Shown here piece by piece: positions 1 to 64,000 of a stretch of DNA of 64,000 nt (position 1 is its first letter; every line of letters starts with the position of its first letter). Source of the stretch: a virus; the IMG/VR virus record IMGVR_UViG_3300017788_000014, positions 1-64,000 of that record; one strand, written 5' to 3'. A program made the translations under genes and the position numbers. Under the pieces are notes generated by a model. The model had not been told where the DNA came from. It did no database searches and saw only the letters and a program-made list of their open reading frames with translations.

Positions 1-1
1 C

Positions 2-1500
2 AATATTACACGTAAAAATCCTGACCGACCGCTCGTTGAGGTCTTCTACGAAGACACCGACGAAAACAATGAAGGTTGTACACCCTGCCCCGAACCGATT
101 TTTACGATCACGCAAAAAGAGTCGACGGTTCAAGATGGCTGCAAAGAAATTCAAACCTGTGAGTGGGAAATCGATCTCTGCATTCCAGTACCTATTCCAC
201 GGCCACCGTGTGTGAACATCACACGCAAAAACTCAGACAGGCCATTGGTAGAGGTCTTTTACACCGGCGGTGACGACGAAAATTGCACGCCCTGTCCAGA
301 GCCGATTTTTACGATCACGCGAAAAGAATCGACGACAGAAGATGGCTGCAAAGAAATTCAAACCTGTGAGTGGGAAATCGACCTTTGCATTCCAGTGCCT
401 ATTCCACGGCCGCCGTGTGTGAACATCACACGCAAAAACTCAGACAGGCCATTGGTAGAGGTGTTTTACGAAAACACCGACGGAAACAATGAAAGTTGTA
501 CACCCTGTCCAGAACCTGTTTTTACGATCACGCAAAAAGAGTCGACGGTTCAAGATGGCTGCAAAGAGATTCAGACCTGTGAGTGGGAAATCGACCTCTG
601 CATTCCGGTACCCATTCCACGGCCTCCGTGCGTCAATATTACACGTAAAAATCCTGACCGACCGCTGGTTGAAGTCTTTTACGAAGACACCCTAGTGGAC
701 AACGAAACCGGGTTTTGCGCTCCCTGTCCGGAGCCGATCTTTACAATCACACAAAAAGAATCAATAACGCAGGACGGCTGCAAAGAGATTCAGACCTGCG
801 AATGGGAAATTGACCTCTGCATTCCGGTACCCATTCCACGGCCTCCGTGTGTGAACATCACACGCAAGAATCCTGACCGACCGCTAGTTGAGGTCTTCTA
901 CGAAGACACCGACGAAAACAATGAAGGTTGTACACCCTGCCCCGAGCCAATCTTTACGATTACCCGAAAAGAGTCGACCACGCAGGACGGCTGCAAAGAG
1001 ATTCAAACCTGCGAATGGGAAATCGACCTCTGTATTCCCGTACCCATTCCGCGGCCTCCATGCGTCAATATCACGCGCAAGAACTCAGACCGTCCGCTCG
1101 TCGAGGTCTTTTATGAAGACACCTTAGTGGACAACGAAACCGGGTCTTGCGCGCCTTGCCCCGAGCCAATCTTTACGATCACGCGAAAAGAATCGACGAC
1201 AGAAGATGGCTGCAAAGAAATTCAAACCTGTGAGTGGGAAATCGACCTTTGCATTCCAGTGCCTATTCCACGTCCGCCGTGCGTCAGCATCACACGCAAA
1301 AACCCAGATCGACCACTGGTGCAGGTGTTCTACGAAAATGCACCCGGCGGTGGTGACTCGCTTTGCACACCGTGTCCCGAACCAGTTTTTGAAATTACTC
1401 GTAAAGAGTCGACGAAACAAGACGGCTGCAAAGAGATTCAAACCTGTGAGTGGGAAATCGACCTCTGTATTCCGGTGCCCATTCCACGGCCGCCCTGCGT
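2..1500 (+). repeat. Near-identical tandem repeats of about 210-215 bp within the fibre gene
   Basis: Seven consecutive in-frame units of about 207-216 bp, each coding for [15 protein letters not shown]...CEWEIDLC..., lie head to tail; the first is cut by the window edge. They differ mainly in a short variable linker (for example TDENNEG, LVDNETG or TGGDDEN). That linker comes in a few recurring versions, which looks like recent duplication and shuffling by unequal recombination. Units after 1500 keep the protein pattern but not the DNA identity. Confidence 0.85.
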
Positions 1501-4500
1501 CAACATCAAAAAGAAAACGACGACTGATCCGCTAATTACAGTCGGCTACGAGGGCTGTCCGACCGTTGCCGGTCGACGTTCCGCGTTTAATATACGCAAA
1601 GTGCCGAGCGAAAAATCCGGCGACTGCGAAGAACTCGAAACTTGCGAATGGGAAATTGATTTAACACTTGTCGTACCCATTCCGAAACCACCGTGCGTCA
1701 GCATCACGCGTAAAAGTTCACCGTTTAACTTTGTGCACGTGGCGTATGAAGGCGCGCCATCATTGTCGAACAAGACGTCCAAGTTTCTTATCACCCGAAA
1801 ACCAACAATTCCGGGTACGTGCACCAAACCCGACTCGTGTGAATGGGAATTCGATCTGACGCTGGTGGTGCCGGTGCCGCGACCGCCGTGCGTGACGATC
1901 AATCGACAGTCGCAGGGCCAGTTCGTCTACGTCGGTTACGAAAACTGCCCTGAAGTCATCAACAAGTCGTCGAAATTTGTCATTACGCAGACAAGCGGCG
2001 GCGGCGGAAGCAGCACGTCGTCAGAGGAATTAGAGCCGTGCGTATGGAACGTCGACCTCGAAATTGTCGTACCGATTCCGCGACCGCCATGTGTTGTGCT
2101 GGAGCAGAAAAATTTCAGCGTCAACGTCGGATACAGAAATTCGCCGTGCGTCGTCGGCAAACAAAACAAGTTTTTAATCTCCCGCGCACAATCCACGCCG
2201 TCAACCGAATGCAAGCGCATCAACGAAGAAGAGTGCAAATGGGAATTCGAACTGGAACTCGCCATTGAGATTCCAAAACCGCCGTGCCCTATATTGCAGC
2301 CGTTGGGGTCGAATAAGATTCAAAGCCGTTTCTCGGATTCCAGCACACCATTTGGCGGCAACAATCGTTTCGGCATCATACCGCGACCGATTCCACAATT
2401 CGGCTGCGAAACGGCCGACACGTGTCAGTTTGATTTCGATCTGCAAATCGATATTCCCATTCCGCGCATTCCGTGTACAAAAATTAATGTGCGCCAACAA
2501 CAATTGAGCGTCGGATACGAAGAGCCGCAAAACAAACTCGAACTAAAAATCGAACCTAACCATCAGGAGAACAAAGGCTCGAATCAACCGCCCAATTGCG
2601 AATTTAATGTCGACATCGATTTGGCGATCAAGATTCCAAAACCGCCCTGCACCAAAATCTATCAGGGCGAGATCACCATTGAAAAAGTCTCGCCGAATCA
2701 AGACCCAGTATTCGAAGTCACGCCGCGCATCGATTGCGTTGAAGGCGAGTACAGTTTCGTTTACCTTGACTTCTATATCGAGTGGCCGTATTGCGAGCCG
2801 AAGTTAACCTACTCAGAAGAGTCGGAATTTGAAGAATGCTATTACATTCCGGGTTATGGCGGCTACTGCGATAAGTATCCGGGACAAGGCAGTAAATTCG
2901 AATTCACGATTACCAAAAAGGAATGCGAAGGTACATATCAGCCGGGTATTGGAATTGTCGGCGGCGGCGACTGTAGTTGCGAGTACGAATTCAAGTCTGA
3001 CATCTACCTCTCACTGCCCGTCGCCGAACATAAAGCCGGCGAAGTAAAAATAACTGGGCCGGGAGAAGAGTTCTGCTCTTTCGGCGATTCGTACCAGCCG
3101 CTGAAATCGGGCACAATTAAAATCGAGCCGCAGGGCGCGCCCGGCGGCGCTCCGGGCAGACTTCCGCAACTGTATCACGATCTCGAATTAGAGTTCTGGT
3201 GTTTACGCGGCGGCGATGTCAACATTACACCAGAAGGCATCGGTACGGGTCGAATTGAGATCGTTAAAACATTCGCCGGCTCGAAAATCAACCTCAATCT
3301 AGACTTTAATACAGTCTCCTGTCCCGAAGGTGGTGGCGGCGGGAGCGGAGGCGGCGGCGGCAATTGCGTTACCGGACCGAGAGGCGAAACAGGGCCATCT
3401 GGGCCAGAAGGTCCATCTGGTCCGAGTGGTCCATCTGGTCCGAGTGGTCCATCTGGTCCGTCTGGGCCATCTGGCCCAAGTGGTCCATCCGGCCCCACAG
3501 GCGCGACAGGCGCAACCGGGCCGTTTCCAAACGTTACGATCGGCGCCGTAAACGCACTGTCAGCCTGCGAAAGTCCGACCGTAAAACTTGCCGGCACAAA
3601 ATCTGATCGCATTTTAAACTTCGGCATACCAAAAGCCTCGCGCGTATTTTTGCAGGGCACAGTGCCTTTGGCGCCCAGTATGTCGCCGCAGGTTATAGCG
3701 GGCTATCAGGATTGCGACTTATATCTGCAATTTGGTATTCCGCGTGCGCCGCAAGTTGCCGTAAGCAGCGTCATCACACTCAATCCGGATCAAAATCCGC
3801 GCGTCTTCGGTAATAACGTCGCCGGCGACCTACTGCTCGATTTTGAATTGCCGCGCGCGCCGAACGTGACGGTCGGCACCGTCACAGAAGTTACGCCGTG
3901 CGTGACACCGGCTGTAACGGCAACTAAAACCAACGGCGACGTAAGCCTCAATTTTAAATTGCCGCGCGCTACCAAATTCAGCCTCGGCCCTGTTACGACG
4001 CTTCCGCCAAACAATAATCCGGGAGTTCTTCTCGGCCTTACAAGCACGTGCGATAACGTGCTTTTGTTTGGACTTCCGCGCGCGTCCATGTTTAAAGCCG
4101 GCAGCGTAACTGCGGGCTGCCCCAACAGCAAAATGACCGTGTCGTTAGAGGACGACAACGGCGACTACATCATTAATCTCGACATGCCCAGAGTTCCGAC
4201 GTTATCGATCAACAACGTCGAAACGGTTCCGCCGATTCAAGAGCCGAACGTAGAAGTAGAAAACGACGAATGCGGCGATGTGCTGTTGAATTTCAAACTG
4301 CAACGCGCGCCCACAGTTTCGGTCGCCGGCGTCAATCCGCTCGATCCAGATCAGCCGCCACTCGTCACCAGCGATATCGACGGCAACGGCGACGCGCTGT
4401 TGACGTTTGATTTACCCCGCGCGCCGACATTCACTGTCGGTAATGTGTCGGTCAATACCAAATTCACCGCAGCCGTTACAAACAGCGGCGCCAACGGCGA

Positions 4501-5686
4501 CATTATTCTTGACTTTGATTTACCGGTCGGCCCAACAGGCCCATCTGGCCCGACCGGCCCGCGCGGATTAGTAGGCCCCACCGGTGTCGGCGCTAGCGGT
4601 CCGACCGGACCTTCGGGTCCTTCCGGGCCGTCGGGGCCAACGGGGCCGTCTGGCGCGACTGGTGTAATCGGAGCCACAGGACCTACCGGGCCAATTGGAC
4701 TTACCGGACTTCGCGGCGTCGAGGGCCCGACAGGACCAATTGGACAAACTGGCGCCACCGGAGTTATAGGATTATCTGGCCCGCGTGGAATTATAGGTCC
4801 AATCGGTCCGACTGGTGTTGCCGGTGCAACAGGATTAATAGGCCCGGCTGGTGCAACAGGCGCCGTCGGACCCACTGGTATTACCGGCGCTACAGGGCCA
4901 ATAGGGCCAAGAGGTATTACAGGTTTAACCGGCCCGACCGGTGTTGCTGGTGCAACAGGATTAATAGGCCCGTCTGGCGCAACAGGAATTATAGGCCCGC
5001 GAGGCGTCACCGGGGCTACTGGTTTACAGGGCGCCACAGGACCACGCGGCGTGGTCGGCCTGTCTGGCTCAACTGGGCCGATCGGCATTACAGGCGCCAC
5101 CGGTTTGACAGGCCCCGCAGGACCTTCCGGACTACGCGGTATCGAGGGCCCTCGGGGTCCAATTGGCCCGACTGGTGTTGCTGGCGCCACCGGCTCAACA
5201 GGCCCAATTGGCGCGACCGGCGCCACCGGCCCGGCAGGACAACGCGGAGAACGCGGTTTTACGGGCCCATCCGGCGTCGCCGGCCCGGTAGGCCCACGAG
5301 GGCTTACGGGCAATACGGGCGCCATAGGGCCACAGGGGCCGCAAGGATCGGTGGGTCCGGCTGGGCCAGCCGGACCAATTGGACCGATTGGAGAACCCGG
5401 CCCGCGTGGACAAACGGGACCCCAAGGCCCGGCCGGTCCAATTGGCCCGAGCGGTTTGCGCGGCGTTAGCGGACCTGCTGGCCCATCTGGGCCGACCGGT
5501 CCAGTTGGCCCGTGCGGGCCGCCGGGGTCGCCGGGGCCACAGGGCGCAACCGGACCCGCTGGCGCGACAGGGCCGATAGGGCCGCCGGGGCCGAGCGTAC
5601 TGACGCCCGAACTTATTCAAGAACTGATCGCCGCGATTAACACGAATGCCGCGTTACGCGCCGCAATTCAAGCGGCTATTAACTGA
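2..5686 (+). CDS. Giant repeat and collagen-like fibre protein (5' end outside window)
   Basis: The frame is open at the left edge, so the N terminus is missing; 1894 residues are visible. First come about thirteen cysteine-rich units of roughly 60-72 residues. Each ends in a CEWEIDL-like strand followed by P-x-P-x-P-P-C. The first six or so are nearly identical at DNA level (2-1500) and later ones diverge. Next are a short Gly-X-Y collagen run dominated by GPS (about 3374-3524), nine units of about 37 residues ending in LPRA (3525-4530), a second collagen-like run of about 350 residues (4530-5600), and a short Ala/Ile-rich tail. Collagen-like runs in phages are known from trimeric tail or capsid fibres, so a long host-contacting fibre is the likely role. 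The beta-strand-rich repeats would form the shaft. A GTG at 212 lies inside the frame and is not the true start. Confidence 0.85.
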
Positions 5687-5743
5687 TGTACATTGACAAA
5701 TTCATCCAGCCGACACAAAATTAACAGCAGCAAGGAGGCGACT

Positions 5744-6127
5744 ATGAGCGCGCACGTGCACACACGGCACATTTCATTCAGCCGAGATAATCTACTGCAA
5801 ACATTGTCGAAATCCGATGTATTTGAAAAAAACCCGACGTTAGAGCCGTGCAAGGAAGACGTCGACAGTTGCCTCAAAAAATATCGCGACGACGTGGCCG
5901 CCAAAGGCTGCGGCTGCCGCGCAAATCCGGCATTACTTTTTGAGTGCTTCGAAAAAACGCTCGCAAAACTGGAAGAACTCAAAGAAACCAACGTCGAAGC
6001 CTTGCGGGCTTTTATTTATTACGCGACGAATCAAACGCAGCGAGACAACGAGCGTATTGAACTCACGGTGTATTTTCGCAAAGGCGGCTCCGACGCTGAT
6101 CTCCACAAATACGTGTTTACGACATGA
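5744..6127 (+). CDS. Unknown protein, 127 residues
   Basis: The start is the ATG preceded by a strong AAGGAGG site 7 bases upstream; the open frame reaches further left but without any such signal. The protein is soluble and mixed-charge, with a central cysteine cluster (CGCR near residue 60), further cysteines, and a predicted helical middle. I do not recognise the family. It follows the fibre gene by 57 bases and its stop overlaps the next start by 4 bases (ATGA), so it is probably co-transcribed. A small tail or fibre-associated structural or assembly protein is possible from position only. Confidence 0.8.
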   Translation: MSAHVHTRHISFSRDNLLQTLSKSDVFEKNPTLEPCKEDVDSCLKKYRDDVAAKGCGCRANPALLFECFEKTLAKLEELKETNVEALRAFIYYATNQTQRDNERIELTVYFRKGGSDADLHKYVFTT

Positions 6128-6552
6128 GCGACAGCGAACGAAATATCCACCTGACGTGGACTGTGAGCCGATACAACTTTCACAGTACCGACGGTATTCG
6201 TGTGCGCGTCGAGGCTGACGCGGCGAACTTAATGACGACAAAAATCTTTGCGTATCAACTTTTGCCGCTCAAACCCGGCACGGATGAAAAAGTCGGCCAG
6301 TTTGACCACATTTGCTCGCCGGTCGACATTGAAGAATATCCTGAAGATACGCCCATTCCGGGAAGTCGTCCGGCGTGGTTTCGTTTAGATTACGTTGACG
6401 TCATGCTGCGTTCTCGCGAAGAGACACAGGCGTTTATTGACGAAATTATTGAGGACGTGCGCCGACTGAAATCAACGTTGGATTTAACCGACACGCTGCT
6501 GCCCGGCGGCGCAATTTGGATCGGTACGCCGCCTGAAGATGAAGACGAGTAA
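6124..6552 (+). CDS. Unknown protein, 142 residues
   Basis: Starts at an ATG overlapping the previous stop (ATGA) and ends in an acidic tail (PPEDEDE). The sequence is beta-rich in its first half (HLTWTVSRYNF, IRVRVEADAANL), then a WFRLDYVDVMLRSREE stretch and a helical segment, the look of a small structural or assembly protein. There is no signal peptide or membrane segment and no family I can name. The stop TAA shares its final A with the ATG of the next gene, so translation is probably coupled across the trio 5744-6854. Confidence 0.8.
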   Translation: MSDSERNIHLTWTVSRYNFHSTDGIRVRVEADAANLMTTKIFAYQLLPLKPGTDEKVGQFDHICSPVDIEEYPEDTPIPGSRPAWFRLDYVDVMLRSREETQAFIDEIIEDVRRLKSTLDLTDTLLPGGAIWIGTPPEDEDE

Positions 6553-6854
6553 TGGCTAAACTTGTTGTACTTGAAGACAGTACGATTTTGTCTATGTTAA
6601 ACGACCCGACGTTTAGCGAAACGATTCCTTGTCTGTTCGGCAAAAAAGACATTTTCAAAACACCGGTTGGTTCGTGCGGCAGTTGCGCGCAAAAAAAGAA
6701 AGAACGCCGCCGCGCAGAAATGGCGCGAATTAAATCGTGTCTGGCGGCACTCAGCGCTGAAAAACGCGCACTGCTTAAAAAACTTTTTGACGCCGAACAG
6801 ATTCGCGTCGTCTACGCCAATGCTGGCGGTCAGGTCGTGCAACTGACCTTCTAG
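6552..6854 (+). CDS. Small Cys-containing basic protein, 100 residues
   Basis: Starts on the A of the previous stop. The centre carries SCGSCAQKKKERRRAE, a CxxC pair next to a strongly basic helix, followed by a helical stretch and a beta-like C terminus (IRVVYANAGGQVVQLTF). With C27 and C49 it could bind a metal, but four well-placed ligands are not obvious. Function unknown. It is the last gene of the 5744-6854 group; two palindromes follow in the next gap. Confidence 0.75.
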   Translation: MAKLVVLEDSTILSMLNDPTFSETIPCLFGKKDIFKTPVGSCGSCAQKKKERRRAEMARIKSCLAALSAEKRALLKKLFDAEQIRVVYANAGGQVVQLTF

Positions 6855-6949
6855 AGTGCTAAATATTCCGCAAAATTGCGGCATATTAACTGCCTCGTCT
6901 GATACGGTATCAGCGCGGGGCGAACTCTAAGTCTAAGAAGGAGGCCGAA
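6855..6949 (+). promoter_or_regulatory. Intergenic region with two palindromes
   Basis: This 95-base gap holds CCGCAA-AA-TTGCGG (6868-6881) and a 13-base palindrome TGATAC-G-GTATCA (6900-6912). It ends in an AAGGAGG ribosome binding site before the gene at 6950. Both dyads are perfect. The first resembles the dyad at 25306-25323. They could be an end-of-transcript hairpin plus an operator; I see no convincing -35/-10 pair. Confidence 0.45.
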
Positions 6950-7333
6950 ATGGCCCTGTCTCTGCACGCCGAGTACACTCGGCGCAAAATTGTGGCGCGA
7001 GTAAATCGCGCCACGGCGTCATGCGTGGTGCCGGCGTCGGCGATCGCGCTGATCGAGCGCGTGATGGAAGACAAAGCCGCTAAGGCGGCTGAAAAGTTCC
7101 CAGATTCATACTGGGAACGAGTGGCTTTCCTCAAGGCCGCCGTATTGGCGGCAGTGCCTCCGGGGCTCCGCGGCACGTTCGCGGATAGATTCCACGAATA
7201 CGCGGCGGCCTGTCAGCGCGGCGACGACGCCGAGGCTGGCGACGACGAGTTCGGGTTCGCCAACCGCCCTGACTACGGCGGCGAACCGCGCGCCCAGCGC
7301 GACGCGTACTTCGCCTGCACAGCATCGCTGTAA
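6950..7333 (+). CDS. Unknown protein, 127 residues, Ala-rich
   Basis: An ATG with an excellent AAGGAGG site 6 bases upstream opens this gene behind the palindromic gap, so it may begin a transcript and be strongly translated. The protein is Ala/Arg-rich and mostly helical (about residues 1-75), with a hydrophilic, acidic linker (RGDDAEAGDDE) and a Cys near the end. No domain is recognised. GC content at third positions is visibly higher than in its neighbours, which may reflect high expression or a different origin. Confidence 0.75.
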   Translation: MALSLHAEYTRRKIVARVNRATASCVVPASAIALIERVMEDKAAKAAEKFPDSYWERVAFLKAAVLAAVPPGLRGTFADRFHEYAAACQRGDDAEAGDDEFGFANRPDYGGEPRAQRDAYFACTASL

Positions 7334-7356
7334 CAGGCAACTTTTTAAGGACATGT

Positions 7357-7424
7357 GATCCGCGGCTATACAGCCGAAATACGCACCGCCCAAGGTGTTA
7401 TTTCTGGTTGTATAGTCGCGGATC
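7357..7424 (+). ncRNA. Very long RNA hairpin in the intergenic region
   Basis: Arms at 7357-7375 and 7406-7424 pair over 19 consecutive positions as RNA (17 Watson-Crick, 2 G-U). The 30-base interior pairs again: GAAAUA and GCACC pair with GGUGU and UAUUUC around one bulged C, leaving a GCCCAA loop. The total is about 30 pairs, far more than a normal terminator. A pyrimidine tract (CCCCTTTTCCTT) follows at 7430. It may be a terminator, an RNase III processing site or a structured regulatory RNA upstream of the gene at 7451. Confidence 0.65.
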
Positions 7425-7450
7425 GCGTTCCCCTTTTCCTTAGATATCCA

Positions 7451-7972
7451 ATGGCAAAACGCAAATCAAAAACAAAACTCGACGTAAAGACGCCGACGAA
7501 AAAGCCGCCGTACGTTATGCCCGAGCCGAATGACGACGCGGCCGCCTTCGGCTGGGAACTTAAAAAATTACGATATCCAGCGGCGGACTCGCCGAAAAAT
7601 GACGTCTGGCCGGGGCGCAGTATTTTTCAACCGCAGATATCGCTGGAAGAAATGCAAGCCTACGGTCACGACATGGCGTTTATCGAGCCGGGCTATTTAC
7701 AGCGCCAATTTGACCACTCCCCGGCGATTCGTAAAGCGGCCGAAAAAGCCAGCGCCGAAAAATACTCGCCCGAATCGCTCGCGCGCCTGCAGCGCGCAAT
7801 TCAGCGAGTCTTCACAGAGACTGTTCTGCCAGAAATCGAAGCGCAGTTTGATGCGATTTCCAAAATGGTCGCGCAGTTCTACGCTGCTCGTTTAGCGCAT
7901 ATCGAAACGTTCGGTTTCGAGGACGACTACGGCGATCAGATCGAGGCCAGCACGACAAAGTCGCGCCGATAA
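7451..7972 (+). CDS. Unknown protein, 173 residues
   Basis: I place the start at the ATG giving MAKRKSKTKL. The frame extends upstream to 7355, but that part lies inside the long hairpin and reads as non-protein. No strong ribosome binding site is visible, so the hairpin may influence initiation. The protein has a basic, proline-rich N terminus, a central part with GRSIFQPQISLEE, and a helical C-terminal half. Function unknown; its neighbourhood suggests a structural or assembly role. Its last 37 bases overlap the end of the minus-strand gene at 7936-8211. Confidence 0.7.
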   Translation: MAKRKSKTKLDVKTPTKKPPYVMPEPNDDAAAFGWELKKLRYPAADSPKNDVWPGRSIFQPQISLEEMQAYGHDMAFIEPGYLQRQFDHSPAIRKAAEKASAEKYSPESLARLQRAIQRVFTETVLPEIEAQFDAISKMVAQFYAARLAHIETFGFEDDYGDQIEASTTKSRR

Positions 7973-8211
7973 CCGGAGATCGGTCCGCGCTTGCCGAGCA
8001 GCAGATCGTCGTCGGTTTTGCCCGCGTCGTCGACCGGATACGGCCCGCCGGCATTGGACACGCCGGGGCGATTGAGCCCAAATTCCGCAGCCTTCTGGAC
8101 AACCAAGTTCGCAGACGTAGAATCCATAAGTTCGGCGATCGTTTTCGCTTCGACCACAAATTCAGCCCGAGACGGCGACACGACAGAGAGATCATCAAGA
8201 ATGGACACCAT
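7936..8211 (-). CDS. Small minus-strand protein, 91 residues
   Basis: Read on the minus strand, a GGAGG site lies 8 bases before the ATG at 8211. The protein (MVSILDDLSVVSPSRAEFVV...) has a natural composition, and without it 7973-8200 would be the only sizeable empty plus-strand stretch here. The plus-strand frame over the same bases gives a Ser/Pro/Thr-rich shadow. The 3' end overlaps the plus-strand gene before it and the 5' end overlaps the start of the gene at 8201 by 11 bases. No family is recognised; the extended middle (NRPGVSNAGGPYPVDDAG) suggests a small structural protein. Confidence 0.6.
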   Translation of the reverse strand: MVSILDDLSVVSPSRAEFVVEAKTIAELMDSTSANLVVQKAAEFGLNRPGVSNAGGPYPVDDAGKTDDDLLLGKRGPISGYRRDFVVLASI

Positions 8212-8728
8212 AGTAATTACCTCCGCGCAAAATGAAGAAAATCCAACCCGCGACATGGTAATACAAATTCTGGGGCTTAGCAAGTTACAAATTCGCCGAA
8301 TCTTTACTGATGTGCTGCAAACCGACTATCCGGAAAATGTTGTATTACCCCGGCAAACTGTGTTTTATTTGTTCGTCGCCGATCTGCTGGAGAACCTGAC
8401 GTTTCTAAACGCTGACCAGCGCTTTTTCGTGATTCGCGAATTGCGAAAATCCTTGCCCGATCACGAGTTCTTGCAAGTCGTGTTTTTCGACAACGCCTAC
8501 GTCACATGGACCGGCCGCGATGACTTTATTTCGCTCGAAACCGGCGACATTGTCGATGTCCTGCCACGTCCGGCGATTGAAGCGATCGGGTATAATTTAT
8601 CAGAGTTGTACGAGCGCGGAATGATCAAGATTCGAAACAGGAGCGGCGCCAATGTCAAAAACACTAATGCGGGAAGCGTGGCAGAGTCGGGAGACATTTG
8701 CGACAGTCCTGCTGACACTATTTCTTGA
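8201..8728 (+). CDS. Unknown protein, 175 residues
   Basis: The chosen ATG (MDTIVITSAQ) has a weak purine stretch upstream (AGAGAG); an ATG at 8255 is an alternative. The protein is helical, with a segment LPRQTVFYLFVADLLENLTFL that is hydrophobic but probably too short and broken for a membrane anchor. It overlaps the next gene by 77 bases, unusually long for this genome. Its start faces the start of the minus-strand gene at 8211. Function unknown; it sits among probable tail-assembly genes. Confidence 0.75.
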   Translation: MDTIVITSAQNEENPTRDMVIQILGLSKLQIRRIFTDVLQTDYPENVVLPRQTVFYLFVADLLENLTFLNADQRFFVIRELRKSLPDHEFLQVVFFDNAYVTWTGRDDFISLETGDIVDVLPRPAIEAIGYNLSELYERGMIKIRNRSGANVKNTNAGSVAESGDICDSPADTIS

Positions 8729-9326
8729 TCGTTTCGGCCCTGAAGCGCTGGACTGGGACCCGAGCACAATCACGCTTGAAGTCGAAGAGGAATTCAAGTG
8801 CGATCTGCCGCAATTGTCGCTGGACCGCCTTATCGTGGCGGGGCAGATTTTGACGACCGATCGGTTTTTCAAAAGTCTGCCGGACTTCATTAACTTCTGC
8901 AACGTGCTTGGCGGCGACGAATACAATCCCGAAATGTGGGACCCGGCAGACGCCGAAGAAGTGGCGTGGGGTGTCACAGAAGCAATGTTGCTCTACCCGC
9001 CCGACGAAGACGATCCAGAGCCATTTACAGACGAAATACGCGCCTATATCGGGGCCGTGTTGGACCGCGAAGGGCTGATCAATCCGCCTGATATCCTGCG
9101 GATTGCGTTGCGCATGTCAAAAGTGCGGCCGTCGATTGAGGAATTTTCCGACGACCCAGAAATGTTCAGCGCAATTTACAAAGTGGAAGACGGCAAACGC
9201 GTAGACATCGAACAATCGATTCGACTTAAAACACGACTGTTGGCCGCGCAATTAAGCGCGCTGCGACTTGAAAACGGAAAAGTTGAAACAGTGATTCAAA
9301 CGCTAGAAAATGCCGCAAACACGTAG
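8652..9326 (+). CDS. Conserved-looking phage protein, 224 residues
   Basis: The ATG follows an AGGAG site. The sequence MREAWQSRETFATVLLTLFLDRFGPEALDWDP and the later DPADAEEVAWGVTEAMLL are patterns I associate with a phage protein family of unknown function found near tail genes; this is recall, not a search. It is acidic and helical, without membrane segments. It may be a tail-assembly or baseplate accessory protein given the fibre gene upstream. It overlaps the preceding gene and is followed after 8 bases by the gene at 9335. Confidence 0.78.
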   Translation: MSKTLMREAWQSRETFATVLLTLFLDRFGPEALDWDPSTITLEVEEEFKCDLPQLSLDRLIVAGQILTTDRFFKSLPDFINFCNVLGGDEYNPEMWDPADAEEVAWGVTEAMLLYPPDEDDPEPFTDEIRAYIGAVLDREGLINPPDILRIALRMSKVRPSIEEFSDDPEMFSAIYKVEDGKRVDIEQSIRLKTRLLAAQLSALRLENGKVETVIQTLENAANT

Positions 9327-9334
9327 AGGAAAAA

Positions 9335-9613
9335 ATGGGGTGGAATGACCGCCTACCCGAAGACCCGTACTGGCCATCGTATTATGACGCCGAAGCCTAC
9401 GAAGAATGGCGCAAATATTTAGAGGCGTGCCAGAGCGAAGAACTCAACCCAACAGCGAATACCGCGGGTTTATCTTCGCAAAATATTGACCCCGTCGCGC
9501 TCGACGAACCGGCGCAGACAGAAACGACGACACGCGTGCTTATTGACGAAAATAAAAAACCCGCCGAAGTGAGCATCGTAGAGAGGCCCGGCGGGTGTGC
9601 TGCGCAGCAGTAA
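9335..9613 (+). CDS. Small acidic protein, 92 residues
   Basis: ATG with AGAGGAAAAA just upstream. The N terminus is aromatic and acidic (PYWPSYYDAEAYEEWRKYLEA), which is typical of small assembly factors. The rest is a low-complexity, Thr/Glu-rich stretch ending VERPGGCAAQQ. No domain is recognised. It is the last gene of this plus-strand run and converges with the minus-strand gene ending at 9625, with a hairpin at the junction. Confidence 0.72.
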   Translation: MGWNDRLPEDPYWPSYYDAEAYEEWRKYLEACQSEELNPTANTAGLSSQNIDPVALDEPAQTETTTRVLIDENKKPAEVSIVERPGGCAAQQ

Positions 9614-9648
9614 CGACAGACGACTTATTTTTTGTCTTTGTCGTTTTT
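9612..9648. terminator. Convergent-junction hairpin
   Basis: AACGACA-GAC and GTC-TT-TGTCGTT pair across an A/T-rich loop between the convergent ends at 9613 and 9625, and a T run follows on the plus strand. It lies partly in the final codons of the minus-strand gene. It could terminate plus-strand transcription. Confidence 0.45.
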
Positions 9649-10014
9649 CTGCGTGTAAATACTTTGCTCGGTTGTGTCTAGCGAGTTGACGTACTGCTGT
9701 ACAGCAACCCCGCGGTCGTATCCCGCATGCCAGATTTCGTTGTACCTGTCGCGCTCGTCCACTGCCGATATAACACCGCTTACAAAATTCTGAGTGGCTT
9801 CGGCAGATTGATCGATGCGCGACTGTTGCAACTGATAAGTCAAATCGGCTACCTGAGCGGCTTCAATGTTTAAAGCGCGCTCAGCAATACGCAATTCACG
9901 GCGCAGACTCTGCGATTCGATATACTGCGCCACGATAATCTGACAAAACAACGCAAATACAAAAACCATCACGCCAAAATTAAACACGCGCCACTGCTTT
10001 TTGGTGTCTGACAT
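9625..10014 (-). CDS. Membrane-anchored coiled-coil protein, 129 residues (inner-spanin-like?)
   Basis: Residues about 10-31 (VFNFGVMVFVFALFCQIIVA) form one transmembrane segment after a short basic N terminus. A long helical, heptad-like region (about 32-85) follows, then a hydrophilic Lys/Asp-rich tail. One N-terminal anchor with a periplasmic coiled coil is the build of inner-membrane spanins of the Rz type, but other small phage membrane proteins look the same. No overlapping outer-spanin lipobox gene is seen. A promoter-like pair lies upstream on the minus strand (10058-10085). Confidence 0.75.
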   Translation of the reverse strand: MSDTKKQWRVFNFGVMVFVFALFCQIIVAQYIESQSLRRELRIAERALNIEAAQVADLTYQLQQSRIDQSAEATQNFVSGVISAVDERDRYNEIWHAGYDRGVAVQQYVNSLDTTEQSIYTQKNDKDKK

Positions 10015-10057
10015 GACATTTCTCGCGAGGATATCGCCGACACGGCGATTTTCGCGG

Positions 10058-10085
10058 ATTGTATCAGAGAAAAAAGCGATTTCAA
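10058..10085 (-). promoter_or_regulatory. Sigma70-like promoter for the minus-strand gene at 9625-10014
   Basis: Read on the minus strand this is TTGAAA, 16 bases, TACAAT. A 7-bp hairpin (ATCGCCG/CGGCGAT, 10033-10049) lies in the would-be leader. Both hexamers match the sigma70 consensus in five of six positions. Confidence 0.55.
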
Positions 10086-10092
10086 GTGGCCG

Positions 10093-11277
10093 TCACGATT
10101 TTTGTGCGGCTAACGAAAACAATGTTGTCAAAGGAAGCAGTGACTCAGCCTCTTTTGTCTGAACTACCGCGGCTACCTTTTTTTCCTGCATTAACCGATC
10201 GAACATTGCCGCCATTCCGCGATCTAACGTCGGAACGATTGCGGCCAACTTTTCTCGATCGAGCAGAAGTCCGCCGGCGGTTACCGCATCAGCGAAGTCG
10301 TCGCCCAGCCAGTTCCGCACGTCGTCGACAGCCAATTTTTCAACATCGGCCAGCGCGTACACGTTGCCAGTCGTTGTCTCGACATTCTCGGCCATGAAGT
10401 CCGCGGCTGTCTTTTCGGTAATTGCGAATAATACCTCTTCGGGCCGCTGCAGTCCGCCCGCTTCAGAATACAAGCGATTCAGATGATTGACGCGATCGAA
10501 TTCGTCGACAGCCGCGGCCAGTTTTACACGCGTCGTGTGCGCTTTCGCATTCTCGGGATTCTTGTCCATAGCGTCCGCTAAATTAAACAACTCAGTCGCA
10601 GCAGTTTTGTTTTTGCGCCACACCAGCGTCGCGCGTTTGCGAAGCATATCTGTCGCGACCTTTAATGCGCACAGACCGTGCGCCGCCGTCACGTTTAACA
10701 TGTCGACGTGGTCTGAAACATCGGCGCCGTACGCTGCCGATTTGACAAGGATTTTTTCGGCAATGCAGCGCCGATCGTCGTAGCAAAAATCGTCGCGATA
10801 TGTCGCAAAATGCTGCGCTGCAAACTTAACCTCCGTCGCATTGCGCAACGGCCACATCCGTTCTTTTTGCCCCAATTCGCTCTCCCAGACAATGGCGAAG
10901 TAGTCGTCGGACAATTTTTCCATGTCCGTCTGGCCGGCTGCGGCGACTTTTTCCTGCAAATCCACAATCGTGTCAAAGATGCCAAAATACTCAGCAGCGG
11001 CTAGAATACGGTCATGGATAGCGGCGGCTGTTTTTTCATCAAAATTCGCGCGTTTGTCCGTAAAAAATAATGCGGACAACCAAGTTGCAGCCGCTGAATG
11101 ACAGGGGTAAAGTTTATTGTGGGCGTCGGCATACACGTGCCGCGGTAACGTATCGTCGCCGTGCGTCCGTTCGCGCGAGGCTGACTTTACAAATTCTGGA
11201 CGAGGAAATAATGTCGTCAACCGGTGCGTTTCGCGGTCACTGACGTCTTGGGTGTGGTCAAGCGGAGTGTTGGTCAT
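10093..11277 (-). CDS. Unknown 394-residue protein with a LYPCHSAAATW motif
   Basis: The start is the ATG at 11277 (MTNTPLDH), preceded on the minus strand by GGTAGGA; a longer N terminus is possible but lacks a site. The protein is soluble, helical and Ala-rich. A striking N-terminal segment, VYADAHNKLYPCHSAAATW (about residues 50-68), is the sort of motif conserved within one family, but I cannot name the family. Its ATG shares CATG with the start of the divergent gene at 11276, so one regulatory region probably serves both. Structural or virion-core role is a guess only. Confidence 0.78.
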   Translation of the reverse strand: MTNTPLDHTQDVSDRETHRLTTLFPRPEFVKSASRERTHGDDTLPRHVYADAHNKLYPCHSAAATWLSALFFTDKRANFDEKTAAAIHDRILAAAEYFGIFDTIVDLQEKVAAAGQTDMEKLSDDYFAIVWESELGQKERMWPLRNATEVKFAAQHFATYRDDFCYDDRRCIAEKILVKSAAYGADVSDHVDMLNVTAAHGLCALKVATDMLRKRATLVWRKNKTAATELFNLADAMDKNPENAKAHTTRVKLAAAVDEFDRVNHLNRLYSEAGGLQRPEEVLFAITEKTAADFMAENVETTTGNVYALADVEKLAVDDVRNWLGDDFADAVTAGGLLLDREKLAAIVPTLDRGMAAMFDRLMQEKKVAAVVQTKEAESLLPLTTLFSLAAQKS

Positions 11278-13909
11278 GATTTTTCCTACCTGCGTAGTGC
11301 GCCGACACAACCATTTTCAGGCGTTGTCGACTTTGGGGTTACTGTCTGAAAATACAATATTTCCCGCCGTAATTCAGTGCCCGTTTTGTGAGCAAAACGC
11401 ACTGTATTTGTTTGACGACCTGCAGACCGAGAATATCTGGCTTTCGTGTCAAAACTGCAAACGGCACGGAGATATCATAACTTTCGGATCACAACTCTGG
11501 AACATTAGTGTACCAAATACGCTCGAAAAATTCAGCCAAGCAGACGTCATTTCTCCGGGCAATTTTGCGACAATTGCCGAAGATTACGCCAAAGTTGCGC
11601 CAAGAATTCGCGCTACAGAAGACTTTTTTGCGGAAGCACACGGCCGTTTGTGGACGCACGGCGATCCTGTACTGACAAAAAAATTACTGAAACTTGGCGT
11701 GCGTAACGAGATCGCCGACCAAATCGATTTTCTTGGCGTGAGCACCTACACCAAAGTCGCCGAGATGTATCGCCTGTTTGGCCGCATTCCGCCAACCCGC
11801 GCTAGACGAAACGGCGAATTCATCGTTTTTCCGTTCCACACTCTGCCGCACAAAATTGCCGGTTTTTTACTGCTGCAATACACCGAAGACGGCGCGAGTC
11901 AGTATACGTTTTTGTCGCCGGAAAATTCGCGCCGAAAGGCCGAGGCTGGCTACTTTTTACTGCCGCAGGTCGTTTTTTCACCGGCCGAGGCGTTTAAGAA
12001 AACACAGATCATCGTGCATGATTTACTCTGGGCGCTCAAAGTCCAGTGCGCACAACTCTTTCGTGGCCAGCGATTTTTGCCAATTATGGTCGCCTATAAC
12101 AGCACGGACGCCGAAAGTTACGGCGGTACGTGGCGTTCATTTCCACAGGCCGATCGTGTCTTTGTCGGCAACGCATTAACGCCTGCATTGATCAGTCGTG
12201 CCGCAAACGCCAAAGGCTACGTTACCGTGCTGCGCGTTGGCGAATCTCCCGGCGGCTATAATTACACACCGCCAGTCATCAATCAAATTAAGGCCGCACG
12301 TAAAAAAGCACAAACGTGGCAGTCGGCGCTGCGCGTAGCGCTGAGTAATATTGACGACATGACCGCGCAGTCGTTTATCAGCAGCCTGACAATTCCTGTC
12401 GAAAAACTGGCGTTGTTCTTCAAGAAAAATCCGCATCCATTTTCGCCCGAGACGGTCGAACGCGCGCTGCTCGAAGTAAGACTCGCGCCATTAATTCCCA
12501 CGCGCATCATCACAACGCGCCGGTGGGCAATTACCGAACGCGAGCAGAGTTGGTGGGCAAAGGGTGGCGCGCAGGTCTGTAACGCCCAGCCGATAATCTT
12601 GAAAATACTGCAAAAAGAAAACGGCGAACGGCTTTACGTCGGCAAGGTGTTCTTCAAAGGCGAGGAATACGATTTTACAGCACCCGTAAGTACCATTGAA
12701 AACATTGGACTGCTTACGCACATTGCGAACGAACTTGCGAAACGCGGACGCCTCGTCATATTTAACAAATCGTGGAATCACAGAGCCCACGTTATCGCGC
12801 AACAACTTCACACGCCCGAAATTGTGCACGTGTCTACGCAGCGCGGCTGGGACGCAACTGCCAACACGTTCAAATTTGGTGAGTACGAACTTACGGCGAA
12901 CGGCGTTGTGCAAGACTCAATTTTCTGGCCCAACCACAAAATCCAAAACACGCTGCCGCCACTGGCGGCAATTGCTCCGCCGGCTATCTACGACCTGCTG
13001 ACGCCATCTCCAGACCACGCATTTATGTGGGCGACATTTGCAGCCACGGCGGCAAATTTACTGGCGCCAATTTTCAACAAAGAGTTCAAGTCAATTGCCG
13101 TTGAAAACAACAGTTTCGACGCCGCCATGACAGTTGCCGAAACGTTGGCCTGTCGCGTCGAGCAAAATACCGACGTGTCGCGCCGATATCCGGCAAACTT
13201 TATTCGCAAGGTTACAGCCGAAGATGCGTGGCCTGTCGGTATTTTCAACGTTTTCAATAACGATTACTTTTGCAGTGTCGCCCCAAAATGCCACAACCTG
13301 CCAATTATGGTCAAAATGTCGCCGACCGGAGCAGCGTCCGCGCTAAGTTACGGCTGGACGTTGTTGCGCGGCGGGCAGTTTAAAACCAATCCTTGCGTGT
13401 TAAAATACGCGCTGCCGGCCTACATTCAACACGTGCTCGCCAGCCGGCACCGCGCGTTCGTCAACAAAAAAGATTTTGTATTGGCAGTACTTGAAAATAT
13501 ACACGAATGGGCTCACAATATTTATGGCAAGACATTTAACCTTGAACACGCAAAAACAAAACTCGTAAGCGCCGATCGTGCTCACGATGCAGTCATGCGC
13601 GTTATTGGCGCGGCTGTATTAAACGACGAAATTTCGCTTTTGCCGCAACCGCGTACGCGACGACAGACACAAAACTACCTACTGAAACAAAAAACCGAAT
13701 ATTGGATCAGCAAAAAAGTCGTCGATCAGTATTTTTTCAATCGCTGCTATTTACCGCCAAATTGGTTCAGCCTGCTGACATTACTGCAACACAATGGTGG
13801 ATATTTAGGCGAAAAAATCATCCACAACTCTCCGGGCATATTGCTTTCCGCCGCATGGGCCGAACCGTTTTTTACATCGGAAATCGATGCCGTAAAAGAA
13901 GTCGGATAA
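11276..13909 (+). CDS. Large zinc-ribbon protein, possible primase/helicase-type ATPase relative
   Basis: 877 residues from the ATG at 11276 (GGAG 8 bases upstream). C35-P-F-C38 and C58-Q-N-C61 form a CxxC...CxxC zinc ribbon like those of phage primase-helicases. A Toprim-like stretch (PIMVAYNSTDAESYGG, then RVFVGNALTPALISRA) lies near residues 270-300. Later parts (HVSTQRGWD near 520, then FGEYEL and ATFAATAANLLAPIF) recall DUF927-type helicase-like proteins, but no clean Walker A is visible. It may be an inactive or highly divergent replication ATPase. It is separate from the main replication cluster, which has its own primase and helicase. It ends on the ATG of the next gene. Confidence 0.8.
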   Translation: MIFPTCVVRRHNHFQALSTLGLLSENTIFPAVIQCPFCEQNALYLFDDLQTENIWLSCQNCKRHGDIITFGSQLWNISVPNTLEKFSQADVISPGNFATIAEDYAKVAPRIRATEDFFAEAHGRLWTHGDPVLTKKLLKLGVRNEIADQIDFLGVSTYTKVAEMYRLFGRIPPTRARRNGEFIVFPFHTLPHKIAGFLLLQYTEDGASQYTFLSPENSRRKAEAGYFLLPQVVFSPAEAFKKTQIIVHDLLWALKVQCAQLFRGQRFLPIMVAYNSTDAESYGGTWRSFPQADRVFVGNALTPALISRAANAKGYVTVLRVGESPGGYNYTPPVINQIKAARKKAQTWQSALRVALSNIDDMTAQSFISSLTIPVEKLALFFKKNPHPFSPETVERALLEVRLAPLIPTRIITTRRWAITEREQSWWAKGGAQVCNAQPIILKILQKENGERLYVGKVFFKGEEYDFTAPVSTIENIGLLTHIANELAKRGRLVIFNKSWNHRAHVIAQQLHTPEIVHVSTQRGWDATANTFKFGEYELTANGVVQDSIFWPNHKIQNTLPPLAAIAPPAIYDLLTPSPDHAFMWATFAATAANLLAPIFNKEFKSIAVENNSFDAAMTVAETLACRVEQNTDVSRRYPANFIRKVTAEDAWPVGIFNVFNNDYFCSVAPKCHNLPIMVKMSPTGAASALSYGWTLLRGGQFKTNPCVLKYALPAYIQHVLASRHRAFVNKKDFVLAVLENIHEWAHNIYGKTFNLEHAKTKLVSADRAHDAVMRVIGAAVLNDEISLLPQPRTRRQTQNYLLKQKTEYWISKKVVDQYFFNRCYLPPNWFSLLTLLQHNGGYLGEKIIHNSPGILLSAAWAEPFFTSEIDAVKEVG

Positions 13910-14226
13910 TGAGCACACCATCTTCGTACATCAGCGCCGACAACTTTGACGACATCGACGATGACGATTTCGTCGAAGAAGAATGGCAATTTGTTGGCGA
14001 CGATGACGACGATGATTTTGATTTTGATAAACCACCGCGTATTAATTGGTACGTAGACGAAGACGACGACGATGACGAATTTGAACCGATTGACGACGAC
14101 GAAGACGAAGAATACGAATCGCGTTCTGGAACATGGGACGACGATGGCGACGATTTTGACGACGACGAAACAGACGAGCCGTCATACGACCACGATTTCG
14201 ACGGCGAGGCTGATTTAGAGGAATAA
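13909..14226 (+). CDS. Extremely acidic Asp-rich protein, 105 residues
   Basis: The ATG overlaps the previous stop (TAATG). More than a third of the residues are Asp or Glu, in long D runs interrupted by short hydrophobic or aromatic spots (EEEWQFVGDD, RINWYVDED). Such proteins are probably disordered. In phages, acidic proteins can act as DNA mimics or chaperones for basic partners, but nothing specific can be assigned. The translational coupling to the 877-residue protein suggests that the two act together. Confidence 0.8.
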   Translation: MSTPSSYISADNFDDIDDDDFVEEEWQFVGDDDDDDFDFDKPPRINWYVDEDDDDDEFEPIDDDEDEEYESRSGTWDDDGDDFDDDETDEPSYDHDFDGEADLEE

Positions 14227-14242
14227 CCGTTCTTTAGCGCCG

Positions 14243-14707
14243 ATGCAGACTTTTTTACCGATTGCCAGTTTTCGCAAATCGGCGCGCTGTTTAGACAACA
14301 AACGACTCGGAAAACAACGCGTCGAGTGCAAACAAATTTTGCTGTGTCTCGGAATTCCAATCGGAAATCACGAGCCCAACAACTCGAATTGGCGTCACCA
14401 TCCGGCCGTTTTGATGTGGGCTGGACACGAAGTGGCGCTTCTGGTATACGCCATTGTGGTGTGCCGCGAATGGCGGCGACGAGGCTTTCGAGACAACCTC
14501 GAAACTGAGTTCTTCGCCGCGTATGACAAACTACGGCCGACAATAACGCACAACGCGTATCCGCCGTGGTTTCGACTGCGGTTACTCCACGCAAGTCACC
14601 GCAGCAATTTGTTGCGAAAAGACTTTCAGCATTACAGGCAATTCGGCTGGCAAGAGCCGGTTGATTTGCCGTATTTCTGGCCCACACAAGAAAGGAAATC
14701 TCCTTGA
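14243..14707 (+). CDS. Pyrimidine dimer DNA glycosylase/endonuclease V-like protein
   Basis: 154 residues. The opening MQTFLPIASFRKSARCLDNKRLGKQRVE, then HHPAVLMWAGHE and CREWRRRGFRD, match by eye the Pyr_excise / MSMEG_6728 family related to T4 endonuclease V (DenV). Members cut at UV-induced pyrimidine dimers or are presumed to. The conserved HPAV-MW and REWRRRG blocks are present and the length is normal for the family. Phages carry such enzymes for repair of their own DNA. Its stop overlaps the TTG start of the next gene. Activity is inferred, not shown. Confidence 0.82.
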   Translation: MQTFLPIASFRKSARCLDNKRLGKQRVECKQILLCLGIPIGNHEPNNSNWRHHPAVLMWAGHEVALLVYAIVVCREWRRRGFRDNLETEFFAAYDKLRPTITHNAYPPWFRLRLLHASHRSNLLRKDFQHYRQFGWQEPVDLPYFWPTQERKSP

Positions 14708-16953
14708 ACCGCACGGTCAAAAATTACACTGTTGCCGTTTTAACCGCAATTATTCAGGCGACGCTCAATCAGACAAAAACGTCGCGCAAGTATTTGTGCA
14801 CACTGGGCGCAATTGAACAGACTGTTTTTCGTCTGTTTAACGCCAAGAAGGAAAAACAAAAGCGCAACAGCCGCGGATTCATTCGCGCTGCGTTGCAGGC
14901 TTTAACCGCCAATGACGTAATTGTTGGCGTGAGCGAATTCGACCCCGATAGCGATCAATTGCGCCGCTCCGACCGGCCAAGTCTTTTTCGCCTGACAACG
15001 CGCTGCGAACTCTGGTTTCGAGATAACTGTAGCGGGCCGAAAGACGCGGCAAAAAACGACAATGTTGTTCGCGCCCTGCAGGCTTTTAATTTGCTGCCGG
15101 AAGAAATCGACAAAGAATCGGACGACGTTCAACAGTTGCTATTTGACGACCAACGTGTCGCACAACGTGCCGAAATCTTCACGGACGAAACAGCGCTGAC
15201 AGAGATTCGAAACCGTGTTGAAACAAATGACGCGATTCCTTGGGAGCAAGACCAAATGTCTAACTCTAACGCAGAACCGCAGGCAACTGTGGTAGCGGCA
15301 GCGGGTACGGCAACAAACGACGAACTACCGGCGATGTCGTTGAACGAAATCACACCGGAGTGGTGGAAAGAGTTCGAAAAAGTTTCTCCCGAATATCGTG
15401 CGATATCAGAAACTATACCGGTAGGCGTCGCCGACAATATTCGCGACATCGTAATAGAGGAGTTTCAAACGGTAGCAAAAGTTATCGTGCGAACCGACTT
15501 ACACAAGTACACAGACAGGCGAATTTGTGGGCAGTTCGAAGCATACGGCCCATATGACGAACACGAGCAATACAACTTCGCCAAGATGGAGAAGGTAGAA
15601 AACGCGCGTATCTCGTGGAACAAGGAAATCCTCGACCCAGAAAGTATGGATTACCTGCGCGCGCAAGGAAAAACATGTGTGATGACAGAGTATATGCGCG
15701 AAATATGCGCGCGCGCGTTGTTTTACGCCGACACCATAGCGCAACAAACCGACCGGGGAGTTCTGATCTTGACAGAAATGCTCATGATCAAAGCCACGTC
15801 GCCAGAAACGGCTGTTTTTGCTACAGAAATACCCCACTTTTCTAGCAAGGGGCATCCTTCAAACGCCGTGTCCGCCGCGATCGGACAAATTGAGCGCGCG
15901 ATCGTGAGCGGCGACTTCGGATGGTATGCCAAAATCGGCCAGCCGCCTCTCGACGCTATGCTATTAATCGAGTCGGACTGCAATCAAATGTTTGCGTGGC
16001 GAAATGTCGGCACCCGGCAGGCGCGACACTCAAATCGCCAATTCACTAAACCGACGCGCCGACACATCTATTTGACTCTTTTTGGAAGAATAACGGCGCT
16101 AATTTTGCTCGCCAGAAGAACTGGACTTGCGCGGCAATCAGCACCCAAGAAAGAAAGGCATAAAATGCCCACAGAAAAAGAGGGCAGTTTGCTCAAGAAC
16201 GCCAAGCGACAACCGGAAGCGATTACTATTCCGGTGCGCACAAAAGACGGTATCACCGTCAGGCTTCCCGTTAGCACAAGCGACGGCCTATGCTCAGTCG
16301 ATTTGACAGCAGCCGAGTTGCTCGAACGTTTCGGGGGTAACGCATCGCAGGTCGGGATCGAGTCGCTCGACCGCCGTGAGGACCACAAAAACTTGCGGCA
16401 TCGCGTTGTCGACTTGGCGAAATCCTCGCGTCCAGAAGTTCGCAAACACCTTGCGCTGCGCGAGCACGAAAAGGTGATCGCAGCGGTGGTGCCTGACGTT
16501 GTGACGGTTTTGTGCGAACGTATCGCTGCGCTGCAAAACGTGACGCTGGGTTCGCCGCCAGATGAGCAGACGGCAGAAGAGGTCTGCAAGACGGCGCTGT
16601 ACCACGCTTTGACGATTTTATCGCGGGTTGTTCGCGGATTACAGAACAATGTCCGCAAGGCCGCCATCGAGGACATGACCCGAGGGGCCGACGAAGAAGA
16701 ACGACCGTTTACGGTCGATTTTCTGCCCGATTACGCTGCGCAGGTGTCGTTGGCTATCGAAACCCTCCTAAGCGGCGGAGAACGCATCATGCCGATTGTG
16801 ACGACAGAGGAGGAACTGGAGGCCGCAAAAACCGCCGCTGGATTGGAAGAAGCGCCAAGGTGGCGGTTGCACCACGAACGGAAGATCGAGGACGTGAACT
16901 GGTCACTCGTGGACGCCACAAAACCAGCCGCGGCGGGCGGCGCCGGGCGATAG
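14704..16953 (+). CDS. 749-residue open frame, probably two genes joined in frame
   Basis: TTG start with AAAGGA upstream, overlapping the previous stop. The first part (to about residue 435) contains a winged-helix-looking N terminus (MNRTVKNYTVAVLTAIIQATLNQ...), an acidic Ala/Thr linker, and a folded domain (MSLNEITPEWWKEFEKVSPEYRAIS ... VFATEIPHFSSKGHP). Residues about 436-487 are oddly basic and low in acidic residues, like out-of-frame translation. At 16165 an ATG with GAAAGG begins what looks like an independent 262-residue protein. Shifting frame near 16000 would instead give a natural-looking end at the TGA at 16073-16075. Either a natural fusion or an indel joins two genes. Function unknown. 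Confidence 0.6.
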   Translation: MNRTVKNYTVAVLTAIIQATLNQTKTSRKYLCTLGAIEQTVFRLFNAKKEKQKRNSRGFIRAALQALTANDVIVGVSEFDPDSDQLRRSDRPSLFRLTTRCELWFRDNCSGPKDAAKNDNVVRALQAFNLLPEEIDKESDDVQQLLFDDQRVAQRAEIFTDETALTEIRNRVETNDAIPWEQDQMSNSNAEPQATVVAAAGTATNDELPAMSLNEITPEWWKEFEKVSPEYRAISETIPVGVADNIRDIVIEEFQTVAKVIVRTDLHKYTDRRICGQFEAYGPYDEHEQYNFAKMEKVENARISWNKEILDPESMDYLRAQGKTCVMTEYMREICARALFYADTIAQQTDRGVLILTEMLMIKATSPETAVFATEIPHFSSKGHPSNAVSAAIGQIERAIVSGDFGWYAKIGQPPLDAMLLIESDCNQMFAWRNVGTRQARHSNRQFTKPTRRHIYLTLFGRITALILLARRTGLARQSAPKKERHKMPTEKEGSLLKNAKRQPEAITIPVRTKDGITVRLPVSTSDGLCSVDLTAAELLERFGGNASQVGIESLDRREDHKNLRHRVVDLAKSSRPEVRKHLALREHEKVIAAVVPDVVTVLCERIAALQNVTLGSPPDEQTAEEVCKTALYHALTILSRVVRGLQNNVRKAAIEDMTRGADEEERPFTVDFLPDYAAQVSLAIETLLSGGERIMPIVTTEEELEAAKTAAGLEEAPRWRLHHERKIEDVNWSLVDATKPAAAGGAGR
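16165..16953 (+). CDS. Internal in-frame gene, 262 residues (unknown)
   Basis: An ATG preceded by AAGAAAGAAAGG starts MPTEKEGSLLKNAKRQPE inside the longer frame, directly after the basic junk-like stretch. The product has a beta-rich opening (AITIPVRTKDGITVRLPVSTSDG) and a long helical body (EHEKVIAAVVPDVVTVLCERIAALQ ...), and ends in a Gly/Ala tail. I consider this the real unit. The gene is followed by the tRNA-Thr gene. No family is recognised. Confidence 0.6.
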   Translation: MPTEKEGSLLKNAKRQPEAITIPVRTKDGITVRLPVSTSDGLCSVDLTAAELLERFGGNASQVGIESLDRREDHKNLRHRVVDLAKSSRPEVRKHLALREHEKVIAAVVPDVVTVLCERIAALQNVTLGSPPDEQTAEEVCKTALYHALTILSRVVRGLQNNVRKAAIEDMTRGADEEERPFTVDFLPDYAAQVSLAIETLLSGGERIMPIVTTEEELEAAKTAAGLEEAPRWRLHHERKIEDVNWSLVDATKPAAAGGAGR

Positions 16954-16964
16954 CGAGTACAATA

Positions 16965-16980
16965 AAACCTGTGCAGGTTT
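16965..16980 (+). repeat. Palindrome directly before tRNA-Thr
   Basis: AAACCTG-TG-CAGGTTT is a perfect dyad that ends one base before the tRNA. A TACAAT hexamer lies at 16958-16963 without a good -35. It may aid processing of the tRNA 5' end or act as an operator. Confidence 0.4.
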
Positions 16981-17053
16981 GCCGGTGTAACTCAGTTGGT
17001 AGAGTAGCAGTTTTGTAAACTGCCTGTCGTCGGTTCGACTCCGACCACCGGCT
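16981..17053 (+). tRNA. tRNA-Thr (anticodon TGT)
   Basis: A full cloverleaf can be drawn. The acceptor is GCCGGTG with CACCGGC and the D arm is ACTC/GAGT. The anticodon stem is GCAGT/ACTGC with loop TTTGTAA and anticodon TGT. The T arm is GTCGG/CCGAC with a TTCGACT loop. The discriminator is T and the 3' CCA is not encoded. It would read ACA and related Thr codons. Confidence 0.93.
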
Positions 17054-17054
17054 T

Positions 17055-17083
17055 CGGGCGATCAAATTCGTGATCGCCCGTTT
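17055..17083 (+). terminator. Hairpin after tRNA-Thr
   Basis: CGGGCGATCA and TGATCGCCCG form a perfect 10-bp stem around AATTCG, followed by TTT. It begins two bases after the tRNA, so it probably terminates the tRNA transcript or protects its 3' end. Confidence 0.7.
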
Positions 17084-17120
17084 CACCCGTTCATCTCACA
17101 AGAGAAGAAAGACTACGTTC

Positions 17121-17870
17121 ATGACGATGTTGAAGAACAGCAAAAAGACCCGCGCGGCCAACGCGCATCTCGGACCAACCGACGACAAGAGTGACGCCGC
17201 GATTGCCGGCAGGCTCAATGTCACTATTACAGCGCCCAACTTTAGGGAAATGTCGGTCGAAGTCGTCGGCGCAACACCGATGGTGCAACTGGCGTTTGGC
17301 GAAAAGGCACGCAACGCCATGCGCGAAAAGCAGGCGGCGGGCTCGACCGCCAAAAGGGGTAAGCGAGAAGCCAAGGACTTCGAGGCTGCATTTGAGCAGG
17401 CCATCCACCGCAGCCGCGAAGGCTGGTGCGGTATTCCAGCCGGCGCTGTGCGAGCGGCAATGATTCGCGCCTGCTCGCTCGTCGGTTTTGAGATGGTCAA
17501 GGCCAAGATGTGTCTGTTTATCCGCGGCGATGGCTACGACGCGGTTGAGGGCACGCCGCTGATTAGGATGTTCCGCGTGGACGAGGACGGTAACGAAATT
17601 GCAGCAGAGCCGCATCACGTTGAACACATGGTGCACAACGCCAACGGTGTTGCCGATATTCGTGTTCGGGCCATATACGACGAGGGTTGGCGCGCCCGCA
17701 TTCGCGTGCGTTACGACGCGGATATCTTTACCGCAGACGAAATCACTAATCTGCTGCACCGCGCCGGCTTGCAGGTCGGCGTCGGAGAGGGCCGCCCGTT
17801 TTCTCCGAAGAGTTGCGGCATGGGTTGGGGTCAGTTCGACCTTGTTCTCGATAACAATAACAACGGCTGA
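17121..17870 (+). CDS. Conserved phage protein with GEGRP...GMGWGxF motif, 249 residues
   Basis: Start at ATG 17121 (or 17127), with a purine-rich AAGAAAG upstream. The pattern is a beta start (NVTITAPNFREMSVEVVGATPMVQLAF), EKARNAM, a basic KRGKREAKDFEAAF helix, GIPAGAVRAAMIRACSLVG, and a C-terminal VGVGEGRPFSPKS-GMGWGQF. From memory this matches a widespread phage and prophage family without a known function, with a fold that may be RAMP-like. It is 2 bases ahead of the next gene, and from memory the two families tend to travel together. Together they probably form one functional unit. Confidence 0.8.
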   Translation: MTMLKNSKKTRAANAHLGPTDDKSDAAIAGRLNVTITAPNFREMSVEVVGATPMVQLAFGEKARNAMREKQAAGSTAKRGKREAKDFEAAFEQAIHRSREGWCGIPAGAVRAAMIRACSLVGFEMVKAKMCLFIRGDGYDAVEGTPLIRMFRVDEDGNEIAAEPHHVEHMVHNANGVADIRVRAIYDEGWRARIRVRYDADIFTADEITNLLHRAGLQVGVGEGRPFSPKSCGMGWGQFDLVLDNNNNG

Positions 17871-17872
17871 GT

Positions 17873-18331
17873 ATGCCAAACAAGCAAGCAATTCGCGTAG
17901 AACTCGCGCAACTGCAAAAAGAACACGGCCTATTGCGAGCCGAAGACGTTGTAAATTTTGCGAGAAATGAAGATACCGCGCTTCATGGTGAATTTGAATG
18001 GGACGACTCTGAAGCCGCCCATCAATATCGACTCGCTCAGGCGCGAAAAATTATTCGGGTCAACGTGCAGATTTTGCCAACTGGGCATGATAACGTTGTT
18101 GTGCCCGTATACGTATCACTCGCACAAGATCGCGATCAACCCGGCGGTGGTTATCGCCGACTTGTAGATGTTATGAGCGACGAAGAGTTGCGTGCGCAAC
18201 TTTTACAACAAGCGCTGACCGATTTTGAGCGCGTTGGGCGTCGATACCGCACGCTGAAAGAACTAGCCCCGATTTTTGAGGCGCTAGAACAAATTTCGCA
18301 AGTTATTCGTGCAGAATTAACTCGTGTGTAA
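17873..18331 (+). CDS. Conserved phage protein paired with the preceding gene, 152 residues
   Basis: Features of a family I recall next to the GEGRP protein are an N-terminal helix (RAEDVVNFARNEDTALHGEFEWDDSEAAHQYRLAQARKIIR), a beta segment (VVVPVYVSL), GGYRRLVDVMSDEELRAQLL, and a C-terminal helix. FEWDD..AAHQYRL is the strongest signature. It is soluble and small, with no catalytic motif. It is followed by the GGNNN array, so any read-through transcript would carry the G-rich strand as RNA. Confidence 0.8.
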   Translation: MPNKQAIRVELAQLQKEHGLLRAEDVVNFARNEDTALHGEFEWDDSEAAHQYRLAQARKIIRVNVQILPTGHDNVVVPVYVSLAQDRDQPGGGYRRLVDVMSDEELRAQLLQQALTDFERVGRRYRTLKELAPIFEALEQISQVIRAELTRV

Positions 18332-18339
18332 CTGCTTTT

Positions 18340-19020
18340 AAACACGGCAGGCACGGCAGGGTGCGGAGAGGCAAGGGAGGCGCGCCGCGGGGCGGCAGGC
18401 AAGGCTGGGCGAGGCGCGGCAGGTGTGGTCAGGCTGGTCAAGGCATGTTGAGGTTTGCTCCGGTCTGCTCTGGCAGGCATGGCAGGGCCGGGCGAGGACA
18501 GGAATGGCGCGGTTGGGTATGGCGCGGTCGGGCTGGGTACGGCAGGCAAGGACAGGAACGTCACGGCGGGGCAGGGACTGCACGGGCACGGCAGGCGAGG
18601 CGCGATATGGCGTGGTCAGGTCGGGACAGGCGAGGCAGGCATGGCGTGACAAGGTAGGGCTGGGTAGGGTCTGTCATGGCAGGGCAGGCACGGCACGGCG
18701 TGTCCCGGTAAGATCGGGCACGGCAGGCTTGGACGGGCAAGGCTCGGACGGTAAGGTAACGCTCGCAAGGGCATGGCATGGCAGGCTTGGTAGGGCACGG
18801 CCACGCTCGCCGCGGCACGACACGGCAGGCACGGCTAGTCATGGTCGGGTTTGTCCCGGAGAGGTCGGGCTGGGTACGGCAGGTTCGGCAAGGACGGCTG
18901 GTCACGGTGAGGCTCGTCGCGGCAGGCAGGGTACGGCGCGGTTTGGCGCGGCACGGTTTGGCTCGGCACGGCAGGAATGGCGCGGCGCGGCTCGGCAGGG
19001 ACTGGCAAAGCGCCGCTATT
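18340..19020 (+). repeat. About 680-base GGNNN pentanucleotide array (non-coding)
   Basis: The stretch is a degenerate tandem of five-base words starting with GG, most often GGCAN or GGTAN. From 18476 to 18540 thirteen words in a row begin with GG in strict register; elsewhere the register slips by one base now and then. The strand is G-rich with almost no A or T runs. Every four consecutive GGNNN words fit a two-tier G-quadruplex pattern. Frames over it stay open only because of the composition, on both strands. No gene is credible here. It fills the longest gene-free gap (18332-19084). Confidence 0.88.
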
Positions 19021-19024
19021 AAAA

Positions 19025-19052
19025 CAAACACACGTTGTGCAGCGTGTGTTTG
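19025..19052 (+). terminator. Hairpin ending the repeat region
   Basis: CAAACACACG and CGTGTGTTTG form a perfect 10-bp stem around TTGTGCAG just downstream of the GGNNN array and 32 bases before the gene at 19085. There is no long T run, so it may be a leader structure rather than a terminator. Confidence 0.45.
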
Positions 19053-19084
19053 CCTTTAAACTGCCGATTTGTTGTACTGGTGTT

Positions 19085-19342
19085 ATGAAACGATACCACG
19101 ACGAAAAACACATCATCGAAAATCGGGCCAAAAAATACCGGCATATTAATGGCGGGTGGTTAGGCTATTCCGTGCCCAATACCGGCGAACGACAACCTCA
19201 CGCGCCAGAACCGGGACGCTACAGAAAAACATTACGTTGCGGCGGTTGTACCCGTGCGCGATGTCAGGTCTGTCATTCAAACAAATATCCGAAACGTATT
19301 CCCACAAGGCGAGAACGCCAACAATGGCTCGAAAACGAGTAA
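19085..19342 (+). CDS. Small basic Cys-rich protein, 85 residues
   Basis: The ATG gives MKRYHDEKHI; upstream bases belong to the array and hairpin. The C-terminal half carries CGGCTRARCQVCHSNKYPKR, two close CxxC pairs in a strongly basic setting, plausibly one zinc site that binds nucleic acid. It overlaps the next, also zinc-binding, gene by 19 bases. I do not recognise the family. It is the first gene after the G-rich array. Confidence 0.7.
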   Translation: MKRYHDEKHIIENRAKKYRHINGGWLGYSVPNTGERQPHAPEPGRYRKTLRCGGCTRARCQVCHSNKYPKRIPTRRERQQWLENE

Positions 19343-19740
19343 ACGATTTTGGCGGAAGAAACGCCGCCGGCAACGGTAAGTGCCGCGCGCTTCTGGTCGG
19401 GCACAATCTAATCAGCATGCGCTGCATCTCGTGCAACAAACTCAACTACGTTGGGTTTCTTGAAACGCAACGCGCGGCAAAACCGCGCTGTAATGCGTGC
19501 GGCGGCGGACTCTCTGAAATAGAAGAAAGTCACAAACGTCGAACTGGCTGCTCGTACAAAAGAATGGAGCGAGTAACCGCAGCCAATCTCGGCAAAAAAC
19601 CATTTACGTGCGCAACCTGTAAAAAACATTTTAGATCGGCTGTCGCGCTTGGTTTGCACGTCAAAGAACAACATCCAGAAGCGCCGCCAATCGACGCGCA
19701 CCAAATGGAACTTCGCGAGCGGTGGCGACGCACTCTTTAA
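19324..19740 (+). CDS. Zinc-ribbon plus classical C2H2 zinc-finger protein, 138 residues
   Basis: Two metal sites are visible. The first is a ribbon with C34-x2-C37 and C56-x2-C59. The second is a textbook C2H2 finger, C96-x2-C99-x12-H112-x4-H117, within FTCATCKKHFRSAVALGLHV. The rest is basic. C2H2 fingers of this eukaryote-like form occur in some bacterial and phage regulators (for example Ros-type proteins), where they bind DNA. Overlap with the preceding Cys-rich gene suggests joint function, perhaps in transcription control or in binding the adjacent repeat. Confidence 0.8.
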   Translation: MARKRVNDFGGRNAAGNGKCRALLVGHNLISMRCISCNKLNYVGFLETQRAAKPRCNACGGGLSEIEESHKRRTGCSYKRMERVTAANLGKKPFTCATCKKHFRSAVALGLHVKEQHPEAPPIDAHQMELRERWRRTL

Positions 19741-19769
19741 CCTTCAAGCAAAGAAAGATTTACACAACA

Positions 19770-20084
19770 ATGTCGAAGTACGAAAAGCAAATTGAAACAG
19801 CAACCGCAAATCTTGCAGAAGCGGTATTTCACGAAACGCGCCTCGAAGACGGGCGTATCATGGAAAAGTTGGCCGCAATTGAACGCATCATGGCAGCCGG
19901 CGACAATCCACTAACTGGAAAAGCACATTCGTTTTCATCCGCTGAGGCGGTGGTCAATACCGATCCCGCATATCAGGATTATCTCGCCGAGCAGCGCGAA
20001 GCAGTTCGCGCGCGTATTCTTGCGCGAGGGGCTTACGAGGCGGCGTTAGTTACCGCGCATCTTGCAGCGAAGGAGATGGCGTGA
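19770..20084 (+). CDS. Conserved phage protein, 104 residues
   Basis: The ATG gives MSKYEKQIETATAN, with a modest AAGAAAG site. The helical protein contains GDNPLTGKAHSFSSAEAVVNTDPAYQDYLAEQ, a block I recall from a small prophage family of unknown function. It has no catalytic motif and no membrane segment. It ends in ATGGCGTGA, where the GTG start of the next gene overlaps the stop. Confidence 0.78.
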   Translation: MSKYEKQIETATANLAEAVFHETRLEDGRIMEKLAAIERIMAAGDNPLTGKAHSFSSAEAVVNTDPAYQDYLAEQREAVRARILARGAYEAALVTAHLAAKEMA

Positions 20085-20515
20085 ACTTTTTCGAAGAAAA
20101 CGACCAGCCGCAACAGCGCGTCGGCACTATTGAGCGGTTGCGCGATTTTGCACTGATTTGTTTCGATAAATTCCTCGCCGAGCGAGACGGCCGGCCGCAA
20201 ATTTCAGATGTGGAAAAAATTTGCAGCGAATACTTGTCTGTCGGCGAAGTCGAAACAATTCTCAAAGAAAACTGCCAGTGCAATACTGACGGATTTTATG
20301 GTGTCGGCGGCGGCACAGTTGAAGAAGCCAACAAAAACATGGAAACGTTAATGACGGCGCTCATGCAGCGCATACTTTCAAATGTCATTAGTGGCGGTGT
20401 GCGCGACGGCTGGTTAGACTGCGCGTTCGACTCCGAAAAAAATGATTTCTGTTTCAAGATTACCGACAAGGGTAAAGAAATTGTCGAGCGAAGCGAATAC
20501 AACGCAGACTCTTGA
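20081..20515 (+). CDS. Unknown protein, 144 residues
   Basis: GTG start overlapping the previous stop. The N terminus is helical and acidic (MNFFEENDQPQQRVGTIERL). The C-terminal part (LQRILSNVISGGVRDGWLDCAFDSEKNDFCFKITDKGKEIVE) resembles a winged-helix wing and recognition helix in outline, which could mean nucleic-acid binding. That reading is weak. The 3' end overlaps the next gene by 35 bases. Confidence 0.72.
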   Translation: MNFFEENDQPQQRVGTIERLRDFALICFDKFLAERDGRPQISDVEKICSEYLSVGEVETILKENCQCNTDGFYGVGGGTVEEANKNMETLMTALMQRILSNVISGGVRDGWLDCAFDSEKNDFCFKITDKGKEIVERSEYNADS

Positions 20516-20849
20516 CCATAATATTTACGCCGTACAGCAGATTTTCGAAGCCATCAAGGAATTCGAAAAAACGCAACGAGAATTACGCGCATATGGCGCA
20601 AACGACACCGAACCCGACGGCGTTTTTCAGAATTTACTTTGGCGCGCTGTTTGTGGTGAGCAGCCCGAAATTCCGCGCAGCGAATTAGCGTGGGATTTGT
20701 ATACGAACAGCATGGATTGCGAACAGGCGGCAAATAAATTGTACGACGCCGCCAAAGTTGTAGTAGACTTAATCGAAGCGTGCCCGGTTCGGCACCTGAA
20801 AGCGCTGCAGTATCGTTTAAAGTATTACTGCTGGAGGCTGAACATGTGA
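20481..20849 (+). CDS. Unknown protein, 122 residues
   Basis: The best start is TTG at 20481, because AAGGG lies 8 bases upstream; the frame extends a little further left without a site. The product is helical (IYAVQQIFEAIKEFEKTQRELRAYG ... AANKLYDAAKVVVDLIEACP), with no recognised domain. It overlaps the preceding gene by 35 bases and the next by 4 (ATGTGA). Confidence 0.65.
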   Translation: MSSEANTTQTLDHNIYAVQQIFEAIKEFEKTQRELRAYGANDTEPDGVFQNLLWRAVCGEQPEIPRSELAWDLYTNSMDCEQAANKLYDAAKVVVDLIEACPVRHLKALQYRLKYYCWRLNM

Positions 20850-21064
20850 ACCGGTTTTCTGGTCTATTAGGCGCAACCGTGCAACTGTTATTCGTCCAAG
20901 AAAAATTTTCTGCGGCGTTCGGTACCGTTCACGAAATTAGCCGACGACCGTGGGGGCAAGACGTCAGGACTTTTCTAAAAGTACAATTGCCCGACGGGCA
21001 ATTCTGCGACTGCGTTTGTCCGCCCGATTATGTCGTTGTAGTAGACGAGAATAAACAGACGTAA
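20846..21064 (+). CDS. Small protein, 72 residues
   Basis: GTG start within ATGTGA, with a strong GGAGG site nine bases upstream, so efficient translation is likely. The protein is beta-rich (FSGLLGATVQLLFVQEKFS) and contains a CDCVCPPDY motif that might bind metal or form disulfides. No family is known to me. It is the last plus-strand gene before the convergent terminase gene. Confidence 0.7.
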   Translation: MNRFSGLLGATVQLLFVQEKFSAAFGTVHEISRRPWGQDVRTFLKVQLPDGQFCDCVCPPDYVVVVDENKQT

Positions 21065-21073
21065 AGCAGCGCG

Positions 21074-22996
21074 TCAGTACGAAAAATACTGCCCGCTCAT
21101 TTCGTCGTCACTCCAGTCTTCAATCGGCGTTTCAGCCGCTGCGAAGCGTTCTGAAACCCGACCCAAACCGGCTAGCGCAGCAAAATTCGGCCACGCGTCG
21201 TTTACGTGCCACAACGCGGCGGCGCCAATGTTCACCGCCTGCGCAAAATCGTCTGTCAGTAGCGTGTTGCGCGTAATTGTGTAAATGTCGCCGCCAAGCC
21301 GTGATTCTGTTTTGTTTTCAACCAAAGCGAGAAAATCCGACACCAGCCCCGGCGAATCCTGCGACGTCCAGTCGTATTGAAAAAATTGCATTTGCCGCAG
21401 TTTAATCGCCTGACAGGTGTAAAGCAGTGATCGCGTTTTGTCGAGGCTGTAGTGCGCACGATGATTCAGCGCTGTGGGTGGTTTGTACACCAACAAGTCC
21501 TGAGTGGCTGACCGTACGAGCCGCATGGCCAACACGCGCTCCAAATTAAATCCCGCCTGAACCATGACTGTTTCGCGAACCGTGCCGGCGCCGGTATAGT
21601 CGTGCGCAACAAAATCGCAATTGAACATTCGCGACCATTTCATGCACTCGACGGCCTCGGATAAATGATCGCCAGCCATCAACAATCGTTTCGCCCAAAG
21701 AACGTCAATAAGGCCGTCGCTGCGAAAACCCATAACTGCCAGCACAGTAAAACTGATGCCTTCTTCTCCGCCGCCGCCCCAGTCAATCGCCAGCACACGA
21801 TGCTTGTACTGGTCAAGATTTTCAAAACACTGCGGTTCGGGTTCTTTTTTGTTTTCCCACGGCAATGTACAGGCTGCCTTTAAATCCGTCTCGCTGATGA
21901 GTTTCTGCCCGGTGTCCATACTCTCGCCCATCACCTCGTTGTAAAACTGGGCTTGCGTCATGTTGCCAAAACCTTCGCGTTTTAACAACAGCGTCGACCA
22001 CTTTTCGGGATCGGCGAAATGAAGCGGCAGAATGATCTGCGGTACGTGATAGCCGGCAAACTGCCAGCGCCGATCGGGATAGCGATGCACCCAGCGACCA
22101 AAACGCGGATTGATCGGTTTTTGACACTGCGCACAAACAGTGCCCGGCTGTTTCTCGCTGATATGCGGACTAAACGGCCCAATCATTTTATCGAGATGGT
22201 ATTCCACTGATGGAATGTTTTCAAAATTACACGACGTGCAGCGCACAAACCACTCCGCCTGCGACGAACGTTTAAACAATCCGTGAATCACGTTTTCGTG
22301 GGATTTTGGCGTCCCGGTAAAATATTGCACCGCGAACCGCGAATAACTCATCGTCTCTTGAATAATCGGAATATGATCCGGGTCCATATCCTGCACTTCG
22401 TCAATGCAGACACGATCTGCCGACACGCCGCGGATACGGTCGGCGTCCAATAGCGCAAACGAGAATAACATCATGGAGTTATTCTTAAACGACCGCTGCA
22501 GCACAGAGTTTTCTGTCGTCGTGCCAGACCACAAAGACTTGACCGGCGACTGGTCAATAAAAGGTCGCACATAATTGTTGGAAAATCGGCGAATCTGCTC
22601 GTACAGAGGCGTAATAAACAGTGTTTTGAAAAACGGAATCGAGTTCGCTACAACCACGCCATGCGCCGCGAGTGACGTCGATTTTGAAACCTGCCGGCCG
22701 GTGCACCAGACTTGATTTTTCGGCATCAGGCAGCGAAACAGGGGCGAAAACGGGTAGTGATTTTGCAATGTGTACGGCTTGCCGTTCAGATTCAACACAA
22801 GTGGTAAAATGGGTTCCAGCGACGGAAACGCCATTTTCTCCGCCAACAATTTCAAAATCACAGCCCGTTCTTGCACCGCTCGAAAATCATTAACGTCGAC
22901 GGACGTTAGTTCGTTAAGCAAAGCATGCACTCCGGCTGTCGGAATGTCCTGCTTTGCCGATAGATGCGAGGTTTCTCGCAAAGTATGAGGTGCCAT
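21074..22996 (-). CDS. terL: Terminase large subunit (DNA-packaging ATPase/nuclease)
   Basis: 640 residues from the ATG at 22996; a longer N terminus is open but reads poorly. Walker A-like TGRQVSKST is at residues 99-107, Walker B VCIDE at 196-200 and the coupling motif FTGTPKS at about 226-232. The nuclease acidic residues sit in AIDWGGG (D405) and AHDYTGA (D466). Two CxxC pairs (C253/C256 and C288/C291) form a zinc site between ATPase and nuclease, as in some GpA-type terminases. It packages phage DNA into proheads and cuts it. It is the only long gene of this region on the minus strand, and its start abuts the start of the plus-strand gene at 22997. No small terminase subunit is recognisable nearby. 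Confidence 0.92.
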   Translation of the reverse strand: MAPHTLRETSHLSAKQDIPTAGVHALLNELTSVDVNDFRAVQERAVILKLLAEKMAFPSLEPILPLVLNLNGKPYTLQNHYPFSPLFRCLMPKNQVWCTGRQVSKSTSLAAHGVVVANSIPFFKTLFITPLYEQIRRFSNNYVRPFIDQSPVKSLWSGTTTENSVLQRSFKNNSMMLFSFALLDADRIRGVSADRVCIDEVQDMDPDHIPIIQETMSYSRFAVQYFTGTPKSHENVIHGLFKRSSQAEWFVRCTSCNFENIPSVEYHLDKMIGPFSPHISEKQPGTVCAQCQKPINPRFGRWVHRYPDRRWQFAGYHVPQIILPLHFADPEKWSTLLLKREGFGNMTQAQFYNEVMGESMDTGQKLISETDLKAACTLPWENKKEPEPQCFENLDQYKHRVLAIDWGGGGEEGISFTVLAVMGFRSDGLIDVLWAKRLLMAGDHLSEAVECMKWSRMFNCDFVAHDYTGAGTVRETVMVQAGFNLERVLAMRLVRSATQDLLVYKPPTALNHRAHYSLDKTRSLLYTCQAIKLRQMQFFQYDWTSQDSPGLVSDFLALVENKTESRLGGDIYTITRNTLLTDDFAQAVNIGAAALWHVNDAWPNFAALAGLGRVSERFAAAETPIEDWSDDEMSGQYFSY

Positions 22997-23233
22997 ATGT
23001 GCAACAATATCATTATTGTTCAATGCGGCTGTGGAAGTCACAAACCACGGCGGAGTCGAAAGCCGCGTAAACGGCAAAAACCGCAGTTGCACAGCAAACG
23101 AGAACCGGAATTACAGTGGGCAGAAGACGCCATGAATGACACGCTGAAAATAGCGGAAAAATCAATGGCCAATCTGTGCATGACGGTAAAAGCCTTGTTT
23201 GTTCAGCGTCGGCTCGAATCTGTAACGCAGTGA
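22997..23233 (+). CDS. Small basic protein, 78 residues
   Basis: The ATG forms CATATG with the terminase start on the other strand and has GAGG 6 bases upstream. The N terminus has three cysteines (MCNNIIIVQCGCGSH), then a very basic stretch (KPRRSRKPRKRQKP) and a helical C-terminal half. The basic arm suggests nucleic-acid binding. Function unknown; a packaging accessory role would fit the position but is a guess. Confidence 0.65.
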   Translation: MCNNIIIVQCGCGSHKPRRSRKPRKRQKPQLHSKREPELQWAEDAMNDTLKIAEKSMANLCMTVKALFVQRRLESVTQ

Positions 23234-23243
23234 ACTGGCGGCG

Positions 23244-23249
23244 TATACT
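23244..23249 (+). promoter_or_regulatory. Possible -10 element (TATACT) before the gene at 23288
   Basis: TATACT sits 38 bases before the ATG at 23288 in a 54-base gap, but the -35 region (GTAACG at 16-base spacing) is poor. It is the same hexamer as at 36265. Confidence 0.3.
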
Positions 23250-23287
23250 ACGCAGTATTCGCCTCAACCATTACAGGAGTAAACAGC

Positions 23288-23521
23288 ATGCCTCATAATA
23301 TCGGAAAAAGCGCAAAATTGTACCAAGAGCGGCGGCAGCCTGAATTTCAAGATACCCTACGCGGCCCGGGACCACAACTTTATTTGCACGATAATGCCGT
23401 CAATTACCTGCCGCTAGAACCGCCCTACAAACCGGCAACCGTACATCCGGACGTCGCGCGCAACAACGTCGACACCGGGAAAACTGAAACGTGGCCATTT
23501 GGCGACAAATACCCCTACTAA
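23288..23521 (+). CDS. Small proline-rich protein, 77 residues
   Basis: ATG with ACAGGAGT upstream, a good site. The protein is Pro/Tyr-rich with little predicted structure (MPHNIGKSAKLYQERRQPEF ... PYKPATVHPDVARNN) and ends TWPFGDKYPY. No family is recognised. It precedes two small membrane proteins with 3-base spacing and is probably co-transcribed with them. Confidence 0.7.
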   Translation: MPHNIGKSAKLYQERRQPEFQDTLRGPGPQLYLHDNAVNYLPLEPPYKPATVHPDVARNNVDTGKTETWPFGDKYPY

Positions 23522-23524
23522 TCC

Positions 23525-23764
23525 ATGTTTGATATTTATGCGCACATCAACGTCATCTGTCTGAGAATCATAGCGGTTATCGTCGTGCTTTTTTTCTTAA
23601 TGCCGTCGTGGTACTTTTTTTTCCTCGGCGCAATATCGATTTATTTTTTGTTGGTCGCAACAAATGCCTTTCGCCGCACCGAGATCGAGCAGGAGGAAGC
23701 CGCGCGGCAACAACGTTTACAGTACGAAAACCAGAGATTTAAACGCAGGAGGCATACGCCATGA
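23525..23764 (+). CDS. Two-helix membrane protein, 79 residues (holin candidate)
   Basis: Two hydrophobic segments (about residues 8-27 and 29-48) are followed by a charged, Gln/Arg-rich tail (EIEQEEAARQQRLQYENQRFKRRRHTP). The size, two membrane helices and a charged C terminus fit class II holins, but other small phage membrane proteins share these traits. No endolysin is recognisable in the window to support the idea. Its stop overlaps the next ATG. Confidence 0.72.
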   Translation: MFDIYAHINVICLRIIAVIVVLFFLMPSWYFFFLGAISIYFLLVATNAFRRTEIEQEEAARQQRLQYENQRFKRRRHTP

Positions 23765-24132
23765 TGGCACCAATTTACTGGCTCGATTTTTTTGCGGTGA
23801 TTTTTGCTTCGGGCGCGCTGATTGAAGTCTGGAACAAAGGCAGCATATTCGCGAACCTGCGCGCGCGCGTCGGCGCGCTGCGCGACGTCACGCCGCCAGA
23901 AACAGCCAAGGGCCTTGTGCTCGAACTGCTCGACTGCCCTTTTTGCCAGAGTTATCACGTTCCCGTGTATTTTTTGCTGGTCCTCTTGGCAGCGGACCAA
24001 ATCGGCGGTATTCTGCCTGCTCTTGTTCGCGTGTTCGTCTACGGCTGGGCGGCAACACGACTGGGAAACTTGTTGAACGATTTTTTACCCAATCGAATGC
24101 GATACAAGCCTGACTTCTTTCACGGGGAATAA
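23761..24132 (+). CDS. Membrane protein with CPFC motif (DUF1360-like)
   Basis: 123 residues with an N-terminal membrane helix (about 5-22) and two further hydrophobic stretches (about 66-84 and 85-103). The central LLDCPFCQSYHVPVYFLLVLLA (C59, C62) resembles the cysteine-anchored membrane motif of DUF1360 proteins, which occur in phages and bacteria without a known function. The next gene starts 3 bases later. The pair with 23525 makes a small membrane operon. Confidence 0.75.
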   Translation: MMAPIYWLDFFAVIFASGALIEVWNKGSIFANLRARVGALRDVTPPETAKGLVLELLDCPFCQSYHVPVYFLLVLLAADQIGGILPALVRVFVYGWAATRLGNLLNDFLPNRMRYKPDFFHGE

Positions 24133-24135
24133 CAC

Positions 24136-24564
24136 ATGGACGGACAAAATGCGGTCGAAGAAATCGCCCCACCGGTCAATGTAGCCGCGGCGAACGAGGG
24201 GCGGCAGCCGTATAACGTCGAATTTATGCAAAACACGGACGAATTTTGCGAGGCTATTTTACGCAAAGTTCCGGAACTGGAGGCCGTTGCGGTTGTGCCT
24301 GTCTGGGCAAATCAGCCGGAAAATGTGCCGCCCGGACTTTTACGGCTAAGCAACCCCACCATGCCGTACGCCGGCACCCTTATTCAATTGTTGAACAGAA
24401 TGGCTGTGTTTAATATGGCCGTGCACAGCGATCTGGTTAAACAAATCAAGATACTCAACGGATATGTTGTCGAACTTTCCGACAATATCCGAGAAAAACT
24501 AGAGGAATTGAATGCGCTAAATGAAAACACCAACAACGATGACCACACCAACGCAGCAGAATAA
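24136..24564 (+). CDS. Unknown protein, 142 residues
   Basis: ATG shortly after the previous stop, with GGGGAATAAC upstream. A recognisable block, AVAVVPVWANQPENVPPGLLRLSNPTMPY, is followed by a helical, coiled-coil-like second half (LNRMAVFNMAVHSDLVKQIKILNGYVVELSDNIREKLEELNALNE). The former recalls phage proteins I have seen without functions. Structural or assembly role possible. The end overlaps the next gene by 44 bases. Confidence 0.75.
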   Translation: MDGQNAVEEIAPPVNVAAANEGRQPYNVEFMQNTDEFCEAILRKVPELEAVAVVPVWANQPENVPPGLLRLSNPTMPYAGTLIQLLNRMAVFNMAVHSDLVKQIKILNGYVVELSDNIREKLEELNALNENTNNDDHTNAAE

Positions 24565-24847
24565 CATTCGAGACGTCTCGCTAAGCACAGACGTTGCGAC
24601 GCTCGTCAAAACGCTAGAAGCGCAGTACGCGCACATGTCGCAGGACGAGGCGCGTCAAATTCTCGAAAAAGCGCACGACACCGTGTGGGATAGCGAAGAA
24701 CTTTTGTCGGTGTTCGAAGTTTCGCACTTCGAGCCGCCGTTGGTTCACGTTATTCGCAAAACAGACGGACAACGAGGAACTGTTGCGTTTATTGATTCCC
24801 CGCGTTTTTACTTCTCTTTCCAAGAAACAGCGCGTTCATGTACATAA
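24521..24847 (+). CDS. Unknown protein, 108 residues
   Basis: I take the first ATG (24521); a second at 24539 is equally possible, and neither has a strong site. The middle is helical (LVKTLEAQYAHMSQDEARQILEKAHDTVWDSEELLSVFEV), followed by a beta segment (VHVIRKTDGQRGTVAFIDSPRFYF). Function unknown. It overlaps both neighbours, 44 bases upstream and 10 downstream. Confidence 0.7.
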   Translation: MKTPTTMTTPTQQNNIRDVSLSTDVATLVKTLEAQYAHMSQDEARQILEKAHDTVWDSEELLSVFEVSHFEPPLVHVIRKTDGQRGTVAFIDSPRFYFSFQETARSCT

Positions 24848-25212
24848 GTGACGAAGCGCCAAAAAAAGAATACACCACCGGCGCCGTCCGCAGTTCCGAC
24901 TGTGAAGACGCCCGTTACGACATGATTAGCCCGATTGGTCTGCGGGCGCTCGCACGAACGTACGCAGAAGGCGCAAAAAAGTTTGGCGCATTCAATTGGG
25001 AAAACGGCATGCCAGCGGCCGACATGCTCAATCACGCGCTAACGCATATCTATAACTTTCTGTCGGGAGATCGTGCAGAAGATCATCTCGGACATGCGGC
25101 GTGGAACGTGCTCGGAGCCATTCATTCGTTAGAAAAGTGGCCGCATTTGAACGAGCAAATGCTGCGCGGGCCGAATTGTGAGCCCCCGCCAGTTGCGCGC
25201 AAAGACGGCTAA
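24838..25212 (+). CDS. dATP/dGTP diphosphohydrolase-like protein (N-terminal domain family)
   Basis: 124 residues. ARYDMISPIGLRALARTYAEGAKKFGAFNWENG, then MLNHALTHIYNFLSGDRAEDHLGHAAWNV, match by eye the all-alpha family described as the N-terminal domain of dATP/dGTP diphosphohydrolases (PF18909), related to MazG-type pyrophosphatases. The E, D and H residues in EGAKKFG and DHLGHAAW are the expected metal ligands. It would hydrolyse dNTPs and shape the nucleotide pool. In some phages relatives act with PurZ to make 2-aminoadenine DNA, but no PurZ is present in this window. Confidence 0.78.
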   Translation: MYISDEAPKKEYTTGAVRSSDCEDARYDMISPIGLRALARTYAEGAKKFGAFNWENGMPAADMLNHALTHIYNFLSGDRAEDHLGHAAWNVLGAIHSLEKWPHLNEQMLRGPNCEPPPVARKDG

Positions 25213-25266
25213 AACAGCCGAATTCTGCAAAATTACGCCGCGCGAAAAAAAAATTTGCGCAGGCCC

Positions 25267-25294
25267 TTGATTTTCTTTTTGCCCAGTATATGGT
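25267..25294 (+). promoter_or_regulatory. Promoter-like pair before the gene at 25345
   Basis: TTGATT, 16 bases, TATGGT, with the same 16-base spacing as the pairs at 10058 and 36243. It lies in the 132-base gap between 25212 and 25345. The -10 match is only moderate. Confidence 0.35.
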
Positions 25295-25305
25295 GCACAT
25301 AACAG

Positions 25306-25323
25306 GCCGCAAACAATTGCGGC
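25306..25323 (+). repeat. Palindrome GCCGCAA-ACAA-TTGCGGC in the leader
   Basis: A perfect 7-bp dyad 22 bases before the ATG at 25345, downstream of the candidate promoter. Its core CCGCAA...TTGCGG is the same as at 6868-6881. It could be an operator or an mRNA hairpin. Confidence 0.45.
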
Positions 25324-25344
25324 ACATCCACAGCGGAGATTTTA

Positions 25345-26379
25345 ATGAGTGCTGACAGAAGTAGCGGCAGAGGTGTTGATCCTGCAAATTTGTGGGGAAA
25401 ACCTATTCCGCATGCAAGAACGAGTGCGAAGCCAGCCGTGCGCGAGCCGGCGCAGTACGAGTACGAGGAAACAGTCATGGATGACGAAGATCAAGTCGAC
25501 GTCGATGCAGAACTGGAAGACGCAGCGGAGCCTGACGAGTCTGAACTGCAAGAAGTCGAAGGTGAGTACGTATCTGTGGACAACCTTTACTACGACGGTG
25601 ATACAGTAAAGAAATCACGCGAAGCGCCGGAAACTGACGAAACCGAAGAACATTTGGTCGCGGAAGCAACCGACGACGAGCCTGATTACGACGCAGAAGA
25701 CGGCGACGACGAAGAAAACGAATCGGAAGAAACTGACGACGATGTCGAAGATTCTTACGATGGTGATGATGACGATGCGGTAGATACTCAACCTGCTACG
25801 CCGAAAACGCAGCAGAAAACTTCACTTTTGAGAGGTAATGCAATGCCAGAAGGCAAAAAGGTTACGTTGTCGGATCACGTTCGGCGCGAAATCAACAAGC
25901 GCAAGGAATCCGGCGCGTCAGTCCGTGGTTGTGATATCGTTGCGGCGCTGGACAAGCGCGGTATTACGGTCAGTCAGGCGCAGGTCAGCCAGTTGCTCAA
26001 AAAGGCCGGCCTGACTGTCGGTCGTCCGGGTCGTCCGAGTGCCGCGCCGAGCGCCGGTCCGGGTCGTCCGGGTCGTCCGGGTCGTCCGAGTCGACAGCCG
26101 GAACCGGAGGCAATGGCGGAAAGCGACGGCCCGACTCGCGCGGCCTCCGCAACGCGGAAGCCAAACGCGGGTGGCCTCGCGCAGGCGAAGCCACAACAGC
26201 GCGCGTCTTTGACGACAAAGGCGACGCCGAAGGTGGCCGGAAGCGTGCGCGGTTTCCAGATTCCGATGGCCCAGTTGAAGGCCGCGGAGGCGTTCGTTAC
26301 CGCCTGTGACGGATCGTTCGAAAAAGCGACGCAGATTTTGACCGTCGCGGAGCAACTGTCGCAGACGTTCGCTGGCTGA
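25345..26379 (+). CDS. Acidic N-terminal domain fused to a basic AT-hook-like DNA-binding domain, 344 residues
   Basis: ATG with GGAG. Residues about 40-155 are Asp/Glu-rich and probably disordered. From residue 167 a different protein begins: a helix-turn-helix-like part (VRREINKRKESGASVRGCDIVAALDKRGITVSQAQVSQLLKKAG), then GRPGRP repeats (about 225-250) of the AT-hook type, an Ala/Pro linker, and a C-terminal helix. AT-hooks bind the minor groove. The acidic half may shield the basic half. At 25843 an ATG with AGAGG allows separate translation of the DNA-binding part. Possible nucleoid or regulatory protein. Confidence 0.75.
   Translation: MSADRSSGRGVDPANLWGKPIPHARTSAKPAVREPAQYEYEETVMDDEDQVDVDAELEDAAEPDESELQEVEGEYVSVDNLYYDGDTVKKSREAPETDETEEHLVAEATDDEPDYDAEDGDDEENESEETDDDVEDSYDGDDDDAVDTQPATPKTQQKTSLLRGNAMPEGKKVTLSDHVRREINKRKESGASVRGCDIVAALDKRGITVSQAQVSQLLKKAGLTVGRPGRPSAAPSAGPGRPGRPGRPSRQPEPEAMAESDGPTRAASATRKPNAGGLAQAKPQQRASLTTKATPKVAGSVRGFQIPMAQLKAAEAFVTACDGSFEKATQILTVAEQLSQTFAG
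25843..26379 (+). CDS. Possible internal product: HTH/AT-hook protein alone, 178 residues
   Basis: The internal ATG (MPEGKKVTLSDHVRREI) has an AGAGG site 7 bases upstream, unusual for a random Met codon. It sits exactly at the switch from acidic to basic sequence. Translation here would give a compact DNA-binding protein without the acidic arm. Whether both products are made cannot be told from sequence. Confidence 0.45.
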   Translation: MPEGKKVTLSDHVRREINKRKESGASVRGCDIVAALDKRGITVSQAQVSQLLKKAGLTVGRPGRPSAAPSAGPGRPGRPGRPSRQPEPEAMAESDGPTRAASATRKPNAGGLAQAKPQQRASLTTKATPKVAGSVRGFQIPMAQLKAAEAFVTACDGSFEKATQILTVAEQLSQTFAG

Positions 26380-26408
26380 TTGACGTCGTAGAACTGCGCA
26401 ACGATACT

Positions 26409-26454
26409 GAGCCGTCCGCGTCGTGGGCTACACAGCCACGACGTGCGACGGCTC
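26409..26454 (+). terminator. Strong stem-loop after the AT-hook gene
   Basis: GAGCCGTC pairs with GACGGCTC, and after a small internal loop GTCGTGG pairs with CCACGAC. AATCGTTT follows. It lies 30 bases after the stop at 26379 and before the GTG at 26482, so it could end the first transcript or attenuate the next. Confidence 0.6.
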
Positions 26455-26481
26455 AATCGTTTAAACGAGAAAGGATGTGCC

Positions 26482-26721
26482 GTGACGTTTACTGCCGGTA
26501 CCATCAAACGCATTCACATAAATCAGCATCAAATTCGCAAAAACAACAACACGGGTTGTCGCGCGAATGTTATTACGGTGCAGTGGAAAAACAAATCGTA
26601 TCCCGTCAAAACAATCGCCATCAGGGGCGAATCTGCCGTGGTGTATTCTCCTGACAAACCATTAAAATGCGGTGCCCGCGTCTGGTTGGAAACAACTGCG
26701 GAAGTGCTCGCCACGTTGTGA
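26482..26721 (+). CDS. Small conserved phage protein (IHxNQHxI motif), 79 residues
   Basis: GTG start with AAAGGA 6 bases upstream. The opening TIKRIHINQHQIRKN and the later VVYSPDKPLKCGARVWLET match a small family I recall from many phages, function unknown. It is beta-rich, with one cysteine and no membrane part. Its stop shares bases with the ATG of the next gene (TGATG). It begins the cassette that leads into the Ycf-like genes. Confidence 0.78.
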   Translation: MTFTAGTIKRIHINQHQIRKNNNTGCRANVITVQWKNKSYPVKTIAIRGESAVVYSPDKPLKCGARVWLETTAEVLATL

Positions 26722-27017
26722 TGAAATACGCCGACGACGACTATTTAAAAAACAAAGAACGCATACTGACCGCACTCGATGAAATCAATCGCGTGCAGGC
26801 GCGGTATCACGACGTCGTCGCTATTTTAGACGTAGTCACGCTACACGATATCGCCGACTATCGCGTCGAAACAGACATCGGCATTAAAACTGTCGGCGCC
26901 GTGTGTGCGCAACAGGACATCAAGCATATTTTACAAGTCTTTGCCGACACCACATGCCTGACAAAAGAAAAGTTTGAGAGCATTGTCGTGTCGCATTTAC
27001 CAGAGGAAAACACTTAA
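26721..27017 (+). CDS. Unknown protein, 98 residues
   Basis: ATG overlapping the previous stop. It is helical at the start (DDYLKNKERILTALDEINRVQARYHDVVAILD), then beta/alpha with TDIGIKTVGAVCAQQDIKHIL. No known domain. It directly abuts the DUF1257 gene (0 bases), so the two are translated together and may be partners. Confidence 0.75.
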   Translation: MKYADDDYLKNKERILTALDEINRVQARYHDVVAILDVVTLHDIADYRVETDIGIKTVGAVCAQQDIKHILQVFADTTCLTKEKFESIVVSHLPEENT

Positions 27018-27383
27018 ATGTCTCACATCGTTCAGATTAAAACAGAAGTCCGCGACATGCAGGCTATTTTTGCTGCGTGTCAGCGTCTCGGCCTCGAACA
27101 GCCGGTTTCCGGTCATCACAAGTTATTCGCCGGGCAGACCGCTGACGGTTGGGCGGTCAAGTTGCCGGGATGGCAGTTTCCCGCCGTATTTAATGTCGAA
27201 ACCGGTGCAGCCGCGTACGACAACTACAACGGCAGTTGGGGTCGGCAAGAAGAGTTGGACAAGTTTCTGCAGGCGTACGCCGTCGAAAAGGCGCGTTATG
27301 AAGCCCAGAAGGGCGGCTATTCTGTGTGGGAAGAGACGATGCCGGACGGTTCGATCAAACTCAACATCACGGTGGAGGGCTGA
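27018..27383 (+). CDS. ycf35: DUF1257 / Ycf35-like protein
   Basis: 121 residues. MSHIVQIKTEVRDMQAIFAACQRLGLEQPV, then ADGWAVKLPGWQFPAVFNVETGAAAYDNYNGSWG and FLQAYAVEKARYEAQ, fit DUF1257, the family of chloroplast and cyanobacterial Ycf35. Members are small soluble proteins of unknown function. In bacteria and phages they commonly sit beside DUF2997 and an AAA ATPase, exactly as here. No catalytic residues are evident. It probably works as an adaptor or substrate protein for the ATPase. Confidence 0.88.
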   Translation: MSHIVQIKTEVRDMQAIFAACQRLGLEQPVSGHHKLFAGQTADGWAVKLPGWQFPAVFNVETGAAAYDNYNGSWGRQEELDKFLQAYAVEKARYEAQKGGYSVWEETMPDGSIKLNITVEG

Positions 27384-27388
27384 TATAC

Positions 27389-27580
27389 ATGTCAAAGACC
27401 ATTCAGATTACAGTTTCCCCGAAGGGCGAAACCAAGATTGAAACGTCCGGATTTTCCGGCAGTTCGTGTCAGGACGCGACCCGCGAACTGGAAAAGGCGC
27501 TGGGCGTCGTTGCCGACGAGCAATTGACCGGCGAGTTTTATGCGGAAACTCAGGAACAACACAACGAGGTTCAGAACTGA
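27389..27580 (+). CDS. DUF2997 protein
   Basis: 63 residues: SKTIQITVSPKGETKIETSGFSG, then SSCQDATRELEKALGVV. This is the expected size and pattern of DUF2997 (beta-hairpin, one Cys, a helix). The Cys in SSC is the conserved feature. The family occurs in cyanobacteria and phages next to DUF1257, and its role is unknown. It lies 5 bases after the DUF1257 gene and 2 bases before the AAA ATPase. Confidence 0.88.
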   Translation: MSKTIQITVSPKGETKIETSGFSGSSCQDATRELEKALGVVADEQLTGEFYAETQEQHNEVQN

Positions 27581-27582
27581 CC

Positions 27583-29088
27583 ATGGATTTATTTACCCGA
27601 ATTCACGAACTGGTGCGTGCCGGTTTTTCTGGCATTTGGCTCGAAACCGTCGAATGTGACGACGCCATTCGCGAAATTCAACGCGGCGCTTCTACGCAGA
27701 CGCCGGCGTGGGGTTTCGACGTCTGGGATATCGACAAGCAACTGTATTCGCGCGTGACGCAGGCGCCCGGCCCGCTGCAGGCCATTCGCGCGCTGGATTT
27801 GCCGAAAGCCCACGAAACGCAGTTACTGGTGCTGAAAAACTTTCATCGGTTTCTCGGCAATCCCGAAGTTCTGCAGTCGTTGGCCAATCACGTGGCTGAG
27901 GGCAAGAGCAACGGACAGTTTATTATTATTGTTGCGCCGACCGTGGCGTTGCAGCCCGAAATCGAAAAACTGTTCACCGTCGTGCACCACGACCTGCCGA
28001 ACGAAACGCAACTGCGGACGATGTGCGTTGAGTTGTGCGAGAGTAACAGCGACTTCACGCCACCCACCGAAGAACAGTTGACCAACGCGGTTGACGCCGG
28101 CCGGGGACTTACGCGACAGGAAGCCGAGAACGCTTTTGCACTGTCGCTGGCGCGGAGCGGCACGCTTGTGCCAGATACGATCTGGGATATCAAGGCTCAG
28201 ACGCTCGAAAAGAGCGGAAACATGGCGCTGTATCGCGGCGATGCGAGTTTTGAAAATCTGGGCGGTTTGGACAATCTCAAGCAATTCTGTTTGCGTGCGA
28301 TGCGCAAGCAGGGCGAAAAGCACATCGACAAGCGGCCCAAGGGCGTGCTGCTGCTCTCCCCTCCCGGCTGCGGCAAGTCCCAATTTGCAAAGGCACTGGG
28401 TAACGAAGTTGGGCGTCCGACCGTGATGCTTGACTTCGGCAGTCTGTTGGGTAAGTTCGTCGGTGAGTCCGAGGGCAATATGCGCCGTGCACTCAAGCAG
28501 GTCGACGCAATGGCTCCGTGCGTGCTGTTCGTCGACGAGATCGAAAAGGCACTCGCCGGCGTGGGTAACTCCGGCCAGACCGACAGCGGTGTCTCTGCGC
28601 GCCTGTTCGGCACGCTCCTGACGTGGCTCAATGACCACGAAAGTGACGTATTTTTCATCGGTACCTGCAACGACGCCACGCAGTTGCCAGCGCCGTTCAC
28701 CCGTGCCGAGCGTTTCGACGGCATCTTTTTCGTCGATCTGCCCGGTGACGAACAGCGGCGGCACATCTGGGACATCTACATGCGGCATTTCGGCCTGAGC
28801 GCCGATCAGCCCAAACCAGACGACACCAACTGGACCGGTGCCGAGATCAAGTCGTGCTGCCGACTGGCGGCGCTGCTGGAAACGTCGCTGCTGGAGGCGG
28901 CGTTAAACGTCGTACCGGTGTCGGTAACATCGGCCGAGCAGATCGAGAACCTGCGCCAGTGGGCCGAAGGCCGTTGTCTGTCGGCCGATAGCGCCGGTAT
29001 CTACACCCGCGTCGGGCGGGGGGCTGTGCCGGTGAATGTCGGGGCGCGTCGAGGAAATCGAAAAGTTGCTGCGGGGGCGCCTAATTGA
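27583..29088 (+). CDS. ycf46: Ycf46-like AAA+ ATPase
   Basis: 501 residues, the usual length of Ycf46. The N-terminal 200 residues form the Ycf46-type recognition domain (LVRAGFSGIWLETVECDDAIREI). The AAA+ core has Walker A PPGCGKSQ (261-268), Walker B LFVDEIEKAL (about 315-324), a sensor-1-like FFIGTCND, and an arginine-finger region FTRAERFD. The GESEGNMRRAL pore-loop segment is typical. AAA+ ATPases of this kind remodel or unfold proteins. Ycf46 in cyanobacteria and plastids has no settled function. The gene closes the Ycf35-DUF2997-Ycf46 trio. Confidence 0.9.
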   Translation: MDLFTRIHELVRAGFSGIWLETVECDDAIREIQRGASTQTPAWGFDVWDIDKQLYSRVTQAPGPLQAIRALDLPKAHETQLLVLKNFHRFLGNPEVLQSLANHVAEGKSNGQFIIIVAPTVALQPEIEKLFTVVHHDLPNETQLRTMCVELCESNSDFTPPTEEQLTNAVDAGRGLTRQEAENAFALSLARSGTLVPDTIWDIKAQTLEKSGNMALYRGDASFENLGGLDNLKQFCLRAMRKQGEKHIDKRPKGVLLLSPPGCGKSQFAKALGNEVGRPTVMLDFGSLLGKFVGESEGNMRRALKQVDAMAPCVLFVDEIEKALAGVGNSGQTDSGVSARLFGTLLTWLNDHESDVFFIGTCNDATQLPAPFTRAERFDGIFFVDLPGDEQRRHIWDIYMRHFGLSADQPKPDDTNWTGAEIKSCCRLAALLETSLLEAALNVVPVSVTSAEQIENLRQWAEGRCLSADSAGIYTRVGRGAVPVNVGARRGNRKVAAGAPN

Positions 29089-29363
29089 GCAACAAAATCC
29101 AACAGGCGCTCGAAGACGGTTTCGCGGTGCTCATGTACACGAATGAACTCGGAACCACCACTGTCGCGCTAATCGACGGCGAAGATTGGGGTGCGGTTCA
29201 GACTGAAATCAACGAGTTGCCTGACGATCAAATCGTTGACGTAGTAAAACCGTGTGATGACGAAAGTCTCGGGGAAGGCGTAGCGCGGGCCCGGCGTAAA
29301 TTGAACCGGGAAGGCGAGTACGCAAACTGGGACGAACGTATGCGAGAACTGGGACTAGACTGA
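29085..29363 (+). CDS. Unknown protein, 92 residues
   Basis: TTG start overlapping the ATPase stop, with a GGGGG tract upstream. The N-terminal half is beta (FAVLMYTNELGTTTVALIDGEDWGAV), followed by an acidic linker and a basic helix (EGVARARRKLNREGEYANWDERMRELG). Translational coupling suggests a role with the ATPase. No family is recognised. Confidence 0.7.
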   Translation: MSNKIQQALEDGFAVLMYTNELGTTTVALIDGEDWGAVQTEINELPDDQIVDVVKPCDDESLGEGVARARRKLNREGEYANWDERMRELGLD

Positions 29364-29375
29364 GAAAAAAACAAT

Positions 29376-29393
29376 TTCAACTGTGCAGTTGAA
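29376..29393 (+). promoter_or_regulatory. Palindrome TTCAACTG-TG-CAGTTGAA, possible operator
   Basis: A perfect 8-bp dyad in the 58-base gap before the gene at 29422. It could be an operator or a small terminator; no T run follows. The gene downstream has a good AGGAG site. Confidence 0.5.
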
Positions 29394-29421
29394 TACTAAC
29401 AAACCCTACTAGGAGTCAAAA

Positions 29422-30366
29422 ATGAGCGCTGAAACTACAGATGCGCCAGAAACGCCCGCCGTTGTTCAAGAAACTGCGAATGACCTGCGGCAAACCATGG
29501 GCGCCGTAAAACTGTCGTTTTCATGGTTGGGCACGCAGCGCAAACTGAGCGATGCGCAGACGGCGGTTGCTGCCAGCACGTTTGAAGCCTCGACAGATTT
29601 GCTGACAGCGTCCAAACGGCTGATCGACACCAAGACGCCGGCATATCGCGAATTGACGGCAATTAAGAGTCAGGCGTCGGCGTACTGGCGCTCCATGACG
29701 TTGCCGTATCCGCAGGAAGGCGTGCGGCTTATTCGACAGTCCGACGTCGCGGCGTTCGAGGATAAGATGCGCGAATTCAAAGAGCGCCTGACGGCTGCAG
29801 CGGCGAATTTGCAATTGGAATACGAAACGCTCAAAAACTCTGCGCGTGAAAAACTTGGCTCACTCTACAATCCGGACGATTATCCCGCGTCGCTTGAAGG
29901 CGTGTTCAGTATTTCGTGGGAATATCCGGCTGTTGAGCCGCCAAATTATCTGATGTCGTTCAATCCCGAACTGTACGCACAGGAACAGTCGCGCGTTCAG
30001 CGACGATTTGAAGCGGCGGTTGTTATGGCCGAAGATGCTTTTGCTGCCAAACTCGAAGACCTCATCAGCCACTTGTTGGAACGGCTGACGGACGAACCGG
30101 ACGGCACGAAAAAGACGTTCAAGGCGTCCGCCATCGAAAATTTCCGCGAGTTTTACGACGAATTTCAACGGATGAATATTCGTTCTAACGCGCAACTGGA
30201 ACGGCTCGTCGAACGTGCGACGAACATTGTCGGCGGTGTTGATGCCGCCGAGTTACGCAAGAACAACGACGTACGTTCGACAATCGCGAATCAGATGAAC
30301 GAAGTTAAAACGGCGCTTAACAGTCTGGTGACCAACGCCCCGCGCCGGCGAATTCTCATGCACTGA
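29422..30366 (+). CDS. Conserved helical protein, 314 residues
   Basis: ATG with AGGAG. The pattern VKLSFSWLGTQRKLSDAQTAVAA, YWRSMTLPYPQEGVRLIRQSDV, DYPASLEGVFSISWEYPAVEPPNYL, then a coiled C-terminal half ending in APRRRILMH, is one I recall from a family abundant in Planctomycetota genomes. This is memory only. It is soluble and helical, has no enzyme motif, and is likely oligomeric. It sits directly after the Ycf-like cassette, which suggests a common pathway. Confidence 0.8.
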   Translation: MSAETTDAPETPAVVQETANDLRQTMGAVKLSFSWLGTQRKLSDAQTAVAASTFEASTDLLTASKRLIDTKTPAYRELTAIKSQASAYWRSMTLPYPQEGVRLIRQSDVAAFEDKMREFKERLTAAAANLQLEYETLKNSAREKLGSLYNPDDYPASLEGVFSISWEYPAVEPPNYLMSFNPELYAQEQSRVQRRFEAAVVMAEDAFAAKLEDLISHLLERLTDEPDGTKKTFKASAIENFREFYDEFQRMNIRSNAQLERLVERATNIVGGVDAAELRKNNDVRSTIANQMNEVKTALNSLVTNAPRRRILMH

Positions 30367-30368
30367 CG

Positions 30369-31466
30369 ATGATGACTACAGCAACTCTCGACATTCCGAC
30401 TCAACTCGTTTCCAATACTCCGACAGAATTTCCGACTACGCAGTCGGCTGTTGTTGAAAATACACCAATTCCGCCAAAACCGATCCGCAAAAAGCCCGCG
30501 CCAAAACATGATTTTCGAGACGGGCAGGGCCGCGTATTTGCGCACAAACACGCCCGCGGCGGCGGCTGGGTATCTGACCGAGCAAAAGTAGCCGAAAGCG
30601 TCTACATCGGCCCGAGATGCGGCGTCGGCGGAGAAGCGGTCGTCGAAGGTGATGTGCGCCTCGAAGGCCGCGCAAAAATTAGCGGCCGCGCCTGTGTGCG
30701 CGATTTTGTCGTACTCCGTAAAAACGCACAAATCTATGACCGCGCTGTTGTCGTGGGTAGCAGCATAGTAACCGACGACGCGGCTGTGTATGGCGAAGCC
30801 CGCATTGGCGGCAGATCAGAAATCAGTGGTGGCGCGCACGTACTCGGCAGCGCATTCGTTTGTGAATCGAATATCGGCGGACAGACCGCTGTTTGGGGCG
30901 AAACCCTAATTATCAAAAGCACGCTAAGCGGTCACGGCACGCCGTTATCAAATAGTACCGCCGCCACACGTTTAAGAATTTCGGCCAGAAACAATCCGTG
31001 TTTATGCTTATTTAACTTTGGCCACGTGCAAGACTCACAAATATTCGGCTCGGGTTTTATTTACAATCGAGCCAAAATCATAAACAGCCGAGTCAATTCC
31101 CCCAGCGGAGAATGGTTTGAAATTTTTGACAATGCGACTATTCTCCACGATTCGAGTATTACCACCAATTTCAGAATTGGCGGCAACACCGTGGCTATGC
31201 ACGTATTTTTTTACAGTCCAAGTATGACCGTGTCGCCAATGACGGCGCCGATTACGTTAAATCGGTCACAGGTTTTTATTCGGCTCAGCGTCACAAACAA
31301 CGACGAGTGTGCGCGGCTCACAGAAACGCCGACGACGGCAACGCAAAATCGCCCGCAGCAAGCAGCCGCGGTGCCGCCAATTGCGCAAATTGCACCCACA
31401 CCGAACAGTGCCGGGCCGGTGCAAATTCCCGGTTTTGGCGCTCGTCGCATCATTCGGGCAGACTGA
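30369..31466 (+). CDS. Left-handed beta-helix (hexapeptide-like) protein, 365 residues
   Basis: After a disordered Pro/Thr-rich N terminus (about 1-60), residues about 66-210 form imperfect hexapeptide repeats: VAESVYIGPRCGVGGEAVVEGDVRLEGRAKISG and more. These are typical of left-handed parallel beta-helices (as in YdcK and carbonic-anhydrase or acyltransferase-like proteins). No clear catalytic His triad is visible, so a structural or binding role is as likely as acyltransfer. The C terminus is again Pro/Thr-rich. It follows the previous gene by 2 bases. Confidence 0.78.
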   Translation: MMTTATLDIPTQLVSNTPTEFPTTQSAVVENTPIPPKPIRKKPAPKHDFRDGQGRVFAHKHARGGGWVSDRAKVAESVYIGPRCGVGGEAVVEGDVRLEGRAKISGRACVRDFVVLRKNAQIYDRAVVVGSSIVTDDAAVYGEARIGGRSEISGGAHVLGSAFVCESNIGGQTAVWGETLIIKSTLSGHGTPLSNSTAATRLRISARNNPCLCLFNFGHVQDSQIFGSGFIYNRAKIINSRVNSPSGEWFEIFDNATILHDSSITTNFRIGGNTVAMHVFFYSPSMTVSPMTAPITLNRSQVFIRLSVTNNDECARLTETPTTATQNRPQQAAAVPPIAQIAPTPNSAGPVQIPGFGARRIIRAD

Positions 31467-31473
31467 GGATTTC

Positions 31474-31743
31474 ATGCAAATATTCATTCGACCAAACGGC
31501 GCTGCGCAGTGCGTTTATGCGGATCAACTCCAACCAATTCTGACAACAATTGGCGCCACATCTGTACGCCGCGCCAGCCACGTGGAACCCGACCCTCACG
31601 ACAATGAAAAATGGTTCGTCAATCTCACTCCGGTCGGCGGACCTGTCGAACGCGGATTTGAAACACGCGCGGCGGCATTAGATTTTGAGGTGCAGTGGTT
31701 GCACCAAGCAATGAGCGCCCGGCACGTCCAACACCTATACTGA
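31474..31743 (+). CDS. Conserved protein with RASHVEPD motif, 89 residues
   Basis: The ATG gives MQIFIRPNGAAQCVYAD. The block VRRASHVEPDPHDNEKWFVNLTPVGGPVERGFETRAAALDFEVQWL matches a small family I recall from Planctomycetota and their phages; function unknown. The open frame reaches further left, but that part is out-of-frame shadow of the previous gene. It is basic and soluble. Confidence 0.78.
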   Translation: MQIFIRPNGAAQCVYADQLQPILTTIGATSVRRASHVEPDPHDNEKWFVNLTPVGGPVERGFETRAAALDFEVQWLHQAMSARHVQHLY

Positions 31744-31750
31744 GAAAATT

Positions 31751-32275
31751 ATGGGAATTGACATTTACATTCTCGACAAAGAAAACGACGAACACGATTG
31801 GCGCGTGCACGATTGTCGCGCGTATTTGCGGGAGGCGTATCACGGCGGGCCGTACGCCACGAAGATTTTATGCCGCGAAGCGTTTGACGCAGACGACTGC
31901 GCCGCAGAAATTCCCGCGGCTATACTGCGCGAAAGACTGACACATGTGACGGAACCGGCCAACTGCTCGTTCGACCACATGGGTGCGTTGATCGCTACGA
32001 TTACAAAAATTATGACGTCGAAAAATCCGCCAGAAGGCAGTTTTGGATTCTCGCTCGACGAAGAGACAATTGCAGAACACAAAGGCAAAATGGCAGACGG
32101 CACGCATCCAATGTCCGTCGAAGAAGCCGTGCGAACGCGATATGAAACCATATATCCAGACTGCACAGAAAACGACATCCAAGAGGCGATTAACAATTTT
32201 CGCGAATTCGTCGCATTTGCAGAAGCGCGTGAGCGCGAAATCGGTAAACCCTGCAAAATTTACGCCAGTTATTGA
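31751..32275 (+). CDS. Conserved protein with YLREAYHGGPYAT motif, 174 residues
   Basis: ATG 7 bases after the previous stop. The start MGIDIYILDKENDEHDW and the later YLREAYHGGPYATKILCREAF, with ...FREFVAFAEAREREIGKPCKIYASY at the end, fit a family I remember from phages and planctomycetes without a function. The middle is helical with several Asp/Glu. It is soluble. It belongs to the run of accessory genes 26482-34424. Confidence 0.76.
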   Translation: MGIDIYILDKENDEHDWRVHDCRAYLREAYHGGPYATKILCREAFDADDCAAEIPAAILRERLTHVTEPANCSFDHMGALIATITKIMTSKNPPEGSFGFSLDEETIAEHKGKMADGTHPMSVEEAVRTRYETIYPDCTENDIQEAINNFREFVAFAEAREREIGKPCKIYASY

Positions 32276-32287
32276 AAGGCAAGTTTT

Positions 32288-32653
32288 ATGTCAGAGCAAA
32301 CGTTAAAGTGGACCGATGTGCCGGCGCATATTGTGTTGGCCGCGGCTGATATCTGCGACGGCCACACCATATTTGCCCCCGAGGCGTTTCTTGAAGTTGG
32401 GGTGCCGGCAGAAATGGTGGCTCGCTACACAGTCAAACACGAAAGCGATCTGAGCAACCATAAAGAAACGATCTATGACTGCAATAGCGGCGCGCCGATG
32501 GATGAAACGCACGGAGTGTATGGACTCGCGCTACTCATCGATATGGTGCGCGATTTCGATCTCGGCAATACATACTCTATGGGTCGCGGATTTTTAGCCC
32601 GCGAATGTCAGAAAAAGTTGCACGACAGTCTCGGCGCTAGTTGCGAGAAATGA
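32288..32653 (+). CDS. Unknown protein, 121 residues
   Basis: ATG after AAAGGCAAG. The sequence is hydrophilic with His/Asp-rich parts (HIVLAAADICDGHTIFAPEAFL, and KHESDLSNHKETIYDCNSGAPMDETHGVYG). Two cysteines and several histidines could bind metal, but no known motif emerges. It overlaps the next gene by 4 bases (ATGA). Confidence 0.74.
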   Translation: MSEQTLKWTDVPAHIVLAAADICDGHTIFAPEAFLEVGVPAEMVARYTVKHESDLSNHKETIYDCNSGAPMDETHGVYGLALLIDMVRDFDLGNTYSMGRGFLARECQKKLHDSLGASCEK

Positions 32654-33057
32654 CAACCGGATTGACATGGCGTAGCGCAAAAAAACTGAAATTGTGGCGC
32701 CAATCACCGTGCAAAAATCCGATGTACACGGGGCATCTTGAACCCGGTGTTAATTTTTTTGTGCTCGCGTTAGAGCAGTACGGCGCAACGACCCACTATA
32801 GTTGCGAAGGTCATCCGGCCGGATTTTACGTGCTATTTGAGGCCGATTACGCGCTCGCTATGCGAATTCAAACCGCAGGCTATTTCAGTGTCGAAATTGA
32901 AGGCGAAAACCTGTGGAGTATACGCACAAACGCTGCGGACAAAAAGCGAAAAAATTATGTTTTGACTCACGCTGCCGAAGCGTGGGCAAAACATCTCGGC
33001 CCCGTACGTCGGCCCCGTACGTTGACCAAAAAACAAACACAAGGTCACACGCAATGA
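32650..33057 (+). CDS. Unknown protein, 135 residues
   Basis: ATG overlapping the previous stop. It has an amphipathic N terminus and a conserved-looking block, YGATTHYSCEGHPAGFYVLFEADYALA, with HYSCEGHP as a possible metal or active-site motif (Cys flanked by His). The C terminus is basic (RRPRTLTKKQTQ). The ATG of the next gene overlaps its stop. Function unknown. Confidence 0.74.
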   Translation: MTTGLTWRSAKKLKLWRQSPCKNPMYTGHLEPGVNFFVLALEQYGATTHYSCEGHPAGFYVLFEADYALAMRIQTAGYFSVEIEGENLWSIRTNAADKKRKNYVLTHAAEAWAKHLGPVRRPRTLTKKQTQGHTQ

Positions 33058-33749
33058 CAACATGTCGAACATATCAAGAAGTAGGGACGGCACTTCGTAA
33101 CCAACAAAGTTTTCGGTACGGACCGTCACAAATAGCCATTCGTTTCAACGTCGGGCAAACGATAAAAAATCCAATATTTCACGAGCCTGAAGCGCCCACG
33201 CTGTCAACAGACTTGCCGCCGTTGCACTATCGATTAAAACTCGTCACAACTGCGCGAACGCAGATTTTGTATTCGCACTCGTACGATTGGCCGCTGTTTA
33301 TTGCAGTGTATCAGGGCAGTCTGCTTATGCCGATGCGCCGCCATTTCGCAAACGACGATTTTGGATTTAACGGCTATAACCGACTGTCGCAGCGCTGTTT
33401 GTTGTCGCACGTTATTGTCAACGAAGACAGCCATCCAATTACCAGTCTCAAAGCGATTGTGCGGCGGCAATTAAACTTTGCGTTGCATCATTATCTTGTG
33501 CTGCGACATGACACGTTTGAGGTCATAAAAACAACGCACAAACTCGCACACGGATTGGCGGCATACATTCGTGATGTCGCGCGTCTGCGTTCGGAAACAC
33601 AATCATTAAACGCCGGCGTCGCCATGTTTTGCGTGCAAAACGAACTGCGCAAAACAAACGCCGCAATTGAACGGCAAAAAACCAAAACTCGCCGGCAATT
33701 TCGTAAAGTGCGCTGCAGCACTATTCACCGCATGGGAGCCATGGTCTAA
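33054..33749 (+). CDS. Unknown basic protein, 231 residues
   Basis: ATG overlapping the previous stop (ATGA). It is rich in Arg, His and Tyr (PLHYRLKLVTTARTQILYSHSYDWPLFIAVYQGS). The second half is mostly helical (ALHHYLVLRHDTFEVIKTTHKLAHGLAAYIRDVARLRSE) and the C terminus is strongly basic, so it may bind nucleic acid. No domain is recognised. Confidence 0.74.
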   Translation: MTTCRTYQEVGTALRNQQSFRYGPSQIAIRFNVGQTIKNPIFHEPEAPTLSTDLPPLHYRLKLVTTARTQILYSHSYDWPLFIAVYQGSLLMPMRRHFANDDFGFNGYNRLSQRCLLSHVIVNEDSHPITSLKAIVRRQLNFALHHYLVLRHDTFEVIKTTHKLAHGLAAYIRDVARLRSETQSLNAGVAMFCVQNELRKTNAAIERQKTKTRRQFRKVRCSTIHRMGAMV

Positions 33750-33751
33750 CA

Positions 33752-34228
33752 ATGCGAGACATCCAAACTGACAAATTGACGTACATGATGGGCCTGCTCG
33801 ACGAAACGCGGCAGGAAGTCACCATCTCCGACATCGACGAATTCATTTTCAAAATTATCGAAGCCGCGCAGAATTGCGAATACGGCTACGAAGCCAATTT
33901 AATTGCCGCGTTAGTTGACGCCAGAAACACACTGGCTGAACACGAATCCGAGGATGACGAAATCGAATCCGGAGTGTCGCGTTTAGCAGCCGAAAATCGT
34001 TACGTCGAAAAACAAATCGAGACGTATCTAGAAGCCGGCTACGCTGATGATTATGCGCAAGAATCAGCGTCGTGGCCGGACGTACTGCCGTTGGACGCTA
34101 ACTGGCCAGTCGACCTGCTAGACGAATTGGCGCGACAAGATGTCGTACGGCAGACAGTCGTACACGATCAAATCCTCCGAGAAATGCAAAAAAGCCAAGA
34201 ACTGAAACAGGCGCAAAATGACAATTGA
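33752..34228 (+). CDS. Unknown acidic protein, 158 residues
   Basis: ATG 2 bases after the previous stop; no clear ribosome binding site, so translational coupling is likely. It is acidic and helical (DIDEFIFKIIEAAQNCEYGYEANLIAALVDARNTLAEHESEDDEIESG), ending in a Gln/Lys-rich tail. It overlaps the next gene by 11 bases. The opposite charge to the preceding basic protein makes a physical pair plausible. Confidence 0.74.
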   Translation: MRDIQTDKLTYMMGLLDETRQEVTISDIDEFIFKIIEAAQNCEYGYEANLIAALVDARNTLAEHESEDDEIESGVSRLAAENRYVEKQIETYLEAGYADDYAQESASWPDVLPLDANWPVDLLDELARQDVVRQTVVHDQILREMQKSQELKQAQNDN

Positions 34229-34424
34229 CGACGCAATTGACAACCTACAACGCGCCAAGGCCCGCGGCGTAAAAAGCATTATTTTGGCGTACTGGACGGC
34301 TGAAACGTTTGACCGATCAGACGACGAAAACTGGCAAACAGACGCCGAAATTGTCGAAGACAAATTCGATTGGTCGGCTACGCACTCAGACTTGATGTCA
34401 TGTCGTGATTTGTACGGAGCATAA
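34218..34424 (+). CDS. Small conserved protein, 68 residues
   Basis: ATG inside the end of the previous gene. MTIDDAIDNLQRAKARGVKSIILAYWTAETFDRSDDENW, then VEDKFDWSATHSDL, fits a small family I recall as common in planctomycetes and their phages. It is an alpha/beta miniature protein of unknown function. Confidence 0.76.
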   Translation: MTIDDAIDNLQRAKARGVKSIILAYWTAETFDRSDDENWQTDAEIVEDKFDWSATHSDLMSCRDLYGA

Positions 34425-34425
34425 A

Positions 34426-34764
34426 ATGGACGAACAAAAAAACGACGACAACGATAATCTAATCTATATTGGCACGATGAACAGCCCAAACGGCGGTACG
34501 CGTCCTTGGTTTGTGACAAAAGACATCAAGGCAAAGATGGATGCGCACCCATTTGAATCAAAAACCGATTTTGAGCGTTGCGTGTCAGCGCTACTCATAA
34601 CGTTTATAGAAGAAATGCTCGAAGGTTTAACGCCAAACACACCAGAGTACGAAAAGCGGCGCAAACAAGTAATAGCGTGGGTGAAGGCAAAGTTAGACGA
34701 AGAAGAACAGCAAGAAAAATCAGCGCAGCAAGATAACGAGACAAATAAACGACAGCCAGATTAA
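34426..34764 (+). CDS. Unknown protein, 112 residues
   Basis: ATG with GGAGCATAAA upstream. The N terminus is acidic and Asn-rich. The middle is folded (TMNSPNGGTRPWFVTKDIKAKMDAHPFESKTDFERCVSALLITFIEEMLEG) and the tail is charged and helical, rich in Glu/Gln. A DNA- or protein-binding adaptor is possible; nothing specific is seen. Confidence 0.72.
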   Translation: MDEQKNDDNDNLIYIGTMNSPNGGTRPWFVTKDIKAKMDAHPFESKTDFERCVSALLITFIEEMLEGLTPNTPEYEKRRKQVIAWVKAKLDEEEQQEKSAQQDNETNKRQPD

Positions 34765-34777
34765 GGAACCAAACAAA

Positions 34778-35368
34778 ATGAGTCTTGAAATGACGTTAAA
34801 GCGCGTTGCAGTTATGCAGCATAAACATCGCGCAGTAAAAATCAATCGACGAGCAAAACGGCAGGAATCAACAGGGCTAGAAAAAGCCGCGTTCGAGCAA
34901 TCGAAAATACCAGAAATGTGGGAAACCGTAGCGCATATTGAAATACCGAATCCGGCGCCAGAAGAGATTGCAGGCACAATGGTGCAGTTGAAAGATTTGA
35001 AAATACCTTGGTCACAAGTAAATCACACGGGCGCCGGATTGGAATTGTATGACAGAAATGACGCAATAGCGCTCTGGTCCGTCGGCGTGGAATCACACAA
35101 AACCAAAACCGGCGGCGCGCTGCTCACGTACCGCGCTAGCGGATATAAGTTCGGTTTTTGCGAGCAATACAACACCGCAGAAAACGGACCAAATAACGCC
35201 GAAATTCAATTTGTCGAAACATTCTTGAAGTGGCTGGCGCGAAGAATTCCGCAGACCACACTGATTGATTTAGGTATTGATTTTGACGAAATTGAGACGA
35301 TTGAAAAAGAACTCGACGACGCATTGACGGCAGCACAGAAACCGAAAAGAAAAATTTCACGAGTGTAA
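34778..35368 (+). CDS. Unknown protein, 196 residues
   Basis: ATG with GGAACC upstream. A basic N-terminal helix (about 1-40) is followed by an alpha/beta region (IPWSQVNHTGAGLELYDRNDAIALWSVGVESHKTKTGGALLTY), a conserved-looking YKFGFCEQYNTAENGPNNAEIQFVETFLKWL, and an acidic then basic C terminus. It is soluble. Function unknown. It is one base ahead of the next gene. Confidence 0.72.
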   Translation: MSLEMTLKRVAVMQHKHRAVKINRRAKRQESTGLEKAAFEQSKIPEMWETVAHIEIPNPAPEEIAGTMVQLKDLKIPWSQVNHTGAGLELYDRNDAIALWSVGVESHKTKTGGALLTYRASGYKFGFCEQYNTAENGPNNAEIQFVETFLKWLARRIPQTTLIDLGIDFDEIETIEKELDDALTAAQKPKRKISRV

Positions 35369-35369
35369 C

Positions 35370-35630
35370 ATGTACGTAGCCCACCCAAATGAAGTACCGC
35401 CAAAACACGTATTGCAATGGTGTCAAAACTTAGTCGACCCAAGCCGACAAAACGGCATTTGGGGTATTCCAAGATCGCAAATTTTTTTCCGCATCGACAA
35501 AGACAACAAAACGTTGGTGCTGATAATTGGCGAAAAAACAGAGCCCGATTTTATTGCTACAAAACGGGTTTTTCAACATATCGGCTGGCGGGTTGTAACA
35601 GAACAAGAATTCGTAGCCGAAAATAACTAA
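35370..35630 (+). CDS. Unknown protein, 86 residues
   Basis: ATG after a 1-base gap. The small alpha/beta protein (HVLQWCQNLVDPSRQNGIWGIPRSQIFFRID, then TLVLIIGEKTEPDFIATKRVFQHIGW) shows no recognised motif. It is probably translated with the gene before it. Confidence 0.7.
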   Translation: MYVAHPNEVPPKHVLQWCQNLVDPSRQNGIWGIPRSQIFFRIDKDNKTLVLIIGEKTEPDFIATKRVFQHIGWRVVTEQEFVAENN

Positions 35631-35640
35631 AGGTCACACA

Positions 35641-36033
35641 ATGTCAACAACAAGTTGTAACAAACGAATGCGCATAGCCAATAAACAGGTTTTACAAATA
35701 CTAACCACACAAGCACATCGGCGGCAGTACAATCGGCGCTTTTCAACAGAGTTCGTCGAATCGTTGCCAGAAAATGTGAACTTTATTATCGAGCCCATTC
35801 TGGTTCACGAACATTGCGGCGGTAAAAGTTGTGAACCCCACATGCGCTGTTTCGTGTATTTGCCGAATAAACTCGACGGTACTGTCGATGAAATGGCTGA
35901 TAGTGGTTTTCAAATTCGAATCATCGATGTCGACATGAACATGTTTTCGTGCCTGCCAAATGCCGTAGATTTCTCAGACAGCGCCGACGAATCTGTCGGC
36001 GAGTCTGATGCTTCGACAACCGCTGAACTTTGA
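35641..36033 (+). CDS. Unknown protein with His/Cys cluster, 130 residues
   Basis: ATG with AAAGGTCACACA upstream. It has a basic N terminus, then a beta-like centre containing HEHCGGKSCEPHMRCFVY, where two His-Cys pairs could coordinate a metal. The C terminus is acidic and Ser-rich. No family is known to me. It ends the accessory run before the large regulatory gap 36034-36307. Confidence 0.72.
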   Translation: MSTTSCNKRMRIANKQVLQILTTQAHRRQYNRRFSTEFVESLPENVNFIIEPILVHEHCGGKSCEPHMRCFVYLPNKLDGTVDEMADSGFQIRIIDVDMNMFSCLPNAVDFSDSADESVGESDASTTAEL

Positions 36034-36125
36034 TAGTCCTACGCCAGTTGTCTTCTTTCTCTAGAGAAAGAAAATCTTTTCATCTACGAAGTAGATGAGC
36101 ATAGTACGGGCAAATGTCGCACTTA

Positions 36126-36164
36126 GGGGTCTGTTTTGCATGTTTCGTCGAGGCAAAACACCCC
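36126..36164 (+). terminator. Stem-loop GGGGTCTGTTTTGC / GCAAAACACCCC
   Basis: Twelve base pairs with a single bulged C and a 13-base loop, located after the accessory gene run. No T run follows, so it may terminate weakly or protect the transcript end. Confidence 0.45.
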
Positions 36165-36242
36165 GTTGGTAAGATACGCAATTTGAGAGCGCAGCCTGAA
36201 AAAATTTTGGCGCGGCCGCGATATTCCCCAAGAAAACCGCTA

Positions 36243-36270
36243 TTGACGCGTGTTTTTTCGCGGCTATACT
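36243..36270 (+). promoter_or_regulatory. Sigma70-like promoter
   Basis: TTGACG, 16 bases, TATACT, 37 bases before the GTG start at 36308. Both hexamers match the sigma70 consensus in five of six positions. It would drive the 36308-40281 unit. Confidence 0.65.
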
Positions 36271-36307
36271 GCTTCACTTTGCCGCAGCACACCGACAGGG
36301 AAATGTC

Positions 36308-36649
36308 GTGTTAGCCCAAATCGCCAGCATTTCTCGTTTCGAGGCCGCGACGCCGAATCAGCCGTCCTCGTTTGAACTTGCGGCGGGTCCGCACAAAGTC
36401 ATTTTTCGTGACGCTGTCAGCAGTTCGACGGTCGTGCAGTGCGAGGGCATTTTCTTTTTCGGCGACACGATTGAAATTCTTGGGCCGGCCACAATAGTCT
36501 ATGCTGAACTTCCGCAGGTGTATGCGCGACCGACCGAACGCACTCGCGGCATGCAAACTTCGACTTGCGCCGCCATAATTTTACGTGACGATCCAAAAGT
36601 ACGTTCCGTCGACGCGAGCAAGGACGCTACGCATGCTCAAAAGAATTAA
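36308..36649 (+). CDS. Unknown protein, 113 residues
   Basis: GTG start with ACAGGGAAAT upstream, the first gene behind the promoter at 36243. It is beta-rich throughout (SSFELAAGPHKVIFRDAVSSSTVVQCEGIFFFGDTIEILGPATIVYAELP), like a small structural or beta-sandwich protein. The tail is basic. It overlaps the next gene by 17 bases. Function unknown. Confidence 0.74.
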   Translation: MLAQIASISRFEAATPNQPSSFELAAGPHKVIFRDAVSSSTVVQCEGIFFFGDTIEILGPATIVYAELPQVYARPTERTRGMQTSTCAAIILRDDPKVRSVDASKDATHAQKN

Positions 36650-37145
36650 GAACCCAAAACGTAATGATCGGTGTCCTTGCGGGAGCGGTAGAAAATACAA
36701 GTTTTGCTGCATCAATCACGCCCAATCGCTTTCGACGCCTGTGCTACCGCCAAAAATGCAGGCCCGCCAATTGGATTACATCGATACCGGCGAAGACCCC
36801 GTGCGCTATGTTATTGCCGATCGCATTGGCACCAGTTTTTTCTCGACAAAAGACAACAAAGTCATCGTATTTAAAAACCGCGCCGACGCGTTTGTTATTG
36901 CCACGTTGCCCGATTTTGAAGACCAAGAAGTCGGTGAAATCAACGTAGCGGGAGTCGGCGAAACCAAGTGGCGTAAATTACAGGAAAAACTTCCGTACGT
37001 CGAAGTCGAAGATGCCGAGACGGCCGTAGCACTTGTGCGCGAAAGAATTGAGTATGCCAAAGAGCAGATGGATTCGATGGAGTTGCCCGGAGAATCGGCG
37101 CACGACGCTTCTGCCGACGAGGATGAAAATTTAACCGCGGAGTAA
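36633..37145 (+). CDS. SEC-C zinc-motif protein, 170 residues
   Basis: The ATG gives MLKRIKNPKRNDRCPCGSG. RNDRCPCGSGRKYKFCC (C14, C16, C25, C26) is the classical SEC-C zinc motif first known from the SecA C terminus and found in many unrelated proteins as a protein- or nucleic-acid-binding module. The remainder (IADRIGTSFFSTKDNKVIVFKNRADAFVIA ... VEDAETAVALVRERIEYAK) is an alpha/beta domain with an acidic tail. Its role in the phage is unknown. Confidence 0.82.
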   Translation: MLKRIKNPKRNDRCPCGSGRKYKFCCINHAQSLSTPVLPPKMQARQLDYIDTGEDPVRYVIADRIGTSFFSTKDNKVIVFKNRADAFVIATLPDFEDQEVGEINVAGVGETKWRKLQEKLPYVEVEDAETAVALVRERIEYAKEQMDSMELPGESAHDASADEDENLTAE

Positions 37146-37148
37146 ATT

Positions 37149-38195
37149 GTGGCTCACTTTGTTCGCGACCTAAACGCGATCGCCGCCCGTTGTCTTCGGC
37201 GGCGTTTTTCTTTTATGCGCGTGATGACCCGAGCCAGTCATTGCGTCGCCCGGCTCTGTGTTTACGGCGAGCGGGCGTCAAGTAACAAGTACGTCGCCCG
37301 TGAAATTCGGCGCGTACATAGATTATGGGTGCAACGCGTGCACACACTGTGCGCGCACAATCTTTGGCTTCCGCTGCGGGACGCCGTGGTGGGCGAATTG
37401 GCCATCGAACCGGCGAGCATTATTTTTGCTTTTCGGCGCATGGTGTATTGCCGCCCGGCGTTTGCGCTCATGCGGGCGAAACGCAACAAACAGGGCGAAC
37501 TGATTCGCTACAAGCCCTGTAAAAAATTCAACTTTTGCCCGCATTGTTTTGCGGCTGTTGTGTCTTCGCAATATCGTGTTTTCAAAGGCGCGATTAATTC
37601 GTGGTGCAGAAAGAACTCTGAGCCCTTGTACGTCACGGCCCATATTGTCGAGCAGTATGTGCCAGCGACGGATTTTGAGTTGATCAAGTTCAACCCGCCA
37701 GAGCGCCTGCAGGGTTTTATCGAAGAATTATCGGGGTTGCTGGATGAATATCGCCGGCATCTTTCACGGCAGCGGCGATCGCGGCGTTGGCGCTGCGTCG
37801 GTTCGATGTGGCGGCTGGCCGTTCTGCCCGAGGTGTCCGGCTGGCGCGTGCAGTTGCGGCAGTTGGTGCTGGCGACCGAAAACCGCCCGCCGCGATTCAA
37901 GTACCCCCGCAATGCCCGCGTGGTGTATCACACGCGGATTGCCGTAGACGGCAGCCTGCCGTGGGCGGAACGCCGTGGCACGGACATCGAGACAGACGTC
38001 GCCGATATGTTCATGCGTGCGGCGATGTATCCGTACAATTTGCTGACGGCCGATCCAGAATTGGTCGCCGTGCAATTACATGCGACGATGGACCGGCGCA
38101 TGATGGACGGCACCGGCGTATTGCGCAAATCCGGCGATCGGAGAATTCGCGAGTTCGCCGCGGTGTCAAAAACAAAGAAAGAAAACAACGCCTGA
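37149..38195 (+). CDS. Rep-like cysteine protein lacking a canonical HUH motif, 348 residues
   Basis: GTG start with GGAG 6 bases upstream. It has a very basic N terminus. A Cys motif (KKFNFCPHCFAAVVSSQYRVFKGAI) and the segment SMWRLAVLPEVSGWRVQLRQLVLAT have the order of rolling-circle replication initiators, where the second segment would normally hold the metal-binding HUH; here the positions read Q-L-R-Q. A later YPYNLLTADPELVAVQLHATMDRRMMDGTG resembles the C-terminal part of Rep proteins. It is likely an uncharacterised Rep-derived family. It could bind DNA ends or an origin without nicking. Start and length are solid, function is not. Confidence 0.72.
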   Translation: MAHFVRDLNAIAARCLRRRFSFMRVMTRASHCVARLCVYGERASSNKYVAREIRRVHRLWVQRVHTLCAHNLWLPLRDAVVGELAIEPASIIFAFRRMVYCRPAFALMRAKRNKQGELIRYKPCKKFNFCPHCFAAVVSSQYRVFKGAINSWCRKNSEPLYVTAHIVEQYVPATDFELIKFNPPERLQGFIEELSGLLDEYRRHLSRQRRSRRWRCVGSMWRLAVLPEVSGWRVQLRQLVLATENRPPRFKYPRNARVVYHTRIAVDGSLPWAERRGTDIETDVADMFMRAAMYPYNLLTADPELVAVQLHATMDRRMMDGTGVLRKSGDRRIREFAAVSKTKKENNA

Positions 38196-38276
38196 TTCGG
38201 CGTGCCCTTGTCGAGGATTATGGCCGCGCATTGCCGCGCCTGTTCGACACCTACAAAAACTACGTTGGACAATCAC

Positions 38277-39320
38277 ATGAGTGCTTTTATTGACAAATTA
38301 GAGAAGGGGCTGGCGGCGTTGTTTGCGCTTTCCAGTCCGACGGAACTTGTCGAACTGCGGCAGCGGTTTATTGACGCCGGCTTGGCACCGGAAACTGCCG
38401 ACAAGACTGTTTGGGCTATTGTGGTGTCGTTTCTGGAGGCGTGGGCCGACGGCGACGAAGCGACACCGGCCTTGTTTGACAACATTGTAGAGGCGACGAT
38501 CTCCAGCCAATTTCCCGAGCCGCCAGCGCCAGAACCAGAAGCCGTCGCCCCGCCTGTGTCTGCTGCGCATGCGCCTGAACTTTTGCATCCGGCACATGTG
38601 CGCCGAGTGTTTCAGCCGGCGCCATTTTCAATCGAGGTAGCGACGCAGTTCGACATTGCGGTCGTTAAGTTTGTCGGGCAATTATCGGGTTTTCGCTATA
38701 GTCACGAAATGCCGGGTTTTTGTTTCGACAATGGTCTCGACACGCTCACCGTGTTGCTCGAAACGGGCGAACTGGTGTTTGTGCCCAAAACTGATTTTAT
38801 TTCGACGGCGATTTCGTTGGACCCGGAAGATTACGAAGACGTGTCGCCGCTGCTGATGTTGAATTTGCGCGTGTTGTGCCAGAGTTTGCTGCGCGCCGGA
38901 CTGATCAGCAAAGAGCAGTCCGATTTCATTTGCTCGGAAAGATTCGGCAAGTTTAAAGCACCCGTTTCGGCGCTGATTGTCTCGGGTACTCGCGTCGCCG
39001 ATATTGAGCGAGTTTTTAAAGACAGCGTGACCACGGGAGTTTCCAATTCTGCGGCGTCTGCTGCAGCGGGGCTGCGGTGCAAGGTTACCACGGCAGATTC
39101 GAAAAATTACTATGTTGCATTGCAAATTTATTCTGGTACAAAAGAGCCGTACCTGACTAGCCGCATAACGCAAATAGACGCCGACGGACGAGAAATAGTT
39201 GTGATGCGCGCCGATGCCCCGCGATTATTCACGGTATTTGGCGCGTATGTGTTTCCGCTTGAAAATTCGTTGGTTTCGTTGTCGATTTTGCCTGCGGCCG
39301 AACAACGGAGGGACTCGTGA
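38277..39320 (+). CDS. Unknown protein, 347 residues
   Basis: The ATG gives MSAFIDKLEKGLAAL, with no good ribosome binding site after an 81-base gap. The protein has a helical N-terminal domain (residues 1-75), a Pro/Ala/Glu-rich linker (PPAPEPEAVAPPVSAA), and a larger alpha/beta domain rich in small and hydrophobic residues (VKFVGQLSGFRYSHEMPGFCFDNGLDTLTVLLETGELVFVPK). No domain is recognised. It overlaps the next gene by 4 bases (GTGA). Confidence 0.74.
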   Translation: MSAFIDKLEKGLAALFALSSPTELVELRQRFIDAGLAPETADKTVWAIVVSFLEAWADGDEATPALFDNIVEATISSQFPEPPAPEPEAVAPPVSAAHAPELLHPAHVRRVFQPAPFSIEVATQFDIAVVKFVGQLSGFRYSHEMPGFCFDNGLDTLTVLLETGELVFVPKTDFISTAISLDPEDYEDVSPLLMLNLRVLCQSLLRAGLISKEQSDFICSERFGKFKAPVSALIVSGTRVADIERVFKDSVTTGVSNSAASAAAGLRCKVTTADSKNYYVALQIYSGTKEPYLTSRITQIDADGREIVVMRADAPRLFTVFGAYVFPLENSLVSLSILPAAEQRRDS

Positions 39321-39685
39321 GTACTTTTGATTTCAACGAAGACATCGACGACGAGAACAGGCCCGGCCACGAATCTGCGGAGCAACTGTATTCGTTCGAA
39401 GATTACCTCACCGTGCGGGCGTTGCTGGGTATGCATTTTGGCGAGCGCGTTGGTGACGACATTTACAACTTGATGCAGCGCGTCAGTAAAAAAATTGCCG
39501 CAGAAATGGGCGGAATGCCCGGTATTATTTTCAACGACGACGGCGGCGAATTCGTCAGTTTTGACGAGTCGTTTTTTGCTGACGAGTCGGAAGACGACGA
39601 GGACGAATCAGACATCGGTTTGTCCGATGACGACGATGATCCGAGTTTTGGCGAATACGATTCCGGAGAAGATTGGAAATCCTGA
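39317..39685 (+). CDS. Acidic protein, 122 residues
   Basis: GTG start overlapping the previous stop. The ordered middle (YSFEDYLTVRALLGMHFGERVGDDIYNLMQRVSKKIAAEMGG) is followed by an Asp/Glu/Ser-rich tail (DESEDDEDESDIGLSDDDDDP). The acidic tail is like those on the genes at 13909 and 43884. Function unknown. Its stop shares a base with the ATG of the exonuclease gene. Confidence 0.74.
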   Translation: MSTFDFNEDIDDENRPGHESAEQLYSFEDYLTVRALLGMHFGERVGDDIYNLMQRVSKKIAAEMGGMPGIIFNDDGGEFVSFDESFFADESEDDEDESDIGLSDDDDDPSFGEYDSGEDWKS

Positions 39686-40281
39686 TGTACTTATTCATGG
39701 ATACGGAAACCGGCGGGCTGTCGCCAAAATACAGCCTGCTGACGGCGTCGTTTATCCTTGTTGACGAAAAATTCGAGGTCATAGCCAAACCGCTGTACCT
39801 CGAATTAAAACACGAAGAATACGTGGTGACTTCCGGCGCATTAAACGTCAATCACATCAATCTTGCTGAACACCACAAAACGGCAACCGCGCTAGACGAA
39901 GCGCGGGCCGTTTTCGTCGACTTTGTTCGGACGGCAATTAATGTCGCACAAAAGAAACGGCTTGTTCCCGCCGGGCACAACGTAGGTTTCGACGTGCAAT
40001 TTGTGCGCGCGTACCTGTGCCCGGCGGAACTATGGGATGATTTTTTTACGTATCCCATGTTTGACACCGCTGTTATTGCACGATTCATGCATGCGGCCGG
40101 TTTTATTGCGAACACATACTCGTTGCCAACGTTGCGGCAGAAATATCTGCCCGACATTTCCGGCGACGCCCATAACGCAGAAATTGACAACGTGACGACG
40201 ATTGAGTTGGCACGAAAGTTTCTGAGCATGACGGATTGTGCATCGCATACAGTGGGCGCGCCGACGCCCCGGGGTTTGTAA
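39685..40281 (+). CDS. DnaQ-like 3'-5' exonuclease (DEDDh)
   Basis: 198 residues from the ATG overlapping the previous stop. The exonuclease motifs are all present: D6 and E8 (MDTETGGL), D103 in HNVGFDVQF, and H163 with D168 in DAHNAEIDN. This is the DEDDh arrangement of DnaQ/RNase T-type enzymes, which remove 3' nucleotides from DNA or RNA. It is a stand-alone small exonuclease. It may proofread, trim RNA, or process recombination ends. A GC-rich dyad follows in the gap before the tRNA. Confidence 0.88.
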   Translation: MYLFMDTETGGLSPKYSLLTASFILVDEKFEVIAKPLYLELKHEEYVVTSGALNVNHINLAEHHKTATALDEARAVFVDFVRTAINVAQKKRLVPAGHNVGFDVQFVRAYLCPAELWDDFFTYPMFDTAVIARFMHAAGFIANTYSLPTLRQKYLPDISGDAHNAEIDNVTTIELARKFLSMTDCASHTVGAPTPRGL

Positions 40282-40311
40282 GCCGGTTTTGTTCCAGCCG
40301 GTTCGGCGCCC
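40254..40311 (+). other. GC-rich dyad at the end of the exonuclease gene
   Basis: GGGCGC (40254-40259) can pair with GCGCCC (40306-40311). Inside, CCGG copies at 40283-40286 and 40297-40300 can pair as well. It overlaps the exonuclease stop and might end that transcript before the tRNA. It does not fold into a tRNA. Nothing else is evident in 40312-40413. Confidence 0.35.
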
Positions 40312-40413
40312 TAGTCGTGAGTGGGCCATAACCGCGAAGCCGACAGCACAACGCCAAGACGTCTCCTTTCAGTGGATGTCGGAAGTCGTAAACGCAAGGA
40401 CGCACGCGCGGAT

Positions 40414-40484
40414 TGCCCGATGGTGTAACGGTAGCACAAGAGATTTTGGTTCTCTTTGTCTAGGTTCGAATCCTAGTCGGGCAT
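40414..40484 (+). tRNA. tRNA-Gln (anticodon TTG)
   Basis: Acceptor TGCCCGA with TCGGGCA, D arm GTGT/GCAC, anticodon stem AGAGA/TCTCT with loop TTTTGGT (anticodon TTG), T arm CTAGG/CCTAG with loop TTCGAAT. The 3' CCA is not encoded. It reads CAA, and CAG by wobble. Confidence 0.92.
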
Positions 40485-40516
40485 TCGGAGGCTGACGATT
40501 GAGTTACGGAGAGACT

Positions 40517-41116
40517 ATGGTTCAACAAATGACATTGCCGCCAAAACCGCAAATGGTGCTGCCGGTTTCGGTGATTCTGCATCCATGGCAAGTTGAGTGG
40601 GCAGCATATGCCGGCAGCCAGAGGACAGAACGCAATACGGGTAAAGTTAAAAATCGGCCGGATTACGACGCCAAACCAGAAGCGTTGCAAACCGACATTG
40701 AAGCGAATATAGCGTCGTGCTTGTGCGAGTTGGCGACGAGTCTGTACACAAATCAAAAATGGAACGGCGCGTATTGGAGCCCGAAACATCACGCCGCGGC
40801 CACAAGTTTGCCGGATGTGGGCAAAAACATCGAAGTACGCCGCACGCGACATTTGAATTTTGGTGTTCCTGTTTTCGAGCAAGAAGCCGACGACAAAATT
40901 CAACTTGTGCAAGCCTATATTACCCCAATTGATTTAAAGGATGTATTGAACTGGGCGAACAAAACGCCAGATGATTTTGAATATGTCACTGTGCTGTTAA
41001 CCGGCACTGTAGCGGCAGATGTTGCGTGGGAAAACAGTTGGCGGCCAAAAAAATGGAAAGAAAAACGCGTGTGCCCGCAAGCGTTTTTTCAGTCTGTGAA
41101 AACATTACGGCGGTAA
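40517..41116 (+). CDS. Conserved phage protein, possible PD-(D/E)XK nuclease fold, 199 residues
   Basis: The ATG at 40517 has GGAG 6 bases upstream; a TTG at 40499 is less likely. The sequence HPWQVEWAAYAGSQRTERN, then ASCLCELATSLYTNQKWNGAYWSP and LPDVGKNIEVRRTRH, is typical of a frequent phage family. D100 and E106-V-R108 with E71 give the D...ExK/R layout of PD-(D/E)XK nucleases, so a DNA-end or Holliday-type nuclease is possible. It is unproven. It lies just after tRNA-Gln. Confidence 0.75.
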   Translation: MVQQMTLPPKPQMVLPVSVILHPWQVEWAAYAGSQRTERNTGKVKNRPDYDAKPEALQTDIEANIASCLCELATSLYTNQKWNGAYWSPKHHAAATSLPDVGKNIEVRRTRHLNFGVPVFEQEADDKIQLVQAYITPIDLKDVLNWANKTPDDFEYVTVLLTGTVAADVAWENSWRPKKWKEKRVCPQAFFQSVKTLRR

Positions 41117-41134
41117 CTGAGCAAGGATGCAAGC

Positions 41135-41260
41135 ATGCGCGTCTCAGTTGTGTTTTCTGCCGTGTTAAAAGTTATTGCGCGGATATTTGCACTGCCTGCG
41201 CTACTGTTAGTTTTTATCGCCGAACAAATTGAAGACGTAGCCGACTCGTTGTCGAAATAG
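41135..41260 (+). CDS. Membrane micropeptide, 41 residues
   Basis: ATG with AAGGA 8 bases upstream. The product (MRVSVVFSAVLKVIARIFALP...) has one hydrophobic helix, ALPALLLVFIAEQ, and an acidic C terminus. The site, composition and fit into an otherwise empty 198-base gap make it a credible gene. It may be a small membrane protein of the kind phages use to alter the host envelope. Confidence 0.6.
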   Translation: MRVSVVFSAVLKVIARIFALPALLLVFIAEQIEDVADSLSK

Positions 41261-41314
41261 TTGCGCTAGACGTTGCTTTTCGTGCGGGCTGGCAAACTTA
41301 AAAAAGAACAAACT

Positions 41315-41536
41315 ATGCAACCTTACTCGCGGTGGCAGTTTTATCACCCGTTTGTATTTGTGGGAATTAAGCGGCCGGAAACTGACACCGAGTTTGATCC
41401 GTCCGACGATTTACACTGCTACGGATTTGAATTTGATTTGACGACGGAATGCTATTTTTACACGTATGACTGGGGTTACGGTTTTAATCTGCGGTTACTT
41501 GGTTTTGGCTTTGAAGTATCGCGTCTTAGTATGTAG
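41315..41536 (+). CDS. Unknown protein, 73 residues, aromatic-rich
   Basis: The ATG gives MQPYSRWQFYHPFVFVG, with only weak AAAGAA upstream. It is unusually rich in Phe, Tyr and Trp (LHCYGFEFDLTTECYFYTYDWGYGFNLRLLGFGF), probably a small beta protein. No membrane helix is clear. Function unknown. Confidence 0.65.
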   Translation: MQPYSRWQFYHPFVFVGIKRPETDTEFDPSDDLHCYGFEFDLTTECYFYTYDWGYGFNLRLLGFGFEVSRLSM

Positions 41537-41545
41537 GGGTGTATT

Positions 41546-41641
41546 TTGTCCGCAATTTTAATTTACGTATTTGCTTGCGAAACGTTGATTCGCGGAACAG
41601 AGTGGCTGATTAGTCAAAACGATACAGCAAAAGAAAGATAA
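41546..41641 (+). CDS. Micropeptide, 31 residues (LISQNDTAK motif)
   Basis: TTG start with AGGGG 6 bases upstream; the product begins SAILIYVFACETLIRG and ends EWLISQNDTAKER. The LISQND-x-AK stretch reappears in a second short frame at 41939, and the two DNA copies differ mainly by synonymous changes, which supports translation. Function unknown. Confidence 0.45.
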   Translation: MSAILIYVFACETLIRGTEWLISQNDTAKER

Positions 41642-41652
41642 AGTGGTGGGAC

Positions 41653-41949
41653 ATGGTTAAAAAATTCAAGCACTATTTGTTTGAGGTGACAGGCGGGTTC
41701 TACATCGACGCGGCTTTGGAGCCGCTGTTTAGCGCGTCCGGCGAAATTTACGGATTCAAACTGCCCGATGGCCGTGAAGTTGACATTGCTATTTGTCTGC
41801 GGGTTGAGGGGCCGCCGCGGGCTCTGCGCGGCCGATCGGAGTTGTGGTACACGGACGAGACGTTGATGGAGCAAATTGGTTTTGAAAGCCTCGGTTATGA
41901 CAAGGCAAATTTCATAGAGGGTGACGGCGGTGATGACGATGATGCGTGA
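41653..41949 (+). CDS. Unknown protein, 98 residues
   Basis: ATG after GGTGGGAC. It is an alpha/beta protein with two beta-rich parts (KHYLFEVTGGFYIDAALEPLFSASGEIYGFKLPDGREVDIAICLRVEG), then a helix and an acidic tail (GDGGDDDDA). It is neither membrane-bound nor recognisable. It lies between the two LISQND copies. Confidence 0.7.
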   Translation: MVKKFKHYLFEVTGGFYIDAALEPLFSASGEIYGFKLPDGREVDIAICLRVEGPPRALRGRSELWYTDETLMEQIGFESLGYDKANFIEGDGGDDDDA

Positions 41950-42010
41950 CTGTAAGTCATTAATTAGCCAAAACGACATAGCAAAAGGTAGTAACGCATG
42001 TCGGACATAA
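41939..42010 (+). CDS. Possible second LISQND micropeptide, 23 residues
   Basis: ATG-ATG frame giving MMRDCKSLISQNDIAKGSNA and three more residues. It overlaps the ends of both neighbours in other frames. The repeated DNA at 41962-41987 matches 22 of 26 bases of 41608-41633, and three of the four changes are silent in this frame. That argues the peptide is real, but no good ribosome binding site is seen. Confidence 0.3.
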   Translation: MMRDCKSLISQNDIAKGSNACRT

Positions 42011-42420
42011 CAACAAAACTACGCGAGTGGGCGGATCATTTTGACCACTCACACGCGACGACCAACAAACGTACCGCAATGTCGAGCACAATGATTGAAG
42101 CCGCAGACGAAATCGAGCGACTGCGGCAAAAAGAGGCTGACATGCTAACGGCAGGAGCGACTGAAATGCGCGGCAAGCCTATCGCATGGATCGGTGTCTT
42201 CGACGGCGAGCCCGACCCGGAGTTCATCTGGTGGGACGAAGCAAAAGCCCGACGCTGGATAAACACGCGGCCGGGTGTGAAACTGGCTCCGCTGTTTCTC
42301 GCCCCCCCGCTCACCGACGCGGAGCGGGAGGCGGTGGAGACTGCCGCAATGGAGGCGGAAGCGCATCAGCACGCCGAGCGCGCCGCTACGTTGCGTAATT
42401 TGCTACTTCGACAAACATAA
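41998..42420 (+). CDS. Unknown protein, 140 residues
   Basis: ATG with AAGGTAG upstream. The start MSDITTKLREWADHFDHSHATTN and the helical AADEIERLRQKEADML are followed by a beta/alpha domain (GKPIAWIGVFDGEPDPEFIWWDEAKARRWINTRPGVKLAPLFLAPP), which reads like a small structural or accessory phage protein. The C terminus is an Ala/Glu-rich helix. No family is certain. Confidence 0.72.
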   Translation: MSDITTKLREWADHFDHSHATTNKRTAMSSTMIEAADEIERLRQKEADMLTAGATEMRGKPIAWIGVFDGEPDPEFIWWDEAKARRWINTRPGVKLAPLFLAPPLTDAEREAVETAAMEAEAHQHAERAATLRNLLLRQT

Positions 42421-42448
42421 CAAACATCTAACATTTGACGAGGCTAAG

Positions 42449-42703
42449 ATGCTGTGTTCAATCTGTTTTACTGAAATCAAGCCGGTCGGAAATTGGACCG
42501 ATGGTAACAACGCTGAACCCATAAACACGGGAAGGTGTTGCAACGAGTGCGATAACAAAGTCGTAATTCCAGCGAGATTAACGATGATGATGACAAACGT
42601 GTCATCCGACGTGTATCGAGATATGCTGCAACAACAGTTGGAAAATTTACAGCAGCAGTTGGCACGATTTGAAAACGTGGTGGCGCGAGCGGATGTTTCT
42701 TAA
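42449..42703 (+). CDS. Small zinc-binding phage protein, 84 residues
   Basis: MLCSICFTEIKPVGNWTDGNNAEPINTGRCCNECDNKVVIPARL has CxxC and CCxxC pairs in the pattern of a small zinc-ribbon family seen in many phages. The remainder is a coiled helix (MLQQQLENLQQQLARFENV). It is likely metal-stabilised and possibly involved in regulation. Spacing to neighbours suggests independent translation. Confidence 0.78.
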   Translation: MLCSICFTEIKPVGNWTDGNNAEPINTGRCCNECDNKVVIPARLTMMMTNVSSDVYRDMLQQQLENLQQQLARFENVVARADVS

Positions 42704-42720
42704 TTCTAGCGAGGTCTTTA

Positions 42721-43296
42721 ATGCAATCTAGTGTTGCGCTTATAAAGCGGCTGACGTTACTTGGCGCAAAAGAACCAAAAACAGCGCTGGGGCAAGCAGC
42801 CCTCGACGCGGCCGAGCATATTCAAAATTCGTGCGTTGGCGATCGCATGTATATTGTGTTGGCGTTTCGTTATGGCACGTTTGACAACGTGTTTCCGATT
42901 GGTGTTTTTACGACACGGCAGCAGGCTGTTACGGCCGCGCTGGAACATCGGCAAAGTCGCGGCGGCAAATACGATCACCGTATCTATGTGTTTCCCGAGC
43001 CGAACTACTTGGATGCGGAAGTTGGCCGTCGCGTAAATGACGCGCGCTGTATAGAGTGGGTGCCCGGTTCCGAGCCGCATGTGAAGTCTGCCAACGATTC
43101 CCACGATCTGCTAAAGACATTAATCGCGCGCCAATCAGATGAAATTTTGCGGCTTCGGTTGTCGCAGGCCGAGCGCGACGCGATTGAGTATGTGTGTGAG
43201 CGCGGACTTGCCGCAGGTCCTGAAGACATCAAATGTTTGCGAAATCTCTTGGATCGTTTACAGTCTGGAGAAAACAATGTCGAACACAAAAAATAG
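42721..43296 (+). CDS. Unknown protein, 191 residues
   Basis: ATG after AGGTC. It has a helical start, then an alpha/beta centre (MYIVLAFRYGTFDNVFPIGVFTTRQQAVTAALEHRQSRGGKYDHRIYVFP) and a long helical C-terminal half (LKTLIARQSDEILRLRLSQAERDAIEYVCERGLA). It overlaps the next gene by 20 bases. Function unknown. Confidence 0.72.
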   Translation: MQSSVALIKRLTLLGAKEPKTALGQAALDAAEHIQNSCVGDRMYIVLAFRYGTFDNVFPIGVFTTRQQAVTAALEHRQSRGGKYDHRIYVFPEPNYLDAEVGRRVNDARCIEWVPGSEPHVKSANDSHDLLKTLIARQSDEILRLRLSQAERDAIEYVCERGLAAGPEDIKCLRNLLDRLQSGENNVEHKK

Positions 43297-43555
43297 CAAT
43301 GACTCGAACAACGCTACTAATGCATTGTGGCTTGTTGGCGGCGTCGTATTTATTTTAGTCGTCGCAATCGGCTCGTGTTCAGATGATGCGCAGCCGGTGT
43401 CGCGCGTTCCGGCACCCGTGAGTGATTATCAGGACATGCGCAATCGTGGCCACAGCGAAGAGGACGCGGTTATTTTCGGCATTCTAAAACAGCAAGGCTA
43501 CAGCGACTATGACGCCGTTCGTGCAATGCAGTCGTCAAAAGAAAAGGCGCGCTGA
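43277..43555 (+). CDS. Membrane-anchored protein, 92 residues
   Basis: ATG with TGGAG 6 bases upstream. A single hydrophobic segment near the N terminus (ALWLVGGVVFILVVAIGSC) ends in a Cys, like a signal-anchor or weak lipobox (GSCS). A soluble helical tail (DYQDMRNRGHSEEDAVIFGILKQQGYSDYDAVRAMQ) follows. It may be an outer-facing anchored protein. Its stop overlaps the next ATG. Confidence 0.74.
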   Translation: MSNTKNSNDSNNATNALWLVGGVVFILVVAIGSCSDDAQPVSRVPAPVSDYQDMRNRGHSEEDAVIFGILKQQGYSDYDAVRAMQSSKEKAR

Positions 43556-43830
43556 TGTACTGTGTCATTACAAGAGAAATTGACGCGGACAAAAAGAATT
43601 TGGGCGTTATAATCCCTTACGGACCATTTGTGTCCGAGTTGCTGGCCACGACATTCGCGCAACGCATATTAAAAGTTTCAGAGCGGCCTGAAATTGAGTG
43701 GCGGGTTGCGCCACTTTTCGCCGACGCACAAATACGGCGCAATTTTGCCGAGATTGAATTTGAAGTTTGCGGTACAACGCCGTTTTCGATGCCCGGCCGG
43801 TTCGTTAAAGTGTCTTTTCCTGAGAAATAG
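43555..43830 (+). CDS. Unknown protein, 91 residues
   Basis: ATG overlapping the previous stop. It is a beta-rich small protein (CVITREIDADKKNLGVIIPYGPFVSELLATTFAQRILKVSERPEIEWRVAPLF) with a conserved-looking RRNFAEIEFEVCGTTPFSMPG. It is soluble, with no recognisable motif. A 53-base gap follows. Confidence 0.7.
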   Translation: MYCVITREIDADKKNLGVIIPYGPFVSELLATTFAQRILKVSERPEIEWRVAPLFADAQIRRNFAEIEFEVCGTTPFSMPGRFVKVSFPEK

Positions 43831-43883
43831 ACTAAAATGACAGATTGTGGCATGGTTCTGCACATACAGCGGCGGAGGTTTCC

Positions 43884-44543
43884 ATGTTCAATCTGTCAGA
43901 CATGTCGGAAATCGAACTGGGGTTTGTCCGTGTTTACGTGCGCGCATTGCGCCGCGATTGCGATCAATTAGCCACGGTATTTGCCGTTTCTCATCCTGAC
44001 AGTCTGGCAATTCAAGACATTGTGCGTGCGACAAAAGTCGCGCGCGGCGTGCACGAATTACAGCAAAATTTTGAGCGCCGTTTAGCGGAACTTCCGTTTG
44101 CAAAAAATAAACTGCGACGATCGGCGCCCACTGATCCGTTTTGGATCGCGCTTGCAAAGTTTTTTTCGCTGTCGTTCTTCAAATTGCTGAAGTTGCAAAA
44201 AGAAAACGATGTCACGAAAAACACGTCGGATTACGGTTGGTACAGTGGGCAGCCGGAGGATTGGCAGGCATCTATCGCTGTATTGAAAACGTTGTTAGAC
44301 GAACAGCCGGCTGCGGCGGCGATATTAAACGCAAAACCGACGCAGAATAGTTCTTTAACGAAGTTGTTCGCAACGCTACAGCAGTTTTTTAGCGGCGTTA
44401 ATTTCACCGCACACGTCGTAAACGGCGACGCTCCAAATGCTCCGCAAAAAGTTTGGCCAGTCGCCGAAGCCGCGACTGACTGGGACGACTACGACGAGGA
44501 CGACGAAGATGTTGACGACATGTTTGGAAATTGGTTTCTTTAA
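43884..44543 (+). CDS. Unknown protein with acidic C terminus, 219 residues
   Basis: ATG with GGAGG 5 bases upstream. The first 90 residues are helical (IELGFVRVYVRALRRDCDQLATVFAV...LPFAKNKLRRS) and the next part contains a hydrophobic stretch (FWIALAKFFSLSFFKLLKL) that could be membrane-interacting. The tail is Asp/Glu-rich (DWDDYDEDDEDVDDMFGNWFL). It stands just before the SbcD gene, but no functional link is visible. Confidence 0.74.
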   Translation: MFNLSDMSEIELGFVRVYVRALRRDCDQLATVFAVSHPDSLAIQDIVRATKVARGVHELQQNFERRLAELPFAKNKLRRSAPTDPFWIALAKFFSLSFFKLLKLQKENDVTKNTSDYGWYSGQPEDWQASIAVLKTLLDEQPAAAAILNAKPTQNSSLTKLFATLQQFFSGVNFTAHVVNGDAPNAPQKVWPVAEAATDWDDYDEDDEDVDDMFGNWFL

Positions 44544-44558
44544 TCTGGGTGTGAATAC

Positions 44559-45743
44559 ATGACACCGCTGTTTGTGTTCTGCGCCGATCTTCATCTCGAA
44601 GACGGCGCGTGGTCTTCTCGGCCGGCAATTTACGGTGACGCATATTACAGTTTCGATCAAATTGTCGCGTACTGCATCGAACATAAATTGCCGCTTATTA
44701 TGGGCGGCGACATTCTGGAAAAAAAACAGAACCTCGCACGCCCGATCGCTAAATTGTGCGAGGGGCTGACGCGGTTACAGGCTGCCTGCGTGCCCGTTTA
44801 CTACATTCAGGGCAATCACGAGTATGACCGAAATGCGCCGTGGCTAACTGTGCATCCGTGGCCGGTGCATCTACACGAATACGGTTTGCCTTTTGGTGAC
44901 GTCGCCGGCCCGCGAGTGTACGGACTTGACTGGCTACCGCGCGGCGACATTCAAGAAGCGTTCAAATCCGTGCCGGCCGACACGGATATTCTGGTGACGC
45001 ATCAAGTCTGGAAAGATTTCATGGGCACTGTCGGGCGCACCGAGTGCGAACTAACCGACGTGCATCATGTGCGCACCGTGCTCGCCGGTGATTTTCACAT
45101 CACCAAAACGGTCGAGGGTGTAAACGCACAAGGTCAGTCGATTCGGATGCTGTCGCCGGGGTCTACGGCGATGCAGGACATCGGCGAAACACCCGAAAAG
45201 TTTTTCTTCGTTGTCGCCAGAGATGCCGACAACAAATTTGTATTTCAGCCGCAACAATTGAAAACTCGGCCGTTTTTAAAGTACACGGTCGAGACGCAAG
45301 AAGAACTCGACGAGTTGTGCTCCGGCAATCTTGTCCGCGCGATTACGGACGCCACTGCAGTCGCGACGTCTGCCGGTATTCCGGCGCATATTCAAAAACC
45401 GCTGGTGCGGATCAAGTTCAGTAAACAACTGCCCGACGCGTGGTTGCGGTTGACGACGGCCGTCGCTGATGCCGCACATGTATTCTGCGACCCAATTGCC
45501 GGCAATTCATCAGTTAAGACGGCGCGAGCCGTGGATACGACTAAAAACGACGTGCTTTCTGCGTTAGAGACATTGCTGGGCGCCAATTCAGCCGCGTATA
45601 AAGTAGCCGCGGCTGTGTACAACGCGGAAGAGCCGGCAAAAGAGATTGACGTATTGTTTCAGCGGTATATGGAGGAATCCGAACATGCAACTGTTGCGGC
45701 TGGAAGTTCAGAACTGGGTGCACCATCGGCATCAGATTTGTGA
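44559..45743 (+). CDS. sbcD: SbcD/Mre11-type nuclease (T4 gp47-like)
   Basis: 394 residues. The calcineurin-like phosphoesterase motifs are in order: DLH (10-12), GGD (49-51), GNHE (85-88), THQ (147-149) and GDFH (177-180). They coordinate two Mn ions that cut DNA ends. With the ATPase encoded next (gp46/SbcC), it resects double-strand ends for recombination-dependent replication. The gene overlaps the start of SbcC by 59 bases, typical of the pair. Confidence 0.93.
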   Translation: MTPLFVFCADLHLEDGAWSSRPAIYGDAYYSFDQIVAYCIEHKLPLIMGGDILEKKQNLARPIAKLCEGLTRLQAACVPVYYIQGNHEYDRNAPWLTVHPWPVHLHEYGLPFGDVAGPRVYGLDWLPRGDIQEAFKSVPADTDILVTHQVWKDFMGTVGRTECELTDVHHVRTVLAGDFHITKTVEGVNAQGQSIRMLSPGSTAMQDIGETPEKFFFVVARDADNKFVFQPQQLKTRPFLKYTVETQEELDELCSGNLVRAITDATAVATSAGIPAHIQKPLVRIKFSKQLPDAWLRLTTAVADAAHVFCDPIAGNSSVKTARAVDTTKNDVLSALETLLGANSAAYKVAAAVYNAEEPAKEIDVLFQRYMEESEHATVAAGSSELGAPSASDL

Positions 45744-47841
45744 ATTTACTCGCGGCCTTGTTGCGATTCTCGGTGAAAACGGCTCCGGTAAGAGCAGTTT
45801 ATTCGGCGCTATTAAATGGCTGCTGACCGGCGAGAATCCGAATTACGGCGTCAAAGCCGACAATATTTCGCAATACGCCAAAGAAGGCGAGCCGTCTTTT
45901 GCCCGACTGGAGTTCGAGCATAACGGCCACATCGCGGTTGTTACACGGCATTTATTGCCGGACAAAGAACCGTCGACGCTGACACTCGACGATAAAGAAG
46001 TCGCCCGCGGCGATAAGGCTGTTACAGCCGGCATCGAAAAAATTCTGTGCGTGGATGCCAAGTTTATCTCGCGGTTTATTATCGTCGGTCAGATGGATAT
46101 TTTTTCGTTTATTGACGACAACCAGACCGACACCGATAAGTTTTTTCAACGCCTGTTCAATACGGTAAAAGCCGATAAGTGTCAGGATGCGATTGGAAAA
46201 TTTACGACAAAATTGGTAGTCCCCGAAATTGTCGAGACGGCCGATCAGATTGAAACGCAGCGCTTGGGCGTGCTGCAACAAATTGAAATACTGCGCGAGC
46301 AGATTGCAGAGTTGCCCAGTTTTGAAACGTTTTTGACGGCGCAGAAAACGCAGCAAAAAACGCTTGCCGATTGGGAGGCTCGGTCAGAGGCCGCGAACGC
46401 ACTCGCCGCGTTAGATCGCAAAGAAATTGAGCATAACCGCCAACTCGCTACCGTAGAAGAGACGGTTAAACGATATGCGGCAGATTTAGACGCACTGGAT
46501 GGCGCCGTCAATGGACAGGATTCAGCGTATGCTGATGCGCGCAGCGCTTTGGCGCATTGGGACAGTTACAAAAAGGTGGCGGCGGCACGCGCGGCCTTGC
46601 AAAAAGACTCGGCTGAAATCTCGTCGCAACGCGAGACCGATATTGAACCGCGCGCAGTCGTGGAAACTGAACTTGAAGATGCCGCGGCGCTTGTGCTAGG
46701 TTTACGCGCCGACGTCGAGCGGGCGGAAAATCTGCTGGCCGTGTTCGATAAGGCCGGCGTGGTCGCCTGTCCGACGTGTCATACGCCGACACAGAATCTA
46801 CACGAGCATCTTGCGGAGACGCGAAATCAATTACCCAAATTGCGCGCTGATTTGGCCGCTGCAAAAACAGTCCAGCAACAGATACTGTCGACGCAACAGG
46901 CACATACGGCGTGGGTGCGGCGGGAACAGGCTCGGCAAACAAAATTGCAGCAGATTGAAGCCTCAGTTGTAAATCTGACGACGATTGCGCCGCCAAAAGA
47001 TGCCGAAGAAACGTTACAACAGGCGGTCAATGAGTATGAGGATTTCAAGAAATTACGGCAGGAATTAACGCCGCTGGCGCAGGAAGCACGGGAAGAGCGC
47101 GCGTCGTTGGCCGGGCAAATCGAAGCAATTCGGGCGCAGCGTGAAACGTTAGCCGACACCATTGCGCAAATTACGGTCACACAGGCGGACGAATTTCTTG
47201 CGCGGACAATGCTTGAAAAGTTAAAGTCCGAATTCGCTACGCGGCAAGAAACCGAGCGGCAAATTACAGAATTGGAGTTCACCGCACGACAACTGGCCGA
47301 CAAACAAGCACAGGCGCGCACCGACGAACAGCGCGCCGTTAAACTTCGTGAGTGGATAGAAATTGCGAACCAGTCCCGCGAGGCGTTGAAAAACGCACCG
47401 CGGCTGGTCGCGCAAAGAAATCTTCAGCGTTTGGAATCCGCGGTAAACGACATCCTGCAAATCTTCGCTGTGAATTTTTCGGTGCGTGTCGCTACGGATG
47501 GCAGTTTGACCTTTTTGGCGGAGTTTTTCGATGGCAGAAAACAAGTTGCCCAGCGATTGTCAGTCGGACAAAAAACAGTCTTGGCTCTTGCGTTTCGAGT
47601 CGCCTGCAACGCAATGTTCGCAGAAGAAATCGGACTGCTCGCGCTGGACGAACCGACTGCGTCACTTGATGCGCCGCGTATTCGCGCACTCGCTCCGGTT
47701 TTGGAAAAACTGAGAGACCTTTCGACCGCAAAGGGTTTACAGTGTTTGTTGGTGACTCATGCGACAGGACTATCGCACTTATTCGAGTCATCGATTACAC
47801 TGGAACCTCCGGAGGTACGAAATGTCAGCACGCGCAGATGA
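45685..47841 (+). CDS. sbcC: SbcC/Rad50-type ATPase (T4 gp46-like)
   Basis: 718 residues from the ATG with GGAGGA upstream. Walker A is GENGSGKSS (30-38). The middle is a long coiled coil (about 170-560) with a zinc hook CPTC (362-365). The signature SVGQKTVLALAFR (about 625) and Walker B LLALDEPTASLD (about 650) follow, then an H-loop LLVTHA. It works with the SbcD nuclease to tether and process DNA ends. It is shorter than E. coli SbcC and close to the size of phage gp46 proteins. Confidence 0.93.
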   Translation: MQLLRLEVQNWVHHRHQICEFTRGLVAILGENGSGKSSLFGAIKWLLTGENPNYGVKADNISQYAKEGEPSFARLEFEHNGHIAVVTRHLLPDKEPSTLTLDDKEVARGDKAVTAGIEKILCVDAKFISRFIIVGQMDIFSFIDDNQTDTDKFFQRLFNTVKADKCQDAIGKFTTKLVVPEIVETADQIETQRLGVLQQIEILREQIAELPSFETFLTAQKTQQKTLADWEARSEAANALAALDRKEIEHNRQLATVEETVKRYAADLDALDGAVNGQDSAYADARSALAHWDSYKKVAAARAALQKDSAEISSQRETDIEPRAVVETELEDAAALVLGLRADVERAENLLAVFDKAGVVACPTCHTPTQNLHEHLAETRNQLPKLRADLAAAKTVQQQILSTQQAHTAWVRREQARQTKLQQIEASVVNLTTIAPPKDAEETLQQAVNEYEDFKKLRQELTPLAQEAREERASLAGQIEAIRAQRETLADTIAQITVTQADEFLARTMLEKLKSEFATRQETERQITELEFTARQLADKQAQARTDEQRAVKLREWIEIANQSREALKNAPRLVAQRNLQRLESAVNDILQIFAVNFSVRVATDGSLTFLAEFFDGRKQVAQRLSVGQKTVLALAFRVACNAMFAEEIGLLALDEPTASLDAPRIRALAPVLEKLRDLSTAKGLQCLLVTHATGLSHLFESSITLEPPEVRNVSTRR

Positions 47842-48772
47842 ACGTGTAATTAAACTCTACACGGCAAAAAACGGACACGTCTGGTATTCTGTCGGCATTG
47901 GCCAGCCGACGGACTCCGGGCGCATTGTCGACAGTTTTTTGCTGTCATCTGTCGTGTCCGGCATGGGTTTATGTTTTCGAATACTTGGTTTGCCGCAAAA
48001 TGCTGAGTTGATTTGCGCCCTGTATTTTCGCAAAAGCAAAGGCGAGGTGCGCTATATCGATATTGCCGGGCCGAACATTTTAAACAACATCGACGAATTG
48101 AACGATCCCGCGCTAGTGTTGCAGCGCATGCGCAGTTCAAATTTGTCGTCGGCTAGTGGCGGCTGGCATCCGCTGTCGATGCAGGATTATCCTGTGTACG
48201 CCGCACTGGCGAAGAATTTACGGGCCGGATTCGTTTTTGACGAGTCTGCGCGCACTTATTTGCGATTGCACCCCGCCTATCGCGCGCTGAGTTTTATTCC
48301 CACCGTTTGCGAAAAAATGGCGGCGCAATTGATTACGACAATTGTCGATCCGCGCTGGTACGTCAATCGTTATCGACCGGACTCGCCTCGAAAGTTGGAA
48401 TTGTTTCTTGGACTCACGCCAAGTTCGCAGCAGCGGGTGTCCGATCCGAAAAAAATTATCACCAAAACGCGCGATTTACGGTGCGGCGCTGTTTTGTCGA
48501 CATGGAAAACGGCGCGCCCCGACACCGTAAATATGTCGCTGCCGGCTAACTTTTTATATCGTATCTGGCGTAACTTCGGTGGCGGATGGCGGGGTGATCT
48601 GCGGGCTTCACAAGCGTTTGTTCGTTACTTTTGCGATAACTGGCTCGCGGCGTTAGATTCGCGCGTCGGCACGCATGACGGCTTGTTTTTACCCGGCGTA
48701 TACTTTAAAACACCGGCCGAGCGCGAATCGTTTGTTGACCATATGCAACGCGACAATAAAAAGAGTTCCTGA
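47822..48772 (+). CDS. Unknown protein, 316 residues, in the recombination cluster
   Basis: ATG with GGAGG 6 bases upstream; it overlaps the SbcC gene by 20 bases. It is an alpha/beta protein without recognisable nuclease or NTPase motifs (NGHVWYSVGIGQPTDSGRIVDSFLLSSVVSGMGLCFRIL ... WRNFGGGWRGDLRASQAFVRYFC). Its place between SbcC and the helicases suggests a DNA-replication partner, such as a loader, mediator or single-strand DNA handler. Its stop overlaps the next ATG. Confidence 0.75.
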   Translation: MSARADERVIKLYTAKNGHVWYSVGIGQPTDSGRIVDSFLLSSVVSGMGLCFRILGLPQNAELICALYFRKSKGEVRYIDIAGPNILNNIDELNDPALVLQRMRSSNLSSASGGWHPLSMQDYPVYAALAKNLRAGFVFDESARTYLRLHPAYRALSFIPTVCEKMAAQLITTIVDPRWYVNRYRPDSPRKLELFLGLTPSSQQRVSDPKKIITKTRDLRCGAVLSTWKTARPDTVNMSLPANFLYRIWRNFGGGWRGDLRASQAFVRYFCDNWLAALDSRVGTHDGLFLPGVYFKTPAERESFVDHMQRDNKKSS

Positions 48773-49266
48773 TGCTTGAAGTTGCGCTTACACTGCGTTT
48801 CAATCGTGTGTGTTTGGGTGCCGCCAAAAAACGACGGCACGGGCAGACTATATTTTGCTTTGATCGCGATCCGGGCCATCGCGTCATGTTTATGCCGGCC
48901 GCGTGGTTGGCCTGCATGCGGTACGCGGCAAAACTCGCCAATCGCCATCATACCGAAGTAAAAAAAATCGATTGGTGTCCGGTGATTGTCGGCGAGCCGC
49001 GCCCCGATTGGCGGCGCGGAATTGTAAGCGCGCCAACCGGTGGCGTACCCAAGAGTCATTACGCACTGCACGAGGCGTTTCGCCCCGGAGATACGATTAT
49101 TGTGTACGTCGTGATACCGGAAACGATACCATTGCCGGATTTCACGCGGCTGGTCGAAATTATAGGAAAATACAAAGGTTTTTCGCCCTTCAACAATTCG
49201 CAAGAAAAATATGGCACCTTCGAGATCATCTCAATCGAACCGGTCAACGACTCCGGACGGGAATGA
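48772..49266 (+). CDS. Unknown protein, 164 residues
   Basis: ATG overlapping the previous stop. The C-terminal half reads GGVPKSHYALHEAFRPGDTIIVYVVIP ... FTRLVEIIGKYKGFSPFNNSQEKYGTFEII, a signature I recall from phage proteins of unknown function. It is alpha/beta and soluble. The last 56 bases overlap the start of the UvsW-like gene in another frame, an unusually long overlap here. Confidence 0.74.
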   Translation: MLEVALTLRFNRVCLGAAKKRRHGQTIFCFDRDPGHRVMFMPAAWLACMRYAAKLANRHHTEVKKIDWCPVIVGEPRPDWRRGIVSAPTGGVPKSHYALHEAFRPGDTIIVYVVIPETIPLPDFTRLVEIIGKYKGFSPFNNSQEKYGTFEIISIEPVNDSGRE

Positions 49267-50797
49267 CCCGCGATTTCAAAATTATCCGGTGCTCATTCAA
49301 AAAGTCGGCAATGTCATCAAATTGACGGGAGAGGGCGATACGGCGTTAAATCCGGAGTTGATTCGCGCGTTGACTCACGATTTAAAGTATTCCCATGTCG
49401 AGCAATTGCACGGACAGTCTCGCCGTAATCCTGTAACCGGGCAGCGCGTATTTTTCAACACGACCGAGTACAAGTTATTTCGTGTTGAAAACGGGCATAT
49501 TATGTTGCTCGGTGGTTACTTAGCCCGCATGAGTCGCCGGCTGAAGAAACTCGGGTGCCGCGCGGCGATTGTCGATCAAACTCCGCCGCGTAAGCGACCC
49601 AATTGTTACGTGCCGCAATGGTCGCGCATTCCCGACTCATTTCAATTTCGGCCCCGGCAGCGCGAGTGTCTTGAAATTATTGCTCGTGTGCCATGCGGCG
49701 TCATTAAAGCCGTCGCGGGCTTCGGAAAAACTACGCTGATCGGTGCCGCGGCGCAGATATTTCCAGACGCCCGTATCGATGTAGTGACAAAGTCGGTCGA
49801 CGTCGCCGAGCGGATTGTGCGCAGTTTACGTCGGTTCGTTCCGAAAGTTGGCATGATTGGCGACGGCTATCGCCAACGCGAGCGCGTCACTGTGATCACA
49901 GCCGGCAGTTTGGCGCACGCAGATGGTGAGGCAGATTTTCTGTTTGCGGACGAAGTGCACCAGTTAGCGACGATCAATTTTTCGACGGCGCTGGCTGCGC
50001 GGTATAGGAACTCTCGGAACTTTGGTCTGAGCGCCACACCGTACGCGCGTATGGACAACGCGCACGCTGTTCTGGAGCCCTTGTTCGGCCCGATGGTGTT
50101 TGACCTGCCGTATCCGCAAGCGGTCGAACTGGGGCTCGTGGTGCCCGTACGCGTGCGGTGGCTGCCGATGCGGTTGGTGCACAATCCCGCTGAGCGGTAC
50201 AAACACCGAGTCGCGAAAAAGCGGTACGGCATCTGGACAAACCGTGAGCGAAATGGCATGATCGCCGCAGCCGTGCGGGACTACGCGCCAGACCAGCAGA
50301 TTTTAATTCTGGTAGAGACGATTGAGCATGCCGTGCATCTCGGTTCGCTGCTGCCGGATTTCACGCTGGTGTACGCCAATATGGCGCCGTACGACTGCGC
50401 GGCATACAAAAAGATGAAGTTGTTGCCCGAAGATTACGCGCCCTTGACCGGCATCCAGCGTCACGATCTGCGCGACGCTTTCGAGTCTGGTGAATTAAAA
50501 CGCGTAATTGCTACCGATGTGTGGTCAACCGGCGTCGATTTCGAGCAATTAAATGTGTTGGTCCGCGCAGATGATCGCGACAGCGACATTGTCGACGTTC
50601 AGGGCCCCGGCCGTGTGAGCCGTATTTATACGGCACCAGACGGTACGGTAAAAGAATTCGGCGAAGTCGTGGATTGCATGGATACGTTCGATCCGACGTT
50701 CTACCGCAAAAGCATCGGCCGCCGCGACAGTTATCGTTTACTTGGATGGGAGCAAAACTGGAATGAGGCTCAAAGAAGTTGGCGCACTGGCGGGTGA
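49211..50797 (+). CDS. uvsW: UvsW-like superfamily 2 helicase
   Basis: 528 residues. After an N-terminal domain (about 1-145) come the SF2 motifs: FRPRQRECLEII (Q-like), AVAGFGKTT (Walker A, about 168-176), ADEVHQL (DExH, about 246), LSATP (about 274), and DVWSTGVDF plus VQGPGRVSR (about 466) for motifs V and VI. These match T4 UvsW/RecG-like enzymes, which unwind R-loops and branched recombination intermediates and switch origin initiation to recombination. It ends 35 bases inside the next gene. Confidence 0.88.
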   Translation: MAPSRSSQSNRSTTPDGNDPRFQNYPVLIQKVGNVIKLTGEGDTALNPELIRALTHDLKYSHVEQLHGQSRRNPVTGQRVFFNTTEYKLFRVENGHIMLLGGYLARMSRRLKKLGCRAAIVDQTPPRKRPNCYVPQWSRIPDSFQFRPRQRECLEIIARVPCGVIKAVAGFGKTTLIGAAAQIFPDARIDVVTKSVDVAERIVRSLRRFVPKVGMIGDGYRQRERVTVITAGSLAHADGEADFLFADEVHQLATINFSTALAARYRNSRNFGLSATPYARMDNAHAVLEPLFGPMVFDLPYPQAVELGLVVPVRVRWLPMRLVHNPAERYKHRVAKKRYGIWTNRERNGMIAAAVRDYAPDQQILILVETIEHAVHLGSLLPDFTLVYANMAPYDCAAYKKMKLLPEDYAPLTGIQRHDLRDAFESGELKRVIATDVWSTGVDFEQLNVLVRADDRDSDIVDVQGPGRVSRIYTAPDGTVKEFGEVVDCMDTFDPTFYRKSIGRRDSYRLLGWEQNWNEAQRSWRTGG

Positions 50798-51518
50798 AGA
50801 ATTACTTTCGCACGACTGGTATCGCCGCCTTGATCGTGATCAGTTATTGGCCTACGTGCGTTATCAGTTTTTGTCGACGTATTTTCGTCAATACGATTTT
50901 GACGCCCGCGCGCACGTCACACGCTACAAACGCTGGGACGGCGGCCGGAGTGCCGATGGCGTACGACATAAGTCTATTTGGTCTGACATTGTCGACGAAA
51001 TTCTAAAACATGACGTTGTACCCGGATTGTGGGTGCACGCACATTTCTCGCCGTCGTTTTCATCGCTGCTGTGTGAATCCCGTAAGGGTTTCACTAGCGT
51101 ACAGCCGGCAATGCTGCGCGGTCCGTCGTCGCACGCGGCATACCGCGATTATTTATCCGCGTGCCCGCTCAGTATTCGGCAGGCGTATCATGTCGCGCAC
51201 AATTCGATTATGGCGCGTTATTCGGCTACGACGGTTTATCAGTTGCCGCCGGACGATCATTACTTTTACGTGTTGTGCGATACGGCATACGTGAACGCAA
51301 GTCCGTTTTTTCGGCACGCTTTCGGCGCGCTAGCAAATTGTCATCGCGTTGAGTCCCGCTACATCTTCGAAGCCGCGATCGAATACGAGGCCAAGCAATC
51401 TATGTACGACCGCGTAATCGACGACGGTATAGTTGAAAACGTCGCGTGGTGGCGTACAAACGATTTATTGCAGGAAGTCATCAATATTCGACAAAAATGG
51501 AGTGCGTATTGTGGCTAA
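50763..51518 (+). CDS. Unknown protein, 251 residues, between helicases
   Basis: ATG with GGGAG upstream. The sequence is Tyr/His-rich and mostly helical (LDRDQLLAYVRYQFLSTYFRQYDFDARAHVTRYKRWDGG ... SIMARYSATTVYQLPPDDHYFYVLCDTAYV), with no family I know. It overlaps UvsW and the DnaB-like gene, so it is expressed with them. A helicase-associated role is plausible. Confidence 0.72.
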   Translation: MRLKEVGALAGEELLSHDWYRRLDRDQLLAYVRYQFLSTYFRQYDFDARAHVTRYKRWDGGRSADGVRHKSIWSDIVDEILKHDVVPGLWVHAHFSPSFSSLLCESRKGFTSVQPAMLRGPSSHAAYRDYLSACPLSIRQAYHVAHNSIMARYSATTVYQLPPDDHYFYVLCDTAYVNASPFFRHAFGALANCHRVESRYIFEAAIEYEAKQSMYDRVIDDGIVENVAWWRTNDLLQEVINIRQKWSAYCG

Positions 51519-53190
51519 TTTTGAGGGGCAAACGCAGCCGGAAACAGAAGTTCCAGTTTCGTTTGTCGAGATTTGTGAACTCGCACGCGGCTTGATTCGA
51601 CACCGCAGTTTATTGCAGTCGGCGTTGCGCGTCGGTTTGACGGCGTCGCATTTCAATGGTGAACGAGAGTTTCCGCTGCATGTATTATTGAACGTCTATA
51701 CGCGACTAATAGAGCGCTACGATGTTGTGACACAAAATATGGTCATGACAGAATTGTCGTCGTGGGACGAAATCGGCGCGCAGCCGCTGAGTCCGGCGCA
51801 TAAAGAATTTCTGTTTGGCAGCAATGATGACGGATTCATTTCTGCCGTTTTTGAGATTAACAACAACGAAACGGCGGAACAAAACGCCGCCGAACGGCAG
51901 TTTGTCGAGGGCATTTTACGGCGATTTTTAAACGCGCGATTGGTGCGGAGCCAACTGCATCAAATCATCGCGGTCTCGACGAACGATGCCGCGCCTGCAA
52001 ATTTTAAAGATATGCTGGCGCGGTTTAAGTTGCAGGCCGAAGCCGTGCAGCAGGTCGGTATTGACACAACGAATGCGGCAGAAATGCCCGCGTTCGGCGG
52101 CCATGTTGTTTTGCCACCGTTGCCTGAGCCGACAACCGTGCCGTGGGTCGACAATTTTATTGGCGGTTTTCGCCGCGGCGACATTCTCGGTTTGATAGGG
52201 CCGTACAGCGGCGGTAAGACGACAATGTTGTCTGTATTAGCGGTACGAATGGCGCAGCAATATGCTGCGACCGACCGCCGCCGTCTTTCTGTCTACATCT
52301 GTTACGAAGACGGCGCGGCCAAGATGAATCATCTGTTTTGGTCAGCCGCGGCACACATTTCTCGAAGTGTTTTCAACGCAGCAGACCCAGAAACGTTTTG
52401 GGCCAATTTTTCCACACGTGACAACCTTAAAGATTACGACCGTTTGTTGCCCGAGAACAGAAACGGCGAGATCATCATGGGCGAACGCGAGCGGTGGTTG
52501 GCCGTGCAGTCGTGGTTTAATTCTCACTTTGTCTTTTTCGATTTTTCGTCAAATTCAAACACGGGCAACCGCGGCAGCGGCGGTGTGCATGAAATTGTGG
52601 CGTCACTGACCGAATTGTCTGAACGCCGGCAAATGGACATTGGTTTTGTCGGAGTGGACTATTCAATGCCGCTGTTAAACCGGTTTCTCGCGCGTGACGC
52701 CCGTACGCGTAACATGGAACAGGTTTGGCGGCCGTTACAGATGCTGCCGGACGAACTCAAAACAATGGTCGCAATACCGTTTAGTTCGACAGTTATGTTG
52801 GCGCATCAGTTGGCCGGTTCGGATATCAAGCATATTCCGTCGTGGCGGTATGTCGGACATCTGGACGCGATGGGTTCTAAAGCATTTGCCGAAAATCTGC
52901 ACGCGTGCGCCTGTATAAATACGCCCGATCCGGAAACCAAAGTGTCGACGCTAAATTGGTCCAAAATTCGCGCCGGCCGTCCGGATACTCGTACTGGTTT
53001 GATTCGCATTGACGACAATATTGTCGACGTGCCGTTGGTTGACGATCAGTACATGATCAACGAGTTCGCCAAACGAATTCAACGGCGCAATGAAATTGAG
53101 CCGGTGCAGCACAGCACATTGATGCAACCGGCGCAGCGGCGCGTGCGACCGCCGCTGCCTGTTCGAGATACGTTCAGCGACGATATGTGA
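51511..53190 (+). CDS. dnaB: DnaB-like replicative helicase
   Basis: 559 residues from the GTG with TGGAG 8 bases upstream. The N-terminal about 210 residues are a helical DnaB-type domain. The RecA-fold motor has Walker A GPYSGGKTT (about 230-238), YICYEDGAA, a Walker B-like MDIGFVGVDYS (about 375), and a LAHQLAGSD region (arginine-finger and DNA-loop area). It should unwind the phage replication fork. It differs from standard DnaB in its catalytic loop. The primase gene follows after 7 bases. Confidence 0.85.
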   Translation: MANFEGQTQPETEVPVSFVEICELARGLIRHRSLLQSALRVGLTASHFNGEREFPLHVLLNVYTRLIERYDVVTQNMVMTELSSWDEIGAQPLSPAHKEFLFGSNDDGFISAVFEINNNETAEQNAAERQFVEGILRRFLNARLVRSQLHQIIAVSTNDAAPANFKDMLARFKLQAEAVQQVGIDTTNAAEMPAFGGHVVLPPLPEPTTVPWVDNFIGGFRRGDILGLIGPYSGGKTTMLSVLAVRMAQQYAATDRRRLSVYICYEDGAAKMNHLFWSAAAHISRSVFNAADPETFWANFSTRDNLKDYDRLLPENRNGEIIMGERERWLAVQSWFNSHFVFFDFSSNSNTGNRGSGGVHEIVASLTELSERRQMDIGFVGVDYSMPLLNRFLARDARTRNMEQVWRPLQMLPDELKTMVAIPFSSTVMLAHQLAGSDIKHIPSWRYVGHLDAMGSKAFAENLHACACINTPDPETKVSTLNWSKIRAGRPDTRTGLIRIDDNIVDVPLVDDQYMINEFAKRIQRRNEIEPVQHSTLMQPAQRRVRPPLPVRDTFSDDM

Positions 53191-53197
53191 GGAGATT

Positions 53198-54277
53198 ATG
53201 GCGCTTATGTCGCCAGTCGATGAGAAACCACTGAGTCCCGCGCTGTTCGAGCGTTTAAAGCACAAATTTCGGGAAGTTCGGATTGCCAATCCGGGTGTTT
53301 CTGCCATTGTGCACACGTTTCCCAATCCCGCCCGTCCCGGCACGCGCTTACGTCATGCGCAGTGCTGGGGCGAGTACTATCGAGTATGCTGCCCCTTTTG
53401 TAACGATATCGATTTTAAACTCTGGATCAATCATCTGTATGGCGCCGAATATGATACTGCGTTTGGTCGTCGGTCCGGCACGTATCTGGCGTGCTGTTAC
53501 AAAAATAACTGCCTTGCGGTTGCTGGAAGATCGCAGCAGTTAGAAAATTTGATTTTTGGACCCGGCCGCCCGCTCGCGACCAAGTTACCGATTCGCGAGG
53601 GCTTTGTGGATGCCGCGCGCACAACGGTCAGCGTCCCCGGCAAAATTTGTCAATTAACTGAATTGCCGGAGGAGCATGCGGCTGTGCAATATCTGCAGTC
53701 GCGAAATTTCGATCCGCGAGAATTGGAAACGTTTTTTGACGTCGGCTTTTGTGTAGAGCCTTCGCGCGAGCACCCGAGCATGCGCGAGCGTATTTATATG
53801 CCGGTCTATCACGACCGAGAGTTGGTGATGTTTCAAGGGCGGCGCCCAACGGCGGGCAATCAGCCTATGAAATACTACACCGCCGGCAAAAAAAGTATGG
53901 CGCTCTATAACTACGACCGCGCTGCGACGCAATTATTTGTCGTCATTGTCGAAGGCGTACCGTCGGCGTGGCGGCTGAATCCGTTCGGTGTGGCAATCTT
54001 TGGCAAAACGTTGTCGTCGTGGCAGCAGACTATGTTGGTGCAAACGTGGGCTGGAAAACCCGTGTTCGTGATGCTCGATTCCGACGCTGCTGACGAAACA
54101 GAAAAAATTCTCTTGCAACTTGCCGGTTCTGGACTACAACTGGTGCCAGTCCATTTGCCAGATGCCCGCGATCCGGCCGATTATTCTCGGGACGAATTGC
54201 GGTATTTATTGACTGCCGCGGCTGAGACGGCGCGCGTTGTTGTGGACTTATCACGTTTCGGGTCTGACGTATTATGA
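53198..54277 (+). CDS. dnaG: DnaG-type primase
   Basis: 359 residues, smaller than bacterial DnaG but typical for phages. The N-terminal zinc ribbon has C65-PF-C68 and C100 with C105. The Toprim centre has VEG (E252) and a DSD pair (D294, D296) for Mg, as in VVIVEGVPSAW and VFVMLDSDAAD. It synthesises RNA primers for the fork helicase. No helicase-interaction domain is evident at the C terminus. It overlaps the polymerase gene by 4 bases. Confidence 0.88.
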   Translation: MALMSPVDEKPLSPALFERLKHKFREVRIANPGVSAIVHTFPNPARPGTRLRHAQCWGEYYRVCCPFCNDIDFKLWINHLYGAEYDTAFGRRSGTYLACCYKNNCLAVAGRSQQLENLIFGPGRPLATKLPIREGFVDAARTTVSVPGKICQLTELPEEHAAVQYLQSRNFDPRELETFFDVGFCVEPSREHPSMRERIYMPVYHDRELVMFQGRRPTAGNQPMKYYTAGKKSMALYNYDRAATQLFVVIVEGVPSAWRLNPFGVAIFGKTLSSWQQTMLVQTWAGKPVFVMLDSDAADETEKILLQLAGSGLQLVPVHLPDARDPADYSRDELRYLLTAAAETARVVVDLSRFGSDVL

Positions 54278-57200
54278 GCCGTACAACGTTTTTGTCGCAC
54301 CGGCACGTGCGCGCATTGCGTGATCCGGACAGCGCAAAGTTGACCGCGGAATTATTTCCAATGATTCCGCTGGACGCGCCCGGTATGCCGGCTCCGGGCC
54401 CCGACTTTTTAATTCACGCGGAATTGCTCGGAGATGCGGCGCAGGGTTCTTCGCGCAAGAAAAATCCGCCACCGCCGGGCGAGAATTTACAGGCGTTGTA
54501 TCGCAACGCGTTGTATTCGCCGGATTTTATTCTGCCTGTGCTGTCCAAAAACGGCACGGCGTCTGTGCACTTTTTGCCGGGGCACTTGATCGGGAACTAT
54601 CTGCTGCCGCCCGATGCGCAAGTGTTTGGGCCTTCGCCCGCCCGCGTCATGGTCGTCAGCAAAATTCCCGGGCCGATTGAACTGAGCGCCCGTAGCGCCA
54701 TATCTGAATCCAACATCATGCAGCCATTTCTGGCGGCGCTTCACGAATGCGGTTTTCAGGAAGACGCGTACGCGCAGTGGTACATTACGTTCGCGTGCAA
54801 ATTTCTCACGCCGACGCCCGATACCGCCGTTGTGCCGGCCGCGTGGATTAAAAATTGCGCTATTTTGCTGGAGCAGGAAATTCGTTTCGTGCAGCCGGAT
54901 TACATTTTGTGCCTCGGGCAGGAGGCGGCGAAGGCGGTTTTGCGGACATCCGGCAGCGTATCTGATCTGGTGGGGCGTGTTGTCCCGCTCAAAACGTACG
55001 ACGCGCACGGCCAGCCACGCACGGTGTCGGTAATGCCTGTGATGCATCCCGGTTACATCGTCAAAAAGCCAGAAGCATTTGAAGATTTTTGCGGGCAGAT
55101 GCAGCGGTTTAAGTCGCTCCTTGACGACGACATGCCGACTGTAGAATCTGTCGACCACGCCGATATTTACACGCTCAAAGCGTTGCGCGAAATGGTCGAC
55201 GAAATGATCGCCGATCCCGATCCGAACGCCAATATTATCGCCATTGACTGCGAATGGCACGGCGATCATCCGACAGAACCCGACGCGTATTTGCGAACAA
55301 TTCAGGTTTCTAACAAAAACAAATGGGCGCGGACGATTGTTTTGCGGTATCAGGGCGGCGCGGTTGCTTTTAAGCCGGGCCTCGATGCGGCACGAAAAGA
55401 ATTGCGCCGTCTTTTGAAGAGTACGGAGACGCGGCATGTACGCGTTGGCGGGCACTTTCTGCGTGCCGACCTTCCGTGGCTCATAGATTTCGGTCTTGAT
55501 TTACGCCCAGAGTACGCGCCCGATCCAAATCCGCAGGTGCGCCATCGCGGAGGCTGGGACACCAGTCTGATGTATCACGCCGTCAACGAAACTGCCAAAT
55601 ATGGTTTGGACGCGTGCTCTATGCGTTTTACGTCGGCGCCAGTTTATTGGGAAAAACTGGATCGCTGGCGTAAAAAGTACTGCGCGCAGCACAAACTCAA
55701 AACGAGCAATCTTGGCGGCTACGGCAACTGTCCGGCGCACATACTGCATCCGTACGCCGCGTATGACGCCGATGTGACGCGGCGGATTATGCTGCATTTT
55801 TACGGCACAAATGGCGCTGACGGCTTTTTGGCGTGCGACACCCACGGCAACGATTGCTGGTTGCCATACTGGACAGCGCACGGCGCGTCGCTAGCATTTT
55901 TGGAAATGGAGTTGACCGGCTTGCTGGTCGACCGCGATCGTGCCGACGAACTAACGAATTTATTTATGACCACGCAGGAAAACCTGCTGGCAGAAATTCG
56001 TGAAGAACTCAATTGGCCGACATTTAATCCCAAGTCGCAGCCGCAATTGGCTGTGGCGTTGTTCGGGCGGTCGTTTTTGGGCCGCTATAAAAACGCGCCA
56101 GAAATTCCCGAGGACGCGCGCCTGCTTGGTTTACGACCAGTCAAAACAACAGGCAAGCGTCCGGTGCTGTGGGCGGATATGAGTTGGCGCGGCGTTAATG
56201 CGGATACCGCCGTGCCGAGTACAGACAAAGAGAGTCTGGGAATTTTAGGTCATCGAAATAACACGGCAGCCAAAATTCGCGACTACAAGTTTATTAGTCA
56301 GGCGTTGCAATCGGTATTGCGAAAACCCAGTCTCACGGAGGACGGCGATGTCGAAAAAGACGAAAACGGCAACTACGAATACGACAAGGGAATCGTTGGC
56401 TGCGTCCATGCCGACGGCAAGGTTCGCACGCATTTTTTCCAGACCAAGGAAACCGGCCGCGCCTCGTCGTCCCGCCCCCCGCTCCAAAACCTGAGCAAAA
56501 AGCGCGAAGACGATTACGAGCGCATCATCGGTCGCGATCAGTATCGTCATCCGGTGCGTTCTATTTTGCGTGTGCCGGACGGTTATGTCGGAATCGAAAC
56601 TGACTTAACGGGCGCTGAACTGGCGGTGTTGGCGTGGCTCAGTCAGGATCAGTCCATGATCGAACATGTGCGCCGCAACAATCTGCCGTCAAGCCATCCG
56701 GATCATTACGATATCCACAGTCAACAGGCGGTGAAAACGTTTAACATCACCGGTATTCCGCCGACGAAAAAAGGTCTGGAAAGTATCGATAAAGCCGGTT
56801 TGCGCGTCGCCGCAAAAAACGTGAATTTCGGTATTCCATATGGTCGCGGCGCCGAAGCGATTGCTCGGCAGTGTAAAGAAGAGGGCGTAACAGTGACGTC
56901 AGACGAGTGCGCGCAAATGATTGACGCGTACTTTTCGACCTATCCACGCACGAAAGAATTTCTTGCCGAATGTCGCGCGCGGTCGCAAAATCCCGGCTGG
57001 ATCGTCGGACCGTATGGCCGCTATCGACGTTTTGTTGCCAGCGATGATCGCGCCGTTCGCGGCGAGCAGGAACGGCAGGCGCAGAATTTTCCTATTCAGG
57101 GCGGTGTCGCCGACGCTGTTTCTTTGGCGCTTAAAAACTTCTACTGCTACCGCGAAGCGCACGCAGATATCGATTACAAAATTGTGTTGCAGATTCATGA

Positions 57201-57435
57201 CGCCATTGTGTTGATGGTGCCGATCGAGCACGCTCAGCGCGTATATGAGGAGGTCATTCCAAAATGCATGATTGACGATGTGCCGTTCTGGCCGAGAAAA
57301 CTTGACGGTACGCCGATCAAGGTGTCTGAGCCCTACCACTTTGGCGCATCTCGCGAAGTCTTCGTCCACTGGGGCGAAGACCTCTCGCCGGAGGCGGCAA
57401 AAAATCTCGGATTAGGCTGGTTTTCCGGGGAATAG
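54274..57435 (+). CDS. polA: Fusion of uracil-DNA glycosylase, 3'-5' exonuclease and family A DNA polymerase
   Basis: 1053 residues. Residues about 110-270 look like a family 4/5-type uracil-DNA glycosylase: VMVVSKIPGP, LGQEAAKAVLRTSG and the MHPGY motif near 256. The exonuclease domain has D and E in AIDCEWHG (about 324), GGHFLRADLPW, and YAAYDADV. The polymerase has motif A TDLTGAELAVLAW (D about 775), motif B RVAAKNVNFGIPYG (about 845-858), and motif C QIHDAIVL (about 973), where the usual HDE is HDA. The polymerase should copy the phage genome. The glycosylase may remove or sense uracil ahead of synthesis. The first 100 residues are linker-like. Confidence 0.92.
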   Translation: MSRTTFLSHRHVRALRDPDSAKLTAELFPMIPLDAPGMPAPGPDFLIHAELLGDAAQGSSRKKNPPPPGENLQALYRNALYSPDFILPVLSKNGTASVHFLPGHLIGNYLLPPDAQVFGPSPARVMVVSKIPGPIELSARSAISESNIMQPFLAALHECGFQEDAYAQWYITFACKFLTPTPDTAVVPAAWIKNCAILLEQEIRFVQPDYILCLGQEAAKAVLRTSGSVSDLVGRVVPLKTYDAHGQPRTVSVMPVMHPGYIVKKPEAFEDFCGQMQRFKSLLDDDMPTVESVDHADIYTLKALREMVDEMIADPDPNANIIAIDCEWHGDHPTEPDAYLRTIQVSNKNKWARTIVLRYQGGAVAFKPGLDAARKELRRLLKSTETRHVRVGGHFLRADLPWLIDFGLDLRPEYAPDPNPQVRHRGGWDTSLMYHAVNETAKYGLDACSMRFTSAPVYWEKLDRWRKKYCAQHKLKTSNLGGYGNCPAHILHPYAAYDADVTRRIMLHFYGTNGADGFLACDTHGNDCWLPYWTAHGASLAFLEMELTGLLVDRDRADELTNLFMTTQENLLAEIREELNWPTFNPKSQPQLAVALFGRSFLGRYKNAPEIPEDARLLGLRPVKTTGKRPVLWADMSWRGVNADTAVPSTDKESLGILGHRNNTAAKIRDYKFISQALQSVLRKPSLTEDGDVEKDENGNYEYDKGIVGCVHADGKVRTHFFQTKETGRASSSRPPLQNLSKKREDDYERIIGRDQYRHPVRSILRVPDGYVGIETDLTGAELAVLAWLSQDQSMIEHVRRNNLPSSHPDHYDIHSQQAVKTFNITGIPPTKKGLESIDKAGLRVAAKNVNFGIPYGRGAEAIARQCKEEGVTVTSDECAQMIDAYFSTYPRTKEFLAECRARSQNPGWIVGPYGRYRRFVASDDRAVRGEQERQAQNFPIQGGVADAVSLALKNFYCYREAHADIDYKIVLQIHDAIVLMVPIEHAQRVYEEVIPKCMIDDVPFWPRKLDGTPIKVSEPYHFGASREVFVHWGEDLSPEAAKNLGLGWFSGE

Positions 57436-57441
57436 TGGGGC

Positions 57442-57469
57442 TGGACTTTTGGTTTTCGTGTGTTAGACT
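57442..57469 (+). promoter_or_regulatory. Promoter-like pair before the gene at 57524
   Basis: TGGACT, 16 bases, TAGACT in the 88-base gap after the polymerase gene. A 7-bp hairpin (GTCGAAC/GTTCGAC, 57482-57501) follows. The matches are four of six in both hexamers. Confidence 0.35.
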
Positions 57470-57523
57470 CGGGCTATCCGTGTCGAACACTGGAGTTCGA
57501 CTGCTACTTTAAACAGGTGATTT

Positions 57524-58897
57524 ATGCCACGTTATAATTCTCAAAATCTGGCCGCTTTAAGTCCTGAATTTCGCAAAGCGCACAACATCTCAGCCGGCGG
57601 AACGACGAAAGCCAGTCGTTACGCGTACGGCAAGCGCAACAATGTCTTGGTCGCCGCGGGCGAGGCGATCAAAAACGGTCTGTGTCTTCGGCTGATGCCG
57701 CTCTACGACACCGACGACCGTGATTCGCGCCAACTGGTCGACACGTTCCGCGAAGGCTCGGAAACGTACGGCGACTGGTGCCGACTGGTGACTTGCGCCC
57801 ACTGGGTGGGAAATCCCGGTGTGTGCTTTATTGTGCACGACGGCAATCCCAATCTGAATTTGTACGATAGCCCGCTGCATGTTCTGCGCAAAGTAGCGTG
57901 GAACAATCGCGAGACTCCGGGCATCGGCCGTCTGTTTTCCGAACTGCTGTCGAACACGTTTACGCGTGATTCGCACATCGGCTCGCTGAAGAAGCCGGAA
58001 GAGACGTTGTTTATTTCGGCAAGTTCGGTGTTCGTTAACGACGGCAATGAAATTACGCTGGGCGCCTTTACCGACGACCGCGACCGGAATGCTCGTATCA
58101 TTGGCCTCAAAAAGACGGCGGCGCAATCGTTCTTGTCGGCGCTGAGCGTCAAGAATGAAGACGGCGGTTTTGCCGTTGCCGACATGCTCGCCAACAACGG
58201 CGCGCCGATCGTGACGTTCCTGCCGCTGAGTTACATGAGTGGCGGACAGAATCTCGTTGGGCACAGCGTCTCCGGCCCTGCGACGTTCCAGTGTCCGAAG
58301 TTTGTCCGCGGCGAGCGTAGCGCGCAGTATGTCGTGGGTTATCCGCAGTCGCGTACGGATAATTCGCACTTTGCGATTATTCATGACACGTTTATGGGTC
58401 AGGAAGTTTCGCTTGATCCGTATGCGCGTGAAATTGCAAACGAGTCGCTGTCGTGGGACGAGTATCTCAACGTACCCGCGTACGAAGAGCAGGCCGAGAT
58501 GTTGGCGAAAGTTTTTCCGCGTGAGGCGCTGGAGTATGCGTGGCAGGAATTTCCTGAGTATGCGCGCACCATTCCTCGCGGTACGGTAACGGCGTCAATG
58601 CTGCCGGACGACGATTTCGACGAGCCTGCTTCGCCGCCGGCATCGTCGCGGCCGGTTGCGTCGGCTGGTGCGGTTCGTTCGACCGGCGTCTCTGAGGCGT
58701 TTAACACCGCAGGCGACATTTCGAGCGAGGCTGCCAGTAGCGTCGCCGACATGTTTAACGCGGCTGAAATTCCGGCTGCGATGACGTCAACGCCGGCCGC
58801 GCAGTCGCCTGCGCCTGTACGGGCAGCACGCGGCGATGCGGTGCCAAACCGTGCGGATATTCTCGCCGCTGCCCGCGCCAAAACTCGGCGCGGTTGA
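57524..58897 (+). CDS. Candidate single-strand DNA-binding protein, 457 residues
   Basis: The gene sits between polymerase and recombinase and has its own leader and a downstream terminator, as abundant binding proteins usually do. The product is a soluble alpha/beta protein (about residues 1-370) with a low-complexity Ala/Ser/Pro-rich tail that includes DDDFDEP, but it ends basic rather than acidic. No OB-fold is obvious and I do not recognise the family. The assignment rests on position only. Alternatives are a recombination mediator or another abundant DNA-binding protein. Confidence 0.72.
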   Translation: MPRYNSQNLAALSPEFRKAHNISAGGTTKASRYAYGKRNNVLVAAGEAIKNGLCLRLMPLYDTDDRDSRQLVDTFREGSETYGDWCRLVTCAHWVGNPGVCFIVHDGNPNLNLYDSPLHVLRKVAWNNRETPGIGRLFSELLSNTFTRDSHIGSLKKPEETLFISASSVFVNDGNEITLGAFTDDRDRNARIIGLKKTAAQSFLSALSVKNEDGGFAVADMLANNGAPIVTFLPLSYMSGGQNLVGHSVSGPATFQCPKFVRGERSAQYVVGYPQSRTDNSHFAIIHDTFMGQEVSLDPYAREIANESLSWDEYLNVPAYEEQAEMLAKVFPREALEYAWQEFPEYARTIPRGTVTASMLPDDDFDEPASPPASSRPVASAGAVRSTGVSEAFNTAGDISSEAASSVADMFNAAEIPAAMTSTPAAQSPAPVRAARGDAVPNRADILAAARAKTRRG

Positions 58898-58907
58898 TCG
58901 TTTGTGA

Positions 58908-58931
58908 GGGAACAATTTATGTTCCCGTTTT
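58908..58931 (+). terminator. Terminator after the candidate SSB gene
   Basis: GGGAACA-ATTTA-TGTTCCC is a perfect 7-bp stem followed by GTTTT, 11 bases after the stop at 58897. Confidence 0.7.
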
Positions 58932-58932
58932 G

Positions 58933-58980
58933 CCGCCTTGAGGCCGTGGGCTCGCGCGAAACGCCCCGGCCTTGAGGCGG
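58933..58980 (+). promoter_or_regulatory. Second large stem-loop before the recombinase gene
   Basis: CCGCCTTGAGGCC and GGCCTTGAGGCGG pair over 13 positions with two G-U pairs around a 22-base loop. It lies 20 bases before the recombinase ATG, close enough to affect its translation or to attenuate read-through. Confidence 0.55.
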
Positions 58981-58999
58981 TTAACCAAGGACATCATCC

Positions 59000-60370
59000 A
59001 TGGGTCGAAAAAAGAAAATGTCGGGCGTCGAGGCCGTTCGGTCGCTCGGCGTAAACGGCGAGCATCCAGTAATTACTGAGGTTTTAAAGGCCAACGCTGC
59101 CGATCACGATCCACTGATCGGCTTGCCGTTGCCAACATTGGCGGCGCGGTATTTGCTGCAGGCGAATATTTTTCCGCTGTCACGTTTTACGCAATTACGG
59201 GGAGAATTCAGCGCCGGCAAATCCGCGTTATTGTTGGAAATTATGCGGTGGTTTCATGTCTACGGCGGCGGCGCTATTTTAATCGACACGGAGAACAAAG
59301 GCTCCGAGACGATGTTGCGCGGTATGTTCGGTCACAATCCGCAGTATGTCGGCCGCACGCGCGTCGAGACGGCCGCCAGTGTGGAAGAGTGGCAGGGCAA
59401 ATATATGGGATTTTGCAAAGCCATTCACGCGCAAATCGACGCCGCCAACGCGCCGGAACGTGTCATTCCAGTATGCATCGGCATCGACTCGATCTCTGCT
59501 GTTGAGGTTGACCGGCGTGTCGAAAAAGTGGCCGACGAGGGACACGCAGCCGCAGGCCATCCGTATCTGGCCCGTAATTTGTCGGACTTCATGCGGACTG
59601 CGTTAGTGCCCACGCTGCGGCACTATCCGATCGCTTTGATTGCTACAAATCATCTCAAAGAAGAGATTAACAGCATGGGTTTCGGCCCGCCGAAAAAGTA
59701 TGCTCCCGGCGGCGCTTCGCTTGACTACTATCCGACGCTAATTATTGACATGCAAAAAGCGTCGAGTAAAAATATTGCCGCCGGTCGCGCAGAGGGTCAA
59801 CCGGTACGCCTCATTGCCACCAAAAACAATCTCGGCGCTCCCGGTCGCCGTCTTGTCGTTAATTTGATGTGGTACAACGACATTGTGGCGGTGACCGACT
59901 CTGACGGCAATGAAACCTATCGTAATCAACAGTATCATTACTGGGATTGGCATACGGCGACCACGCGGTTGTTAATAGAGTTGCAGTCGTCAGACAAAAA
60001 ACTGGCGCCCGGCGTTGATCCTAAACTTCCGGGCCTTGTCAAACAGGTCTGCGATCTGGAATACAAGCACGGCACGAAAAATGCCGACACGCCGTTGGTT
60101 TATTCGTCCGCGCTCGGTATTTCAAAACAGGAGGCGGTGTCTGAGGTCGAACTGTCCATCGCGTTGGAAGAGAACAAGCGCGTACTAGGCGTGTTACACG
60201 GCTTGCTCGGCGTCAACGAGTACACGATTTGCGATCCAGCCAAGAGATATCGTCAGCAGGTCATGGATCAATTGCGCGAGCAGCAAATGACTGATGTGCC
60301 AGAACTTATGGCCGCCGCTGGCGCGGCAGTAATTCCCGAGGATTTTGATCCGCTCGGACAGGTGGATTGA
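59000..60370 (+). CDS. recA: RecA/UvsX-type recombinase
   Basis: 456 residues, between RecA (350) and larger phage relatives. Walker A is GEFSAGKSALL (about 68-78), and the Walker B region is RVIPVCIGIDSIS. Later stretches IALIATNHLKEE and ATKNNLGAPGRRL resemble the L2-loop area and the strand that follows it. It would coat single-stranded DNA and promote strand exchange, supplying ends for recombination-dependent replication together with SbcCD and UvsW. The ATG follows a strong stem-loop and AAGGACATC. The C terminus is acidic. Confidence 0.88.
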   Translation: MGRKKKMSGVEAVRSLGVNGEHPVITEVLKANAADHDPLIGLPLPTLAARYLLQANIFPLSRFTQLRGEFSAGKSALLLEIMRWFHVYGGGAILIDTENKGSETMLRGMFGHNPQYVGRTRVETAASVEEWQGKYMGFCKAIHAQIDAANAPERVIPVCIGIDSISAVEVDRRVEKVADEGHAAAGHPYLARNLSDFMRTALVPTLRHYPIALIATNHLKEEINSMGFGPPKKYAPGGASLDYYPTLIIDMQKASSKNIAAGRAEGQPVRLIATKNNLGAPGRRLVVNLMWYNDIVAVTDSDGNETYRNQQYHYWDWHTATTRLLIELQSSDKKLAPGVDPKLPGLVKQVCDLEYKHGTKNADTPLVYSSALGISKQEAVSEVELSIALEENKRVLGVLHGLLGVNEYTICDPAKRYRQQVMDQLREQQMTDVPELMAAAGAAVIPEDFDPLGQVD

Positions 60371-60960
60371 TGGACCCGCGCGACGAGTTTTTTCAGAACG
60401 TTTTCGACCAAAATGGCCGCGGCGCTGCTGAAACCAAGTTTCAGCGCCAATTGTCATTTGAAGATCGCTGTGTGCGGCGCATTTTTCGTGAGTGCGGCAT
60501 CGCCGCGCCGCTCGGACAATTCGTACGGTTATGTCGGGATCAAACCGGTTATCCTGAGTTGAGTTTTAACTGGTTTCAGCGGCAGTTTGATTTTCCAGCG
60601 CATCTCGGCGGTAAACGCATCACGTATGTCGGCAAACGCAACAATGAGTCGCTTTATTTGTATCAATTGTCAATAGTCGACTTGTTCAACACGCGCGCCG
60701 CCACGTCGAATTTGCTGGTCCGCGCCATATCGAAAGCCATGTGGGCGAGCGACATGGACAGTGAGCGGCCGTTTATTTTTATGTTTCCGATTGTGCGTAA
60801 AATGTTTTGCGCGCACAATCTTGACTTGGTGAAACCAGATGCCGCACATAGCGACAAGCCTTGTATGCGCGCACAATTTACGCTTGAAAAATTTCGGATG
60901 ACGATCGAGCCATCTGAAAGTCTTTTTGCGGGTTGGAACAACTGGTATCCGTTTTGTTGA
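60370..60960 (+). CDS. Unknown protein, 196 residues
   Basis: The ATG overlaps the recombinase stop (TTGATGG). It is an alpha/beta protein with Asn/Phe-rich parts (RDEFFQNVFDQNGRGAAETKFQRQLSF, RPFIFMFPIVRKMFCAHNLDL). No motif is known. It is probably translated with the recombinase and may assist it. Confidence 0.72.
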   Translation: MDPRDEFFQNVFDQNGRGAAETKFQRQLSFEDRCVRRIFRECGIAAPLGQFVRLCRDQTGYPELSFNWFQRQFDFPAHLGGKRITYVGKRNNESLYLYQLSIVDLFNTRAATSNLLVRAISKAMWASDMDSERPFIFMFPIVRKMFCAHNLDLVKPDAAHSDKPCMRAQFTLEKFRMTIEPSESLFAGWNNWYPFC

Positions 60961-60968
60961 GAGCCGTC

Positions 60969-62114
60969 ATGGGCCGACCGACATTACAACGCACTATGAG
61001 CAGTGTGTTTGCACCTGTCGCCGTAGTCTCGTTCTCCAGTGCGCAGGTCGACGCGTGCGAACAGTTTTTGTCGGCGCGGGTGGCCGATACGGAATGTATT
61101 CCCATCGTGGATGAGCGGCAGTTGCTCATGGGCGCCGACGGCCGCGTGCTAGAAAATGGCTATCGATTCAACGCTATTGGTTTTTCGGCCGTGTGCGGCG
61201 CGTTAATCGGCGGATTGAGCAGCGTTTTTAACGAACTCTGCGGCGAGTCGCGAAATCGGTACGCCGAGAGCATCACGAATGGCGATCTGGCGGCGGCCGT
61301 TGCGATTTACAACACGGCACTGCGGGCACGTTTTGAGTTATTGCAGGAGCGCACGCTGTTGGTTAATCACGCTGATAAAACCATCGATGGTTTTCTCGGT
61401 ATTGAACATCGCATGCTTGACAATTTTGTCTTTTTTAATCTCATCACCGACGAATTGCGCACGCAACAGCCGGACAGCGCTTTTTATCGCGCGGAAATAA
61501 GTGGTCGCGAATTGCGCTTGTACTTCGTGCACAATGGCACCAAACGCAACGATTTGTACTTTGACGCGAAACATACGTTTGCGGCGGGTTGGTTTTTTTC
61601 AAATCGTGAAGACGCTGGTCTGGCCATTCGGGCCGCGCAAGCGGTATTGACGAAATTTGGCGCCGCCGTGCCCACACGTAAAAAAAGCAGTACATTACGG
61701 CACGTCGGCGCCGATCTGTTGGGCCGTACGGTGGAGTTGATTCAAAAAGCCGCCCGCGATACCGTGTCGTCTGAGCAATTGGCGCGCGGCGTGTCGCGGC
61801 TGCAGTCGATGTCGTTGAATTTTGCGGAATCCAAAAATGCATTCGACGCGGCTTTCGAACACTGGCTCGCGTATTTGACACGATTCAAAATTCCGCTCGA
61901 CGTGGCAAAAAACGTATGTCGAACAGCGGCATTTTCTGGCGCGGACTTGCAGTCGCAATCCGCAGTTGATATCTATTCGAAACAATCGGCGTCGGCGCGC
62001 ACTATGTACGATTTGTTTTGCGCGTTGTTGAAAATTTCTCGCACGCAGTATGCGAGCGTTAAAGATGTTATGCAGAACGCTGCTTTTGAGATGTTGTTTT
62101 TAGACGAGAAATAG
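60969..62114 (+). CDS. Unknown protein, 381 residues
   Basis: The ATG gives MGRPTLQRTMSSVFAPVAVVSF; the longer open frame lacks signals. It is alpha/beta with a helical second half. FNAIGFSAVCGALIGGLSSVF is hydrophobic but Gly-rich and unlikely to span a membrane. No catalytic motif is evident (VNHADKTIDGFLGIEHRMLDNF is the most conserved-looking). It could be a recombination or replication accessory from position. Confidence 0.72.
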   Translation: MGRPTLQRTMSSVFAPVAVVSFSSAQVDACEQFLSARVADTECIPIVDERQLLMGADGRVLENGYRFNAIGFSAVCGALIGGLSSVFNELCGESRNRYAESITNGDLAAAVAIYNTALRARFELLQERTLLVNHADKTIDGFLGIEHRMLDNFVFFNLITDELRTQQPDSAFYRAEISGRELRLYFVHNGTKRNDLYFDAKHTFAAGWFFSNREDAGLAIRAAQAVLTKFGAAVPTRKKSSTLRHVGADLLGRTVELIQKAARDTVSSEQLARGVSRLQSMSLNFAESKNAFDAAFEHWLAYLTRFKIPLDVAKNVCRTAAFSGADLQSQSAVDIYSKQSASARTMYDLFCALLKISRTQYASVKDVMQNAAFEMLFLDEK

Positions 62115-62128
62115 AAAGCGAGGTTTTT

Positions 62129-63034
62129 GTGGCACGGAAAAAAGCCGAGTCAACAGCAATAAGCCAAGATACAGTTTTGGAGTCGAATCTGATTCCAAAT
62201 GATCAGATTGAGAATTTTACGCCACGCCTGCGCGACGTCATCGATGAAATTGACCAGATATTTGGCGACGTACAAGTTGCCGGTTTGACGTCGTTTTGGC
62301 GCATCGGCAAAATTATTTACGACGTACGTGTGAATCCAGAAGAGTACTTAACAGAGGAACAGCAGGCCGGCCAGATCGACGGCGCCAGTTTGATCGTAGC
62401 GATTTTCGCGCCGATCTATTCCGCCGATCAGTTGCGTAATGCTGTCAATTTTTACGAAAAGTATCCCAGCATGGCTGATGTCAATGAACTTTTGTCGTTG
62501 CGTTGTCCCGATCGTCCACGTTGGCGTATGACCATCTCGCACGCCCAGATGTTGGCGCAGGTGCCCGATGACGACCAGCGCGCTATTCTGGCTGAGAAAT
62601 GCGCCGAAGAGGCGTACACGGCCCGAAATCTGGCGTCTGAGTTGCAGGAAATTCGCGGCAATTTGCGCCCCGGAGCCGGCCGGCACCACAGCGCACCGAA
62701 GGGCCTGAAACAGCAGATGCAGGATTTGTTGCAAAATCAGCGGCGTTTTATTACGCGTTCGGAAAAATTGTGGTTGGCGGAAGATTCTGAAAACTTTTAC
62801 GACGTTGTGGCCAATACGCCGCCGGAAAAAATTGATCTGAATATGCGTAATTTGCTGGCAGAAATCGCCGAAAATTTTACGCGTATGTCTGATCTTGTAG
62901 CGGATCACAATGTCATGTGCACACGTGTGCGCGAACAATTGTCGGCACAGGAGAACGCCGCAGAAGATGCAGCGGATTCCGAAGCGGACGAAAACACACA
63001 GCCGACAAGGCGGTCACGTAACTTTACACGATAG
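62129..63034 (+). CDS. ParB/DUF1016-like helical protein, 301 residues
   Basis: GTG start after GCGAGG. The central part (MTISHAQMLAQVPDDDQRAILAEKCAEEAYTARNLASELQEIRG) is a helical pattern like the N-terminal domain of DUF1016-type and ParB-like DNA-binding proteins, where a helix-turn-helix precedes a repeat of L..E...wt...L...I. The tail is charged and disordered (ENAAEDAADSEADENTQPTRRSRNF). DNA binding is plausible but not shown. Confidence 0.65.
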   Translation: MARKKAESTAISQDTVLESNLIPNDQIENFTPRLRDVIDEIDQIFGDVQVAGLTSFWRIGKIIYDVRVNPEEYLTEEQQAGQIDGASLIVAIFAPIYSADQLRNAVNFYEKYPSMADVNELLSLRCPDRPRWRMTISHAQMLAQVPDDDQRAILAEKCAEEAYTARNLASELQEIRGNLRPGAGRHHSAPKGLKQQMQDLLQNQRRFITRSEKLWLAEDSENFYDVVANTPPEKIDLNMRNLLAEIAENFTRMSDLVADHNVMCTRVREQLSAQENAAEDAADSEADENTQPTRRSRNFTR

Positions 63035-63041
63035 GCGGCAC

Positions 63042-63578
63042 ATGATCTCGATTAAAAACATCCCCATTGTCATCGAGCCCGGAGTTAATGTTCTAGAGGC
63101 TGAGTTTTTCGTTCGGCGCAATAATCGGCCGTGCACGTTTCCTGTGCAGTTGTTCCGTATTTCGGCAGACAAAAAGACTTACAAAAATCTGCCGTTCGTT
63201 CCGTCGGTAAAAGTACCGCACGTGTTCGGGTTATCCGACAAGCCAAGCGAAGCGCTGATTCTGGTTGTTTACGACAATTTGGGTCGCATTCATTCGTTGT
63301 ATACGCGGCAGCATTTGAAAGACGCGTGGGAAAAAGAACACGTAGCGGACGAATATGCCGGCCGCGCTATTACCAAATTCTCTGTGCGCTACATATTTAA
63401 CTCGCACAAAAATCGAGCGGAATTTATGTCCTTGATCGATCGTCTGGTGACACAAATCAATAACGATCAAATGGTTGATCCGCGAGATGTCGTGGCGGCG
63501 TTTACGTTGCTGTCGCGCTCTCGCGCAGAGCCTGTGCCCGCGGCTGTCGCGACGTTGAGAGAAACGTCACCCGGTTGA
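63042..63578 (+). CDS. Unknown protein, 178 residues
   Basis: ATG 7 bases after the previous stop. It is beta-rich at first (ISIKNIPIVIEPGVNVLEAEFFVRRNNRPCTFPVQLFRIS), then helical, with FSVRYIFNSHKNRAEFMSLIDRLVTQINNDQ. The tail is low in structure. Function unknown. The longer open frame upstream is shadow of the previous gene. Confidence 0.7.
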   Translation: MISIKNIPIVIEPGVNVLEAEFFVRRNNRPCTFPVQLFRISADKKTYKNLPFVPSVKVPHVFGLSDKPSEALILVVYDNLGRIHSLYTRQHLKDAWEKEHVADEYAGRAITKFSVRYIFNSHKNRAEFMSLIDRLVTQINNDQMVDPRDVVAAFTLLSRSRAEPVPAAVATLRETSPG

Positions 63579-63599
63579 AGGTAGATTTATGGAGACTGT

Positions 63600-64000
63600 A
63601 TGGCGGATGGAGCCGCTGCCTGTGTGTGCGTTTTGTTTTACGGCGCTGACGACTATTGTTATCGGCTTGCGCGCCGTGTGTTAAACGATGAAATGTGTCA
63701 GTTTGCACAAACGCATCCCGACATTGACTTTCGTTTTGGTTTAAACGCATCTAGTGACGCCATCCGTTATTTTGTACGGCATCGAAGTCTCCAGTATTTT
63801 CCTGACGCCGTCATCGTCGATTGTCAGGAAAACATTTACAAGTATCCGATGATGCGTCGATTATTTCAGTCGCGTAAAATTTCAGCCGATATTGTGATGT
63901 GGTTCGATGACGACTCGTGTATTGAACCCGGCACCGATGTCAAAACATGGTTTGCGCGTCTTCAACGGCAAATCTCCGGTTGTGACGTCATCGGTTCGCG
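63600..64000 (+). CDS. Glycosyltransferase-like protein, 3' end beyond the window
   Basis: An ATG with GGAG 5 bases upstream starts a frame that runs off the right edge (133 codons seen): MADGAAACVCVLFYGADDYC. The segment ADIVMWFDDDSCIEPGTD near residue 105 looks like the DxD-type metal motif of GT-A glycosyltransferases, and VLFYGADDYCYRLARRVL is a typical first strand and helix. It could glucosylate phage DNA or a surface structure. The call is limited by the cut; a further 31-residue frame at 63590 is out of frame and ignored. Confidence 0.65.
   Translation, partial: MADGAAACVCVLFYGADDYCYRLARRVLNDEMCQFAQTHPDIDFRFGLNASSDAIRYFVRHRSLQYFPDAVIVDCQENIYKYPMMRRLFQSRKISADIVMWFDDDSCIEPGTDVKTWFARLQRQISGCDVIGS

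Follow-up and report, generated by a model that had tools for sequence, protein, structure and literature searches.

A probable VIPR locus with a GGCA-punctuated guide-RNA array and a predicted rusA target in an uncharacterised phage

The region 17121-19003 of IMG/VR virus record IMGVR_UViG_3300017788_000014, of which we analysed positions 1 to 64,000 (the window), is very probably a VIPR locus, comprising a gene for the Vipr protein, an accessory gene and an array of guide RNAs (vrRNAs). VIPR (Viral Interference Programmable Repeat) is presented in a preprint as a relative of CRISPR, guided by RNA, that serves phages in their competition with one another (PMC13142463; bioRxiv 2026.04.26.720920, April 2026). 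As described there, its components are Vipr, an accessory gene and vrRNAs in which GGY and NN alternate; the vrRNAs bind double-stranded DNA such that two bases are paired and one is skipped; our literature search found no second paper on VIPR. In the window we observe the identity of Vipr, the GGYNN code, a punctuation of the array by GGCA, the order and strand of the genes, and a match of guide 13 to a phage gene. The likeness to the published systems extends to a Vipr homologue, a second small gene and a same-strand intergenic array, all borne by a phage (Table 1).

Table 1. Features of the probable VIPR locus, in window coordinates
Feature	Position	Strand	Remarks
vipr, single-domain RAMP (Cas7-like) protein, 249 aa	17121..17870	+	glycine-rich loop VGVGEGRP; phrog_4652, E=9e-15
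probable accessory gene (vap), 152 aa	17873..18331	+	all-helical model; phrog_15946
vrRNA (guide RNA) array	~18346..19003	+	GGYNN units, GGCA steps, ~13 guides; basis: period, unit composition, punctuation
guide 3	18422..18471	+	NN: GT CA TG AA AT GA TT CC CT CT; decoded between GGCA steps
guide 4, most regular	18476..18540	+	NN: AT AG CG GA CA AT GC TG AT GC CG TG AC
guide 5	18545..18589	+	NN: AA CA AC AC GG AG CT CG AC
guide 11	18828..18877	+	NN: AC TA AT CG TT CC GA CG TG AC
guide 13	18925..18969	+	NN: AG AC GC TT GC AC TT TC AC; predicted target rusA
12-bp hairpin, possible transcript end	19025..19052	+	22 bases past array; predicted fold, z only -1.3

The product of the first gene is, as judged by profile and model comparison, a Vipr protein. 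A family profile built from 73 homologues matches the Vipr structure (PDB 36pp; 36pp_D, "SUSP1 Vipr protein") with E=4.1e-41, while the next-best match is Csm5 at E=0.08. The AlphaFold model (pLDDT 88.6) has its best Foldseek matches among Cas7/Csm3 subunits (E 5.6e-6, probability 1.0, with modest TM-scores of 0.3-0.5). Searches of this protein against Pfam and NCBIfam gave no significant match, and a single-protein search of IMG/VR with one query found no relative. In its predicted RAMP fold and its glycine-rich loop the protein resembles the Cas7/Csm3 subunits of class 1 CRISPR-Cas systems (types III and VII), but the locus differs from these in having neither cas genes nor a repeat-spacer array, and the similarity at the sequence level is limited to that to Csm5. 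None of the window proteins tested matched a cas model, and the tandem repeats of the window include no CRISPR-like array.

The second gene is likely the accessory gene, for which the preprint uses the names vap1-6 (PMC13142463). Its homologues (phrog_15946) were found in 26 loci of the first round of comparison, 25 of which also encode Vipr, and they occur in many VIPR loci from bacterial genomes as well; a fold search of the PDB with the model of this protein gave no match. The first-pass annotation had pointed to a conserved gene pair (17121-18331) adjoining the array, and this pair indeed accompanies such arrays in other phages and in bacteria. The start codon of vipr is preceded, at a distance of 67 bases, by a tRNA-Thr gene (anticodon TGT, 16981-17053).

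That the five-base period is real is evident from autocorrelation of 18341-19019, where identity at lag 5 is 0.51 whereas dinucleotide shuffles give 0.31 (z=12.2); at this lag 85 GG-GG pairs stand against 30.5 expected (z=11.4). Runs of eight GG words at period 5 number 10 in the window, all of them within the array, and do not occur in 100 shuffles. The period, as well as the thirteen successive GG words reported for 18476-18540, had been recognised in the first-pass annotation, and the thirteen words are exact. Over the 118 pentamers of the array the consensus is GGYNN, with G at position 1 in 98% and at position 2 in 84%, position 3 being C in 60% and T in 27% (a pyrimidine in 87%) and positions 4-5 nearly free, although several units deviate from GGY. 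The unit with its variable NN equals the published GGY/NN code, in which a vrRNA is composed of 9-16 tandem units with GGY conserved and NN hypervariable (PMC13142463). An Rfam search returned no family at the array, folding of the array RNA as a whole is unremarkable (z -1.1), and no promoter-like site was found. Evidence for the hairpin downstream of the array is weak because of its low z score and the lack of a strong U run.

The interruptions of the period, previously described as occasional one-base slips, are present but they are recurrent and structured: 13 of the 16 four-base steps are GGCA, compared to 29% of five-base units which start with GGCA (binomial P=3e-5), and these steps are spaced at 48 +/- 10 bases. 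Their recurrence also accounts for the drift of the autocorrelation peaks, which lie at 5, 10, 15, 19, 24 and 29. When the array is cut at the four-base steps, segments of n x 5 + 4 bases result, with GGCA as the final four. The supposed slips are thus a four-base GGCA punctuation, which splits the array to give about 13 guides, most of them 8-13 units long. Punctuation of this type recurs in Vipr-bearing loci, where GGCA represents 151 four-base steps, compared to 24% of the five-base units. In a set of 237 GGCA junctions gathered from 37 loci, the first N of the units adjoining the junction favours A or G (0.30-0.32 bits), a bias that amounts to 0.18 bits in the second unit past the junction and to 0.03-0.08 bits elsewhere; the missing G at the last base before the junction is an artefact of unit cutting. 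Guides 4 and 11 end in three identical units (GGTCG GGCTG GGTAC, followed by GGCA; 18527-18546 and 18862-18881), suggesting that guides were duplicated or recombined with each other.

In VIPR type II, one of the seven types of the preprint, each repeat tract ends in an invariable structured 3' tail (PMC13142463). The guides of the window differ in that they abut, being split by GGCA alone and lacking a structured tail. This layout may correspond to the staggered arrays with overlapping vrRNAs which are mentioned in the same text (PMC13142463). The locus might be a VIPR variant with tail-less, head-to-tail guides punctuated by GGCA, an undescribed helical accessory protein and a broad-range guide against rusA, a proposal to which, unlike the assignment to VIPR itself, we give somewhat less than even odds.

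Arrays of this kind are widespread in viral DNA. At least 120 loci in IMG/VR contain eleven successive GG words at period 5, the criterion of our scan, and among the matches listed 102 are of the GGYNN type, their units being varied and carrying a pyrimidine at position 3. In the DNA fetched for these listed matches, a Vipr homologue was found in 77 of the 102 GGYNN-type loci but in just 4 of the 18 with other repeats; of the 25 GGYNN-type loci without a Vipr homologue, some are short or are cut by contig ends. Among the matches listed, the array is on the same strand as the Vipr gene in 151 of 153 cases, and it typically starts 1-20 bases past a stop codon. The closest Vipr relatives from bacterial assemblies are from a Planctomycetaceae MAG (L127, 63% identical) and a Planctomycetota MAG (L128, 57%), which is only a hint that the host of the window's phage belongs to the Planctomycetota. 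In L127 the order of Vipr, accessory gene and array is the same as in the window, as is the punctuation, and the array is of nearly equal length (616 bases), while the guides are no more alike than shuffled ones (best similarity 0.667 vs 0.668). Between these two arrays, GG and GGCA have been retained while NN was turned over, which is the pattern expected of guides.

In punctuated loci the correlation of NN pairs is highest with codon positions 1-2 (0.49), followed by 2-3 (0.13) and 3-1 (-0.34), and the same ranking is seen in other loci (0.66, 0.31 and -0.04), but the fit is a small gain over a model of independent bases, and no preference for positions 1-2 is seen in the 90 pairs of the window taken by themselves.

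Candidate targets were sought in IMG/VR by exact matching of six one-skip patterns from five guides (3, 4 twice, 5, 11 and 13). No match was obtained for guide 3, guide 11 or either pattern of guide 4, and the patterns of guide 4 were also without a match in 392 Planctomycetota genomes; guide 5 has one match, in a capsid-like gene and out of codon phase. Guide 13, by contrast, matches 61 viral contigs at 18 of 18 bases. In 58 of these 61 the site is antisense to the codons of the motif DVDNVAKAVL in a short gene, rusA, and every skipped base of the rusA sites is a third codon position. All of the 7 representative target proteins belong to Pfam RusA (E 4e-9 to 6e-28). RusA is a Holliday-junction resolvase, and the motif contains its catalytic acidic residues. 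The 57 complete sites comprise 32 distinct 26-mers, from 46 distinct proteins, and with the skips at third codon positions guide 13 would therefore tolerate synonymous change. A convincing target was thus obtained for only one of the five guides searched, and we consider it reasonably probable, from the sequence match, that the natural target of guide 13 is rusA of other phages.

The alternative that deserves most weight accepts the VIPR locus but attributes the rusA match to chance, an 18-base gapped word having met a conserved and abundant motif; to this we give a substantial probability, though one short of even. The 58 rusA matches amount to about one independent match because all of them are one conserved motif, and about eight pairs of guide 13 are fully informative because the last NN is biased near GGCA junctions. 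By a rough estimate, a collection as large as IMG/VR would contain one or two chance matches to a pattern of 18 bases. No second guide of the window matches the rusA contigs, and a link through the host is absent, as the RusA gene of the Planctomycetaceae assembly whose Vipr is closest differs from guide 13 at 4 of the 18 bases. However, a full match in 58 contigs contrasts with 0 or 1 for the five other patterns, and the skips are at wobble bases throughout, in agreement with what is reported of natural VIPR targets (PMC13142463). Also, rusA is a phage gene, and the motif was not seen in the phage itself (79.7 kb). Comparisons beyond the window's own guides gave no signal: guides of other VIPR loci matched the rusA contigs without excess over controls, cross-targeting among the fetched VIPR loci did not exceed that of shuffled guides, and guide 1 of a Bradyrhizobium locus (L130) had 3 two-mismatch matches in 249 genomes of the genus compared to 2 for a control pattern.

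It is very improbable that the array is instead a DNA element, in which a G-quadruplex or R-loop tract, with zinc-finger proteins as possible binders, serves as replication origin, fork barrier, packaging site or recombination site. Among the roles offered in the first-pass annotation, that of an RNA has stood, while those at the DNA level are not supported; it is the gene pair which accompanies the arrays. GG at every five bases does allow two-tier quadruplexes, and local GC skew climbs to 0.24 across 18001-19000. However, neither the pyrimidine at position 3 nor the GGCA punctuation is explained by a quadruplex or other DNA element, nor are the constant link to Vipr on the same strand and the match of guide 13, so that quadruplex formation may occur but is unneeded. 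The suggested binding by zinc-finger proteins is likewise without support: of the two ORFs concerned (19324-19740 and a smaller one at 19085), the first was compared and lacks both a counterpart in any compared locus and a homologue near other arrays.

That the array encodes a repetitive protein is hardly credible, for although ORFs of up to 199 aa span it and two such arrays elsewhere carry protein annotations, the G-rich sequence has few stops on this strand, the period of five shifts the frame at every GGCA step and NN in the close relative is no more alike than in shuffled guides, all in line with the non-coding nature assumed at first sight. The two annotated cases are gp48 of Mycobacterium phage Donkeykong (L122, 4005-4350), adjoining the Vipr homologue gp49, and gp43 of Gordonia phage Pipp (L124, 3956-4180), adjoining the Vipr homologue gp42; both are listed as a "hypothetical protein" over a GGCA-punctuated GGYNN array. 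These two are probably guide arrays rather than genes, which suggests that, in mycobacteriophages and gordoniaphages, some annotated "hypothetical proteins" are of this nature.

Returning to the VIPR locus, a course of events can be proposed by analogy with the preprint, which reports RNA expression, the pairing rule and silencing for its own members (PMC13142463); expression of the array, assembly of the complex, one-skip pairing and silencing are transferred from there. The array would be transcribed with or after both upstream genes, from the same strand, giving guide RNAs that may be cut or trimmed near GGCA. Vipr would coat each guide such that GGY is held from pairing while the following NN pairs with target DNA, and the complex, reading two bases and skipping one, would bind matching DNA, block its transcription and so silence it. 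For guide 13 the predicted outcome is silencing of rusA in competing phages. If this is true, the guide would act on a whole class of rivals, because it reads the RusA motif at codon positions 1-2 only and so matches many DNA sequences, and it would provide a testable natural target, with a single guide reading a conserved protein motif over 32 different DNA sequences.

New in this study are a VIPR member in an uncharacterised phage, a punctuation by GGCA that is seen in 37 loci, and the prediction of a natural target. The GGCA rule makes guides excisable from continuous arrays and opens them to target searches at scale.

Other forms of punctuation exist. One VIPR array (L107, 4600-5047) has guides of GGTNN units split by GGCTAATG every ~53-68 bases, and in an array of 1.6 kb and 289 GG words (L109, 1956-3547) groups of guides are separated by a recurring conserved linker, GGGAGCAGCAGCATCCGGCG(T/C)AAAGGGATGGAC. 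Elsewhere in the window, 9559-9595 on the minus strand matches the Rfam abiF RNA (RF03085) with 43.3 bits against a gathering score of 37. The neighbouring proteins on that strand, encoded at 9625-10014 and 10093-11310, matched no PADLOC defence model, and the latter has no Pfam family. Finally, a tandem repeat of ~213 bases and many 9-base collagen-like (Gly-X-Y) repeats occupy 1-1508 and 3335-5593, within one long ORF (212-5686).
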